Shown here piece after piece: positions 1 through 42,227 of a DNA stretch of 42,227 bases. Made by a program: the position numbers and the translations under genes. The stretch lies in the NCBI GenBank assembly GCA_001800135.1, contig MGUU01000021.1:1-42227 (forward strand), read 5' to 3'. Origin of the DNA: Elusimicrobia bacterium RIFCSPLOWO2_02_FULL_39_32 (GTDB taxonomy: Bacteria; Elusimicrobiota; Elusimicrobia; 2-02-FULL-39-32). Within the stretch, counting starts at the first letter, position 1. Each line of letters begins with the position of its first letter. The notes under the pieces are model-generated. The model saw only the letters and a program-made list of their open reading frames with translations, made no database searches and was not told the DNA's origin.

Positions 1-59
1 ATTAACAAAAGAAAAAAAGTACCAAAAAAAGAAAATTACTACTACGACTGTCCTGTTTT

Positions 60-233
60 AATGCTCCCATATCCTCTTTTAAAGACTACAGAACAATTAG
101 GGGTCGCGTAGATGACACAAGAGAACTTATCGTCTCGGGTACCCCCTTTATTATTCCATATAGAATTAATGGCAAAAAGATAGAAATCTTGGCTGTTATG
201 CATGGGTCACGCCGTTGGCCAGACTTTTTCTAA
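60..233 (+). pseudogene. ParE/RelE-family toxin, C-terminal relic
   Basis: The frame ending in TAA at 231-233 translates to a segment with GRVDDTREL, SGTPFIIPYRI and EILAVMHGSRRWP. This matches the C-terminal half of ParE/RelE-type toxins, whose core reads RELxVxGTPYxxxYR followed by IxxVxHxxRxWP. The expected N-terminal half is missing: upstream lie only A-rich bases, no ATG, and an in-frame TAA at 3-5. No antitoxin frame is visible in the window. I read it as a decayed toxin gene beside the 3' end of the giant gene; a gene broken by a frameshift just at the window edge is the alternative. Confidence 0.6.
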
Positions 234-284
234 ACAAAAAAACCGCCATGGCCAATGACGATTAGAACGATTTTCTTGAATTTT

Positions 285-3200
285 TTAAGCATTAATATGG
301 ATGAGTCGGAACTCTTTCATTTCTTCTGCAATATCTCTTAAGGTTTTAAATTCTATCACCATGGTTGCGCTCATAAGCTTATAGATCTTTACCCTTATAT
401 TAAATTGCATACTCTCTTCCAATCGTAAAGGATCATCTGTAACTATCTGTACCCCTAACTCCCCTAAACCTAAACTTTTTAGCTCATTCACTACTCTATC
501 TACTACCACTCTCTTCCCTTTGGAAGCACTTAAATAGACCATCCGATCCTTTGCAGCTTGTATTAAATCTTTATCTAGTTCTTTTTCTATCAGTCTCTCT
601 ACTACTCTCTGCATCTTACCCTTGCTTACTCCATAAGCTGCTGTCAAAGCTATCTTCTCTTCCCCTCCTCTCCTTAACTCGTTTAAAATAGAACCCTCTA
701 CCATCTCTCTATTAACTGCATTCCCAAACAGCGCAGTACCATCAAATGTCTTGATCGCTCCCGGCAAATCTTCTCCTATACTTGCAAGAGAACTTATATC
801 CTTATACTCTGCTTTGGAACTCGCCCACTTGGCTAATACCGCTACTTTCCATGCTGTCTCTTCAAACTCATTGATCTCTTCCTGGCTCATCTCTATCTTA
901 TCAGATACCTCTACATCCCCTGTCCAATAGTCTTGAGAATGTTCCCCAATACTAGAAGATAATATAGGTTCAACTGGTAAATTCACTGAAACCTCATTCC
1001 TTACTATGCTCCTCATCTGATCTTCTACTGCTTTGGATTGTGCTTCACTGGGATTAGTGACCAAAGCCAAGCTAAGTCCCATGGCAAGCAGATTCAATGC
1101 TTTCTTATTCCTCTGAGAAGTTACCAGGCCTGCCTTTGCTTGAGATAGGTAATTCCTCTTTAACCTCTCTATCTTTTTAATCTCTTTCTCTGCTTTAGCT
1201 GTTTCATCTGCATTCAGATAACCTCTTAACCTCTTAAACCTCTCCTCTATCTTCTCCATCTCTTTCAGCTCTTTCCCATTGTTTTGGCCGGAGTTTAACC
1301 TAAGATTGAGACCAAAAATTTCAGTTGGCTGTAAAAAAAATAAAGAAGAATCCATCTGCAATCTTTGGGCTAGTTTCACTGTGCCATAGAGAATCAGTCC
1401 TACACCACCTAAAAGTAACAGAGAAGCTAAGATCACTTCACCCATCCCAGGGTATCCTGATACAAGCTTTGAAACAAAAACTAGTACTCCTGCCAACCCT
1501 CCTACCATGAGCCCGTACTCTGACATGGCCTGACCATCTTCATTAGAAAATAAAATACCATTCTCTTTTTCCCCACTTTGGTTTGATTCTTCTGTTCGAT
1601 CTATATCTACTTTTTTTTCAAATTCAGAATCTAATCCAACCAGCTCAAGCCATTGACCTTTACCCTTCCGCAACGCTTCTTCCATATGTTTTAAAGACTT
1701 AATGCCTTTCCAGGAAACTGGTTTAGTGATTCCTTTCACCCTTGCAATATATCGAGCAGCAAATTGTTGAAGACGGTCACGATTAACCACCTTTAATCCC
1801 ATTGATTTTGCCACTCTTTCCACATAGACCATCATGGCTGATATATCGCCTAGATTTGCAACCGCTAGATAATCCTCTTCGGAATGAATATTAGCGATCT
1901 CGGATGCCATTATATATACAATCTCTTCTTTACTACTTTTTTGAACTATATCTTTAGTCGCCTGTGCTATATTGATATGCTTTTTTACAAATGTGGATTG
2001 GATAGCATATAATTTATCGCGGTTAGGATAGTATATGCCCCCCGGCGCTATAAAAATTTCCAGCATCATTTCAATAAAATCTTCGATCAAGCTCTCCTCA
2101 GTCAATCCAACATCAATAAGACTTTCTATATCGTCTTCACTTGCATAAACGCTATCTTTCAGCCTTAACCTATCAATTGGACGTACGTCACTTTTATCCA
2201 AATAATCATGTAATTTTCTGTGATCAATATTTGGATCCAGACCTAAATATCTTCTGATCACTATCTCAGTCAAAGGTTTTATATTGTTATAGACTATAGA
2301 GTGCGCAATACTATGCAATGACTTAGACTGTTTGCTCATCCTTCTCAATAAAAATGGTAAAAGCAGTGATCCAGACCCTAAAGATATAAGAAGAATGGAA
2401 AGTCCAATCTGTAATTCCCCCAATGCACCGATTAATAAAGGAGAAACAAAAGATGCCAAAGGAGCTGTCCAAGAAGTTCCACTAGGAACTGCCATGCCGG
2501 TTGTAAAGAGTGAGGCAACAGAAAAAAACCCAAGAGCGAATTTGTTGAGTAAAGAACTGGTTTGAGGAACCTGCGCTGATACGGATTCAATATTGACTTT
2601 TTGAAGAGAAGCAGGAGTGAAACTAGTCTCGGATATTGAATCTAGATTAGAACCATGGCGATTTAGATAATTTATAATATCCTCTAATGTAGAAATAGGC
2701 AAAGCTCTGATCTCTGGTTTTAGCTGCTCTTCAATTTCTAAAGGAAGAAATTTATTTTCTTTTAACCAAGCAAGAATAAAAAGATCCAACTCTTTGCCTG
2801 GTCTTGTGTATCCATAACCAGACCTTCTTGCATTCATAATTTTATAAGCCTGTTGCACATCGTGAGTCAATTTTTCCAAATCCCCTAGGGTCATGCGTTC
2901 AAAGATTTCCGAAATTTTTCTTAATGTTTCAATTCTCACTCCATGAAGTTTAGCCAGGTTTGCATGCAATGCTTGATAAGGTATAAAACTTAAAAGAAGT
3001 TTTCGTTCAGTTTTTGGAATTGATTTACCGGATAAAAGTTCTTTGCTATATTTTTCAAGGGCTGGAACCATGGGTATTCCCCTAAATTGGTTGGGATTTA
3101 TAGAGGTAATATTTTGTATCTGAAACTTTGGATTTTTCCCAACAATCTCTATTATCCCCTCATGCGCAAGCCCTCTGCGAACAAATAGCGCATCATAAGG

Positions 3201-6200
3201 ATAGTCCTTCATAAGCTGTTGAACTATTGGGGATAAAGCTTGATCTCGAGATTGTATGTGGAGAGCAGTTTGTTTATAAAAATTATTCATCAAATCAAAA
3301 GCCAACTCTTCATTTGATACTAAATAAAGAGCGTACCGTATTTGCGAATTAAAAATCTCAGACTTTAATCCAGCTTTAAAACTTTCTAAAGGAGACTTTT
3401 CCACAACCAAATGAACCTTTCCTGGATTTTGAAATACATAGTCATATAGGGGAACTAAATGGGCAGGGACATCTTTCTTTCCAGCCTTCCACTCTTTAGA
3501 TAATAGATCAAGAGATATTGGTTTAAAACCAGATAAAAGCTTTTCTAATGATTCTTGTATCTCTGGATCATCAAGACTATCAATATTGGTTAATATGCGT
3601 GCGGCGTCTGGGAACTGGCGCAAATAAGAAGTTAAGTTCATAAAATTAGGAGGCGCTTGTTCAAGAACAATGAAAACTTTATCATGATTTTTAGCGGCTT
3701 CTTTAACTTTTTGCAAAAATGGATCTTTTGTATCTAAAACATGAAACTCAAAAGAATAGATGAGCTGGCCATGAGTTGGGTGAATCACCTGTTTAATTTC
3801 TCTTACAATAAATGGAGCAGCTCCAACCGTGCCAGCTAGCCCTATCATAAAAATAGCGCCGCCAATCAACAACCTGCGAGAGAACAAAGATGGCCGATCT
3901 TTACTTTCATATGAATCTATTTCAACCTCTCTCTCTACTGAAGAATTCTTATGGTTCCACAAATAGATAAGTCCCCAGCCAATAAGCCCTGCTAATAAAA
4001 AACTTCCGCCAATGGACAACCAAAAACTTAAATCCACATTACTTCCCGATGCTCCTGTAAGAACAAAAGAGAGCGCATACAGCCCTAACCCACTCAAAGC
4101 TAAAGAAACAGGAGTCTTAGGCTTTACATCTAAATATGAATGACGTTGTTGCTGCAATGACTGTATGAAATCAGAAATAGTAGCAGAAAGGACATAGGCC
4201 CTGCTGTTTTCTGAAGCGAACTCAAGCTGTTTAAATGTCTGGGCTGAAATAAAACCGTTTTCTTTCAGCCAGAGTAAGGTAAACATCCCCAAACGATTCA
4301 TCCATGCAGAGGGTTCTTTCTGATTGATGTCTGCATAAAAAAGACTCGAATATTTTTGAATATCATTTGTTAAACGCTCTAAATCACTTTCGCTCAAATT
4401 ACCAAATATCTTGTCAAAGAACCCAACATTCCCGCTCGTTGGCTTGAAAAGAAACTTAACGCTCTCTGACGGAAACTCTAAAAGGTAATCTTTACGAGTT
4501 AAAGAAGAATTGTTTTTCAATCCACGTTCAATGTTTTGACGATAGAGTTCTGTTCCACGATCTAAAGGTAAAGAAATAGTTGGCAAAAATATATCTTGGG
4601 ATCTGTCCCCAGCATCCACTAATTTATAAATGTGCCGATGGTAAGACCCTCGTCTAACCCCGATCCCAGAGAAAGGATTGTATTTGATTATTGCGTTTAA
4701 TAGTTTAGCATCTGTTCGATCACGCACTAGATGCATTTTATAGGTTTCTTCTCGATGCTTTTGCATTTCTTTAAAGAAAGCATCTTTGTTTCGCAAATCA
4801 TAAAGCTGTTGCCGAGCATTTTCCAATGCTCTATCAGCTTTGAGTTGAGATATAGCGGTTTCAACCGTAGCATGCTCATTGATTGAGACAATTTCTGGAT
4901 GTTCCGCTAAATATAGAAGCAAAGGATCCTGCTCCACTATAAGATTTAGATCAATTCCTGGAACTTTAGCTCGTATTCCCTGAACAATATTAATTTGCGA
5001 TGTTTGCGGCCAATAAACCGTCCTTAAGAAAATATCCAATTCATTCTTTAGGTTCGGATCATCTAAGTTACTTGAACTTTCAATCTTAGCAGCCAATGCT
5101 GGATTAAGGTATCGGACCCAATTTAAATTAGGGGGGGCAGTCTCGTGAAAGGAATAGACTCTCTTATGACCACGCCTCAATTCTTCCAAAACATTTATGA
5201 ACTGACTAGAAAACTCTGGAATATGAACTTCAAAGGACCAAAGGATACGGCCCTTTTTAACAGGATCAGGGTCTAAAGGAATAGTTGAATTCGCCTTGGC
5301 TAAATTCGAAAAGATTAACATCAATCCTAAAACCACCCCAGCAGCCATCGAATAACGGTTGCGTTTAAATTTGACATGGTCCGCTTCCTCAGCTTCCTCT
5401 TTTTTCATTACGAGCAAAATTTGTCCAAAGAGCTTTACTGACAGAAAAACAACCGCGCCTAAGGACAAAACCGGGCCGGTTACAAAATCTAATAAAGCCG
5501 ATGCATCCCCCGCCGCGCTCATTAAAAGAAAAGAAAGAGCGGCTAATCCAAGAAATTTGGCTGTTCCAATATCAGACTGACCTCTCTCATCCCCCAACAT
5601 TGATTGTTCATTTTCTTTCTGAAGAACTTCTTGAACATTGCGGCTAGGCGGGGGAAGTGTTTCTTCTTGCGATCCATTGATATTCTTACCATTCATTCTG
5701 CTAAACTCTTCCGGAGTCATATATCCAGACTCCATCAGCCAGATAATCGTATTTCTAGAATAATCTGATTTTGTTTGGATAGGGTGCTGTTGCATTATGC
5801 GACTTAATCCAGCTAATTTTTCAATGCTATCAACCCGCATGGCAATTTTATTTAAAGTTGTTATATCTATATTTTCACGGTCATTTTCATCCAATGCTCT
5901 CAACAATAAATGCGATGCAATTGCGGAGATTAATTGTCTTCTGGTAAATGTTCGGCGCGATATCAATCCCGCCATTTGAAGTAAAGCTTCCACTCTAATT
6001 AAATTGTCCAAATCAAAGATAAACACAGAACGATTTGGAGCTAAAAATTCTTTTGTAACAGTACGATTGGAAAATTCGCTTTTTAGAATTTCAAACGGCA
6101 GGACATGTCCTATCCCACGAATGATCAATACATTGGCTTCAGGATTAGCTTCGGCAAAAAGCTTAACCTGTTTAATGAATCTATTATCTCGGTTGAACAT

Positions 6201-9200
6201 CTCTTGACCAATGAGACGTATCAGTTCTTCATACCATTGAACCGCTTTTAGGATATCCCCTTGATACACTAAATCAAGTATCGCCTGATATCCCGCTTGC
6301 ATTTCGCTAGGTGAGATTACTTCATCCATTTCAGGTTCTTCGCCTCTAATTTCCTTTCCAGACTCATGGATGGCTGTCATAAGAGTAGCTATTGAATCAT
6401 CAGAAAAAAATGGGATTCCTAGTTTTCTAATAAAATCTAAAAATTCTTGAGGAGTTCTCTTACCTTGCGAAATATCATTGTAGGGCTCATCAAATAAACC
6501 CGTTTCTTCAATGAAAATAACATCTGCAACTTGTATTTTTGCTTTTAGAATCTCTAAATATTTATGCCGAGTCCCATGCCTATCTTGGAGAATATCAATT
6601 CTCCCAAGAGAAATGGGATTGTGAGCTGTATCAGCAATTCCCAATCCACTACCTGATTCATCCGTTACTCTATCATCGCTGACAGAAGAATTCTGTACAA
6701 AATTTACTGTTAAATCTTGCAGGGAAACGATGAATTCTTCTAATCCTGGTATTTTGGTAAATTTTTTATGATTAACCTCAAACAGACGGTGATTCTCTTC
6801 ATGCTGATAAAATATCTTTTGCATTCCTTTAGGGATAAACTGCATAAGGCGGGAATTCAGATAAATTTTACCATCCCTAACCTCGCAAGGGATAAAGAAA
6901 TCTCTGTAAATCTTTTTTATTGTGAAGAGTAGATGATGAATGTGATCTTGAGACAGGAGAGATTTTTGTTCTTGTGGAAGGTTCCTAAATTCCGGGATCA
7001 ATTTGCTTTCATCTGTAGGGCCTTTGTTAAGTCCTGCTCGAATTGCAGCGATCAAGATTACAAGCGACTGGGTAAAATGAAAACCACCAGCTAAAAAGAA
7101 TGCTAAAATTTCAGGGAAATTGCCCATGTGCTGAATCCCAAAATGCGCCGCCGCCGCTAAAACAACACCTAAAACCACGCCTACTGCCAACGAGTTTATG
7201 AAAGATTTGTTATCCGCCTTATTTTGTTCCTGAGCCAGCAGCGCCGCAGCTTGCGCTAACTGTAAAGCGATTTTTTTACTCCCTAGTACTGTGGCAAAAT
7301 CAGGACCATCCATGATGATCACCGGTTCATTTTTTTTATCATTCAGATGATAAACAGACCCTCCTTGAGACACAATCTTTAAGCCGTTTCTTCTTGCAAA
7401 ATCCTCAAAAGGGATTTGATCAGCGCCAACATAAAATATACGCCCCCATTTACTATCCTTTTCCCCTTTAACAACCCCGGTTTTGTAACCTGCAACAGCC
7501 ATTTGCAGGAATCCCCCTTTATCAGAATAAGGCACCTGATATTCGGGAGAGAGTTCAAAATGTTTGCGCGCATCAGCCACAATTTTTTGCGCCTCATCCA
7601 TAAGCTGGGATGCGCTCAACATTCGTTTTTGAATAAGCTTTTCTTTAAGTTGTTCTGTTTCTCTCAAATAAATCGCTGGATCTGAACTCTCCAGAGGAAA
7701 ATCTTTCTCTAAACTTACCAATATTAAAAGCAGATGCATTGCTGGATTTGGATTTGTTCTAAACTCATCCGCGTATTTCCACAGGCTTGATTTATAATAT
7801 TCATTAGACAGCTGAATCAATGCAGCCATGTCCACATGTAATTTAGCTGCCATTAATTGAATTTCTTCTCTAAACTCACGGATCGCTAACATCACAGGAA
7901 TATCTAGCCCTTGGGTCAATGTTTCTCTCAAATCCTCTAAATCGTATGTTTGCGCGTATTGTTGGACCTGTTGACGATGGTCTGCAAACTGAACTAGACG
8001 GGATAAGGAACTATGCAATTCAATCAATACGCGTCGGAAATTATTTTCATCTTGTTTGGAAGTTCCGCGAGGAATCAACATTCTCGCAGCTTCAAAATGA
8101 TCTCCCAATATCTTCCTATAAGCTATATTTTCTAAGCGCCTGACAGCCGAATATAATTCAAATCCCAGAAGTTTGCCAAGATACATTTGATATACAAGTG
8201 AAAGTTGAACCGCGGTGCTTAAGCTGGAATCTTTTTCCAGCTCTTCTAATTTTTTCAAAAAATTTCTGGCAGTTGATATTTCAACGGTATCTATTTCCGG
8301 CGCGCGCAGGAACTCCAAAGCGAATTCCAAATCATTACATGTTTGAAGTCCAATAAGCAGCAACATAAGACTTTCCCCGTCATGCATCCTTTGAATAAGA
8401 TTAAAAACAAGTTCTGCGGCTTGAGTTCTGCCTTTGTTCACATCCCCGGAACCATCCATGACCATGGCCTTAAATTTCCGTCCTTTAATCAGCCATGTTG
8501 TGGCAGTTCGAGTTCTTAATCGCTCGACTTCTTCAATAGAAAAAATCTGATCTCCGATTGTATAAGAACCGTTCTTTTGAAGCAGCGCTGAAATTTCTCT
8601 GATTGTTTTATTCTCTTTTGAAAGAACCTGATAGTCCTTGGGTTCAAATATCGCTATAGTGATTGGGGGAGATATTGTGAGATTGTGGGATAGACGATAG
8701 AGAAGCTGAATAAGAATATAGGCTGCCGAATAATAGGACAAAAGCGTTAATAAATGATAAGGACTGGCTGAAAAAAAGTAAGCCAACCCTGCCATTGTAA
8801 GCGCGATACTATAGATTATACGAGTTAGAAAAGTTGTTAAAATTTTTAAACCTGGATTGACCCGAATTTGTTTTCCCATTTTTCTGTATCTTAAAGTCAA
8901 AAATGTATCAAGTCCTTTATCGTAAAAATAGAGCGCTCCTAAAAATACAGGGGTTCCTATTATAAGCGCTTTAGTCTGTTCCATAGGAATACCCATTAAA
9001 GACAGAATCCCAACAGTGACGGCTATTGAAAAAATTACAATAATCCCTCCATAAATCAATGAATTTGAAAATGGCGCGAAATATTTTTCATACCAAACCG
9101 ATCCATTCATTACGCTCATGAGAGAACGGCGAATATCCCCGTTTTCTAAAGCATGCAAACTAGCTCTCTCAAGGTTTTGTATCTCCCGCCCGCGCTCTTC

Positions 9201-12200
9201 TGTTTCTCCCATCGCTTCCTCAGTTGCTAAAGACGGTTCCGGTTCCGCAGCAATTTCGTTTTTTTCAACCAAAGGCGCTTCAGGCGCAGAGCGTTCAGCA
9301 ACGGCAGGGGTCGTTGGTTCTATCATCTCTTCCTTACCTTCAAAAGAATAATCATAAAGTGTCTGTAGGATCTCAGCAATCAAACTAAAACGGGCAAAAG
9401 AATTTGTAATTTCTTCCCGGTTCCTATTTCTCAAATAAATAAACATCCTGAACAGTGAATCAGTTAACGTAATTTGATCCAAAATTTGTGAAAATTCGTC
9501 TTTTTGCAGACTACGATGTCTTCCTGAATGCCTTCCCAAAGATTGGCCGATCAAAGATACAATATCTTTCTCATCCAAATTCTTTTTATGATAAGTAGAT
9601 ATTAAATTTTTAGCAATTGTTTCCGCATCCTGGCTTTTTATTTTAAACAGCCTGATTAGAAGCCCGGCTAAACCTACAATTTCATCAGATGTTGGGTATT
9701 CTTCATTCTGTGACGGTTCGAGTTCGGAAATTTTCAATTTCTGATTTATCTGTTCAAAAGCTTTTTTAAACGCGTGTTGGGAATTTAGATTCAGTTTCCT
9801 TTGAATATCTCCAATAAAATCACCGCATCCTTTAACCAAAACAGCGCGGGTTACAGAAAACGTTGCTAATTCAATTACGGACTCAGCATTCAATTTCTCT
9901 GAAAATTTACTATTCAAAACAAGCGCAAGGTCTAATACAGCTCCATCCGCGTTCCCCTCCATCGCTTTAGGCAGAACGGATTCTGTTTCTAAAACAATCC
10001 AAAAAACATCTGCAAATGAAAAATTCAATTGACTGCCAAATACCCCTAAAATTTTATTTGCAAGAACTGCCATTGCCGGAGGTAGTTGAACATCGGCATT
10101 CCCTGAACTATCTTGAGATAAAATCGAAAGCGCATGATCTCTAGCCTGCTGAGGAGTCATTCCTTTTTTATCAACAAAGTATCTACTCTGAACTTCAACT
10201 AGCTTATTTAAAGTAATCTGGTTCAAAATTCGTTCAAGATATTCAACCGCGCTTGCAAAATCTAATCCCAATACTTTCATAATCCGTTCTAATGCCGGAA
10301 CCATCCCTCTGGTCCAGTCCATTTGAAAAACAATTTCTTTAGCATGCTCTAAAGCATCACCATTTTTAACATGAAACTTCTCGCGCAGATGTTCTGCTAA
10401 GGCAGTTGCCCTCTCGCCATTTTCTTTGCTTACTACTAATTGAACAATGGCTTTTGATTCTTTAGCTGCGTGATCCCTGCCAATTTTATATTTGTTCTGT
10501 AAAATCCCCATTAAACTATTAATTGAATAAACAGGATCAACCGATATAATCCATTGCTCTAGCTGCCTTTGTATCCCATTAGAAACAGGCTCAGCGCCAA
10601 CCAACTTAAAATAACTGTACAAATAACTTAAGTGTTCATTGTCAGGTTGATCATTCTTAAATTCGTCTTCAGCAATCTCTCTTACATGCGAAGTCACTCT
10701 AGCCCAATCAATGGTGAAACCCTCCACAAACCTACTCATCTTTTGTTTTGTCTCAGCCGGATACTGTGAATGTTCCACAAAATCATTTAAGGTTTTGTTT
10801 TCTTTAAAAGCAATCTGTTCCAACTCCATGATAAGTTCTAACACGCTCAATGGGGATTCATCTTCCATAGATTCCAAACTCTGTATTAGGTTTGCCATTT
10901 CTGCAGCAGACCGAGATTTCTGAAGCGGGATCAACAAAGAACCTTCAACGCGTTCCAAATAATGTTCATCATCTTCGATAAATTCCAGCAGGCCGTCCAA
11001 TCTCTGCGGTGTAATCTCTTGTGGCGTTGAACTGAACAATAAATCCTTCAATTCATTAACTTGCTGGCGGTTCCGTATCAATTCATTATGATCCGCGTTG
11101 ATCTCTCCAATATGCCTTAGAGCGTCCAGTCTTGTGTTCCCCTTACCATCCGCCATTTCTGCTTTAATTTTAAAAGCAAGAAGACGAACTATTTTTTTCT
11201 CCGGATCAAAACTAAAATATAACCGCCTATCCCCATTTTTAATCCGAAAGACTCTTAACAGATCTTTCCCTTGAGCTAAACCTGTCATCAATATTTTTGG
11301 CTGGGCAAGCCTTCGGCTTAAATTGGGCAGCATGGCGTTTGCTATATTAGCCTGCAAGTTCGGGTAACGAGAAATATCCTCATAGAATTCTTTACTAAAG
11401 ATAATCTTATATCCATGCCATTGAGGGTGATTCACTGCCGGTATTTTAGAACCCCTTGATTTTGTACCATCCTTTTTTACTTCAACTTCATCAATGGTTG
11501 CTGAAACAAAACTCATGCGATTCTTGCTTTCGTGGGTCCAATTCCAGAAAATATGGTAAAGGGTATGCACAATCCCATAGACAATGATGCCTATGAGCAT
11601 GATAGTTAAGAAATCCGAAGTAGTCCCCATGCCAATGTGACTTCCTATGATATTTCTAAAATCTTCTAAACTGTTTGGAAACAGACCAAACGCCAATACA
11701 AATGAAGCTCCTGAAGAAAAAATCCAAGCCAATCCATGCGCAATCCAAGGACCCGCCCTCACATCCTTGCCAATCTTTGTATGCTGCTCTTTAAATAAGG
11801 AAGTAATGAAAACGCCAACTATGCTATCAACCACCACGAATGCAAATGTCCAAAGGGGAATATTTTGAGGGGTTTCAAAACTTGCAAAAGAAAAATAGGT
11901 TTCCCCAAGACCAAAGTTATAAACTATAAGCAAAATTGCAGAGGTCACAAATAAAGATAAAGCCCCTTTAAGCAGCGCGAGTCCCAAACTCTCCCAAGGC
12001 GGCGCAATGCCGATCTCATAAACATCCACCAGCCATTTGGGCGTTCCTTCAGGCAGCTTAAACAAAACCATGCGATCAGAATCTTTCAGATTCTGCTGGC
12101 TAGAATCACTATCTGATTCATCTTGAGCCGTAGGGGTCTTATTCAATGTTCGACTTCTTAAGCTAAGGGAAGCGGCTAAATGTTCATTTAATATCGCAGA

Positions 12201-15200
12201 AAGCAGTTGTAAAGTAAGGCGCTTCTCTGAACCATCAATCATCTTTATTTTAACGCCAGTTTTGAGGCCTTCCAAAATACCACCTTCTTTAGATTCTTTT
12301 CTAATTAAATCCTCAATAGATAAAACTCCATCGGTGCCATATTTATCAATAAGAGATTCTGCTTTTAAGGCCATATCTACTTCATCAATTACATTCCTTT
12401 TAAAAAGAAAAGACCACGCTGAATCGGCTAAATTCTTATTCTTTTTGTATTTTCTTTCAAAATAGATCTTATGAACATATCGTCTTAAAGAATTAGAAAA
12501 TATCTTAAACTCTTTTAGTATGTGATCGTGCAGGGTGTGCACGACATGGGGAGCGCATGCCCATGCATGCTCATTAATCCACTTATTATTATGCTTATAA
12601 AGTAATAAAATCTCCTTTAGCTCTCTTTGGGTTAATCTGTCTAAGTATCGGAGCACAAAAGGAGAATCCTCTACTTGTTTCCAACCCTTCTCAACTGCTA
12701 GTTTTCCTAACGATAAAATATAAGCCAGCCTTACTTCAGATTCTTTTTTCCCTCCGAAATCTCTTAATTCAAGATGGATGCGGCTCATTTCAAACTCTAG
12801 CTGCAAAGCTTCATCCTCTGCAGAACCCTTTTCTATAAATATAATGTAATCACTGAAATAGATATGATGAGTTCCTAGAATTCCTCTTCCTTTGAGGAAT
12901 GCCGCAATCTCATCCTTTGGATCGCTCAAATCATATGTGACGACAAAATATTCATCGCCATCATCATCCTTGCCTGCGCTTTTAATATTGAGGGAAGATT
13001 TGGCTAAAGAACTTAATTTGAAACTATCTCTCTCTAAAAAAAACGGCATTAAAGCAGGCATGATAACTTCACGATAAAGTGCAATTGAACCCACCGCTAG
13101 TGTTAAGAACCCAATAAATTCCATGATTAATTCGCCCGCAGCTCCCATTAAGAGAGGGGAAAGAAGAAAAAAAGTTAAGATCGGGGGAGGAAATTTTTTA
13201 AATATAAAGCGGAAATCTTGTAAAGAAACGATAAATTCTTCTAACCCGGGGATTTTGGAAAGTTTGGGATGCGCTTTTTCAAACGCGGCGCGATTCTTTT
13301 CAAACGTGCGGTGGTTCTCTTCGTGCTGATAAAAAATCCTCTGCATGCCTTTATGGATAAATTGCATCAGGCGGGGATTCACATGAATTTGACCGTCTTG
13401 GAATTGGCAGGGAGTGAGGAGTAAATTGAGATTTTTTTGAGAAGGCGGGAGGTTCCTAAATTCCGCAATCAGTTTGCTTTCATCCGGCTCGCCCTTGTTG
13501 AGCCCCGCGCGAACCGCCGCGATCAAAATCACAAGCGAATGGGTAAAATAGAATCCGCCGAACATAAAGAAAACTGCGATTTCGATCCACTGCCCATCAT
13601 GCGGCACAATATGAGCGAGTGACGCCGTGAGGAACCCTAATGATAATCCCGTTAATAACGAATTCCATGCTGATTTTGAGGAACGATCACTATTTGGCAG
13701 CGACAAGATATCTTGAGGCGCATTGGGACTTACATAAACTGTAGTGAGATACTTTGCATAGCTGCTTCCTTTAAACATTTCCAACAAACCAGGAACATGA
13801 AGTGCGCCTACTATAAAAATAACAGGAAGACCTGATTCTAAACCTTTTTTTGAAATTTCGATCATATTTTCAAAGAAAAATTTATTTCTCCATAAAACCA
13901 TGACATCATCAAAAAAACGTTGATTATTAGAAAGCAATACCTTGTTTAATTCATCTTCATCAAGCTTTAAAAAAGGTGGTAAACTTCGGTTTAACTCAAC
14001 ACCAAAAATACGCGCATACTCTTTACACAATCCAGACCACGCTTCAACATCCCTCCAAATAGATGTCGAAATCAAATCATCTAAAGATAACTGTCGCAAA
14101 AGATAACTATTCAAAGTCAGATATAATTCCCAAACACTTCCATTTCGGGCGATAACGTCTTTCAGTTTTATCCAACATCTGCCTCCTAAAGTTTTGGAAT
14201 GATGCCCAAGGTGGGATATAAAATTGACCTGAATGTCTTTTATTTCCTCAATAACTTTCTCAAAATCCTCTGACAACTTGCCTTCGGCAATCAAATGCAA
14301 ACGTTCGATATTTAAAATAAGAAATAATAGAATTGCAAAAAGATGCACAGGCGCATATTCTATGCCAAAGATAAATCCATCTTGATAATCCTTGGGCAAT
14401 CCTTCAAGACCTAAAACGATTTTTTTCCCTTTAGCAAGAGGCAAAAGCTGATCCTTGAGACTTCGATCTTTTAAGTGATTTTCTGCAACGAGATAGATTC
14501 CGGAAAACTCTGAATGGGCACTCCCTGGCTCAATCTGATTGCTGACTCCTTCAACTTCATTGCGAATTGAATCGCCCATTTGGTCAGATATTGAAACTTC
14601 GGAATCATCGCCATTTAAAGCTGCAATGATGGTTATTGGTGCGTTGACCGCATGTTTTAGCTGCCGAGACGCGCGAATCTGCACCTTTTGAACATTTGCA
14701 AAAATTTTTCTAGAAGCCTTTTGGCTTTTCTGCTGGAGAGGTTTGCCGAGCGCCGCGGCGCGGGCGAGAACGGAAGGTTTTTCTTTTTTGCTTGCAAATG
14801 GGATAACTTTTCCATTACTACCCATAGGGACTGTTTCTCCATATTCAAATCCATCCCCTAAACCAGTATTCTCTAAATCTGATCCTAATCCTTTTAGTTC
14901 TTCTGTTTTAGAAGTTGCAAAACGTATTCCATCTACCACACCTGTAAAAAGATCCCCAGTTTCTTCTTCGTCCTTTAATAAAGCTCTCATGCCCCCTTTG
15001 CCATTGGCAGCATCCAATACTACCACTCCATTTAAAATTCCAAGAACAGTTTTTCCTTTTAACGATTCTGTATTAGCTAAAGCTAGCGGAGGAGCCAATG
15101 TAACTTTTTCCGGCAAGAACATCTTTTCTAAAGGTAATAAATCTCTCTTAAAGGCATTCAGCGGATGGTAGTCTTTTTGAATATCGCTCGCATTCATCTG

Positions 15201-17225
15201 CGGACGAATCGTAATAAAAGAGATTCCTTTTTTCTCTAATAGCTCCTCTACTCCCTTGCTGTGGTATCCCCCAGCTACTAGAATAGAAATGGCGCTGCCT
15301 AAATTATCTCTAGCGCTCTCCTCATTCCCTGCTTTTTCCATCCGTGCAATTAACTTATTAACAAAAATTTGATTTCTCTCATGCGATAGTTTATTGAAAC
15401 GAGAAACATTCTTTAATATCTCTGAAATTGAATGGTCTAATGGCTGGATTGTTTCTTCTAAGGCGATTTTTGCATCTAATTTTTTTGACTGGACTGTTTG
15501 TTCTATATTTACACTTGAATCTAATCCTTTTAACCGTTCTCTGATCTTTATAATTTCATTTTCTCTTTTATCGTACTCCTCCCACTCTTCTGGACTCAGC
15601 TTAAAATCTACAGCTTTCTTCAACAACCTATAATCTTTATCAATTAATATTAACTCTTCAATATTCTCTCTAACTTCTTTAGTGCTTCTATTTTTTCTTC
15701 CCCCTACATTTCCTTTAGCTGCTCCATCTTCTCCATTCAACACATTCCCCGTATTTTTTTTCTCTCCCACATCCCCTTTAGTTCCTCTAGCTGCAACGCT
15801 TATCCATGCGCCTTCCTCTACTTTCTTCACTTCTACAAATAGTTTTTCCCTTTCAATCCCCTCAACCCCTGCCACATATTTCATATATTTTTCTAATTCT
15901 GGAGTGATCTTTAGTTTCGCTTTCTCGCATCTTCGTTTAATACCAGCGTAAAATTCTCCATACCCAATCTTGCCTAACCTATAGGCGATACTCTCCTTCA
16001 ACAGCTCTGTTAATTCTTGCTGATTCAATTTGTTTGAAAGGTGTTCTAATAATTTTTTCTGTTCCTCACTCACCTTCTTAAAATCAATTGACTTCTCTAA
16101 TCTGTAAGCGCTAAGATACCGATCAATATTTAATAATCCTGAACCTCTTAAATTCCAATTTCCTCTTTGGTTTAATCCTTGATGAATTTCTGTATCTGAG
16201 CTTCTAATCCCATTTAAATATTCCAGCCATTCTCCAAGTTTTATCTCCCCTTGCTCATACTTCTCCTTGTTTCTATCCAACTCTTTAAGCTCTGCGCTAT
16301 AATTCTTCTCCTTTAAATCGCCCAAAGTCCTACTAATTTCCAATACCCAATCTCTACCCTGTTTCTCATCCTTTAATGTATCCTTAAAACTCTTTACTTG
16401 CTCCAGATATTTCTCTTGCTCCTCCACTCCAAAGAACTCCACATTCCCAGGTATCTCATAGGTTTTAGGATCGTTTCCCGATGAAACAGCGGTTTTTGCT
16501 AATCCTGCCACTTCTACTCCTGTAATTAACCCCTTTTTCATTAAGTAGCCTGCCAACCCATTTAAAGTTTCTTTATTCGGATAATTCCTGTATTGATCCA
16601 GCCCGCGAATTCTTCCCTCAGCCCCTTCTACTCCAACTATTCTTGCTCCCAAAGTTGTTAACTCTTTTAACAGCAAAGCTATATTTTTCTGTACCCCATA
16701 AATGCCATGCGCGTCTTGGATCAAAAATACCAAGGGGCTGCTCTCACTCTTCAGTTTCCCTTCAACAACTTGCAAATGATTCCCTTTCTTTAAATAAACT
16801 CTTTCAATATTCCCATAAGATTCAATTTGAGATAAGAACTCTGAAGGAATGCCAATAAAATTTTTATTTTTTGAAGATTTAGGCTGGGTTTGAATTTTAG
16901 TTAGAACCTGTTGCAGAGCTTCAGGAGAAATTTGAGAATTAAATGAGCCAAGAAAGGATGCTGGCAAAGATAACCCTGAGAGAGAGGCTAACTCAAGATG
17001 GGATTGAGAATTTTTATACTGCTCAGTGGATGTTCCTCTAAGCCCACGAGCGCCCACAGTTTCTCTAGACCCTAATTCCTCTACAGCTTTTTTCCGTTCG
17101 TTCCAAAGATTAGCCTGGGCAAAGGGAGCGCTGACTGTTGTAAATAAAAAGCTGATTACAACTAACCCTGCGGTTATTTGTAACCAGTTCCTATTTCTTT
17201 TCTCTATCCAAAATTGAATTGTCAT
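285..17225 (-). CDS. Giant exported membrane protein with five Tiki/ChaN-like and two HEENH modules
   Basis: This single frame of 5,646 residues has no interruption. Residues 1-38 form a signal peptide (basic RNRNW, hydrophobic core, AQA-type end). Five modules carry the Tiki/ChaN/EreA/TraB signature. First and last histidines are H173/H655, H917/H1143, H3550/H3707, H4001/H4196 and H4495/H4688, and each module has a glutamate 23-27 residues after the first histidine. HEENH motifs lie at 1301-1305 and 3475-3479, each after a conserved membrane segment. Further membrane helices lie near 1350-1400, 1740-1900, 2715-2850, 3880-3980, 4390-4470, 4890-4965 and 5235-5285. A RelE-like stretch lies near 1932-2025 and a pilin-like one near 5229. 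Long helical regions fill the rest. The start ATG has no clear ribosome binding site but is followed at once by the signal peptide. Giant genes are known in Omnitrophota; the cellular role here is unknown. An envelope-exposed hydrolase array is my inference. Confidence 0.9.
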   Translation of the reverse strand: MTIQFWIEKRNRNWLQITAGLVVISFLFTTVSAPFAQANLWNERKKAVEELGSRETVGARGLRGTSTEQYKNSQSHLELASLSGLSLPASFLGSFNSQISPEALQQVLTKIQTQPKSSKNKNFIGIPSEFLSQIESYGNIERVYLKKGNHLQVVEGKLKSESSPLVFLIQDAHGIYGVQKNIALLLKELTTLGARIVGVEGAEGRIRGLDQYRNYPNKETLNGLAGYLMKKGLITGVEVAGLAKTAVSSGNDPKTYEIPGNVEFFGVEEQEKYLEQVKSFKDTLKDEKQGRDWVLEISRTLGDLKEKNYSAELKELDRNKEKYEQGEIKLGEWLEYLNGIRSSDTEIHQGLNQRGNWNLRGSGLLNIDRYLSAYRLEKSIDFKKVSEEQKKLLEHLSNKLNQQELTELLKESIAYRLGKIGYGEFYAGIKRRCEKAKLKITPELEKYMKYVAGVEGIEREKLFVEVKKVEEGAWISVAARGTKGDVGEKKNTGNVLNGEDGAAKGNVGGRKNRSTKEVRENIEELILIDKDYRLLKKAVDFKLSPEEWEEYDKRENEIIKIRERLKGLDSSVNIEQTVQSKKLDAKIALEETIQPLDHSISEILKNVSRFNKLSHERNQIFVNKLIARMEKAGNEESARDNLGSAISILVAGGYHSKGVEELLEKKGISFITIRPQMNASDIQKDYHPLNAFKRDLLPLEKMFLPEKVTLAPPLALANTESLKGKTVLGILNGVVVLDAANGKGGMRALLKDEEETGDLFTGVVDGIRFATSKTEELKGLGSDLENTGLGDGFEYGETVPMGSNGKVIPFASKKEKPSVLARAAALGKPLQQKSQKASRKIFANVQKVQIRASRQLKHAVNAPITIIAALNGDDSEVSISDQMGDSIRNEVEGVSNQIEPGSAHSEFSGIYLVAENHLKDRSLKDQLLPLAKGKKIVLGLEGLPKDYQDGFIFGIEYAPVHLFAILLFLILNIERLHLIAEGKLSEDFEKVIEEIKDIQVNFISHLGHHSKTLGGRCWIKLKDVIARNGSVWELYLTLNSYLLRQLSLDDLISTSIWRDVEAWSGLCKEYARIFGVELNRSLPPFLKLDEDELNKVLLSNNQRFFDDVMVLWRNKFFFENMIEISKKGLESGLPVIFIVGALHVPGLLEMFKGSSYAKYLTTVYVSPNAPQDILSLPNSDRSSKSAWNSLLTGLSLGFLTASLAHIVPHDGQWIEIAVFFMFGGFYFTHSLVILIAAVRAGLNKGEPDESKLIAEFRNLPPSQKNLNLLLTPCQFQDGQIHVNPRLMQFIHKGMQRIFYQHEENHRTFEKNRAAFEKAHPKLSKIPGLEEFIVSLQDFRFIFKKFPPPILTFFLLSPLLMGAAGELIMEFIGFLTLAVGSIALYREVIMPALMPFFLERDSFKLSSLAKSSLNIKSAGKDDDGDEYFVVTYDLSDPKDEIAAFLKGRGILGTHHIYFSDYIIFIEKGSAEDEALQLEFEMSRIHLELRDFGGKKESEVRLAYILSLGKLAVEKGWKQVEDSPFVLRYLDRLTQRELKEILLLYKHNNKWINEHAWACAPHVVHTLHDHILKEFKIFSNSLRRYVHKIYFERKYKKNKNLADSAWSFLFKRNVIDEVDMALKAESLIDKYGTDGVLSIEDLIRKESKEGGILEGLKTGVKIKMIDGSEKRLTLQLLSAILNEHLAASLSLRSRTLNKTPTAQDESDSDSSQQNLKDSDRMVLFKLPEGTPKWLVDVYEIGIAPPWESLGLALLKGALSLFVTSAILLIVYNFGLGETYFSFASFETPQNIPLWTFAFVVVDSIVGVFITSLFKEQHTKIGKDVRAGPWIAHGLAWIFSSGASFVLAFGLFPNSLEDFRNIIGSHIGMGTTSDFLTIMLIGIIVYGIVHTLYHIFWNWTHESKNRMSFVSATIDEVEVKKDGTKSRGSKIPAVNHPQWHGYKIIFSKEFYEDISRYPNLQANIANAMLPNLSRRLAQPKILMTGLAQGKDLLRVFRIKNGDRRLYFSFDPEKKIVRLLAFKIKAEMADGKGNTRLDALRHIGEINADHNELIRNRQQVNELKDLLFSSTPQEITPQRLDGLLEFIEDDEHYLERVEGSLLIPLQKSRSAAEMANLIQSLESMEDESPLSVLELIMELEQIAFKENKTLNDFVEHSQYPAETKQKMSRFVEGFTIDWARVTSHVREIAEDEFKNDQPDNEHLSYLYSYFKLVGAEPVSNGIQRQLEQWIISVDPVYSINSLMGILQNKYKIGRDHAAKESKAIVQLVVSKENGERATALAEHLREKFHVKNGDALEHAKEIVFQMDWTRGMVPALERIMKVLGLDFASAVEYLERILNQITLNKLVEVQSRYFVDKKGMTPQQARDHALSILSQDSSGNADVQLPPAMAVLANKILGVFGSQLNFSFADVFWIVLETESVLPKAMEGNADGAVLDLALVLNSKFSEKLNAESVIELATFSVTRAVLVKGCGDFIGDIQRKLNLNSQHAFKKAFEQINQKLKISELEPSQNEEYPTSDEIVGLAGLLIRLFKIKSQDAETIAKNLISTYHKKNLDEKDIVSLIGQSLGRHSGRHRSLQKDEFSQILDQITLTDSLFRMFIYLRNRNREEITNSFARFSLIAEILQTLYDYSFEGKEEMIEPTTPAVAERSAPEAPLVEKNEIAAEPEPSLATEEAMGETEERGREIQNLERASLHALENGDIRRSLMSVMNGSVWYEKYFAPFSNSLIYGGIIVIFSIAVTVGILSLMGIPMEQTKALIIGTPVFLGALYFYDKGLDTFLTLRYRKMGKQIRVNPGLKILTTFLTRIIYSIALTMAGLAYFFSASPYHLLTLLSYYSAAYILIQLLYRLSHNLTISPPITIAIFEPKDYQVLSKENKTIREISALLQKNGSYTIGDQIFSIEEVERLRTRTATTWLIKGRKFKAMVMDGSGDVNKGRTQAAELVFNLIQRMHDGESLMLLLIGLQTCNDLEFALEFLRAPEIDTVEISTARNFLKKLEELEKDSSLSTAVQLSLVYQMYLGKLLGFELYSAVRRLENIAYRKILGDHFEAARMLIPRGTSKQDENNFRRVLIELHSSLSRLVQFADHRQQVQQYAQTYDLEDLRETLTQGLDIPVMLAIREFREEIQLMAAKLHVDMAALIQLSNEYYKSSLWKYADEFRTNPNPAMHLLLILVSLEKDFPLESSDPAIYLRETEQLKEKLIQKRMLSASQLMDEAQKIVADARKHFELSPEYQVPYSDKGGFLQMAVAGYKTGVVKGEKDSKWGRIFYVGADQIPFEDFARRNGLKIVSQGGSVYHLNDKKNEPVIIMDGPDFATVLGSKKIALQLAQAAALLAQEQNKADNKSFINSLAVGVVLGVVLAAAAHFGIQHMGNFPEILAFFLAGGFHFTQSLVILIAAIRAGLNKGPTDESKLIPEFRNLPQEQKSLLSQDHIHHLLFTIKKIYRDFFIPCEVRDGKIYLNSRLMQFIPKGMQKIFYQHEENHRLFEVNHKKFTKIPGLEEFIVSLQDLTVNFVQNSSVSDDRVTDESGSGLGIADTAHNPISLGRIDILQDRHGTRHKYLEILKAKIQVADVIFIEETGLFDEPYNDISQGKRTPQEFLDFIRKLGIPFFSDDSIATLMTAIHESGKEIRGEEPEMDEVISPSEMQAGYQAILDLVYQGDILKAVQWYEELIRLIGQEMFNRDNRFIKQVKLFAEANPEANVLIIRGIGHVLPFEILKSEFSNRTVTKEFLAPNRSVFIFDLDNLIRVEALLQMAGLISRRTFTRRQLISAIASHLLLRALDENDRENIDITTLNKIAMRVDSIEKLAGLSRIMQQHPIQTKSDYSRNTIIWLMESGYMTPEEFSRMNGKNINGSQEETLPPPSRNVQEVLQKENEQSMLGDERGQSDIGTAKFLGLAALSFLLMSAAGDASALLDFVTGPVLSLGAVVFLSVKLFGQILLVMKKEEAEEADHVKFKRNRYSMAAGVVLGLMLIFSNLAKANSTIPLDPDPVKKGRILWSFEVHIPEFSSQFINVLEELRRGHKRVYSFHETAPPNLNWVRYLNPALAAKIESSSNLDDPNLKNELDIFLRTVYWPQTSQINIVQGIRAKVPGIDLNLIVEQDPLLLYLAEHPEIVSINEHATVETAISQLKADRALENARQQLYDLRNKDAFFKEMQKHREETYKMHLVRDRTDAKLLNAIIKYNPFSGIGVRRGSYHRHIYKLVDAGDRSQDIFLPTISLPLDRGTELYRQNIERGLKNNSSLTRKDYLLEFPSESVKFLFKPTSGNVGFFDKIFGNLSESDLERLTNDIQKYSSLFYADINQKEPSAWMNRLGMFTLLWLKENGFISAQTFKQLEFASENSRAYVLSATISDFIQSLQQQRHSYLDVKPKTPVSLALSGLGLYALSFVLTGASGSNVDLSFWLSIGGSFLLAGLIGWGLIYLWNHKNSSVEREVEIDSYESKDRPSLFSRRLLIGGAIFMIGLAGTVGAAPFIVREIKQVIHPTHGQLIYSFEFHVLDTKDPFLQKVKEAAKNHDKVFIVLEQAPPNFMNLTSYLRQFPDAARILTNIDSLDDPEIQESLEKLLSGFKPISLDLLSKEWKAGKKDVPAHLVPLYDYVFQNPGKVHLVVEKSPLESFKAGLKSEIFNSQIRYALYLVSNEELAFDLMNNFYKQTALHIQSRDQALSPIVQQLMKDYPYDALFVRRGLAHEGIIEIVGKNPKFQIQNITSINPNQFRGIPMVPALEKYSKELLSGKSIPKTERKLLLSFIPYQALHANLAKLHGVRIETLRKISEIFERMTLGDLEKLTHDVQQAYKIMNARRSGYGYTRPGKELDLFILAWLKENKFLPLEIEEQLKPEIRALPISTLEDIINYLNRHGSNLDSISETSFTPASLQKVNIESVSAQVPQTSSLLNKFALGFFSVASLFTTGMAVPSGTSWTAPLASFVSPLLIGALGELQIGLSILLISLGSGSLLLPFLLRRMSKQSKSLHSIAHSIVYNNIKPLTEIVIRRYLGLDPNIDHRKLHDYLDKSDVRPIDRLRLKDSVYASEDDIESLIDVGLTEESLIEDFIEMMLEIFIAPGGIYYPNRDKLYAIQSTFVKKHINIAQATKDIVQKSSKEEIVYIMASEIANIHSEEDYLAVANLGDISAMMVYVERVAKSMGLKVVNRDRLQQFAARYIARVKGITKPVSWKGIKSLKHMEEALRKGKGQWLELVGLDSEFEKKVDIDRTEESNQSGEKENGILFSNEDGQAMSEYGLMVGGLAGVLVFVSKLVSGYPGMGEVILASLLLLGGVGLILYGTVKLAQRLQMDSSLFFLQPTEIFGLNLRLNSGQNNGKELKEMEKIEERFKRLRGYLNADETAKAEKEIKKIERLKRNYLSQAKAGLVTSQRNKKALNLLAMGLSLALVTNPSEAQSKAVEDQMRSIVRNEVSVNLPVEPILSSSIGEHSQDYWTGDVEVSDKIEMSQEEINEFEETAWKVAVLAKWASSKAEYKDISSLASIGEDLPGAIKTFDGTALFGNAVNREMVEGSILNELRRGGEEKIALTAAYGVSKGKMQRVVERLIEKELDKDLIQAAKDRMVYLSASKGKRVVVDRVVNELKSLGLGELGVQIVTDDPLRLEESMQFNIRVKIYKLMSATMVIEFKTLRDIAEEMKEFRLIHINA
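1371..1553 (-). other. Flp-pilin-like transmembrane segment (residues ~5225-5285)
   Basis: EDGQAMSEYGLMVGG followed by two hydrophobic stretches resembles the start of Flp/Fap-type pilins, which have a small residue, G-Q, then xxEYxL and a long hydrophobic helix. A lesser version, DERGQSDIG, precedes another membrane segment near residue 3880. It may be only a membrane anchor. Confidence 0.35.
3111..3893 (-). other. Signal-like segment plus Tiki/ChaN-like module 5 (residues ~4445-4705)
   Basis: SRRLLIGG, a hydrophobic core and VGAAP form an internal signal-like stretch. It precedes SFEFHVLD (H4495), VLEQAPPN (glutamate 27 residues later), LVVEKSP and VRRGLAHEG (H4688). It is a tandem duplicate of module 4, linker included. 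Confidence 0.6.
4581..5378 (-). other. Signal-like segment plus Tiki/ChaN-like module 4 (residues ~3950-4215)
   Basis: A signal-peptide-like stretch (KRNRYS, hydrophobic core, NLAKANS) leads into SFEVHIPE (H4001). SFHETAPPN follows with its glutamate 27 residues on, then LIVEQDP, and GVRRGSYHR (H4196). It is the nearest relative of module 5; the two share SFExH, ETAPP/EQAPP, NLDDP/SLDDP and VRRG. Confidence 0.6.
6066..6608 (-). other. Tiki/ChaN-like module 3 (residues ~3540-3720)
   Basis: The module contains LQDRHG (H3550), VIFIEETG with the glutamate 23 residues later, IPFFSDDS as the second acidic motif, and IRGIGHVLP (H3707). It is the shortest copy and closest in layout to stand-alone ChaN/Tiki proteins. 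Confidence 0.6.
6726..7193 (-). other. HEENH module, copy 2 (residues ~3345-3500)
   Basis: This copy is clearly homologous to the one near residue 1301. Shared blocks are the membrane segment GGFHFTQSLVILIAAIRAG, the RLMQFIPKGMQ block, YQHEENHR and KIPGLEEFIVSLQD. The glutamate pair lies 17-18 residues after the second histidine instead of 24-25 because of a seven-residue deletion. It sits directly before Tiki-like module 3. Confidence 0.55.
11151..11432 (-). other. RelE/ParE-like segment in the giant protein (residues ~1932-2025)
   Basis: The stretch IIFSKEFYEDISRYP, then KDLLRVFRIKNGDRRLYFSF and KKIVRLLAFK, follows the pattern of a RelE-fold toxin: N-terminal helices, a strand ending in R-x-R-I, RxxY/F, then a last strand. 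Catalytic residues cannot be assigned by eye. It may be a captured toxin fold or a chance resemblance. Confidence 0.3.
13191..13688 (-). other. HEENH module, copy 1 (residues ~1180-1345)
   Basis: A membrane-spanning start (FFMFGGFYFTHSLVILIAAV) is followed by RAGLNKGEPDESKL, NPRLMQFIHKGMQ and IFYQHEENHR. HEENH fits the HExxH zinc-binding motif. PGLEEF places two glutamates 24 and 25 residues after the second histidine, where gluzincins have their third ligand. A second copy lies more than 2,000 residues away. Peptidase activity is inferred from the motif only. Confidence 0.5.
13716..14513 (-). other. Tiki/ChaN-like module 2 (residues ~905-1170)
   Basis: The module contains VAENHL (H917), LGLEGL with the glutamate 24 residues later, FGIEYAP as the second acidic motif, and IVGALHVPG (H1143). 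ENH followed by E resembles the GExH start of ChaN. It is compact and lies directly before the first HEENH module. Confidence 0.6.
15156..16733 (-). other. Tiki/ChaN-like module 1 (residues ~165-690)
   Basis: The module opens with IQDAHG (H173), has GVEGAEG with the conserved glutamate at about 200 and FFGVEE as a second acidic site. It closes with AGGYHSKG (H655). In the Tiki/ChaN/EreA superfamily such His and Glu positions bind metal or form the active site. Module 1 is the longest copy: about 400 charged, helical residues separate the acidic sites from the final GxxH. Confidence 0.6.
17112..17225 (-). other. N-terminal signal peptide of the giant protein
   Basis: Residues 1-38 have a basic n-region (EKRNRNW), a hydrophobic stretch (LVVISFLFTTV) and a small-residue end (SAPFAQA before N). 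This is a typical Sec signal with cleavage likely after AQA. It places the N-terminal part of the giant protein outside the cytoplasmic membrane. Confidence 0.85.
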
Positions 17226-17270
17226 AATTAAATCATTAGAATTCTTTGCTTTATAATTAAACTATTGTAA

Positions 17271-17299
17271 AGTATATCAGGAGCCATAAAACTTGTCTT
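17271..17299 (-). promoter_or_regulatory. Possible promoter of the giant gene
   Basis: TATACT on the minus strand (17271-17276) is a good -10 and would give a leader of about 40 bases. The -35 region (around AAGACA) is poor, so activation from upstream would be needed if this promoter is real. Confidence 0.3.
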
Positions 17300-17303
17300 C
17301 AAC

Positions 17304-17325
17304 TTTTTGTAACATTTTTGTAACA
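17304..17325 (-). repeat. Perfect 11-bp tandem repeat upstream of the giant gene
   Basis: On the minus strand TGTTACAAAAA occurs twice in perfect tandem (17304-17314 and 17315-17325), about 80-100 bases upstream of the giant gene start. The 11-bp period is one helical turn. It resembles sites of PhoB/OmpR-family regulators, made of an 11-bp direct repeat with an A-rich half. It also lies about 110 bases upstream of the plus-strand permease gene. Confidence 0.45.
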
Positions 17326-17437
17326 TTTTTTTAGCCCAATTCAGGGGATTAGCGCACACTATTTCTAGGTTTTCTGGATGATTTCCTAAATTTTTATGAA
17401 AAAAATTTAAAAAGGTATTGGAGTCAATCCATATAGA

Positions 17438-18235
17438 ATGAAAAGATATTTTTTTGTCTGGTGGAAATTAGCGCAAATGGCTTTTCTCATGCAATTTGCC
17501 AATCGTTGGAGCTCTTTAGGATGGCTTGGCGGTAAAATTGTAAGGTTTGTTTTTTTTCTGGTTTTTATTACCGCAATCTTTAAGCATATTTCCACAGTAG
17601 CTGGCTACAATCTGCAAGAAGTGGCTCTTTTTTTTCTTACCTTCAATGTGGTGGATATTATTGCCCAGCTTTTTTTTAGGGGGCTCTATATGGTGGGGCG
17701 AGACATTCGGGAAGGGGACATGGATTTTTATCTGATTCAGCCGCTTAATCCGCTCTTTAGAATATCTTCCAACTTAATTGATTTTTTGGATTTCCTTACC
17801 CTTATTCCAGTTTTAATTCTTACAGGAATCCTTCTTCCAAAATTATTAGGACCGCTTTCTAATTTGGAACTTTTTTTACATATTCTTCTTTATCTTTGCC
17901 TTTGCTTAAATGGAGTGATCATTGCATTTTCCATTCATGTGCTAATCGCTTCTTTAACAGTGCGCACTCAACAAATGGAAACTACCATTTGGCTCTATAG
18001 AGATGTGGTCAGTTTGGGAAGGTTCCCAGTGGACGTATATAGCGAGGGACTGCGGTTCTTCCTAACTTTTGGTTTTCCAATCGCAGTGATGGTTTCTTAT
18101 CCTTCTAAGGCTCTTATTGGAATCTTAAGCTTAGAAAAAATAATTTTTGCTTTTGTTCTAGCGTTCTTTCTATCCATCTTAAGCCATCGGGTATGGAAAG
18201 CTTCCCTTAAACATTACTGCTCTGTTTCCAGCTAA
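17438..18235 (+). CDS. ABC-2 family transporter permease (PF06182-like)
   Basis: The 265-residue polytopic membrane protein has about six hydrophobic segments. The middle block REGDMDFYLIQPLNPLFR and the later GRFPVDVY pattern are typical of the ABC-2 permease family formerly called DUF990. These proteins form the membrane channel of an ABC exporter and need a partner permease and an ATPase. Neither is in this window, and both flanking genes are on the other strand, so the gene is an orphan here. There is only a weak upstream purine run (TTGGAG) before the ATG. The family is confident; the substrate is unknown. Confidence 0.75.
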   Translation: MKRYFFVWWKLAQMAFLMQFANRWSSLGWLGGKIVRFVFFLVFITAIFKHISTVAGYNLQEVALFFLTFNVVDIIAQLFFRGLYMVGRDIREGDMDFYLIQPLNPLFRISSNLIDFLDFLTLIPVLILTGILLPKLLGPLSNLELFLHILLYLCLCLNGVIIAFSIHVLIASLTVRTQQMETTIWLYRDVVSLGRFPVDVYSEGLRFFLTFGFPIAVMVSYPSKALIGILSLEKIIFAFVLAFFLSILSHRVWKASLKHYCSVSS

Positions 18236-18280
18236 CAAACGAAATAATAACAAAATATGACTTTTATGCATTATATTTAG

Positions 18281-18298
18281 TTTTAGTCTTGACTAAAA
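18281..18298. repeat. Short inverted repeat between the permease gene and lgt
   Basis: TTTTAGTC, a TT spacer and GACTAAAA form a perfect 8-bp inverted repeat between two convergent genes. The spacer is too short for a good hairpin and no T-run follows, so an operator-like site or a weak terminator are both possible. Confidence 0.3.
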
Positions 18299-18389
18299 TG
18301 CAAAATGGTTTCAAATTGTCCACAATCTTCGACATGAACAGAAGTCAAATAAGGTTTCTATTGTGCCTGCCGGATTATGGTTAGAAAAA

Positions 18390-19193
18390 TTAGATGCTTA
18401 ACGGTGTCTGTTTAGAATTAGATCGAAGAAAAAACTTTCTTAAAAAAAGAGCGCTTAAGAAAAGAAGAATAGAGAAATTCTGGCCTGGGGTAAGGTAAAA
18501 AAATTTTTCCTCATCCCCACGAAAAAAATCTATAAGGAATCTGCCTAAAGAATAAAAAATCAAGTACTGCAAAAAAAGCATGCCGTCTGCTAATTGTAAA
18601 ATTTTTTTCTTTAAACTTTTCCACCATAAAAAAGAACCCAGAAAAGATAAAAAAATAAATTCATAAATCTGTGCGGGGTGTAAAGTTACCCAAAGAGGGG
18701 CTAAGGATTGTGGATTGCTAAAGACTACTCCCCAAGCTTTATCCGTAGGCGCTCCGAAACAGCAACCGCCAGCAAAACATCCCAGCCTTCCCAAAGCATG
18801 GCCAAAACCAAAAGCAGGAGCGCACCAATCCAGCGCTTTTTTCCAAGGCAAAATATTTTTATTTTTTCTTTTCCAAACTAGAAACCCAAGGCTGGCTCCA
18901 AATAAACCGCCAAAAGAAACTAAACCGCCTTGCCAGACTTTGAATATTGAGAGCAGGTCTCCTGTAAATTCCTTAAAATGAGTGATGACATAAAAAAATC
19001 TTGCTCCTAAAATGCCGCTAACTAAAAGATAGAAAAAAAGTTCATACAAATTTTCTTTAATCTGAAGAGAACCAAAACCATCTTTTTTTGCAAAGTAAAG
19101 AGTCAACTCAAGAGCCAAAAAAGTTCCCAAAGCCACTAAAAGCCCATAAGTATGTAAAGTAAAAGGTCCAATGCTAAAAAGAATCGGAAACAT
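18390..19193 (-). CDS. lgt: Prolipoprotein diacylglyceryl transferase
   Basis: Lgt transfers diacylglycerol from phosphatidylglycerol to the lipobox cysteine of prolipoproteins in the inner membrane. The 267-residue protein has about seven membrane segments and the family blocks: GGLVSFGGLFG, GRLGCFAGGCCFG (with the essential arginine), LHPAQIYE, and the late GRFLIDFFRGDE (second essential arginine). The histidine seen in E. coli at GGMSFHGG is replaced, as in many non-proteobacterial Lgts. There is no Shine-Dalgarno sequence. A TAAAAT box ends six bases before the ATG, so initiation may be leaderless. The gene stands alone, convergent with the ABC-2 permease gene. Confidence 0.95.
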   Translation of the reverse strand: MFPILFSIGPFTLHTYGLLVALGTFLALELTLYFAKKDGFGSLQIKENLYELFFYLLVSGILGARFFYVITHFKEFTGDLLSIFKVWQGGLVSFGGLFGASLGFLVWKRKNKNILPWKKALDWCAPAFGFGHALGRLGCFAGGCCFGAPTDKAWGVVFSNPQSLAPLWVTLHPAQIYEFIFLSFLGSFLWWKSLKKKILQLADGMLFLQYLIFYSLGRFLIDFFRGDEEKFFYLTPGQNFSILLFLSALFLRKFFLRSNSKQTPLSI

Positions 19194-19336
19194 GGATAAA
19201 TTTTAAAACTTTTTTTAAAAAATATTTCAGAAATCGGAATGCGTAACCATTTTTGCCGAGCTCGCATTTTGCAACTCTTGGTTGATTATGTTGCCGATCG
19301 GATAATTTAGATTTGAAAGTATTTGTATTGCCATAA

Positions 19337-20188
19337 CTATGTATTGTTTCTATTGGGCAATGATTTGTTTTCTTTTATCATTAAACCTTTTGCGTTTTTA
19401 GAAATTATCACGCTTTCACCCGTTTGCTTCTCAATTTCAATCCTCGCTTTTTTTGCGGCTATACCACCCTTTCTGGCAACTTGCTTATTACTTTCTAGCC
19501 CATCTGGTTTTTTCTTTTTGGATATTTCTGTAGTTGAAGCTTCAGCAAGCATATTCAATACCAATTCAAGGTTAGTCATATTGTCTCTTAAATTTTCTTT
19601 TTTCAGTCCCTTAAATTTCTTGTAATCCCGTACGCTTTTATCAGCCCATGCTCTTGTAATTTCGTCTGTCAATATCGCATATTCAAGTCTTTCCTTCATG
19701 CCTCGTTCTTGCCATTCGTCGGTCAATTCTTTGCGTACCTCGATACTTTTCAGTCTTTGGTTTATCCATTCTTTTGAATAACCCTTTCGCAAATATGTTT
19801 TCATTGCTCTATCAAAAGCAAGCTCTGGATCTTCTGTCTCCTCTATTCGTTCATATCCAACTTTTGCCAGCCATAGCTTAAAGGGCTCTGCTTTGGGCGA
19901 AGGAATAGATTGGATGACTCTAAGTAAATCCTCTGTAGAAAAGCAATCTGTTTCCCTTTGTTTTCCGTCAGGAGCAAACATTTTTAACTGTACGATTTTT
20001 TCGTACACTTCACTTCCCTCATTTTTCAGCTTATTTTTCAGATCGCTCCAGTATCGTCTTGGAATAGTAGTATCGGTTAGGACATCAACAACATCAATGA
20101 TTGAAAAATACCAAATTTCTTTTTCTTCATCATAAAAACGGCGTACTTGCTTTTGATTAAATAAAATTATTGAATGCGTTTTTTTCAT
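19337..20188 (-). CDS. BRO-N/DinD-like DNA-damage-inducible protein
   Basis: The 283-residue protein begins with a BRO-N (phage antirepressor) domain. KQVRRFYDEEKEIWYFSIIDV and the ST-EDLLRVIQSIPSPKAEPFKLWLAKVG block match the Bro-N core. The rest follows E. coli DinD: ELTDEWQERG, YAILTDEITRAWADKS, FKGLKKENLRDNMTNLELVL, LAEASTTEI and a C-terminal ARKGGIAAKKAR-like basic part. DinD interacts with RecA and is SOS-induced in E. coli; the chromosomal role elsewhere is unclear. No phage or integrase gene is near, so it is a single cargo gene between lgt and hopanoid genes. No clear binding site for a repressor is seen upstream. Confidence 0.85.
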   Translation of the reverse strand: MKKTHSIILFNQKQVRRFYDEEKEIWYFSIIDVVDVLTDTTIPRRYWSDLKNKLKNEGSEVYEKIVQLKMFAPDGKQRETDCFSTEDLLRVIQSIPSPKAEPFKLWLAKVGYERIEETEDPELAFDRAMKTYLRKGYSKEWINQRLKSIEVRKELTDEWQERGMKERLEYAILTDEITRAWADKSVRDYKKFKGLKKENLRDNMTNLELVLNMLAEASTTEISKKKKPDGLESNKQVARKGGIAAKKARIEIEKQTGESVIISKNAKGLMIKENKSLPNRNNT

Positions 20189-20295
20189 AATGAACTATTT
20201 ATAATTCGTCCATCCCTAATGCGAGCATTCTCTAGAGTAAAAAAGTATTGCCAAAATGTTTGGAAAAATAATTATCATTACGCGCTTCTAAATTG

Positions 20296-21390
20296 TTAAG
20301 CAGTTTTAGCTGCTTCTTTTATTGAGGAAGGGTTTTTTAAAGCAACAGGCGGAAGATTAGTTGGTTGAGGAGAAACGCCATACCTCCAACCCATGGCAGA
20401 TTTTAAAGCTTGTAAAGGATGATCAAATACGTCATTGACTGCGGATGGTTCAAACCCCACATGGACCATGCAATTAGCGCATTTAGGATTCCCGGATTTG
20501 TGACCATATTTTTTCCAATCTGTGGTTTCTATAAGTTCTTTATAAGTAACGGCATAACCGTCGTCTGCCATTAAATAACAGGGTTTTTGCCAGCCAAAAA
20601 TATTGCGCAAAGGGTTGCCCCAAGCTGTGCAGTCGTAATCCTTTTTACCTTCAAGAAACTCTATATAAAAAGAGCTATGGTTAAAAGGCCATTTTTTCTC
20701 TTTCCAGCCTTCTAACGCCTTGCTAAACCAAGCTTTGGTTTGTTCTCTCTTTAAAAAAATATCCTGTTGCGGAGCTTTTTCATAAGAATAGCCGGGTGAA
20801 ATCATCATTCCATCCACGCCTAACTCTTTTGCTGTGTCAAAAAATTCGCGAAACTCTTCTACATCTTCGCCATTAAAAATCGTGGTATTAGTCATCGCAC
20901 AAAAACCTTTGGATTTAGCTAGTTTTATAGCGCGAACCGCTATTTTATACACGCCCTCTTTACAGACCATGCGGTCATGTGTTTTCTCTAACCCATCTAA
21001 ATGAATGCTGAAAATTAAATAAGGGGAGGGTTTAAAACGATGAATGTTTTGTTCCAGCAAAATTGCATTGGTGCAGAGATAAACGAATTTTTTTCTCTGA
21101 ATAAGTCCTTCTACAATTTTATCAATCTCTGCATGGGCCAAAGGCTCCCCTCCTGCAATGGAGACAATAGGAGCGCCGCATTCTTCCGCAGACTGCCAGC
21201 ATTCTTCAGGACTTAAACGTTTGCGTAAAATATCTGTAGGATACTGAATTTTACCGCAACCAGCGCATTCCAAATTGCAAGCAAAAAGCGGTTCCAGCAT
21301 CATCACTAAAGGATATTTTCGCCTGCCAATTAATTTTTGTTTCAGGAGATAACCTCCCATGGCTACTTTCATTCTTAAGGGAACACCCAT
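20296..21390 (-). CDS. hpnH: Adenosyl-hopene transferase, radical SAM
   Basis: HpnH joins a 5'-deoxyadenosyl radical to diploptene to give adenosylhopane, the first step to C35 extended hopanoids. The radical SAM cysteines are C38, C42 and C45 in [29 protein letters not shown] at the start and the [10 protein letters not shown] block are family signatures. [13 protein letters not shown] near the C-terminus carries auxiliary cysteines. The length of 364 is normal. The start agrees with homologues, and AAGGAG lies 13 bases upstream, a long spacing. It follows squalene-hopene cyclase by 89 bases on the same strand, so the pair is probably one transcript. Confidence 0.95.
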
Positions 21391-21479
21391 TGTTTTAAAT
21401 TATCTCCTTTATAAATTTTCTAACCGAAACTTAAAATAGAAAAACATCGCAGCCCATAATCATATTGTAAAATTCAGGG

Positions 21480-23714
21480 TTAGGAAAGATGAACCTTGTT
21501 CACCAGCTCTCTGGTTGTATAATATTTTTCCCATCCGCCAGTTGCGATCATCTTAGTTTTGTAAGTGGCTAAAGCTAAAAGAGGAAAATAATCTCTATAA
21601 AGAGTATATTCCAAATAAAAAACTTTAGGAAAACCAGTGCCTGTAAATTCCTCTTCATCCCAAGTTCCATTCATTTTTTGAGTGATGGTCAGACAATGAA
21701 TCGCTTTTTCCAGGCTCGGATCGTGCAGCATGCCGCAAGCTAATAAGCCCATTGCCCCCCAGGCTGTTTGCGAGGGAGTGGAAGGCCCTTTCCCCTTACG
21801 AGAACGATCCTCATAAGTATCGCATCGTTCTCCCCAGCCGCCGTCTAAGTTCTGCATCGCTTTTAACCAATGCGCTGCTTTCTGCACATAAGGTGAACGC
21901 ATGTCTTCGCCTATTGCAGCCAATCCCCGCAAGACCTGCCAAGTTCCATAAATATAATTAACTCCCCATCTGCCGTACCAGGAACCATCAGGCTCTTGTT
22001 CTTTTTTAATAAATTCTAATGCCTTTTGCACGCAGGGATAAGATTTATCATAACCCACATACCCTAAAAGTTCTAACACCCTGCCTGTAATATCCACGCT
22101 AGGTGGATCAATCATTGCATTATGATCCGCAAAAGGAATTTTCTCAAAAATAAATTTGATGTTATCTCGATCAAACGCTGCCCAGCCGCCATTAGAACAC
22201 TGCATGGAAAGCATCCAATTTAAACCGCGCAAATAAGCCTTTTCTCTCTCTTGCGCCAGTTCATAGTCTGTTAAATGAACTAATCTTAGAGCTAAAAGCA
22301 CCATGGCTGTATCATCCACATCCGGATAAAAAGCATTATTAAATTCAAAAGCCCATCCTCCGGGTTTTGTGGTTGGATTCTTAAATCTCCAATCCCCTTC
22401 CCGATCCACCTCTTTTTCAATCAGCCAATTGGTAGCTTTGACTAAAGCAGGATGATCTCTTCGCAAGCCAGATTCCGCAAGCGCAATTAGAGAAAGAGCT
22501 GTATCCCAAATAGGAGCCAAACAGGGCTGCATTTCTAGACTATTTTCTTTAGAATGAACAATTTCATACTCTTCTAAAGCTTTAAGCTGGCCTTGCACAT
22601 AAGGATGATCTTCAGAATAACCTAAACTCTCTAATGCCATAATGGCATTGACAATGGGCGGAAAAATAGCGGCTAAACCATCAGAGTCCTGAAAATGTTC
22701 AATCATCCATTTTTTTGCCAAACCTAAAGACCAAGTTCTAAAAAAATGAGGACCTCGTCCTTCCATGACTTTAAAAAAACTATCCCATTTCAAGAAAAAT
22801 TTTCTCCAGGAAAAATAACCCTCATCCACTGGAGCGAGCTTGCCTACTGCTGTCCAACGCGGTTTGCCCGGTTCAAAAAGCTCATCTAACTGAGCATAAG
22901 AAGGAAGTTTTTTTTCTGGTTTCATGGCCCAGACAATAGAAAGTGGAATTACAATGCCTCTTGTCCAAGAAGACATCTCATAAATATTAAAATAAAACCA
23001 TTTGGGAAAAAGCATCAGTTCAGGAGGAATTGCAGGCACGCCCTTCCAGTCATAAATTCCAAAAAGCGCCATATAAAATTTAGAATAAGAATTCACCTTA
23101 TGAATGCCGCCTAACTCAGCTATTCTTTTTCTTGCCTTATGCATATAAGGCGCATCTTGCGAATGACCTGCAATTTTTAATGCCCAGTAAGCTTTAACTG
23201 TGGCTGAGATTTCTGCCGGGCCATTTCTATAAATATTCCAGCCCCCGCAAGCCAATTGTTCTGAAAGGATATAATTGCTAAGCTTTTGGATTTTTTCTTT
23301 CTTTTTTTCCAGCCAGCCCATATAAGCATATAGGGTAATGGTATCGGATTCTAAAGTGGTGTCTGCTCTAAGAGGAACAGCCCAAAAGCCAGATTCAGGA
23401 TCCTGTTTTCTTAATAAAGCTTCCTGAGCCCTTAAAATAACATGGTCTAGATGGTCCTCTGAATCTAAATAAGTAAAAGAGCCATTCCCATTGCCATTCT
23501 CAGCAGGGTGGACTTTATCATTGCCGCCATTGCCATGTTTAAAAAGGTTTTCCCAATTTTTAGGTTTTACAAAAAGGTTGGAACGAGAAAAGGCGGGAAT
23601 TAAACGTGAAGCATTCCTTTCTAAAAGATCAGACTGGACATAAAAAACAATCTCTTCAACCAATTTTCTAATCAGTTGAGCCTTATCAGGTTTAGACCTC
23701 TGTTCTTTAAGCAT
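21480..23714 (-). CDS. shc: Squalene-hopene cyclase
   Basis: The enzyme cyclises squalene to hopene and diplopterol at the membrane. The catalytic DxDDTA motif is present as DVDDTA near residue 465. QW repeats are visible, including GSWYGRWGVNYIYGTW and LDGGWGERCDTYED. The cyclase core starts near residue 80. The first ~80 residues with a Gly/Asn-rich spacer make this 744-residue protein longer than the usual 630-720. The C-terminal GTGFPKVFYLEYTLYRDYFP is typical. A near-consensus promoter leaves only about five bases of leader, and there is no Shine-Dalgarno. It is followed by hpnH. Confidence 0.97.
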   Translation of the reverse strand: MLKEQRSKPDKAQLIRKLVEEIVFYVQSDLLERNASRLIPAFSRSNLFVKPKNWENLFKHGNGGNDKVHPAENGNGNGSFTYLDSEDHLDHVILRAQEALLRKQDPESGFWAVPLRADTTLESDTITLYAYMGWLEKKKEKIQKLSNYILSEQLACGGWNIYRNGPAEISATVKAYWALKIAGHSQDAPYMHKARKRIAELGGIHKVNSYSKFYMALFGIYDWKGVPAIPPELMLFPKWFYFNIYEMSSWTRGIVIPLSIVWAMKPEKKLPSYAQLDELFEPGKPRWTAVGKLAPVDEGYFSWRKFFLKWDSFFKVMEGRGPHFFRTWSLGLAKKWMIEHFQDSDGLAAIFPPIVNAIMALESLGYSEDHPYVQGQLKALEEYEIVHSKENSLEMQPCLAPIWDTALSLIALAESGLRRDHPALVKATNWLIEKEVDREGDWRFKNPTTKPGGWAFEFNNAFYPDVDDTAMVLLALRLVHLTDYELAQEREKAYLRGLNWMLSMQCSNGGWAAFDRDNIKFIFEKIPFADHNAMIDPPSVDITGRVLELLGYVGYDKSYPCVQKALEFIKKEQEPDGSWYGRWGVNYIYGTWQVLRGLAAIGEDMRSPYVQKAAHWLKAMQNLDGGWGERCDTYEDRSRKGKGPSTPSQTAWGAMGLLACGMLHDPSLEKAIHCLTITQKMNGTWDEEEFTGTGFPKVFYLEYTLYRDYFPLLALATYKTKMIATGGWEKYYTTRELVNKVHLS

Positions 23715-23725
23715 AGTTGTTGACT

Positions 23726-23755
23726 ATTTTAAGAAAATCTAACTCAATCTGTCAA
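23726..23755 (-). promoter_or_regulatory. Promoter of shc-hpnH
   Basis: A perfect TTGACA (23750-23755, minus strand), an 18-base spacer and TAAAAT (23726-23731). The expected start of transcription is near 23719, only about five bases before the shc ATG. Confidence 0.7.
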
Positions 23756-23794
23756 GAAAAATTAGCGTATTTTCGAAGTTCAAATGGAGATTAC

Positions 23795-23812
23795 CCCTCT
23801 TTTTAAAGAGGG
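23795..23812. terminator. Hairpin downstream of tmRNA
   Basis: CCCTCTTT and AAAGAGGG form a perfect 8-base inverted repeat 30 bases past the tmRNA 3' end. No long T-run follows on either strand, so it may be a weak terminator or a processing or stability element. Confidence 0.4.
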
Positions 23813-23841
23813 TTTAACGCTTCTCTAATCTCCTAAAAGAT

Positions 23842-24192
23842 TGGTGGAGGTGACGGGAATTGCACCCGTGTCCAAGAATTTGACATCAAAGCCACTACAG
23901 GTTTAGTTTAGAGTTGTTCTCGTAAACAGGTTGTCTCTAAACTGAACCACCTGTTCACAAGCCCTGTTATTTTCTGGCCCTACTCCGACAAGGCAAGCAG
24001 AGTAGAACGAGCCTGCTTTCGACGTTCCATCCCTAATAGCAGGTGTCTTAAGGGGAACGCTACTGCTAATTAAGCAGCAAGTGCCAATTGTTCGTTGGCT
24101 TGTTTGTTTTGGCCGATTAGTAACGGAGCCTTCGGCCAACTCCGACCTGCGACTTAGATGAACAAGATCCCTGTCGAACCTAATTCACCCCC
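23842..24192 (-). ncRNA. ssrA: Transfer-messenger RNA
   Basis: tmRNA rescues stalled ribosomes and tags the unfinished protein. The 5' end GGGGGTG pairs with CACCTCC before the encoded ACCA, giving the alanyl acceptor stem. The T-arm GACACGGGTGCAATTCCCGTC is canonical apart from length, and the 5' side has GGTTCGACAGGGAT. The reading frame runs from GGC at 24112-24114 to TAA at 24070-24072 and encodes GQNKQANEQLALAA, ending in the usual LALAA degradation signal. The base string before the resume codon (TAATC) resembles E. coli TAGTC. Length is 351, normal for one-piece tmRNA. Open frames crossing it are not genes. Confidence 0.97.
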
Positions 24193-24198
24193 AAAAAT

Positions 24199-24227
24199 AT
24201 AATAATTAGATTATCTCTTATCTTTGA
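24199..24227 (-). promoter_or_regulatory. Possible tmRNA promoter
   Basis: TATTAT on the minus strand (24199-24204) lies exactly seven bases before the mature 5' end at 24192. The -35 region (TCAAAG) is weak and overlaps the end of tadA. Confidence 0.35.
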
Positions 24228-24669
24228 AAAAATCTTGCAAAAGTTTAGCTGAATCTTTTTCCAAAATGCCGCCTTCACATTGAAAATGATGATTAAACTG
24301 CTTTATCTGAGAGAGGTTGACCACTGAACCGCAGGCGCCGGATTTTATGTCCCAACAACCAAAAATCACTTTCTTAATTCTAGACCAGATGAGAGCGCCC
24401 GCGCACAGTGCGCATGGTTCTACAGTAACATAAAGAATTGTACCAGTAAGACGCACATTTTTCAAGCGTTTTGATGCTCGTCTTAAACAAAGGATTTCAG
24501 CATGAGCGGTCGGATCATTTTTAGCAATTGTAAGATTATGTGCAGAAGCTATTTTTTTATTATTCTTGACTAAAACCGCCCCAATTGGAACTTCCCCTTT
24601 AATCCCGGCTTTTTTAGCCTCTTCTAAAGCCTGTTGCATCCAAAAACAATCTTGAGCCATTCCTGACAT
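24211..24669 (-). CDS. tadA: tRNA-specific adenosine deaminase
   Basis: TadA converts A34 to inosine in tRNA-Arg(ACG), allowing decoding of CGN codons. The 152-residue protein has the deaminase zinc site: HAE (H56, catalytic E58) and PCALC (C86, C89). AHNLTIAKNDPT before it and the SGACGSVVNL segment after it are typical of TadA rather than other cytidine/guanine deaminases. The start at MSGMAQ is supported by GAGGTG seven bases upstream; the later ATG lacks one. It lies 18 bases before tmRNA and 68 after thiO on the same strand. Confidence 0.95.
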   Translation of the reverse strand: MSGMAQDCFWMQQALEEAKKAGIKGEVPIGAVLVKNNKKIASAHNLTIAKNDPTAHAEILCLRRASKRLKNVRLTGTILYVTVEPCALCAGALIWSRIKKVIFGCWDIKSGACGSVVNLSQIKQFNHHFQCEGGILEKDSAKLLQDFFKDKR

Positions 24670-24737
24670 TAAAACACCTCTATATTTTTCTGCTACCCCA
24701 AAAGAGTTGGGTTAGGAACGGAATTGCACTAGGCTTA

Positions 24738-25916
24738 TCAGGCAATGGCTTTTGATTGAAGAAATCTTTGAGGACTAAAAGCTTCCGGTTCTTTGGAATT
24801 TTTTAAAAAAATATCCGCAAAAATTTTACCGGTAATAGGGGATAGCAAAATTCCATTGCGGAAATGACCGGATGCAACGTAAATATTTTTATAACCCGGA
24901 ACCAAACCGATCACAGGCTTTCCATCCGGGCTTTTTGGACGTAACCCCGCCCAAAACCCTTTAAAGGGAAAATGAGAGCTGTCTGGAAAAACTTTACAAA
25001 TATATTCAGCCATAAGTTCTGTAGCTTCTTTGTCTTCAGATTTATCAAAACCTCGGTCCATTGCAGTAGCGCCAACAATTAAATGACCATCTTTTTTAGG
25101 AACTGCATAACAGACAATCTGTTGGGGATTCTCAATCTCCCCCAAATAGATGGGAGTGTTCCACTGGTTTTTCTCAATCCAGCTAGGACTCATCTGAAAA
25201 ATAAGAATTTGACCTTTTATAGGATTTACAGGCGCTAAACCATTTAATAAATGTCCGGTCCATGCGCCTGCGGCTATAACAAATTTTTCCGCGCTAAATT
25301 TAGAAAGGTTAGTCTCTATAAAATTTAAGCCCGGCTCTTTTAAAGGTATCCGCTCAAAATTTTCTTCTTCAAAAAATTCAACTCCAAGCTTTTTAGCAGC
25401 CTCGGAAAAGGCTAGGGTTAAACGGCTGGAAGAAACCTGCCCGTCTTCAGGAACAAAAAAACCTCCATGAAGATCAGGGCTGAGAAAAGGAAATTTCTTT
25501 AAAACTTCTTCTTTTGAAAGCCAGACGCTTTCAAGACCCATTTTTTTCTGTTCTTGCATGCGATTTTTTAACTCTGTCTCTTGTTTCGCATTAAACGCAA
25601 CCGAACATATCCCGCTTTTTATATATTCTATATCCACTCCGGAAATCTCTTTTAATTCCTGGGAAAGCGCAGGAAAACAATTGCGGCTGGCTATTGCTAA
25701 TTCTAAAAAAGAGCCTTGAGATTCAGCTTCAATCTGAGCTGCCAGCATCCCTGCCGCGCCAGAAGAAGCCTCTTCGCCTATGGTAGTTCTGTCAATCACC
25801 CCAACTTTTAATTTTCCCTTAGACTCTTTTGCTAAATAATAGGCGATAGAGCAGCCAATCACCCCAGCTCCCACTATCACCACATCAAAATGTTTTTCGT
25901 AAGAATAATTGCTCAT
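24738..25916 (-). CDS. thiO: Glycine oxidase ThiO-like FAD enzyme
   Basis: ThiO oxidises glycine to iminoacetate for the thiazole part of thiamine. The 392-residue protein has an FAD-binding GAGVIGCSIAYYL near residue 16, then GEEASSGAAGMLAAQ, the mark of ThiO within the D-amino-acid oxidase family. The C-terminal WAGLRPKSPDGKPVIG and ASGHFRNGILLSPITG are also ThiO-like. Its ATG overlaps the TGA of the upstream 136-residue gene (ATGA), so the two are translationally coupled. No other thiamine gene is in the window, so the assay substrate could be another amino acid. Confidence 0.88.
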   Translation of the reverse strand: MSNYSYEKHFDVVIVGAGVIGCSIAYYLAKESKGKLKVGVIDRTTIGEEASSGAAGMLAAQIEAESQGSFLELAIASRNCFPALSQELKEISGVDIEYIKSGICSVAFNAKQETELKNRMQEQKKMGLESVWLSKEEVLKKFPFLSPDLHGGFFVPEDGQVSSSRLTLAFSEAAKKLGVEFFEEENFERIPLKEPGLNFIETNLSKFSAEKFVIAAGAWTGHLLNGLAPVNPIKGQILIFQMSPSWIEKNQWNTPIYLGEIENPQQIVCYAVPKKDGHLIVGATAMDRGFDKSEDKEATELMAEYICKVFPDSSHFPFKGFWAGLRPKSPDGKPVIGLVPGYKNIYVASGHFRNGILLSPITGKIFADIFLKNSKEPEAFSPQRFLQSKAIA

Positions 25917-26323
25917 ATGGAAGGATTGATGACTAAAATCGAATTCATCTCTTTACATTCCCCTGCCCAAGGCGCTGTAAGTTCTAAAGCATCTGTTTCA
26001 TCTGGAAAATCTTTAAGCCTTCTTAAAATAGAAAGATCAGTTAATCCTCCAAAAACAAAAAGCATAGTCTCTGCTTTTTGAGGAGATTGAATGGCAGAAA
26101 TTTTACAGTTTAATTGATCCAGAAACTTTTTTTCGTTTCCAATATAAAGGATTTTTTTATTTTCAATTTCACATTCCATCCGTAACATACCGCACATTTT
26201 TTCTAAATTGGAAAGCGCTGGCAGGATTCTATCTTCCCACATTCCTAAAGTGATTGGAACAACAGCTTCAATTTTAAAGCGTTCTATAATCTTTTGGCTA
26301 AAAAAACTGAAATTTAAGTCCAC
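25913..26323 (-). CDS. Unknown protein between ndk and thiO
   Basis: I do not recognise this 136-residue protein. It looks soluble: alternating strands and helices, four cysteines, no signal peptide and no obvious catalytic motif. It begins MDLNFSFFSQ and ends SILVINPSI. Its start overlaps the end of ndk by 10 bases and its stop overlaps the thiO start (ATGA). It is therefore the middle gene of a tightly coupled operon and very likely translated. A partner or regulatory role for ThiO is possible but not shown. Confidence 0.75.
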   Translation of the reverse strand: MDLNFSFFSQKIIERFKIEAVVPITLGMWEDRILPALSNLEKMCGMLRMECEIENKKILYIGNEKKFLDQLNCKISAIQSPQKAETMLFVFGGLTDLSILRRLKDFPDETDALELTAPWAGECKEMNSILVINPSI

Positions 26324-26841
26324 TCTAAAATTTCAACTTTTTCTTTAATGACTTTTTTAGAAGGGTATAGAGGCACAACAATTTCTTGAGGGGCAAACCA
26401 GAGTTTTATTTCTCTTTCAGATTCAGCAGGGGATGAGGAGGCGTGAATCACGTTTTCATAAACGCCTTTAGTTGTAATTCTTCCATAAGAGCCTCGTATG
26501 CTGGTGGGGTCGGCTTCTTCCGGATTAGTAGCTCCTGCAATAGCTCTTACCTTTTCAATGGCGTTTGCTCCTTGATAAACTAAGGCTAAAACCCGCTCGC
26601 ATTTGTGATAATGGCCCTGAATGTAAAGAATAAGATCCTCAAAAAAAGGTTTATCTTTAAGATGATAATAATGTTTTTCAGCCAGTTCCCTAGAAACGCA
26701 AACAACCCTAGATCCAATAATGATCAACTTTGTTTCTGAGAGTTTAGTTAATATATTCCCAGTTAAAGATTTTTTTAAACCATCCGGCTTAATTAAAACT
26801 AAAGTTTGCTGAATTTGACTTTGTCCTACGCTATTAGGCAT
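26314..26841 (-). CDS. ndk: Nucleoside diphosphate kinase
   Basis: Ndk moves the gamma-phosphate from ATP to other nucleoside diphosphates through a phosphohistidine. The chain has LIKPDG (residues 16-21), KPFFEDL, GATNPEEADPTSIRGSYG and the active histidine H133 in NVIHASSS. At 175 residues it is longer than the common 140-150. The extra length is a short insert around GHYHKCER and a C-terminal tail of about 20 residues. AAGGAG lies six bases before the ATG. It is the first gene of an ndk-unknown-thiO operon. Confidence 0.96.
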   Translation of the reverse strand: MPNSVGQSQIQQTLVLIKPDGLKKSLTGNILTKLSETKLIIIGSRVVCVSRELAEKHYYHLKDKPFFEDLILYIQGHYHKCERVLALVYQGANAIEKVRAIAGATNPEEADPTSIRGSYGRITTKGVYENVIHASSSPAESEREIKLWFAPQEIVVPLYPSKKVIKEKVEILEWT

Positions 26842-26880
26842 TTAATCTCCTTCCAATAAATTAAAAAAACAGAATATTTG

Positions 26881-26909
26881 ATTTTACGCAAAATGGATTT
26901 TGTTGTCAA
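26881..26909 (-). promoter_or_regulatory. Promoter of the ndk operon
   Basis: A perfect TTGACA (26904-26909, minus strand), a 17-base spacer and TAAAAT (26881-26886). The expected transcript starts near 26874 with a leader of about 33 bases containing the AAGGAG site. Confidence 0.75.
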
Positions 26910-26919
26910 ATGTTACCCC

Positions 26920-26948
26920 TTGAAAAATAAAGGTTCAGGGGCTATACT
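26920..26948 (+). promoter_or_regulatory. Divergent promoter for the small membrane protein gene
   Basis: TTGAAA (26920-26925), a 17-base spacer and TATACT (26943-26948). Its -35 is only 10 bases from the -35 of the ndk promoter on the other strand. The leader would be about 105 bases. Confidence 0.7.
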
Positions 26949-27060
26949 TAGGCTCGTCTTAGAAAAAAACCTGTCTTTATTCTTCGGAACCACATTAAGA
27001 GTTACTCAATAAAACAAAAATAAGTTCTAGGTACAAGTGACTAGAAAAGTGAGGTGGTTT

Positions 27061-27354
27061 ATGTACGAAACCATAATCTTAGCCATTGCTTGTCTTTCAG
27101 CTCCTTTGTTTGCTAAATACGCGGGCTTTGAAATTAAGAAAAAGCCATTTGATATGGTAGGGGTTGCAGGGCTTTTCTTTCTTTTAGGCGCAGCGTTTTC
27201 TTTGGGCCCATCCAAAGTAAACTTCCTAGTGCAGATAGCAAGCGCAGGCTCTATTATTTCTCATATACTAGGCTGGCTTTTGGTGATTATTGGCGCTTTT
27301 CGCAGCGCCTTGGATGTTCTAATGGAAACTGAAGAGCATTCTGTAACCCATTAA
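27061..27354 (+). CDS. Small membrane protein of unknown function
   Basis: The 97-residue product has three hydrophobic segments, near 1-18, 33-50 and 60-83, and a short acidic tail. I do not recognise the family. The start MYETIILA is chosen because GAGG lies six bases upstream (27051-27054 region); an in-frame GTG at 27037 would add eight residues but has no such site. A good promoter stands upstream. The stop codon overlaps by four bases the end of the convergent CPBP-like gene. Confidence 0.6.
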   Translation: MYETIILAIACLSAPLFAKYAGFEIKKKPFDMVGVAGLFFLLGAAFSLGPSKVNFLVQIASAGSIISHILGWLLVIIGAFRSALDVLMETEEHSVTH

Positions 27355-28004
27355 AAATGCCAGTAGGTTGGTCCGATCCGTAAATGGTGCAGCCAAGCTG
27401 ATGGCAGGCAGTAAAGGGACATCACTGCCAACCAACCGTGCGATAGAGCCAACAGATAAAGGTTCGGCGCTTTTTGAAAGAAATAGGACCAAAAAATTCC
27501 GCCAATCCCAGTAAGAATCATGAGAGCGGGATTAGGAAAATGAATCAAAGAAAAAATAGAACCCGACGCAACTGCAATGATCAAAGGTTGTGGAAAAACA
27601 TTTTGCAATCTGCGGGTTAGGAAAACCTGTAAACCTATCTGCTGCAAAAAAGACCAAAAAACATATTCTGAAACACGCAAAGCAAACTGTCCATCATAAT
27701 TAAAACTATCAAAATAAAAAGCCATACCAATAAAAAAAGCTGTAACCACTAAGGTAAAATAAAAGATCGCATAAAAAGAATGAACAAAATGTTCCCAATC
27801 CAAACTAAATTCAGGAAATTTTCTTTGCTCTCTTCCAATGCAAATAAATGGAAATCCAACGCAAAAGAGCCAAAAAAAAGAGATTCTAACAATTTCTTCC
27901 GCATGGGGTTCTAAAACCCAAATATAAAAAAATATTGCTAAAAGTTCTATAATGATCTCAATTAAACTTTGAATTCGAATGGATAAAGAATTTAAAATTG
28001 CCAT
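27351..28004 (-). CDS. CPBP-like membrane protein with substituted glutamates
   Basis: The 217-residue protein has about six membrane helices and the layout of CPBP (CAAX protease and bacteriocin-processing) intramembrane proteases. Motif 1, normally EExxxR, reads QQIGLQ in SFLQQIGLQVFLTRRL. Motif 2 keeps its histidine (FSLIH), and a later histidine remains in ALSHGWL. Loss of both glutamates and the arginine makes normal glutamic-type proteolysis unlikely. It may be a pseudoenzyme or a distinct subfamily. Its first 26 bases overlap the start of a canonical CPBP gene on the other strand, so one of the two start codons may be misplaced. Confidence 0.65.
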   Translation of the reverse strand: MAILNSLSIRIQSLIEIIIELLAIFFYIWVLEPHAEEIVRISFFWLFCVGFPFICIGREQRKFPEFSLDWEHFVHSFYAIFYFTLVVTAFFIGMAFYFDSFNYDGQFALRVSEYVFWSFLQQIGLQVFLTRRLQNVFPQPLIIAVASGSIFSLIHFPNPALMILTGIGGIFWSYFFQKAPNLYLLALSHGWLAVMSLYCLPSAWLHHLRIGPTYWHF

Positions 28005-29022
28005 TTTTTTAGTTGGATTTCTGCTTTTAATTTCTGCTTTATTGCTTGAATTTTTAGCAGAAATTCATTTTTTGAGCATACCATTTTTATTAGGTTTTCT
28101 TCCATTTAGCGTCTATCTTATCCCCTATATTTTACTCAGCACAGAACAGGGTATCCTAAATCTGCAAAAATTTATCTTTCCAGCGTCTTGGAAAAAATTC
28201 TTATTTCCCCTATTTTTACTATCAATATATAGTATCTTTAGCATAGCCTCGTCAACTTTTAATCCCACTCTTTTTATAAAACTTGGTCTCTGGCTCATTC
28301 TTCCAACCTTTCTCTTCACTAAAAATATTATATTTTCAGAACTCACATCATCTTCCACACCCAATGTTGGTTCTGGGGATAAATGCTCCTTAAGAGATTG
28401 GGTTGGGGTGCTGCTTCTCTGGCTTCCCATTGAATTTGGAGCTCTTTCCGGTTTTGATATTACCTTTAAACCAGGCTTAACGATCCCTGCGCTCCCCTTT
28501 GTGGCAGTCATCCAAGGGCTCTATCTCTTTAGAATATTAAGAAATCTGCCACAAATAGGGTATGATTTTCTTTGGAATTTTAAGGATCTTAAAATTGCGT
28601 TTCTTGCTTTATTCTTACTCGCATTCAGTTTGATCCCTTTAGGAACTCAAATGGGATTTATTCAATTTTCTTTTACTCCTCCCTCTTTTGGGGAAACCGT
28701 CAAACTTATATTAGGCATCTATTTTTTAGTGGCAATCCCTGAAGAACTTTTATTTAGAGGTTTGATCCAAAACCTTCTTTTTAAATCTTTTAATGGAAAA
28801 GTTCCTTGGTTCTTAGTTTTAAGCACCGCTTCCATTATTTTTGGCTTTTCCCATTGGAACAATTTTACCCCTGCGGATATTCGTTATGTTTTTTTAGCTT
28901 CTCTTGCTGGACTAGGCTATGGTTTTGTATATTTTAAAACTGGAAAAACTACTATTTCTGCGCTGGTCCACTGTGGTGTAAACTTTTTCTGGGCCATCTG
29001 TTTTCCTGGGACTCAAGGATGA
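27979..29022 (+). CDS. CPBP family intramembrane glutamic protease
   Basis: The 347-residue protein has about eight membrane helices. All three family motifs lie in the C-terminal third: PEELLFRG (EExxxR, near residue 254), FGFSHWNN (FxxxH) and LVHCGVNF (HxxxN). Relatives process prenylated proteins, bacteriocins or sorting tags; the substrate here is unknown. There is no Shine-Dalgarno sequence before the chosen ATG, which overlaps the divergent CPBP-like gene. The stop overlaps the start of the ceramidase-family gene (ATGA), so the two are probably co-translated. Confidence 0.9.
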   Translation: MDKEFKIAIFLVGFLLLISALLLEFLAEIHFLSIPFLLGFLPFSVYLIPYILLSTEQGILNLQKFIFPASWKKFLFPLFLLSIYSIFSIASSTFNPTLFIKLGLWLILPTFLFTKNIIFSELTSSSTPNVGSGDKCSLRDWVGVLLLWLPIEFGALSGFDITFKPGLTIPALPFVAVIQGLYLFRILRNLPQIGYDFLWNFKDLKIAFLALFLLAFSLIPLGTQMGFIQFSFTPPSFGETVKLILGIYFLVAIPEELLFRGLIQNLLFKSFNGKVPWFLVLSTASIIFGFSHWNNFTPADIRYVFLASLAGLGYGFVYFKTGKTTISALVHCGVNFFWAICFPGTQG

Positions 29023-30350
29023 TGATGAAATTACTATTTATTTTCTGTGGTCTTGTTTTTAATAGCTTTTTTGCCATGGCGGATGAGCTCAATCAAGAAG
29101 ATCTTTTATTTGCAGGTGCTTCCAAAGAGAAAATCACGCCAACCATTGAAACATTTTCTGATATTAATGAAAACGGAAAATATGATTTAAAAGAGCCTTT
29201 CACAGACCTGAATAATAATGGAAGTTGGGATCCGGTCTGGCTGGGTGGAAACCAAAATGGCAGATTTGCTTTAGGAGCGCACGATGATCTTTGGGCAAAG
29301 AGCCTTATAGTAGAGTCAAGTCAAACCTCCCTTATATTAATTTCCTTAGATTTGATTGGTTTTTTATTTGATGAGGTGGATTCTATTCAAACAGCGATTT
29401 CTGAAAAATGGGGAATACCAGCTGAACAAATTTTTATTGCAAGCACCCACAACCATAGCGGACCAGACACCATTGGTTTATGGGGAGAGTCTGGCTCTGG
29501 AAAAAATAGCGAATACCTATCTTTTGTAAAAGCTCAAGTTCTTAAATCCGTAAAAACAGCAATGCAAAATAAGAAAAAAGCAAAAATAGTTTGGGGAAAA
29601 ACTGAATATTCTAATCCTATTCATGATGCGCGTCCTCCTGAAGTAATCAATGATCTGCTCTTATCTTTCCGATTAGAAGATGAGCAAGGGGCTACTATTG
29701 CCACAATCGTAAACTATAGCATGCATGCTGAGGTCTTAAATGAAAAAAACAGACTCATTACTGCTGATTATCCCGGAACTTTAACTGAAAAATTGGAAAA
29801 ACATTTTGGGGGTGTGGCTCTTTTTTTTGCTGGAGATATTGGAGGGATGCAAACTCCAAAAATTTTTTTTCATACCTTCTTTATCTCTAAAAAAATTGGA
29901 GAAAATTTGGCAAAAGAGGTCATTCTTTCTTTAAAGCAAGGAAAAAGCGTTCCAATTGAAACGCTTCATGTCAAACAAGAAACCCTTATGATTCCTATTG
30001 AAAACCCTAAATTTCTAGAGGCAATGGAAAAAGGAATTTTTGGTTCCACAAAAAATCTGCTTAAAGAGAGCGACGGACAACTCTTTATTCCTGCTGAAAT
30101 TGGGTTTATTCAAATTGGGCCTGCGCAATTTGTAACAGTTCCCGGGGAACTGTTCCCTGAATTAGGGCATGTTTTAAGAAATGAAATGAAACTTGAATAT
30201 AAATTTTTATTTGGACTCTGTAATAATGAAATTGGCTATATTGTTCCGGAAGAAGACTGGAATCCTAATGGGTATGAAGAGACCATGTCCTTAGGACCAA
30301 AAACCAGCGCACTCATCCTCTCCACACTCCTACAACTAATTAAAAACTAG
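29019..30350 (+). CDS. Neutral/alkaline ceramidase-family protein, exported
   Basis: Residues 1-22 form a signal peptide (KLLFIFCGLVF then AMA-D). Two Asp/Asn-rich loops follow, DINENGKYD and DLNNNGSWDP, which look calcium-binding. The family core has LDLIGF, STHNHSGPDT, NYSMHAEVL and TVPGELFPELG, matching the N-terminal domain of neutral ceramidases, which hydrolyse N-acyl-sphingosine. In characterised ceramidases the catalytic serine is in GDVSPN; the matching stretch here reads AGDIGGMQTP without that serine. The substrate and mechanism may therefore differ. Three ATGs in a row start the frame; the third (29025) sits best behind AAGGA. The C-terminal Ig-like ceramidase domain is absent (443 residues). 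Confidence 0.75.
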   Translation: MMMKLLFIFCGLVFNSFFAMADELNQEDLLFAGASKEKITPTIETFSDINENGKYDLKEPFTDLNNNGSWDPVWLGGNQNGRFALGAHDDLWAKSLIVESSQTSLILISLDLIGFLFDEVDSIQTAISEKWGIPAEQIFIASTHNHSGPDTIGLWGESGSGKNSEYLSFVKAQVLKSVKTAMQNKKKAKIVWGKTEYSNPIHDARPPEVINDLLLSFRLEDEQGATIATIVNYSMHAEVLNEKNRLITADYPGTLTEKLEKHFGGVALFFAGDIGGMQTPKIFFHTFFISKKIGENLAKEVILSLKQGKSVPIETLHVKQETLMIPIENPKFLEAMEKGIFGSTKNLLKESDGQLFIPAEIGFIQIGPAQFVTVPGELFPELGHVLRNEMKLEYKFLFGLCNNEIGYIVPEEDWNPNGYEETMSLGPKTSALILSTLLQLIKN

Positions 30351-30383
30351 CCCCTTAGGAAAATTCTACAAAAATCGTATAAG

Positions 30384-30427
30384 CCCAGAACCAAAATTGG
30401 TTGCGCAAAAAGATGTCGGTTCTTGGG
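30384..30427 (+). promoter_or_regulatory. Nested alternative hairpins upstream of valS
   Basis: CCCAGAACC (30384-30392) can pair with GGTTCTTGGG (30418-30427) with one bulge. Alternatively AACCAA (30389-30394) can pair with TTGGTT (30397-30402). The two folds share AACC and exclude each other. No T-box bulge sequence is seen. It may also be a weak terminator for the preceding gene. Confidence 0.35.
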
Positions 30428-30436
30428 ATGGAAAGT

Positions 30437-30465
30437 TTGAAAGAATATAGATTTATTTATATTAT
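30437..30465 (+). promoter_or_regulatory. valS promoter, near-leaderless
   Basis: TTGAAA (30437-30442), a 17-base spacer and TATTAT (30460-30465), with an overlapping TATAAT at 30463-30468. The start of transcription would fall within about two bases of the valS ATG at 30474. Confidence 0.55.
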
Positions 30466-30473
30466 AATTGTTT

Positions 30474-33260
30474 ATGCCTATAACTGAAATTCCGAAGGTC
30501 TATGACCCAAAAAGCGTGGAGTCTTACTGGGCAGATGTTTGGATTAAAGAACGCATTTTCCAGCCGCAACTCAACCAAAAAACCCCTTTTGTGATTGTGA
30601 TCCCTCCCCCAAATGTGACGGGTTCTTTGCATATGGGGCATGCTTTAAATAATACTTTACAAGATATACTCATCCGTTGGAAAAAAATGAATCAGTTTGA
30701 ATGTTTGTGGGTGCCGGGAACAGACCATGGCGGAATTGCCACGCAAAATGTTGTGGAGAAAATGTTAAAAGCAGAAAAAAAATCCCGTTATGATCTAGGC
30801 AGAGAGAAATTTCTTGAAAGAATGTGGCAGTGGAGGAAAGAATCTGGAGATACTATTTTAATGCAACTGCGCAAACTAGGCTGCAGCTTAGATTGGACAA
30901 GAACCAGATTTACCATGGATGAAACCTGTTCCAAATCCGTATTATTTGCTTTTAATGAATTTTTTAAAAAAGGGTGGATTTATCGCGGGAAACGGATGGT
31001 GAATTGGTGCGTGCGTTGCCAGACCGCGCTTTCTGACATTGAAGTAGAATATGAGGAACGGAAAGACAAACTCTACTATATCCGTTATCCAATTCTCTCT
31101 GGAAAAAAAGAGGGTTGGCAAGGAGTTCCTTTGGTTGTTGCAACTACCAGACCAGAAACCATGTTAGGAGATACCGCCGTAGCTGTGCACCCAGATGATA
31201 CGCGTTATGAAAAAATTCATGGCTGGTGGATCCAACTTCCTTTAGTAGAAAAAGAGATCCCTCTTATTACTGATCATGCGATTGACCCAAAATTTGGCAC
31301 TGGGGTTGTTAAAGTTACTCCTGCCCATGATCCAATAGATTTTGAAATTGGCCAGAGACATCACCTGGCACAGGAAGTAGTCATTGGTTTTGACGGAAAA
31401 ATGAGCGGATCCGCTGGAAAATATGCAACTCTTTCCAGAGAGGAATGCAGAAAAGAAGTGGTGAAGGAATTGGAAACGCAAGGTTTAATTGAAAAGATTG
31501 AAGATTACCGCCACTCGGTTGGGGTTTGTTATCGCTGTGGCGTGATCGTTGAACCTTTAATTTCTGATCAGTGGTTTTTAAAAGTGGACAAGCTTGCAGA
31601 GCAAGCTCTCAAAGCCAGCAAAGAAGAAAAAATTAAAATTTTTCCTGAAACATGGAATAAACCTTATGTAAGTTGGCTGGAAAATCTTAAAGACTGGTGT
31701 ATCTCCCGTCAAATTTGGTGGGGTCATAGGATCCCTGTTTGGTATTGCAATAAGTGCGATGAATCGCGCCTATTAATAATTACAACAAGTGATGGAGTAA
31801 AAAATATTCTTACAGATAATATTGCTGGACGCACGATTGGTGAAGGTGTCTCTCCACTGATTAATGAAACAAATCCGGAAAACCCTCCTTCCCATTGTCC
31901 AAAATGTAAGGGCACAAATTTTACACAAGATACAGATGTGCTAGATACTTGGTTTTCTTCAGCGCTCTGGCCAATTTCAGTTTTGGGCTGGCCAGAAGAG
32001 AGTCCAGATTTAAAAAGATATTATCCCACTTCAGTCTTAGTTACAGGTCATGAGATTTTATACCTCTGGGTAGCAAGAATGGCAATGATGGGACTTTATT
32101 TTAAAAAAGAGGTTCCTTTTTCCCATGTTTTTATTCATGGGATTGTAAGAGATAAGCAGGGTAAAAAAATGTCTAAATCCCTAGGGAATGTGATTGATCC
32201 TCTTACGATCATGCAAAAGTACGGCACAGACGCTTTAAGATTTGTATTAACCTATAACAGCGTGCCGGGCAGAGACATGCAGCTTTCTGAAGACAGTTTT
32301 ATTTCAGCTAGAAATTTCTGCAACAAAATCTGGAATGTCAGCAGATTTGTTTTAATGAATATTGAGACGACAAACTTTAAATTTAGCGAGGAAGAACTTC
32401 CCCATCTTGAATTAGATCTTGCCAGCAAATGGATCTTAAGCAGATTTCAAAAAACAGTTTTAGCTGTGGAAAAATCGCTTTTAGCATACGACCTTGCCCA
32501 AACCTCTAGGATCCTCTACCAATTCATCTGGAGTGAATTTTGCGATTGGTATGTAGAACTCTCCAAACTCATTCTTTTAGATCCAACAAAGAACAAAGAA
32601 ACAACTCTTAAAATATTGCTGGTTCTCATAAAAGGTATTGTTAAACTTCTTCATCCAATGATGCCTTTTATAACGGAAGAAATCTGGAAAAAATTGGGTG
32701 AAATGAATCTTATCTTAAAAGATGAAACCAAAAGCGTGGTCTTCTCGCTCTATCCAAAAGCAAACATCCAACTTGAGAATGACTTGGCAGAAACGAACAT
32801 GGATTTTCTCATGACAGCCATTACTAAAATCCGAACCATTCGATCAGAAATGAATGTGCCGCCTGCAACAAAAATTGAAATCTTAATTAATGGACCGGAT
32901 TCCGATGAAAAAAAATTACTTGAAAAACACTCTATTTATATTCAACACCTTTGCAAGGTAGAAAAAATTCTAATTGGTAACAAACTTGAGAAACCGCAAA
33001 AATCCGCAACCTTAGTTTTTAGCGGCTTAGAGATTTTCATGCCATTGGAAGGGCTGATTGATTTTAGTAAAGAGCAGCAACGGCTTTTAAAAGAATTTAA
33101 TTTACTCAAAAAAGAGATTGAACATTTAGACGCTCGTTTATCACAGCCGGATTTCAAAACCCATGCGCCTGAAGAAGAAATCGTCAGAACTTTAGAAAGA
33201 AAAAAAGAAACAGACCAAAAATTAATTAAATTAAAAGAACATTTGGAACTCGTGCAATGA
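30474..33260 (+). CDS. valS: Valyl-tRNA synthetase
   Basis: The enzyme charges tRNA-Val in the cytoplasm. The class I HIGH motif is HMGH (residues 53-56, after PPPNVTGSL). KMSKS is in GKKMSKSLGN near residue 565. The editing domain includes TTRPETMLGDTAVAVHP, and CYRCG...EP and CNKC...CPKC form cysteine pairs seen in many ValRS. The C-terminal coiled coil is present (last ~70 residues). I start at MPITEIPK (ATG 30474) rather than the in-frame TTG six bases earlier. No Shine-Dalgarno is visible, and the promoter lies so close that the mRNA may be leaderless. Length 928 is normal. Confidence 0.98.
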   Translation: MPITEIPKVYDPKSVESYWADVWIKERIFQPQLNQKTPFVIVIPPPNVTGSLHMGHALNNTLQDILIRWKKMNQFECLWVPGTDHGGIATQNVVEKMLKAEKKSRYDLGREKFLERMWQWRKESGDTILMQLRKLGCSLDWTRTRFTMDETCSKSVLFAFNEFFKKGWIYRGKRMVNWCVRCQTALSDIEVEYEERKDKLYYIRYPILSGKKEGWQGVPLVVATTRPETMLGDTAVAVHPDDTRYEKIHGWWIQLPLVEKEIPLITDHAIDPKFGTGVVKVTPAHDPIDFEIGQRHHLAQEVVIGFDGKMSGSAGKYATLSREECRKEVVKELETQGLIEKIEDYRHSVGVCYRCGVIVEPLISDQWFLKVDKLAEQALKASKEEKIKIFPETWNKPYVSWLENLKDWCISRQIWWGHRIPVWYCNKCDESRLLIITTSDGVKNILTDNIAGRTIGEGVSPLINETNPENPPSHCPKCKGTNFTQDTDVLDTWFSSALWPISVLGWPEESPDLKRYYPTSVLVTGHEILYLWVARMAMMGLYFKKEVPFSHVFIHGIVRDKQGKKMSKSLGNVIDPLTIMQKYGTDALRFVLTYNSVPGRDMQLSEDSFISARNFCNKIWNVSRFVLMNIETTNFKFSEEELPHLELDLASKWILSRFQKTVLAVEKSLLAYDLAQTSRILYQFIWSEFCDWYVELSKLILLDPTKNKETTLKILLVLIKGIVKLLHPMMPFITEEIWKKLGEMNLILKDETKSVVFSLYPKANIQLENDLAETNMDFLMTAITKIRTIRSEMNVPPATKIEILINGPDSDEKKLLEKHSIYIQHLCKVEKILIGNKLEKPQKSATLVFSGLEIFMPLEGLIDFSKEQQRLLKEFNLLKKEIEHLDARLSQPDFKTHAPEEEIVRTLERKKETDQKLIKLKEHLELVQ

Positions 33261-33270
33261 GAAATGACTC

Positions 33271-34143
33271 ATGAAATATTTTAGATTTATTAAAATTGAA
33301 CATACGCTTTTTTCTCTACCCATTGTTTTCTCTGGCACAATGCTTGCAGCTCATTTTTCCAGTTCAAAACCTAATATTACGTTTTTGCATGTGGTTTGGA
33401 TTTTTTTTGCCATTCTTGGCGCACGATCTTTTGGATTTGGCATAAACCGCCTGCTCGATTCTGATATTGACAAACAAAATCCAAGAACCAAAAATAGGGA
33501 AATTCCTTCGGGCCAAATTTCTTTATCTAAAGCTTGCGTATTTGTCTCGATCTCTGCTCTGCTTTTTTTATTCTCAGCCAGCCGTCTTTCAAAAACTGCC
33601 CTTTTCCTAGCCATCATTCCTCTGATTCTTTTTACAATTTATCCTTTATTAAAAAGATGGACAGCTCTTTGCCATTTAGGGTTAGGTCTTGCCTGGGGGG
33701 TTGCGCCTATAGGAGGCTGGATAGCAATAGATCCAAAAATATTCCCTTTATCTAATCTTGCTCCTGTTTTACTGCTCTCAATTTTTTGCATTTTTTGGGT
33801 GGCGGGATTTGACATGATCTACGCCCTCTTAGATGAAGAATTTGACCGCATGAATGGAATCTATTCTATCCCTGCCAAGATTGGCAAAAAAAATGCTTTA
33901 AGGATTTCTGAACTCTTTCATTTTTTCTCTTTTATTATTTTAGGAATCTTAGTCAATTCTTATTTTGATCAAGGCGATTCTTATCTTTTATTTAGCTCTG
34001 CCGGAATATTATTTTTAATGTGCCACTGGAAAGTGCTATTCAACGTTCTAACTCCCAGCGTGATTGATTTTGCTTTTTTTAAAGCCAACGCGGCCATAGG
34101 CTTTATAATTTTTTTTCTTACATTGACAAAAAAAATTCCATAA
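33271..34143 (+). CDS. UbiA-family prenyltransferase, probably MqnP
   Basis: The 290-residue membrane protein has the two aspartate-rich motifs of UbiA enzymes: NRLLDSDID (N59, D63, D67) and DMIYALLDEEFD near residue 185. About eight membrane helices surround them. UbiA enzymes attach a polyprenyl chain to an aromatic ring. The next two genes are UbiX- and UbiD-like, the UbiD being of the long MqnL form. I therefore favour the menaquinone (futalosine) enzyme MqnP over a ubiquinone enzyme. It starts 10 bases after the valS stop. mqnA-D are not in the window. Confidence 0.9.
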   Translation: MKYFRFIKIEHTLFSLPIVFSGTMLAAHFSSSKPNITFLHVVWIFFAILGARSFGFGINRLLDSDIDKQNPRTKNREIPSGQISLSKACVFVSISALLFLFSASRLSKTALFLAIIPLILFTIYPLLKRWTALCHLGLGLAWGVAPIGGWIAIDPKIFPLSNLAPVLLLSIFCIFWVAGFDMIYALLDEEFDRMNGIYSIPAKIGKKNALRISELFHFFSFIILGILVNSYFDQGDSYLLFSSAGILFLMCHWKVLFNVLTPSVIDFAFFKANAAIGFIIFFLTLTKKIP

Positions 34144-34188
34144 TTATTAAAGCGCAGCCTAATAGATAATATGCGAGGAGGTTTTCTG

Positions 34189-34740
34189 ATGAAAACCATT
34201 ATTGCCATGACAGGAGCTTCTGGATCTTTGTTCGGACTAGAATTTATTAAAAACTGTCCGGATGAAAAGTATTTAATTCTTTCCCGCTGGGGAAAATCTG
34301 TGTTGGCTCAAGAAACAGGCTTAACTTTAGAAAATTTGGCGCCTTATGCAAAAAAAGTTTTTTCAGATGAGGACCTTTCTTCCCCCTTTGCTTCCGGCTC
34401 AAATAGTTTTAATGCCATGGTCATTGTTCCCTGTTCAGCCTCCACGCTTTCAAAAATAGCTTCAGGCATTGCGGATTCTTTAATTACGCGCGCAGCCCAT
34501 GTCGCATTAAAAGAAAAAAGAAAACTGATTCTTTGTTTGCGGGAAACCCCGCTTTCAACGATTCTTTTAGAAAATATGTTGAAACTTTCCCAGAGCGGGG
34601 CAGTCCTCATGCCCATTTCACCTTCCTACTACCAAAAGGCAACTACCATTCAAGAGCAAGCTCAGCTTTTTTCTGAGCGCATCATTCAGATGATCGTTCC
34701 TGACTTTGAAACCTCTGGCTGGAAAAAGGAATGTTTGTAA
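34189..34740 (+). CDS. ubiX: UbiX-family flavin prenyltransferase
   Basis: UbiX makes prenylated FMN, the cofactor of UbiD decarboxylases. MTGASGSLFG near the start binds FMN phosphate. VPCSASTLSKIASGIADSLI and CLRETPLS are strong family signatures. I place the start at MKTIIAMTG (183 residues) because AGGAGG lies seven bases before it; an ATG at 34171 would have translation begin upstream of that site. It lies 10 bases before the UbiD gene whose product needs its cofactor. An equivalent name in the futalosine route is mqnM. Confidence 0.95.
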   Translation: MKTIIAMTGASGSLFGLEFIKNCPDEKYLILSRWGKSVLAQETGLTLENLAPYAKKVFSDEDLSSPFASGSNSFNAMVIVPCSASTLSKIASGIADSLITRAAHVALKEKRKLILCLRETPLSTILLENMLKLSQSGAVLMPISPSYYQKATTIQEQAQLFSERIIQMIVPDFETSGWKKECL

Positions 34741-34750
34741 ACAGTAAAAT

Positions 34751-36688
34751 ATGAATTCAACTGATCTTCATCATTTCTTGAAAAAATTGGAAAGTTGCGG
34801 ACTTTTAAAAAAAGTTGAGGTTCCAGTAGATTCAGAATTAGAAATTACAGAAATTGTAAACCGTTTTTATGAAAACTCTATTTTAGATTCTTCTTCGGTT
34901 CCAGCCTTTCTCTTTAAAAACGTAAAAGGGTCAAAATTTCCTTTAACCATTAATCTCTTAGGCTCTGAAAAAGCATTAGAACTTGCCTTAGGGAATAGGG
35001 TAGAAGATCTGGGAGAAAAACTTTTCAGAGCGATTGGGGAATTTCAACATCTTGCTCCTAAAGGAAAACTCTTCTCCTGGTTATGGAAACATAAAAAACT
35101 TTTATGGAAGTTTCGGTTTGCAAAAGCCTGCATGGTAAAAAATTCTCCAGTTAAGGAAGTAAAGAAAAGTGGGTCAGAAATTAATTTAAATGAATTTCCA
35201 ATTTTAAAATGCTGGCCAGAGGACGGCGGTAAATTTATCACTGCGGGTCTCGTTTTTACTAAAAGCCCAAAAACAGGACTTAAAAATATGGGAATTTATA
35301 GGCTGCAGGTTTTAAATTCAAAAGAACTTATTCTTCACTGGCAAATCCAAAAAGGAGGAGCCTTTCACTTTTGGGAAGCAGAATCGCAAAACCAACCTTT
35401 AGAAATTGCCATTGCCATAGGCGGAGATCCTCTTTTGTGGCTGGCAGGGATTCTTCCCCTGCCAGAAGGCATGGATGAGATTTCTATAGCAAGTTTTTTA
35501 GCAGGCAGAAAAATTCCCATGATCGCTTGTGAAACAGTTTCTTTAGAAGTTCCAGCAAGCGCTGAGATTATAATTGAAGGAATTGCCCAGCCTAAAAGGC
35601 GCGCCCAAGAAGGTCCCTTTGGCGATCACTTTGGCCACTATTCTCATCCAGCTCCATTCCCAGTGCTTAAAATAAAATGTATCACACACAAAAAAAATGC
35701 CATTTACCACGCTGCCATTGTTGGCAAACCACCGCAAGAAGATAAAGTAATGGGTGAAGCTGTCACTAAACTTTTTTCCCCGCTCCTCAAAACGATAAAG
35801 CCAGAACTTCATGATCTTTGGGCATATTATGAAACAGGATTTCATAACCTTTTAGTGATTAGCGTGAAACAAAGATATGAAAAAGAAGGAATCAAAACCG
35901 CTCTAGCTCTTTTAGGAGAAGGGCAGCTCTCCTTAAGCAAATGCGTCATTGTAGTGGATGAAAATGTAAATGCGCGAAATTTTTTAGATGTGCTAAAAGC
36001 AATTAAAGAAAATTTTATTCCAAAACAAGATTTTATTCTTATCCCTTCCACAGCCCAAGATACCCTGGATTTTACTGGTCCAAAAATCAATCGCGGCAGT
36101 AAAATGATTTTAGACGCCACATCCAGTTCTAAACTGCAAGAACATCAGACCATAACTAATAATGATCTATCTTCTCTTAAACCCTTAGCCCAAGAAAAAA
36201 TAAATTCTGAAAAGTGCAGAAACCTTAAATCCCAAACTAATCTTTTTAAAAACATGGATCTTCCTTTGTTGAAAACTATTGATCCTAATATTTTAGATTT
36301 TAGAATAGTTGAAGAAACGCTTTTAGTGGTAAAGGTGCAAAACGAACCTGAGGGGGCTACAGATAAAGTTCAAAAAAATAAAGGAAAGCTACTTCTAGAA
36401 AAACTTTTAAAAAACGAAGAGCTGCAAAATTTTAAAATCATCGCCATGGTCAGTGAAGATGTGCCTTTAGAGACTGATCATTTAATGTTATGGGGCATCT
36501 TTACCCGTTTTGATTGTGAAAGAGATCTGCTTTTTTCCAAAGTGACGCTGGAAGGAATTCACCCAATCTATCTAGGAGCGCTAGGCATTGACGCCACATG
36601 GAAGGAAAACTATCCTCACCCTCTATCCATGTTACCATCCGTAAAAGAAAAAGTAACCCAACGCTGGAATGACTACACTATCCTTTGA
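34751..36688 (+). CDS. UbiD-family decarboxylase, long MqnL-like form
   Basis: UbiD enzymes use prenylated FMN to decarboxylate aromatic acids. The core has FLFKNVKGS, GIYRLQVL, IAIGGDP and RRAQEGPFGDHFGHY near residue 285, with the catalytic glutamates around it. KCVIVVDENVNARN and GSKMILDATSS follow. At 645 residues it is longer than ubiquinone UbiD (about 490). The extra C-terminal part, WGIFTRFDCERD and LGALGIDATWKENYPHPL, matches the LWxxFTRxxPAxDI and IDARxKPHHAPPL ending of MqnL-type enzymes. That favours menaquinone synthesis. It forms one operon with the UbiA- and UbiX-like genes. Confidence 0.92.
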   Translation: MNSTDLHHFLKKLESCGLLKKVEVPVDSELEITEIVNRFYENSILDSSSVPAFLFKNVKGSKFPLTINLLGSEKALELALGNRVEDLGEKLFRAIGEFQHLAPKGKLFSWLWKHKKLLWKFRFAKACMVKNSPVKEVKKSGSEINLNEFPILKCWPEDGGKFITAGLVFTKSPKTGLKNMGIYRLQVLNSKELILHWQIQKGGAFHFWEAESQNQPLEIAIAIGGDPLLWLAGILPLPEGMDEISIASFLAGRKIPMIACETVSLEVPASAEIIIEGIAQPKRRAQEGPFGDHFGHYSHPAPFPVLKIKCITHKKNAIYHAAIVGKPPQEDKVMGEAVTKLFSPLLKTIKPELHDLWAYYETGFHNLLVISVKQRYEKEGIKTALALLGEGQLSLSKCVIVVDENVNARNFLDVLKAIKENFIPKQDFILIPSTAQDTLDFTGPKINRGSKMILDATSSSKLQEHQTITNNDLSSLKPLAQEKINSEKCRNLKSQTNLFKNMDLPLLKTIDPNILDFRIVEETLLVVKVQNEPEGATDKVQKNKGKLLLEKLLKNEELQNFKIIAMVSEDVPLETDHLMLWGIFTRFDCERDLLFSKVTLEGIHPIYLGALGIDATWKENYPHPLSMLPSVKEKVTQRWNDYTIL

Positions 36689-36706
36689 ACTCTCCAAAAA
36701 AACTGA

Positions 36707-36898
36707 ATGACTAACTTTGAAGAGGATTATTCGTTTGATTGTCCTTATTGCATGGAGACCAACGATATCCGCATTGACCTTACAGGCGGGAAAAAGCAAC
36801 AATTCATTTATGATTGTGAAATCTGCTGTCATCCAATTCTTATCAAACTTGAGGTCAGCTCAAAAGGCATTAAAAATTTTTTTGCTGAAAAGGAATAG
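36707..36898 (+). CDS. CPXCG-type cysteine-rich small protein
   Basis: The 63-residue protein has FDCPYC near the start and YDCEICCHPI in the middle, the two cysteine knuckles of the CPXCG family (PF14255), which is likely to bind zinc. The glycine after the second cysteine of the first knuckle is methionine here (CPYCM). Function is unknown. It lies 18 bases after the UbiD gene and 42 before dus on the same strand. Another frame over the same bases codes for nothing recognisable. Confidence 0.85.
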   Translation: MTNFEEDYSFDCPYCMETNDIRIDLTGGKKQQFIYDCEICCHPILIKLEVSSKGIKNFFAEKE

Positions 36899-36940
36899 TT
36901 GCGGGCAAGAATGTCCCTTTATCTGTAAGCAAGGTTCAAC

Positions 36941-37954
36941 ATGATTCAAATCGGCAACAAAAAAATTAATACCAACATTTTTTTAGCTCCTCTTTCTGCC
37001 AGCTCGGATCTGGCGTTTCGTCTGATAGCGCGAGAACAGGGAGCAAAATTTTGCTTTTTTGAAATGATTGATTCCAACTCGTTAGTTTATGGATCTCCTA
37101 GATCAGAGAGAATTCTCCAAACTTGTCCTGAAGACCAACCAATCGCTGCCCAAATTTTAGGAGCAGACCCAGAAATCATGCTAAAAGCAGCAGAGCTCAT
37201 TTTAAACCGGGCTCCCATAACTTTTTTGGATATCAACGCGGCTTGTCCGGTTCGAAAAGTATGTAAGAAAGGCGCTGGCGCCTATTTTTTAAATAATCCT
37301 GCGCCGCTTGTTAGGGTGATTGAACGGTTGAGCAGCACTTTATCCATACCCATCACAGTTAAAATGAGAGTGGGGTTGAATCAGGTAGATATTCCCAGCG
37401 CGGTTCAATTTGCAAAAAGTTGCGAGTCTAGCGGCGCATCCGCTTTATTTGTTCATGGACGTTCGCAGTCTCAAGAAAATGTTGGGCCTGTTAATTACGA
37501 GGCGATCCGCGCCATTAAAGAATCCGTTGAAATTCCTGTCTTCGGCAGTGGAAATATTTTGAATCCGCCGCTTGCAAAAAAAATGTTTGATGAAACTAGA
37601 TGCGATGGAATCCTGATTGCCAAAGGATCTTTCGGAAATCCTTCCATTTATCGAGATATAGAAACCTATCTTGCAACCGGAACCTGGCATCCTGCAATAG
37701 AACTCCGAGAAAAACTAAAGTTCCTCAAAAAACATCTCTTGCTAGTTCAACAGATCAAAGGACCTCATGCGATCTGCCATATTGGCGAATTAGCAAAAAT
37801 CTGTCTTTGGTACTTAAAAGGATTTTCTTCAAGCTCTCGAATGCGCGCCCAGATTTTTAAGTCTCAAAACAATCAGGAGCTCCTCGCGCAGATCGAATCT
37901 ATAATGGGCGATGACTTATCAGGAGAGATATCCCCATGTGCGGAGAAGATCTGA
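36941..37954 (+). CDS. tRNA-dihydrouridine synthase, DusB-like
   Basis: Dus enzymes reduce uridines in tRNA D-loops with FMN. The TIM-barrel blocks are NIFLAPLSASSDLAFR, IAAQILGADPE, DINAACPVRKVCKKGAG (catalytic C102), VKMRVG, LFVHGRS, PVFGSGNI and DGILIAKGSFGNP. They match the DusB branch, though MAPMAGVTD reads APLSASSD here and NMGCP reads NAACP. The length of 337 is normal. The last 36 bases overlap the end of the convergent PurD-like gene. Confidence 0.95.
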   Translation: MIQIGNKKINTNIFLAPLSASSDLAFRLIAREQGAKFCFFEMIDSNSLVYGSPRSERILQTCPEDQPIAAQILGADPEIMLKAAELILNRAPITFLDINAACPVRKVCKKGAGAYFLNNPAPLVRVIERLSSTLSIPITVKMRVGLNQVDIPSAVQFAKSCESSGASALFVHGRSQSQENVGPVNYEAIRAIKESVEIPVFGSGNILNPPLAKKMFDETRCDGILIAKGSFGNPSIYRDIETYLATGTWHPAIELREKLKFLKKHLLLVQQIKGPHAICHIGELAKICLWYLKGFSSSSRMRAQIFKSQNNQELLAQIESIMGDDLSGEISPCAEKI

Positions 37955-39250
37955 ATCTCGGCTCCAGCGTCCGCCAATGTCGGTTCGGTAAAACATATTT
38001 GGAATCACAATATTTTTAATCCTTGTGTAAGCTTCTTTTCTGGCTTCATCCATCGTGGGCCCGGATCCTGTAACCACTAAAACATAACCCGAACTTCCTG
38101 TCAAATGCCAAGCGTCATCTACAACTTTGATGTCCGCAGGCCAGATGCCGTCTCTCGCTGGTTTCTTAAAAATCACAACCGATTCTTCTGAATATTTTTT
38201 AAAAGTTTTAATATCCTCAAATGGAAATGGCGGCACAGCCACCACCACTCCTATCTGATACCCCTTCTTAACTTTGAGAGTGGGCGTCTGACCATTTGCA
38301 ATGCCCTGAAAAAACTCTCCCAATGGCGAGAGGATTCCTTCCATTTGAATAGTGATCGTTGGAACTCCGAATCGGCAAGTACATTCCAGAGGATAGATGC
38401 CGCGGTTATTGGCGATGCAGTTGATATCAAAGTAGCCGACATAACCCGCTGCCGCTAGCTTCGGTTTCATTTTTAAAAGAGTACCTTCATAAAGTTTTCC
38501 CTCATTACACCAAAACATGGATGTGCCCATCTCCCCTGTAGTGGGTCCAATCTCATCGTTAAATAGACGTTTGTGCTCGAAGTTGACGCAGCAGGGCTGA
38601 ATGAAATCTTTGCCATTAAAAAATCCGCCGACAGCGACTTCAACCCCGGTCGCAAATTTTTGCAGTTGAAAACTTTTGATTTTGCTGGACCAGCCTTTTT
38701 TGTAATGTTTCAAAATCATCAAGACATCCAAACCATCTTCTTCCTGACCAATAAAGGAAAGCACTTTTTCATTTTGGGCAGTGCCGTCAGGTTTGACCAC
38801 ATAACGGTCAGGGTTTGCCTGAACAAATTGAGCCGCGTCATCAAAGGTCTTGAAAGTCCAATAGGGGAGGAGATTAAGTCCCATGGACTTCATCTCCTCC
38901 TGGCCAAATTCGCGGTTGAGCTCCAACCTGTCCGTATAGGAGGTTCCGCCAATCACTGCTTTTCCCTGTTTGCGTAAAGATTCTGCCAGGGATCCAAAAT
39001 CGGAATCGTCAAAGATAATGACCTCAGCCCAGTCTTTCCAATCCTTCCAGTTCTCCACTTTTTCCACAAAACCGTCGGAGACCTGTTTCTCCTCTTCGTT
39101 TTCAATAAAATATTTAACTTCGTGTCCCTCTTTCTGAAGTTGAGCGCAGAGATCTCCGATCAGCCCGACTCTGGAGATCGCAAGGAATTTAAAAATTTTT
39201 TTTCCATTTTCGTTCGTAGAAACAGCGGCTGGCTTTTCTTGTTCTCTCAT
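37919..39250 (-). CDS. PurD-like ATP-grasp enzyme (GAR synthetase family)
   Basis: PurD joins phosphoribosylamine and glycine using ATP. The central ATP-grasp domain has RYVVKPDGTAQ, EVAVGGFF, CVNFEHKRLF, GPTTGEMGT and GYVGYFDINCI, and the C-terminus has FYRTDIGGRW, matching PurD. The N-terminal 100 residues lack the PurD GxGGREHA motif. Instead they read FLAISRVGLIGDLCAQLQKEGHEV, and GPNTGGMG is altered to GPTTGEMG. It is a divergent paralogue that could act on another amine. It stands alone and converges on dus. The upstream region has a weak TTGCAA and TACAGT placed so the ATG would be almost leaderless. Confidence 0.75.
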   Translation of the reverse strand: MREQEKPAAVSTNENGKKIFKFLAISRVGLIGDLCAQLQKEGHEVKYFIENEEEKQVSDGFVEKVENWKDWKDWAEVIIFDDSDFGSLAESLRKQGKAVIGGTSYTDRLELNREFGQEEMKSMGLNLLPYWTFKTFDDAAQFVQANPDRYVVKPDGTAQNEKVLSFIGQEEDGLDVLMILKHYKKGWSSKIKSFQLQKFATGVEVAVGGFFNGKDFIQPCCVNFEHKRLFNDEIGPTTGEMGTSMFWCNEGKLYEGTLLKMKPKLAAAGYVGYFDINCIANNRGIYPLECTCRFGVPTITIQMEGILSPLGEFFQGIANGQTPTLKVKKGYQIGVVVAVPPFPFEDIKTFKKYSEESVVIFKKPARDGIWPADIKVVDDAWHLTGSSGYVLVVTGSGPTMDEARKEAYTRIKNIVIPNMFYRTDIGGRWSRDSDLLRTWGYLS

Positions 39251-39303
39251 AAATTAAACTGTAGATTAAAAATCATTTTTTTGCAAGAGCAATTTTGAGA
39301 AAT

Positions 39304-39334
39304 AAAAAACTCCTACCCGAAATTGGTAGGAGTT
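39304..39334 (-). terminator. Rho-independent terminator after rplA
   Basis: AACTCCTACC (39308-39317) and GGTAGGAGTT (39325-39334) form a perfect 10-bp stem with a 7-base loop. On the minus strand the stem is followed by TTTTTTATTT. It ends the tuf-to-rplA transcript 53 bases after rplA. Confidence 0.9.
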
Positions 39335-39386
39335 ATCAGTTCCAAACATCTCTACGATTTAGGCAAACTCAATAAAGATTGGGGGG

Positions 39387-40082
39387 TTATATTGCGGATT
39401 CGAACTTTTGAGAAGGTTCTATAGGAACGCCGGGTCCCATGCTTGAAGATAGGGTGATCGAGCGAATATAAACGCCTTTAGAAGAGGCGGGTTTTACTTT
39501 TAACACTGCTTGAATAAGCGCTTTAGCGTTTTCAGAAATTTGTTCTTGGCTAAAAGAGGCTTTGCCAATGCCGCAATGAATGATTCCATAATCATCATTT
39601 TTAAATTCTATTCTGCCCCCTTTAAGCTCCTTCACAGTGCGGGCAATATCAAAAGTCACGGTTCCAGATTTAGGGTTAGGCATGAGACCCTTGGGCCCTA
39701 AAATTTTTCCAAGTTTGCTTACATCTTTCATGGCATCAGGAGTAGCCACTAACACGTCGAAATCCAACCAGCCTTTTTGAATTTTTTCTATTAAATCATT
39801 TTCTCCGCAAACATCCGCTCCCGCCTCTTTTGCTTCTTTAAGTTTTTCACCCTTTACAATCACTGCCACTTTCTTTGTTTTGCCGCTTCCCGCAGGCAAA
39901 AGCACAGTGCTCCTTACAGCCTGATCCGATTGTTTTGGATCTATCCCTAAACGAATATGGAGCTCCACAGTTTCATTAAATTTCGCGTTTGCGTTTTCTT
40001 TAACGATTTTTGCAGCTTCTTCTAAGCTGTATTTTTTATTTTCTTCAATCTTTTTTTCTAATGCCGCTATCCTTTTACCCAT
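39387..40082 (-). CDS. rplA: 50S ribosomal protein L1
   Basis: L1 forms the ribosomal stalk near the E site and can repress its own operon by binding the mRNA. The 231-residue protein has the expected KFNETVELHIRLGIDPKQSDQAVR, LPAGSGKTKKVAVI, ILGPKGLMPNPKSGTV and a late SSMGPGVPI. AAGGAAGG lies seven bases before the ATG. It is 14 bases after rplK and is the last gene before a strong terminator. Confidence 0.98.
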   Translation of the reverse strand: MGKRIAALEKKIEENKKYSLEEAAKIVKENANAKFNETVELHIRLGIDPKQSDQAVRSTVLLPAGSGKTKKVAVIVKGEKLKEAKEAGADVCGENDLIEKIQKGWLDFDVLVATPDAMKDVSKLGKILGPKGLMPNPKSGTVTFDIARTVKELKGGRIEFKNDDYGIIHCGIGKASFSQEQISENAKALIQAVLKVKPASSKGVYIRSITLSSSMGPGVPIEPSQKFESAI

Positions 40083-40096
40083 TGTAAAACCTTCCT

Positions 40097-40525
40097 TTAT
40101 TCTTTAACTTCAATTCCCATGCTGCGCGCTGTGCCCTCTACCATGAGGGAAGCTGCCTGAATGTCTTTAGTATTTAAATCTGGCAATTTTTTTAAAGCGA
40201 TTTCCTCTACCTGTTTTCTGGAGACTTTCCCAACTTTTGTGCGGTTAGGCACAGGAGATGCTTTTGCCAATCCAGCTGCTTTTTTTAAAAGAGAAGAGAT
40301 TGGAGGCATCTTTGTGATGAAAGTAAAGGAGCGATCTTCATAGACTGTAATCACTGCAGGGATAATCATGCCTTGTTCCATGGTCTTGGTGCGTTCATTG
40401 AACTGCTTACAAAAATCCATAATGTTTACGCCATGCTGCCCTAAGGCTGGTCCTACCGGCGGAGCTGGATTAGCGGATCCCGCTGGGATTTGTAATTTAA
40501 TTTGGGTTTTTATTTTTTTTGCCAT
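40097..40525 (-). CDS. rplK: 50S ribosomal protein L11
   Basis: L11 binds 23S rRNA at the GTPase centre. The 142-residue sequence has [30 protein letters not shown], the [12 protein letters not shown] segment and the C-terminal rRNA-binding end [15 protein letters not shown] site lies about ten bases upstream. It is 15 bases after nusG. Confidence 0.98.
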
Positions 40526-40540
40526 ACTTGATAAACCTCT

Positions 40541-41092
40541 CTATAACTTTTCCACTTGCAAAAAATCAAGTTCTACAGGCGTTCCCCGTCCAAAAATAGA
40601 AACCGTCACTTTAATTTTTGCGCGCTCTTCATTTACCTCTTCTACGGTTCCAATAAAATGTTTGAAGGGACCCTCATTGATCCGCACAGTTTCTCCTTGC
40701 TGAAATTGAATAGCTGCTTTAGGCTTAGAATCAGTGGGCGTGGTTGCCAATTCAATTAAATTTTTTGCTTCAATTTCAGGCAAGGCTGTTGGTTTTAAAC
40801 CGCCTAAAAAACCAGTGACCCCTTGAGTGTTTTTTACCATCCAATAGGTCTCATTATCTATCAGCATGTCCACTAAAATATACCCGGGAAAAAACTTTCT
40901 TTTTTTAATCTTTCTTTTGTTCTTCTTAATTTCCACAACATCTTCCGTAGGAATTAAAATTTGAAAAATTTTATTGGAAAAATTTTTTAATAAAACCGCT
41001 TTTTCCAAAGAAGCTTTTACTTTATCTTCGTACCCTGAATAAGTATGAATCACATACCAGGCTCTAGGTTGAATTTCTGTTATTTCTGACAT
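40541..41092 (-). CDS. nusG: Transcription termination/antitermination factor NusG
   Basis: NusG binds RNA polymerase and links it to Rho or the ribosome. The NGN domain starts [16 protein letters not shown] and has [14 protein letters not shown]. The KOW domain near the C-terminus reads [21 protein letters not shown] in two parts and ends with [11 protein letters not shown]. Length 183 is normal. Its ATG overlaps the secE stop (TAATG). Confidence 0.98.
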
Positions 41093-41271
41093 TAAAGTAT
41101 CCAGCTGATAAATCTTGTAAAAACAAAATCTACTAAAGAAATATAAACCGCTATAATCGCCACCAGAACAATGATTACAATGGTTGAACCCATCACTTCC
41201 TTGCGGGAAAGCCAGGTCACTTTTTTTAATTCCTCATAAGATTCTTTAAAAAATAACCTAATTTTTTCCAT
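41092..41271 (-). CDS. secE: Protein translocase subunit SecE
   Basis: SecE clamps SecY in the translocon. The 59-residue product has the amphipathic start FFKESYEELKKVTWLSRKEV, the family signature, followed by one membrane helix (residues about 28-52). It shares TAATG overlaps with both neighbours: its stop overlaps the nusG start, and its ATG overlaps the stop of the upstream membrane protein gene. Context and sequence agree. Confidence 0.95.
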   Translation of the reverse strand: MEKIRLFFKESYEELKKVTWLSRKEVMGSTIVIIVLVAIIAVYISLVDFVFTRFISWIL

Positions 41272-41786
41272 TATTCCTCTTCAATCTCCTTATTTTTCTC
41301 CATCATCACGCCAAGCGCCAAAAGCCCAAAAGAACTAATCACAGCAAGGATAAGTCCGCCTCCAATAAAATCAAATCCATTAAAGGAAGTGTCCACGCCC
41401 ATCCTCATAATTAATTTTGTAATAATTTTAGTCCATTGTTCCCCTACAATTTGCTGTAACTTCTGAATAAATGCGTCTCCCAAAATATCTGTCACTAAAG
41501 TCACAATTTCATTCAGCTTTGATCCATAAGTGGCGATTCTGCGGAAATAAAGCACTTCTGCCAGCAAAGAAATAAGGGAAAAAACAATAAAAATTTGACC
41601 GCGCACTTTTCCAGAAAGATGCTGAAAAATAGAGACTGCCATTCCAAATAACCCCACTAAAAGTATAAGCACTCCATAAATGCTCTCGATCCCTTTAAGC
41701 GAATAAAACCAAACCGTTATCCACGGAATAAACGCGGAAACCGCTAACACCATGGAAACAACTCCAGCAATATAATTCAATAACAT
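41271..41786 (-). CDS. Four-helix membrane protein of unknown function upstream of secE
   Basis: The 171-residue protein has hydrophobic segments near 5-27, 38-55, 63-80 and 140-162. A helical stretch of about 55 residues before the last one begins RRIATYGSKLNEIV. I do not recognise it. It lies between tRNA-Trp and secE, where most bacteria have no gene, and is coupled to secE through TAATG. AAAGG lies before its ATG. A link to the translocon or membrane insertion is a guess from position. Confidence 0.75.
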   Translation of the reverse strand: MLLNYIAGVVSMVLAVSAFIPWITVWFYSLKGIESIYGVLILLVGLFGMAVSIFQHLSGKVRGQIFIVFSLISLLAEVLYFRRIATYGSKLNEIVTLVTDILGDAFIQKLQQIVGEQWTKIITKLIMRMGVDTSFNGFDFIGGGLILAVISSFGLLALGVMMEKNKEIEEE

Positions 41787-41873
41787 AATTTACCTTTTAA
41801 ATCTATTTTTAATAAAAAATCTTATCCTGACCCATTTAACCTAGCTGGCTAATCAGTGGAGCGTTAAAAGTTG

Positions 41874-41944
41874 CGGGGGAAGAGGGACTTGAACCCCCAG
41901 TCCTGGTTTTGGAGACCAGTGGTTTGCCATTAACCGATTCCCCC
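41874..41944 (-). tRNA. tRNA-Trp (CCA)
   Basis: The minus strand folds into GGGGGAA/TTCCCCC acceptor, GGTT/AACC D-stem, CTGGT-CTCCAAA-ACCAG anticodon arm and a T-arm with TTCAAGT. The anticodon is CCA, tryptophan. The 3' CCA is not encoded (GCAA follows). Its place before secE-nusG is the common bacterial one. Confidence 0.95.
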
Positions 41945-41964
41945 TAAAAAGTTTCTGGAATTGA

Positions 41965-42126
41965 TTAACTTTTTGCCTCTTTATGAAGAGTGTGCTTTTT
42001 GCACTTAGGGCAGAATTTCTTTACTTCCACCTTAACTTTATCCGCTCTTTTTTTGCCTGCTTGATAATGATAATTTTTATCTTTACAACTAGAGCAGACT
42101 AAAGTTTGAATATTGCGTTCAGCCAT
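41965..42126 (-). CDS. rpmG: 50S ribosomal protein L33
   Basis: The 53-residue protein starts MAERNIQTLVC and has two zinc-knuckle pairs, C11/C14 (CSSC) and C39/C42 (CPKC), typical of the zinc-binding form of L33. Many basic residues lie between them. It lies 12 bases after tuf and 20 before tRNA-Trp, a frequent arrangement. Confidence 0.95.
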   Translation of the reverse strand: MAERNIQTLVCSSCKDKNYHYQAGKKRADKVKVEVKKFCPKCKKHTLHKEAKS

Positions 42127-42138
42127 CTGTTTGTAAAC

Positions 42139-42227
42139 TTATTCCAAAATTTCGGTTACCACACCTGCGCCTACAGTGTGTCCGCCTTCACGAATCGCAA
42201 ACCTTAACTGCTTCTCCATCGCCACTG
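42139..42227 (-). CDS. tuf: Elongation factor Tu, C-terminal end (partial)
   Basis: The last 28 codons read VAMEKQLRFAIREGGHTVGAG and end VVTEILE before TAA. This is the EF-Tu C-terminus, with the GGHTVGAGVV stretch nearly invariant. The rest of the gene lies beyond the window edge. Confidence 0.95.
   Translation of the reverse strand, partial: VAMEKQLRFAIREGGHTVGAGVVTEILE

What the first reader, a model, noticed from the sequence alone, without database searches (positions are those of the whole stretch)
285..17225. Five Tiki/ChaN/EreA-like metal-hydrolase modules in one giant protein
Five regions share an ordered set of residues: [DE]xH (QDAH, AENH, QDRH, FEVH, FEFH), a glutamate 23-27 residues later, a second acidic motif (GVEE, GIEY, SDDS, IVEQ, VVEK), then GxxH (GGYH, GALH, GIGH, GSYH, GLAH). 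This is the layout of the Tiki/ChaN/EreA/TraB superfamily, whose members are usually single-domain. All five keep the putative ligands despite very low overall similarity, which argues for selection on activity. A five-fold array on a membrane-bound 5,646-residue chain is, as far as I know, undescribed.
Basis: partly seen in the sequence, partly recalled or inferred. Interest (0 to 1): 0.85.

Follow-up and report, generated by a model that had tools for sequence, protein, structure and literature searches.

The report
Tiki-type enzyme heads giant bacterial proteins
A 5,646-residue bacterial protein carries a chain of very diverged copies of one hydrolase-type fold, and the first copy is the fixed front piece of a giant-protein family that fills about 15% of this groundwater bacterium's genome; no database family that I searched describes it.

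Summary
The ORF is real and intact. Ordered [DE]xH–Glu–Arg-Asn/Asp–GxxH sets lie at all five places (0 of 500 shuffles reach five). Its 'second acidic motif' holds only in M1 and M5: wrong residue in M4, not conserved in M2 or M3.
M1 is the strongest case. In 53 relatives His173, Glu200, Arg617 and GGxH never vary. Its profile aligns to ChaN, motif on motif, above all 100 shuffles. A family member passes Pfam's ChaN cut-off. The likeliest fold matches of a mediocre model are the TIKI-fold proteins HopBA1, RRSP and BcR135, though none is significant. M4/M5 form a second family; M3 joins them, M2 joins M1.
The larger finding is that M1 sits once, directly behind a signal peptide, in 21 giant ORFs (about 375 kb, 15%) of this genome and in 62 of 295 phylum genomes. 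The five-fold array is local: M2–M4 change even between congeners.
Most likely exported 2His/2acid hydrolases. Catalysis, metal use and substrate are untested. 'Usually single-domain' is wrong: RRSP is a module of a giant MARTX toxin.

The parts
285..17225 (-). giant ORF, 5,646 aa, uninterrupted
   Evidence: 5,489-aa counterpart in congener G001:C14
17109..17225 (-). signal peptide (res. 1-39, ...SAPFAQA|N), followed by the shared WxERRKA motif
   Evidence: hydropathy and AxA site; the same N-terminus in 15 other M1-headed giant ORFs of this genome; hydrophobic stretch before M1 in 20 distant members
15126..16763 (-). M1 (res. 155-700): Tiki/ChaN-like module with a helical insert; D171-x-H173, E200, G266-x-E268, R617, GGxH655
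   Evidence: 33-member A1; 53-member conservation; hhalign to ChaN; AF2 and Foldseek
13671..14525 (-). M2 (res. 901-1185): divergent relative of M1; H917, E941, R1113-N, GALH1143
   Evidence: profile to M1 C-half; ~30% relatives
13212..13607 (-). first copy of an internal ~130-aa repeat with HEENH (res. 1207-1338)
   Evidence: 60% identical to res. 3364-3505
6711..7136 (-). second copy of the HEENH repeat (res. 3364-3505)
6021..6638 (-). M3 (res. 3530-3735): D3548-x-H3550, E3573, R3679-D, GIGH3707
   Evidence: hhalign to M4/M5 family E 2e-5; relatives in G004 and G028
4458..5255 (-). M4 (res. 3991-4256): E3999-x-H4001, E4028, E4117, R4168-D, GSYH4196
   Evidence: 25% identical to M5, E 6e-17; family A2
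2967..3773 (-). M5 (res. 4485-4753): E4493-x-H4495, E4522, E4609, R4660-D, GLAH4688
   Evidence: family A2; hhalign to ChaN; AF2 model; 87% in congener, dN/dS 0.22
288..890 (-). C-terminal domain (res. 5446-5646) shared by at least 8 of the 17 giant ORFs read

Best explanation
The protein is an exported giant protein of a groundwater bacterium (closest records labelled Elusimicrobia). It is headed by M1, a divergent Tiki/ChaN-superfamily hydrolase module, and four further, fast-changing modules of the same superfamily (M2; M3-M5) lie along the chain. How it most likely works: the chain is exported through its signal peptide. In each module two His and two acids at the ends of parallel strands, with an Arg behind, activate water to cut a peptide or ester bond, as proposed for TIKI and erythromycin esterase enzymes. 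M1 is the constant activity that every giant protein of the family needs, most plausibly peptide-bond cleavage in maturing the chain itself or opening an envelope target. M2-M5 are add-on copies that widen or multiply the activity. Shown here: the homology, the motifs, their constancy, and the single N-terminal place of M1. Inferred: export, catalysis, peptide as substrate, and the role.
For: His173, Gln179, Glu200, Gly266, Arg617, GGxH and Pro675 are identical in 53 of 53 M1 sequences from many families of the phylum, although most other positions vary. The same ordered residues are invariant in the 11-member M4/M5 family at 23-34% identity to M5 apart from its 88% congener copy. Order and spacing match the catalytic set proven by mutation in RRSP: Glu-x-His, Glu +28, Arg, His +29 (PMC6254334). 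hhalign core M1 vs ChaN scores 36.3 against at most 23.3 in 100 shuffles; M4/M5 vs ChaN 32.8 against at most 26.0; motifs in register. PF04187 gathering cut-off passed by an M1-bearing ORF in G001. AF2 models put the residues at strand ends. Best-probability Foldseek hits of M1 are HopBA1 0.69, RRSP 0.33, then BcR135 0.15. One M1 per giant ORF, always N-terminal in the 16 read; signal-peptide-like N-termini. dN/dS 0.22-0.33 for M1 and M5.
Against: No Foldseek match is significant (all E > 0.3 for M1); the M5 model (4 sequences, pLDDT 65) matches nothing sensible. Models are only moderate (pLDDT 65-68). The window's own M1 passes no Pfam cut-off; the PDB sequence search finds no relative. hhalign probabilities are modest (61% and 31%), and M1 vs M4/M5 directly is weak (score 23.4 vs shuffled maximum 20.7). 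M1 and M3 have Asp where RRSP has Glu. M2's first acid is not conserved in relatives. Other giant proteins of the family carry cytoplasmic-type enzymes (PPDK, radical SAM, ABC1 kinase), which fits poorly with simple export of the whole chain. Nothing shows processing or cleavage.
Confidence: 0.6

Rival explanations
1. The modules have the Tiki/ChaN fold but bind rather than cut: each is a ligand- or haem-binding unit, as ChaN is annotated, and the giant protein is a surface binding or uptake scaffold.
For: The closest Pfam family by profile is PF04187, annotated as haem-binding uptake. Arrays of binding modules are common in surface giants (general knowledge).
Against: The strict constancy of the His/acid/Arg set (53 of 53) matches the catalytic set of RRSP and the Ere enzymes (PMC6254334). 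M1 is single-copy and N-terminal, not part of an array, in 14 of the 16 M1-headed ORFs read.
Confidence: 0.2
2. M1 is a self-processing peptidase: it cuts the exported giant chain into working pieces, as the cysteine protease domain does in MARTX toxins, and this explains why every giant protein has exactly one.
For: One M1 at the N-terminus of giants whose middles differ and carry unrelated enzyme domains. RRSP and Tiki show that this fold can cut peptide bonds (PMC6254334).
Against: No cut sites, cleaved products or conserved linker found. M2-M5 would be redundant.
Confidence: 0.25
3. M1 is a non-catalytic export or anchoring header, and the array reflects random duplication in a fast-changing giant gene.
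For: M1 closely follows the signal peptide in all giants read. M2-M4 are gained and lost between congeners.
Against: A mere anchor would not be expected to keep exactly the superfamily's active-site residues in 53 of 53 sequences. M4/M5-family copies also keep them at 23-34% identity.
Confidence: 0.12
4. The shared motifs are coincidence and the five regions are not one fold.
For: [DE]xH followed by Glu at that spacing alone is as common as chance (10 observed, 9.0 expected). Foldseek E-values are not significant.
Against: Full-pattern shuffle test, profile alignments, and conservation concentrated on the motif residues.
Confidence: 0.05

Closest known systems
ChaN / Cofac_haem_bdg family (Pfam PF04187)
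   Same: motifs GE-x-H, E, WN-E-x-M, GxGH align with DxH/ExH, E, R-N/D, GxxH of M1 and M4/M5; one M1-bearing ORF of the congener passes its cut-off
   Different: the window's modules do not pass the cut-off; M1 has a long helical insert; stand-alone ~300-aa ChaN proteins of this phylum are not giants
RRSP, the Ras/Rap1 endopeptidase module of MARTX toxins (PMC6254334)
   Same: 2His/2Glu plus Arg order and spacing; a TIKI-fold peptidase embedded in a giant secreted chain; second most probable Foldseek match of M1
   Different: one TIKI copy, internal effector position, its own membrane-localisation lobe; here N-terminal and, in this chain, five copies; no significant sequence match
Erythromycin esterase family (EreA/BcR135)
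   Same: His-Glu hydrolase of the same superfamily; BcR135 (3b55) is among the Foldseek matches of M1
   Different: no Pfam Ere match; not giant proteins
HopBA1, type III effector of the TIKI superfamily
   Same: most probable fold match of M1 (prob 0.69, 117 columns, 4.5 A)
   Different: small protein (217 residues in the solved chain); E-value 1.2 only
Giant proteins of Elusimicrobiota/Omnitrophota (PMC11573180, PMC10066038, PMC12057145)
   Same: giant genes in these phyla are reported, with many membrane segments and a proposed role in host or prey contact
   Different: no shared header domain or Tiki-type module is described in the passages I could read; the Elusimicrobiota giants got no COG assignment (PMC11573180)

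Membership tests
TIKI/ChaN/Ere/TraB superfamily | 2His/2acid set in order: [E/D]-x-His, Glu ~23-28 later, GxxHis | tested here: met
   all five modules; M1 H, E, H 53/53, first acid Asp 52/53; M4/M5 11/11; M2's first acid not kept in relatives
TIKI/ChaN/Ere/TraB superfamily | conserved basic residue 28-38 before the last His (RRSP Arg4001) | tested here: met
   R617 53/53; R in 11/11 of M4/M5; present in M2 and M3
TIKI/ChaN/Ere/TraB superfamily | profile similarity to an accepted member family | tested here: met
   hhalign with ChaN above 100 of 100 shuffles for M1 core and M4/M5; M3 and M2 only through M4/M5 and M1
TIKI/ChaN/Ere/TraB superfamily | parallel beta-sheet core with the residues at strand ends | tested here: inconclusive
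   predicted topology fits; M1's most probable fold matches are TIKI-fold proteins but with E > 1; M5 gives no match
ChaN (PF04187) | score over the curated cut-off | tested here: not met
   window modules below it; an M1-bearing ORF in G001 passes (31.2 vs 27.7 bits)
TraB/PrgY/GumN (PF01963) | match to the family model | tested here: not met
   no match in the window protein or in the genome
Erythromycin esterase (PF05139) | match to the family model | tested here: not met
   absent from the Pfam results
TIKI/ChaN/Ere/TraB superfamily | hydrolase activity; metal dependence | not testable with these tools
   needs purified protein; the superfamily itself is mixed on metal (PMC6254334)
MARTX toxin | RTX repeats and cysteine protease domain | tested here: not met
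   no Pfam match of that kind in the window protein

The most novel reading that the evidence does not exclude
A previously undescribed Tiki-superfamily family (M1) is the obligatory N-terminal enzyme of a phylum-wide class of giant exported proteins. It spans 21 genes and about 15% of this genome, with ORFs up to 13,472 codons, and acts as a constant processing or effector peptidase in front of freely exchanged enzyme cargo (M48 peptidase, ABC1 kinase, PPDK, radical SAM, SLOG, further Tiki modules): a modular giant-protein system without a known counterpart.
Probability: 0.35. Interest if true: 0.88.

Novelty: new variant of a known kind. Interest (0 to 1): 0.72.

Why it matters
Giant genes of Elusimicrobiota and Omnitrophota are known but functionally dark: the Elusimicrobiota ones got no COG assignment in a broad survey (PMC11573180), and few domains are recognised in the Omnitrophota ones (PMC10066038). 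A constant header domain with a recognisable, invariant active site gives a handle on a whole class of them. M1 alone (about 400-550 residues) can be expressed, assayed and solved, and its two catalytic His can be removed to test what the giants need it for. It also makes the class countable by one profile, and adds a new family and a multi-copy architecture to the TIKI superfamily, whose known members include a Wnt protease, antibiotic esterases, ChaN and toxin modules.

Tried and rejected
MLD (PF11647) search of the genome: nothing, and the controls were silent too, so uninformative. Pfam and NCBIfam on the window protein and on M1: no family over cut-off. PDB sequence search with both profiles: only chance hits. 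Foldseek of the M5 model: P-loop proteins at TM below 0.3, meaningless. A1 and A2 were too diverse for the search for related loci; viral contigs hold no relative of M1. Idea that each M4/M5 copy has its own upstream membrane segment: true for M4, M5, the congener's M5 and one other copy, false for the rest. Idea that the C-terminus was swapped in from a paralogue: dropped, because the congener's DNA continues the match (88-89%) outside its open frame, so the frame differs there. TraB/GumN membership: rejected. The third fold search was not used. Known TIKI-fold toxins were not fetched as a yardstick; ChaN was used instead.

Full report
What is there. The window is a complete 42-kb contig of a 2.52-Mb draft genome. 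Its closest annotated relatives are groundwater MAGs whose records are titled 'Elusimicrobia bacterium'; I have no other taxonomic evidence. window:285-17225(-) is one open frame of 5,646 codons. A congener's assembly holds a mostly colinear 5,489-codon counterpart, 72-84% identical over most of its length, so the gene is unlikely to be an assembly artefact.

The five modules. The quoted motifs are all present. The ordered pattern of [DE]xH, Glu, R-N/D and GxxH occurs five times, once per module, against a mean of 0.25 and a maximum of 2 in 500 block-shuffled copies. That test is partly post hoc: a first version with narrower spacing limits missed M3-M5, and the second match starts at a chance [DE]xH. 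The first two motifs alone are no commoner than chance (10 observed, 9.0 expected), so the first-stage motif list by itself would have been weak. Homology is what decides.

M1 (residues 155-700). Thirty-three relatives, 15 of them from giants of this genome and the rest from other genomes, align, and 20 more from distant families were added. Across all 53, His173, Gln179, Glu200, Gly266, Arg617, Gly652-Gly653, His655 and Pro675 never change; Asp171 is Asp in 52 and Glu in 1; residue 268 is Glu in 47 and Asp in 6. These motif residues make up nearly all of the most conserved positions. A long helical insert separates strand 3 from the Arg helix.

M4 and M5. They are 25% identical (E 6e-17) and belong to an 11-member family in which E-x-H, E, E, R and GxxH are invariant. 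M3 joins this family through its C-terminal half (hhalign E 2e-5). Its N-terminal D-x-H and E are kept in relatives from two other genomes. M2 joins M1 through its C-terminal half (hhalign E 1e-4). Its relatives keep His, the LEG/IEG glutamate, WRN and GxxH, but not the first acid or the GIEY acid.

Is it the Tiki/ChaN superfamily? For this superfamily, PMC6254334 names a 2His/2Glu set (Glu3900-x-His3902, Glu3930, His4030 in RRSP, each essential by mutation) and a conserved basic residue (Arg4001). The spacings are 28 residues from first His to Glu and 29 from Arg to last His. The modules here give 27/38 (M1), 24/30 (M2), 23/28 (M3), 27/28 (M4) and 27/28 (M5). I built a ChaN profile from 18 stand-alone proteins of the same phylum. 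Core M1 aligns to it with score 36.3 (100 shuffles: maximum 23.3) and M4/M5 with 32.8 (maximum 26.0); in both, the motifs fall on the ChaN motifs. An M1-bearing giant ORF of the congener passes the curated PF04187 cut-off (31.2 vs 27.7 bits). AF2 models (pLDDT 65-68) put each motif at the end of a strand in the expected order. In Foldseek the most probable M1 matches are HopBA1 (0.69) and RRSP (0.33), with BcR135 third among listed probabilities (0.15); all are TIKI-fold proteins by PMC6254334, but with E-values above 1. M5 finds nothing. I take superfamily membership as likely for M1, M4 and M5, probable for M3 and plausible for M2.

The larger finding. In this genome M1 occurs in 21 open frames of 2,033 to 13,472 codons, whose stop-to-stop lengths sum to about 125,000 codons or 375 kb, some 15% of the assembly (my sum). 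In the 16 M1-headed giants read it occurs once, at the N-terminus, behind a signal-peptide-like segment and a WxER motif. The same place behind a hydrophobic stretch holds for the 20 distant members. It is found in 62 of 295 phylum genomes, with frames up to 11,814 codons among the other genomes listed there. Pfam and NCBIfam hold no family for it. The middles of the giants differ: M48 peptidase, ABC1 kinase, radical SAM with B12-binding, PPDK/PEP-utilising domains, SLOG, HEAT repeats and NAGPA are recognised in some. A C-terminal domain is shared by at least eight.

How local is the array? Of the M1-headed giants read in this genome, only two carry more than M1 of this kind: the window protein (M1, M2, M3, M4, M5) and the C5 giant (M1 plus four M4/M5-type); the congener counterpart has M1, M2 and two M4/M5-type. 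A third giant has one M4/M5-type module and no M1. Between the congeners M1 and M5 are 87% identical with dN/dS 0.33 and 0.22, while M2 is 29% and M3/M4 do not match. The congener's last module lies in a stretch 65% identical to one of the C5 giant. So the header is fixed and the further modules are gained, lost or exchanged. Purifying selection is shown for M1 and M5 only.

How it most likely works. Inference: an exported chain whose modules hydrolyse peptide or ester bonds with the His/acid pairs, M1 being the constant activity. I cannot tell processing of the chain itself from action on an outside target. The presence of cytoplasm-type enzymes behind a signal peptide in sister giants is unexplained; internal membrane segments could place them back inside. 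'Metal hydrolase' is not established, because the superfamily is mixed (Tiki metal-dependent, RRSP not; PMC6254334).

Known or new. Giant genes in these phyla are described (PMC11573180, PMC10066038, PMC12057145); the last cites a preprint on giant genes that is not held here (West-Roberts et al. 2023). None of the passages I could read reports a common header domain or a Tiki-type module. I rate it a new variant of a known kind: a known fold in a new family and a new architecture.

Noticed in passing
window:13212-13607 and 6711-7136 (-): A ~130-aa unit with HEENH (HExxH-like) occurs twice in the window protein (60% identical) and twice, with HEKNH/HEQNH, in the C5 giant; possibly a zincin-like module.
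   Followed up: partly
L035, L038, L044, L046, L048, L049: Sister giants carry cytoplasmic-type enzyme domains (PPDK with PEP-utiliser domains, ABC1 kinase, radical SAM with B12-binding, SLOG, M48) behind a signal peptide; topology is a puzzle.
   Followed up: partly
window:288-890 (-): A C-terminal domain shared by at least 8 of 17 giants; the gene's last 1.2 kb (window:282-1453) is 90.6% identical in DNA to that of the C5 giant.
   Followed up: partly
L051:4-1072: The congener's counterpart leaves the frame near its C-terminus: matching DNA (88-89%) continues outside the open frame.
   Followed up: no
window:20296-23714 (-): HpnH-like radical SAM and squalene-hopene cyclase-like genes side by side, next to tmRNA (23842-24192): likely hopanoid synthesis (read from the translations, no search run).
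   Followed up: no
window:17438-18235 (+): ABC-2-type permease-like gene divergent from the giant gene with a 212-bp gap; no partner of the giant gene recognised nearby (read from the translation, no search run).
   Followed up: no
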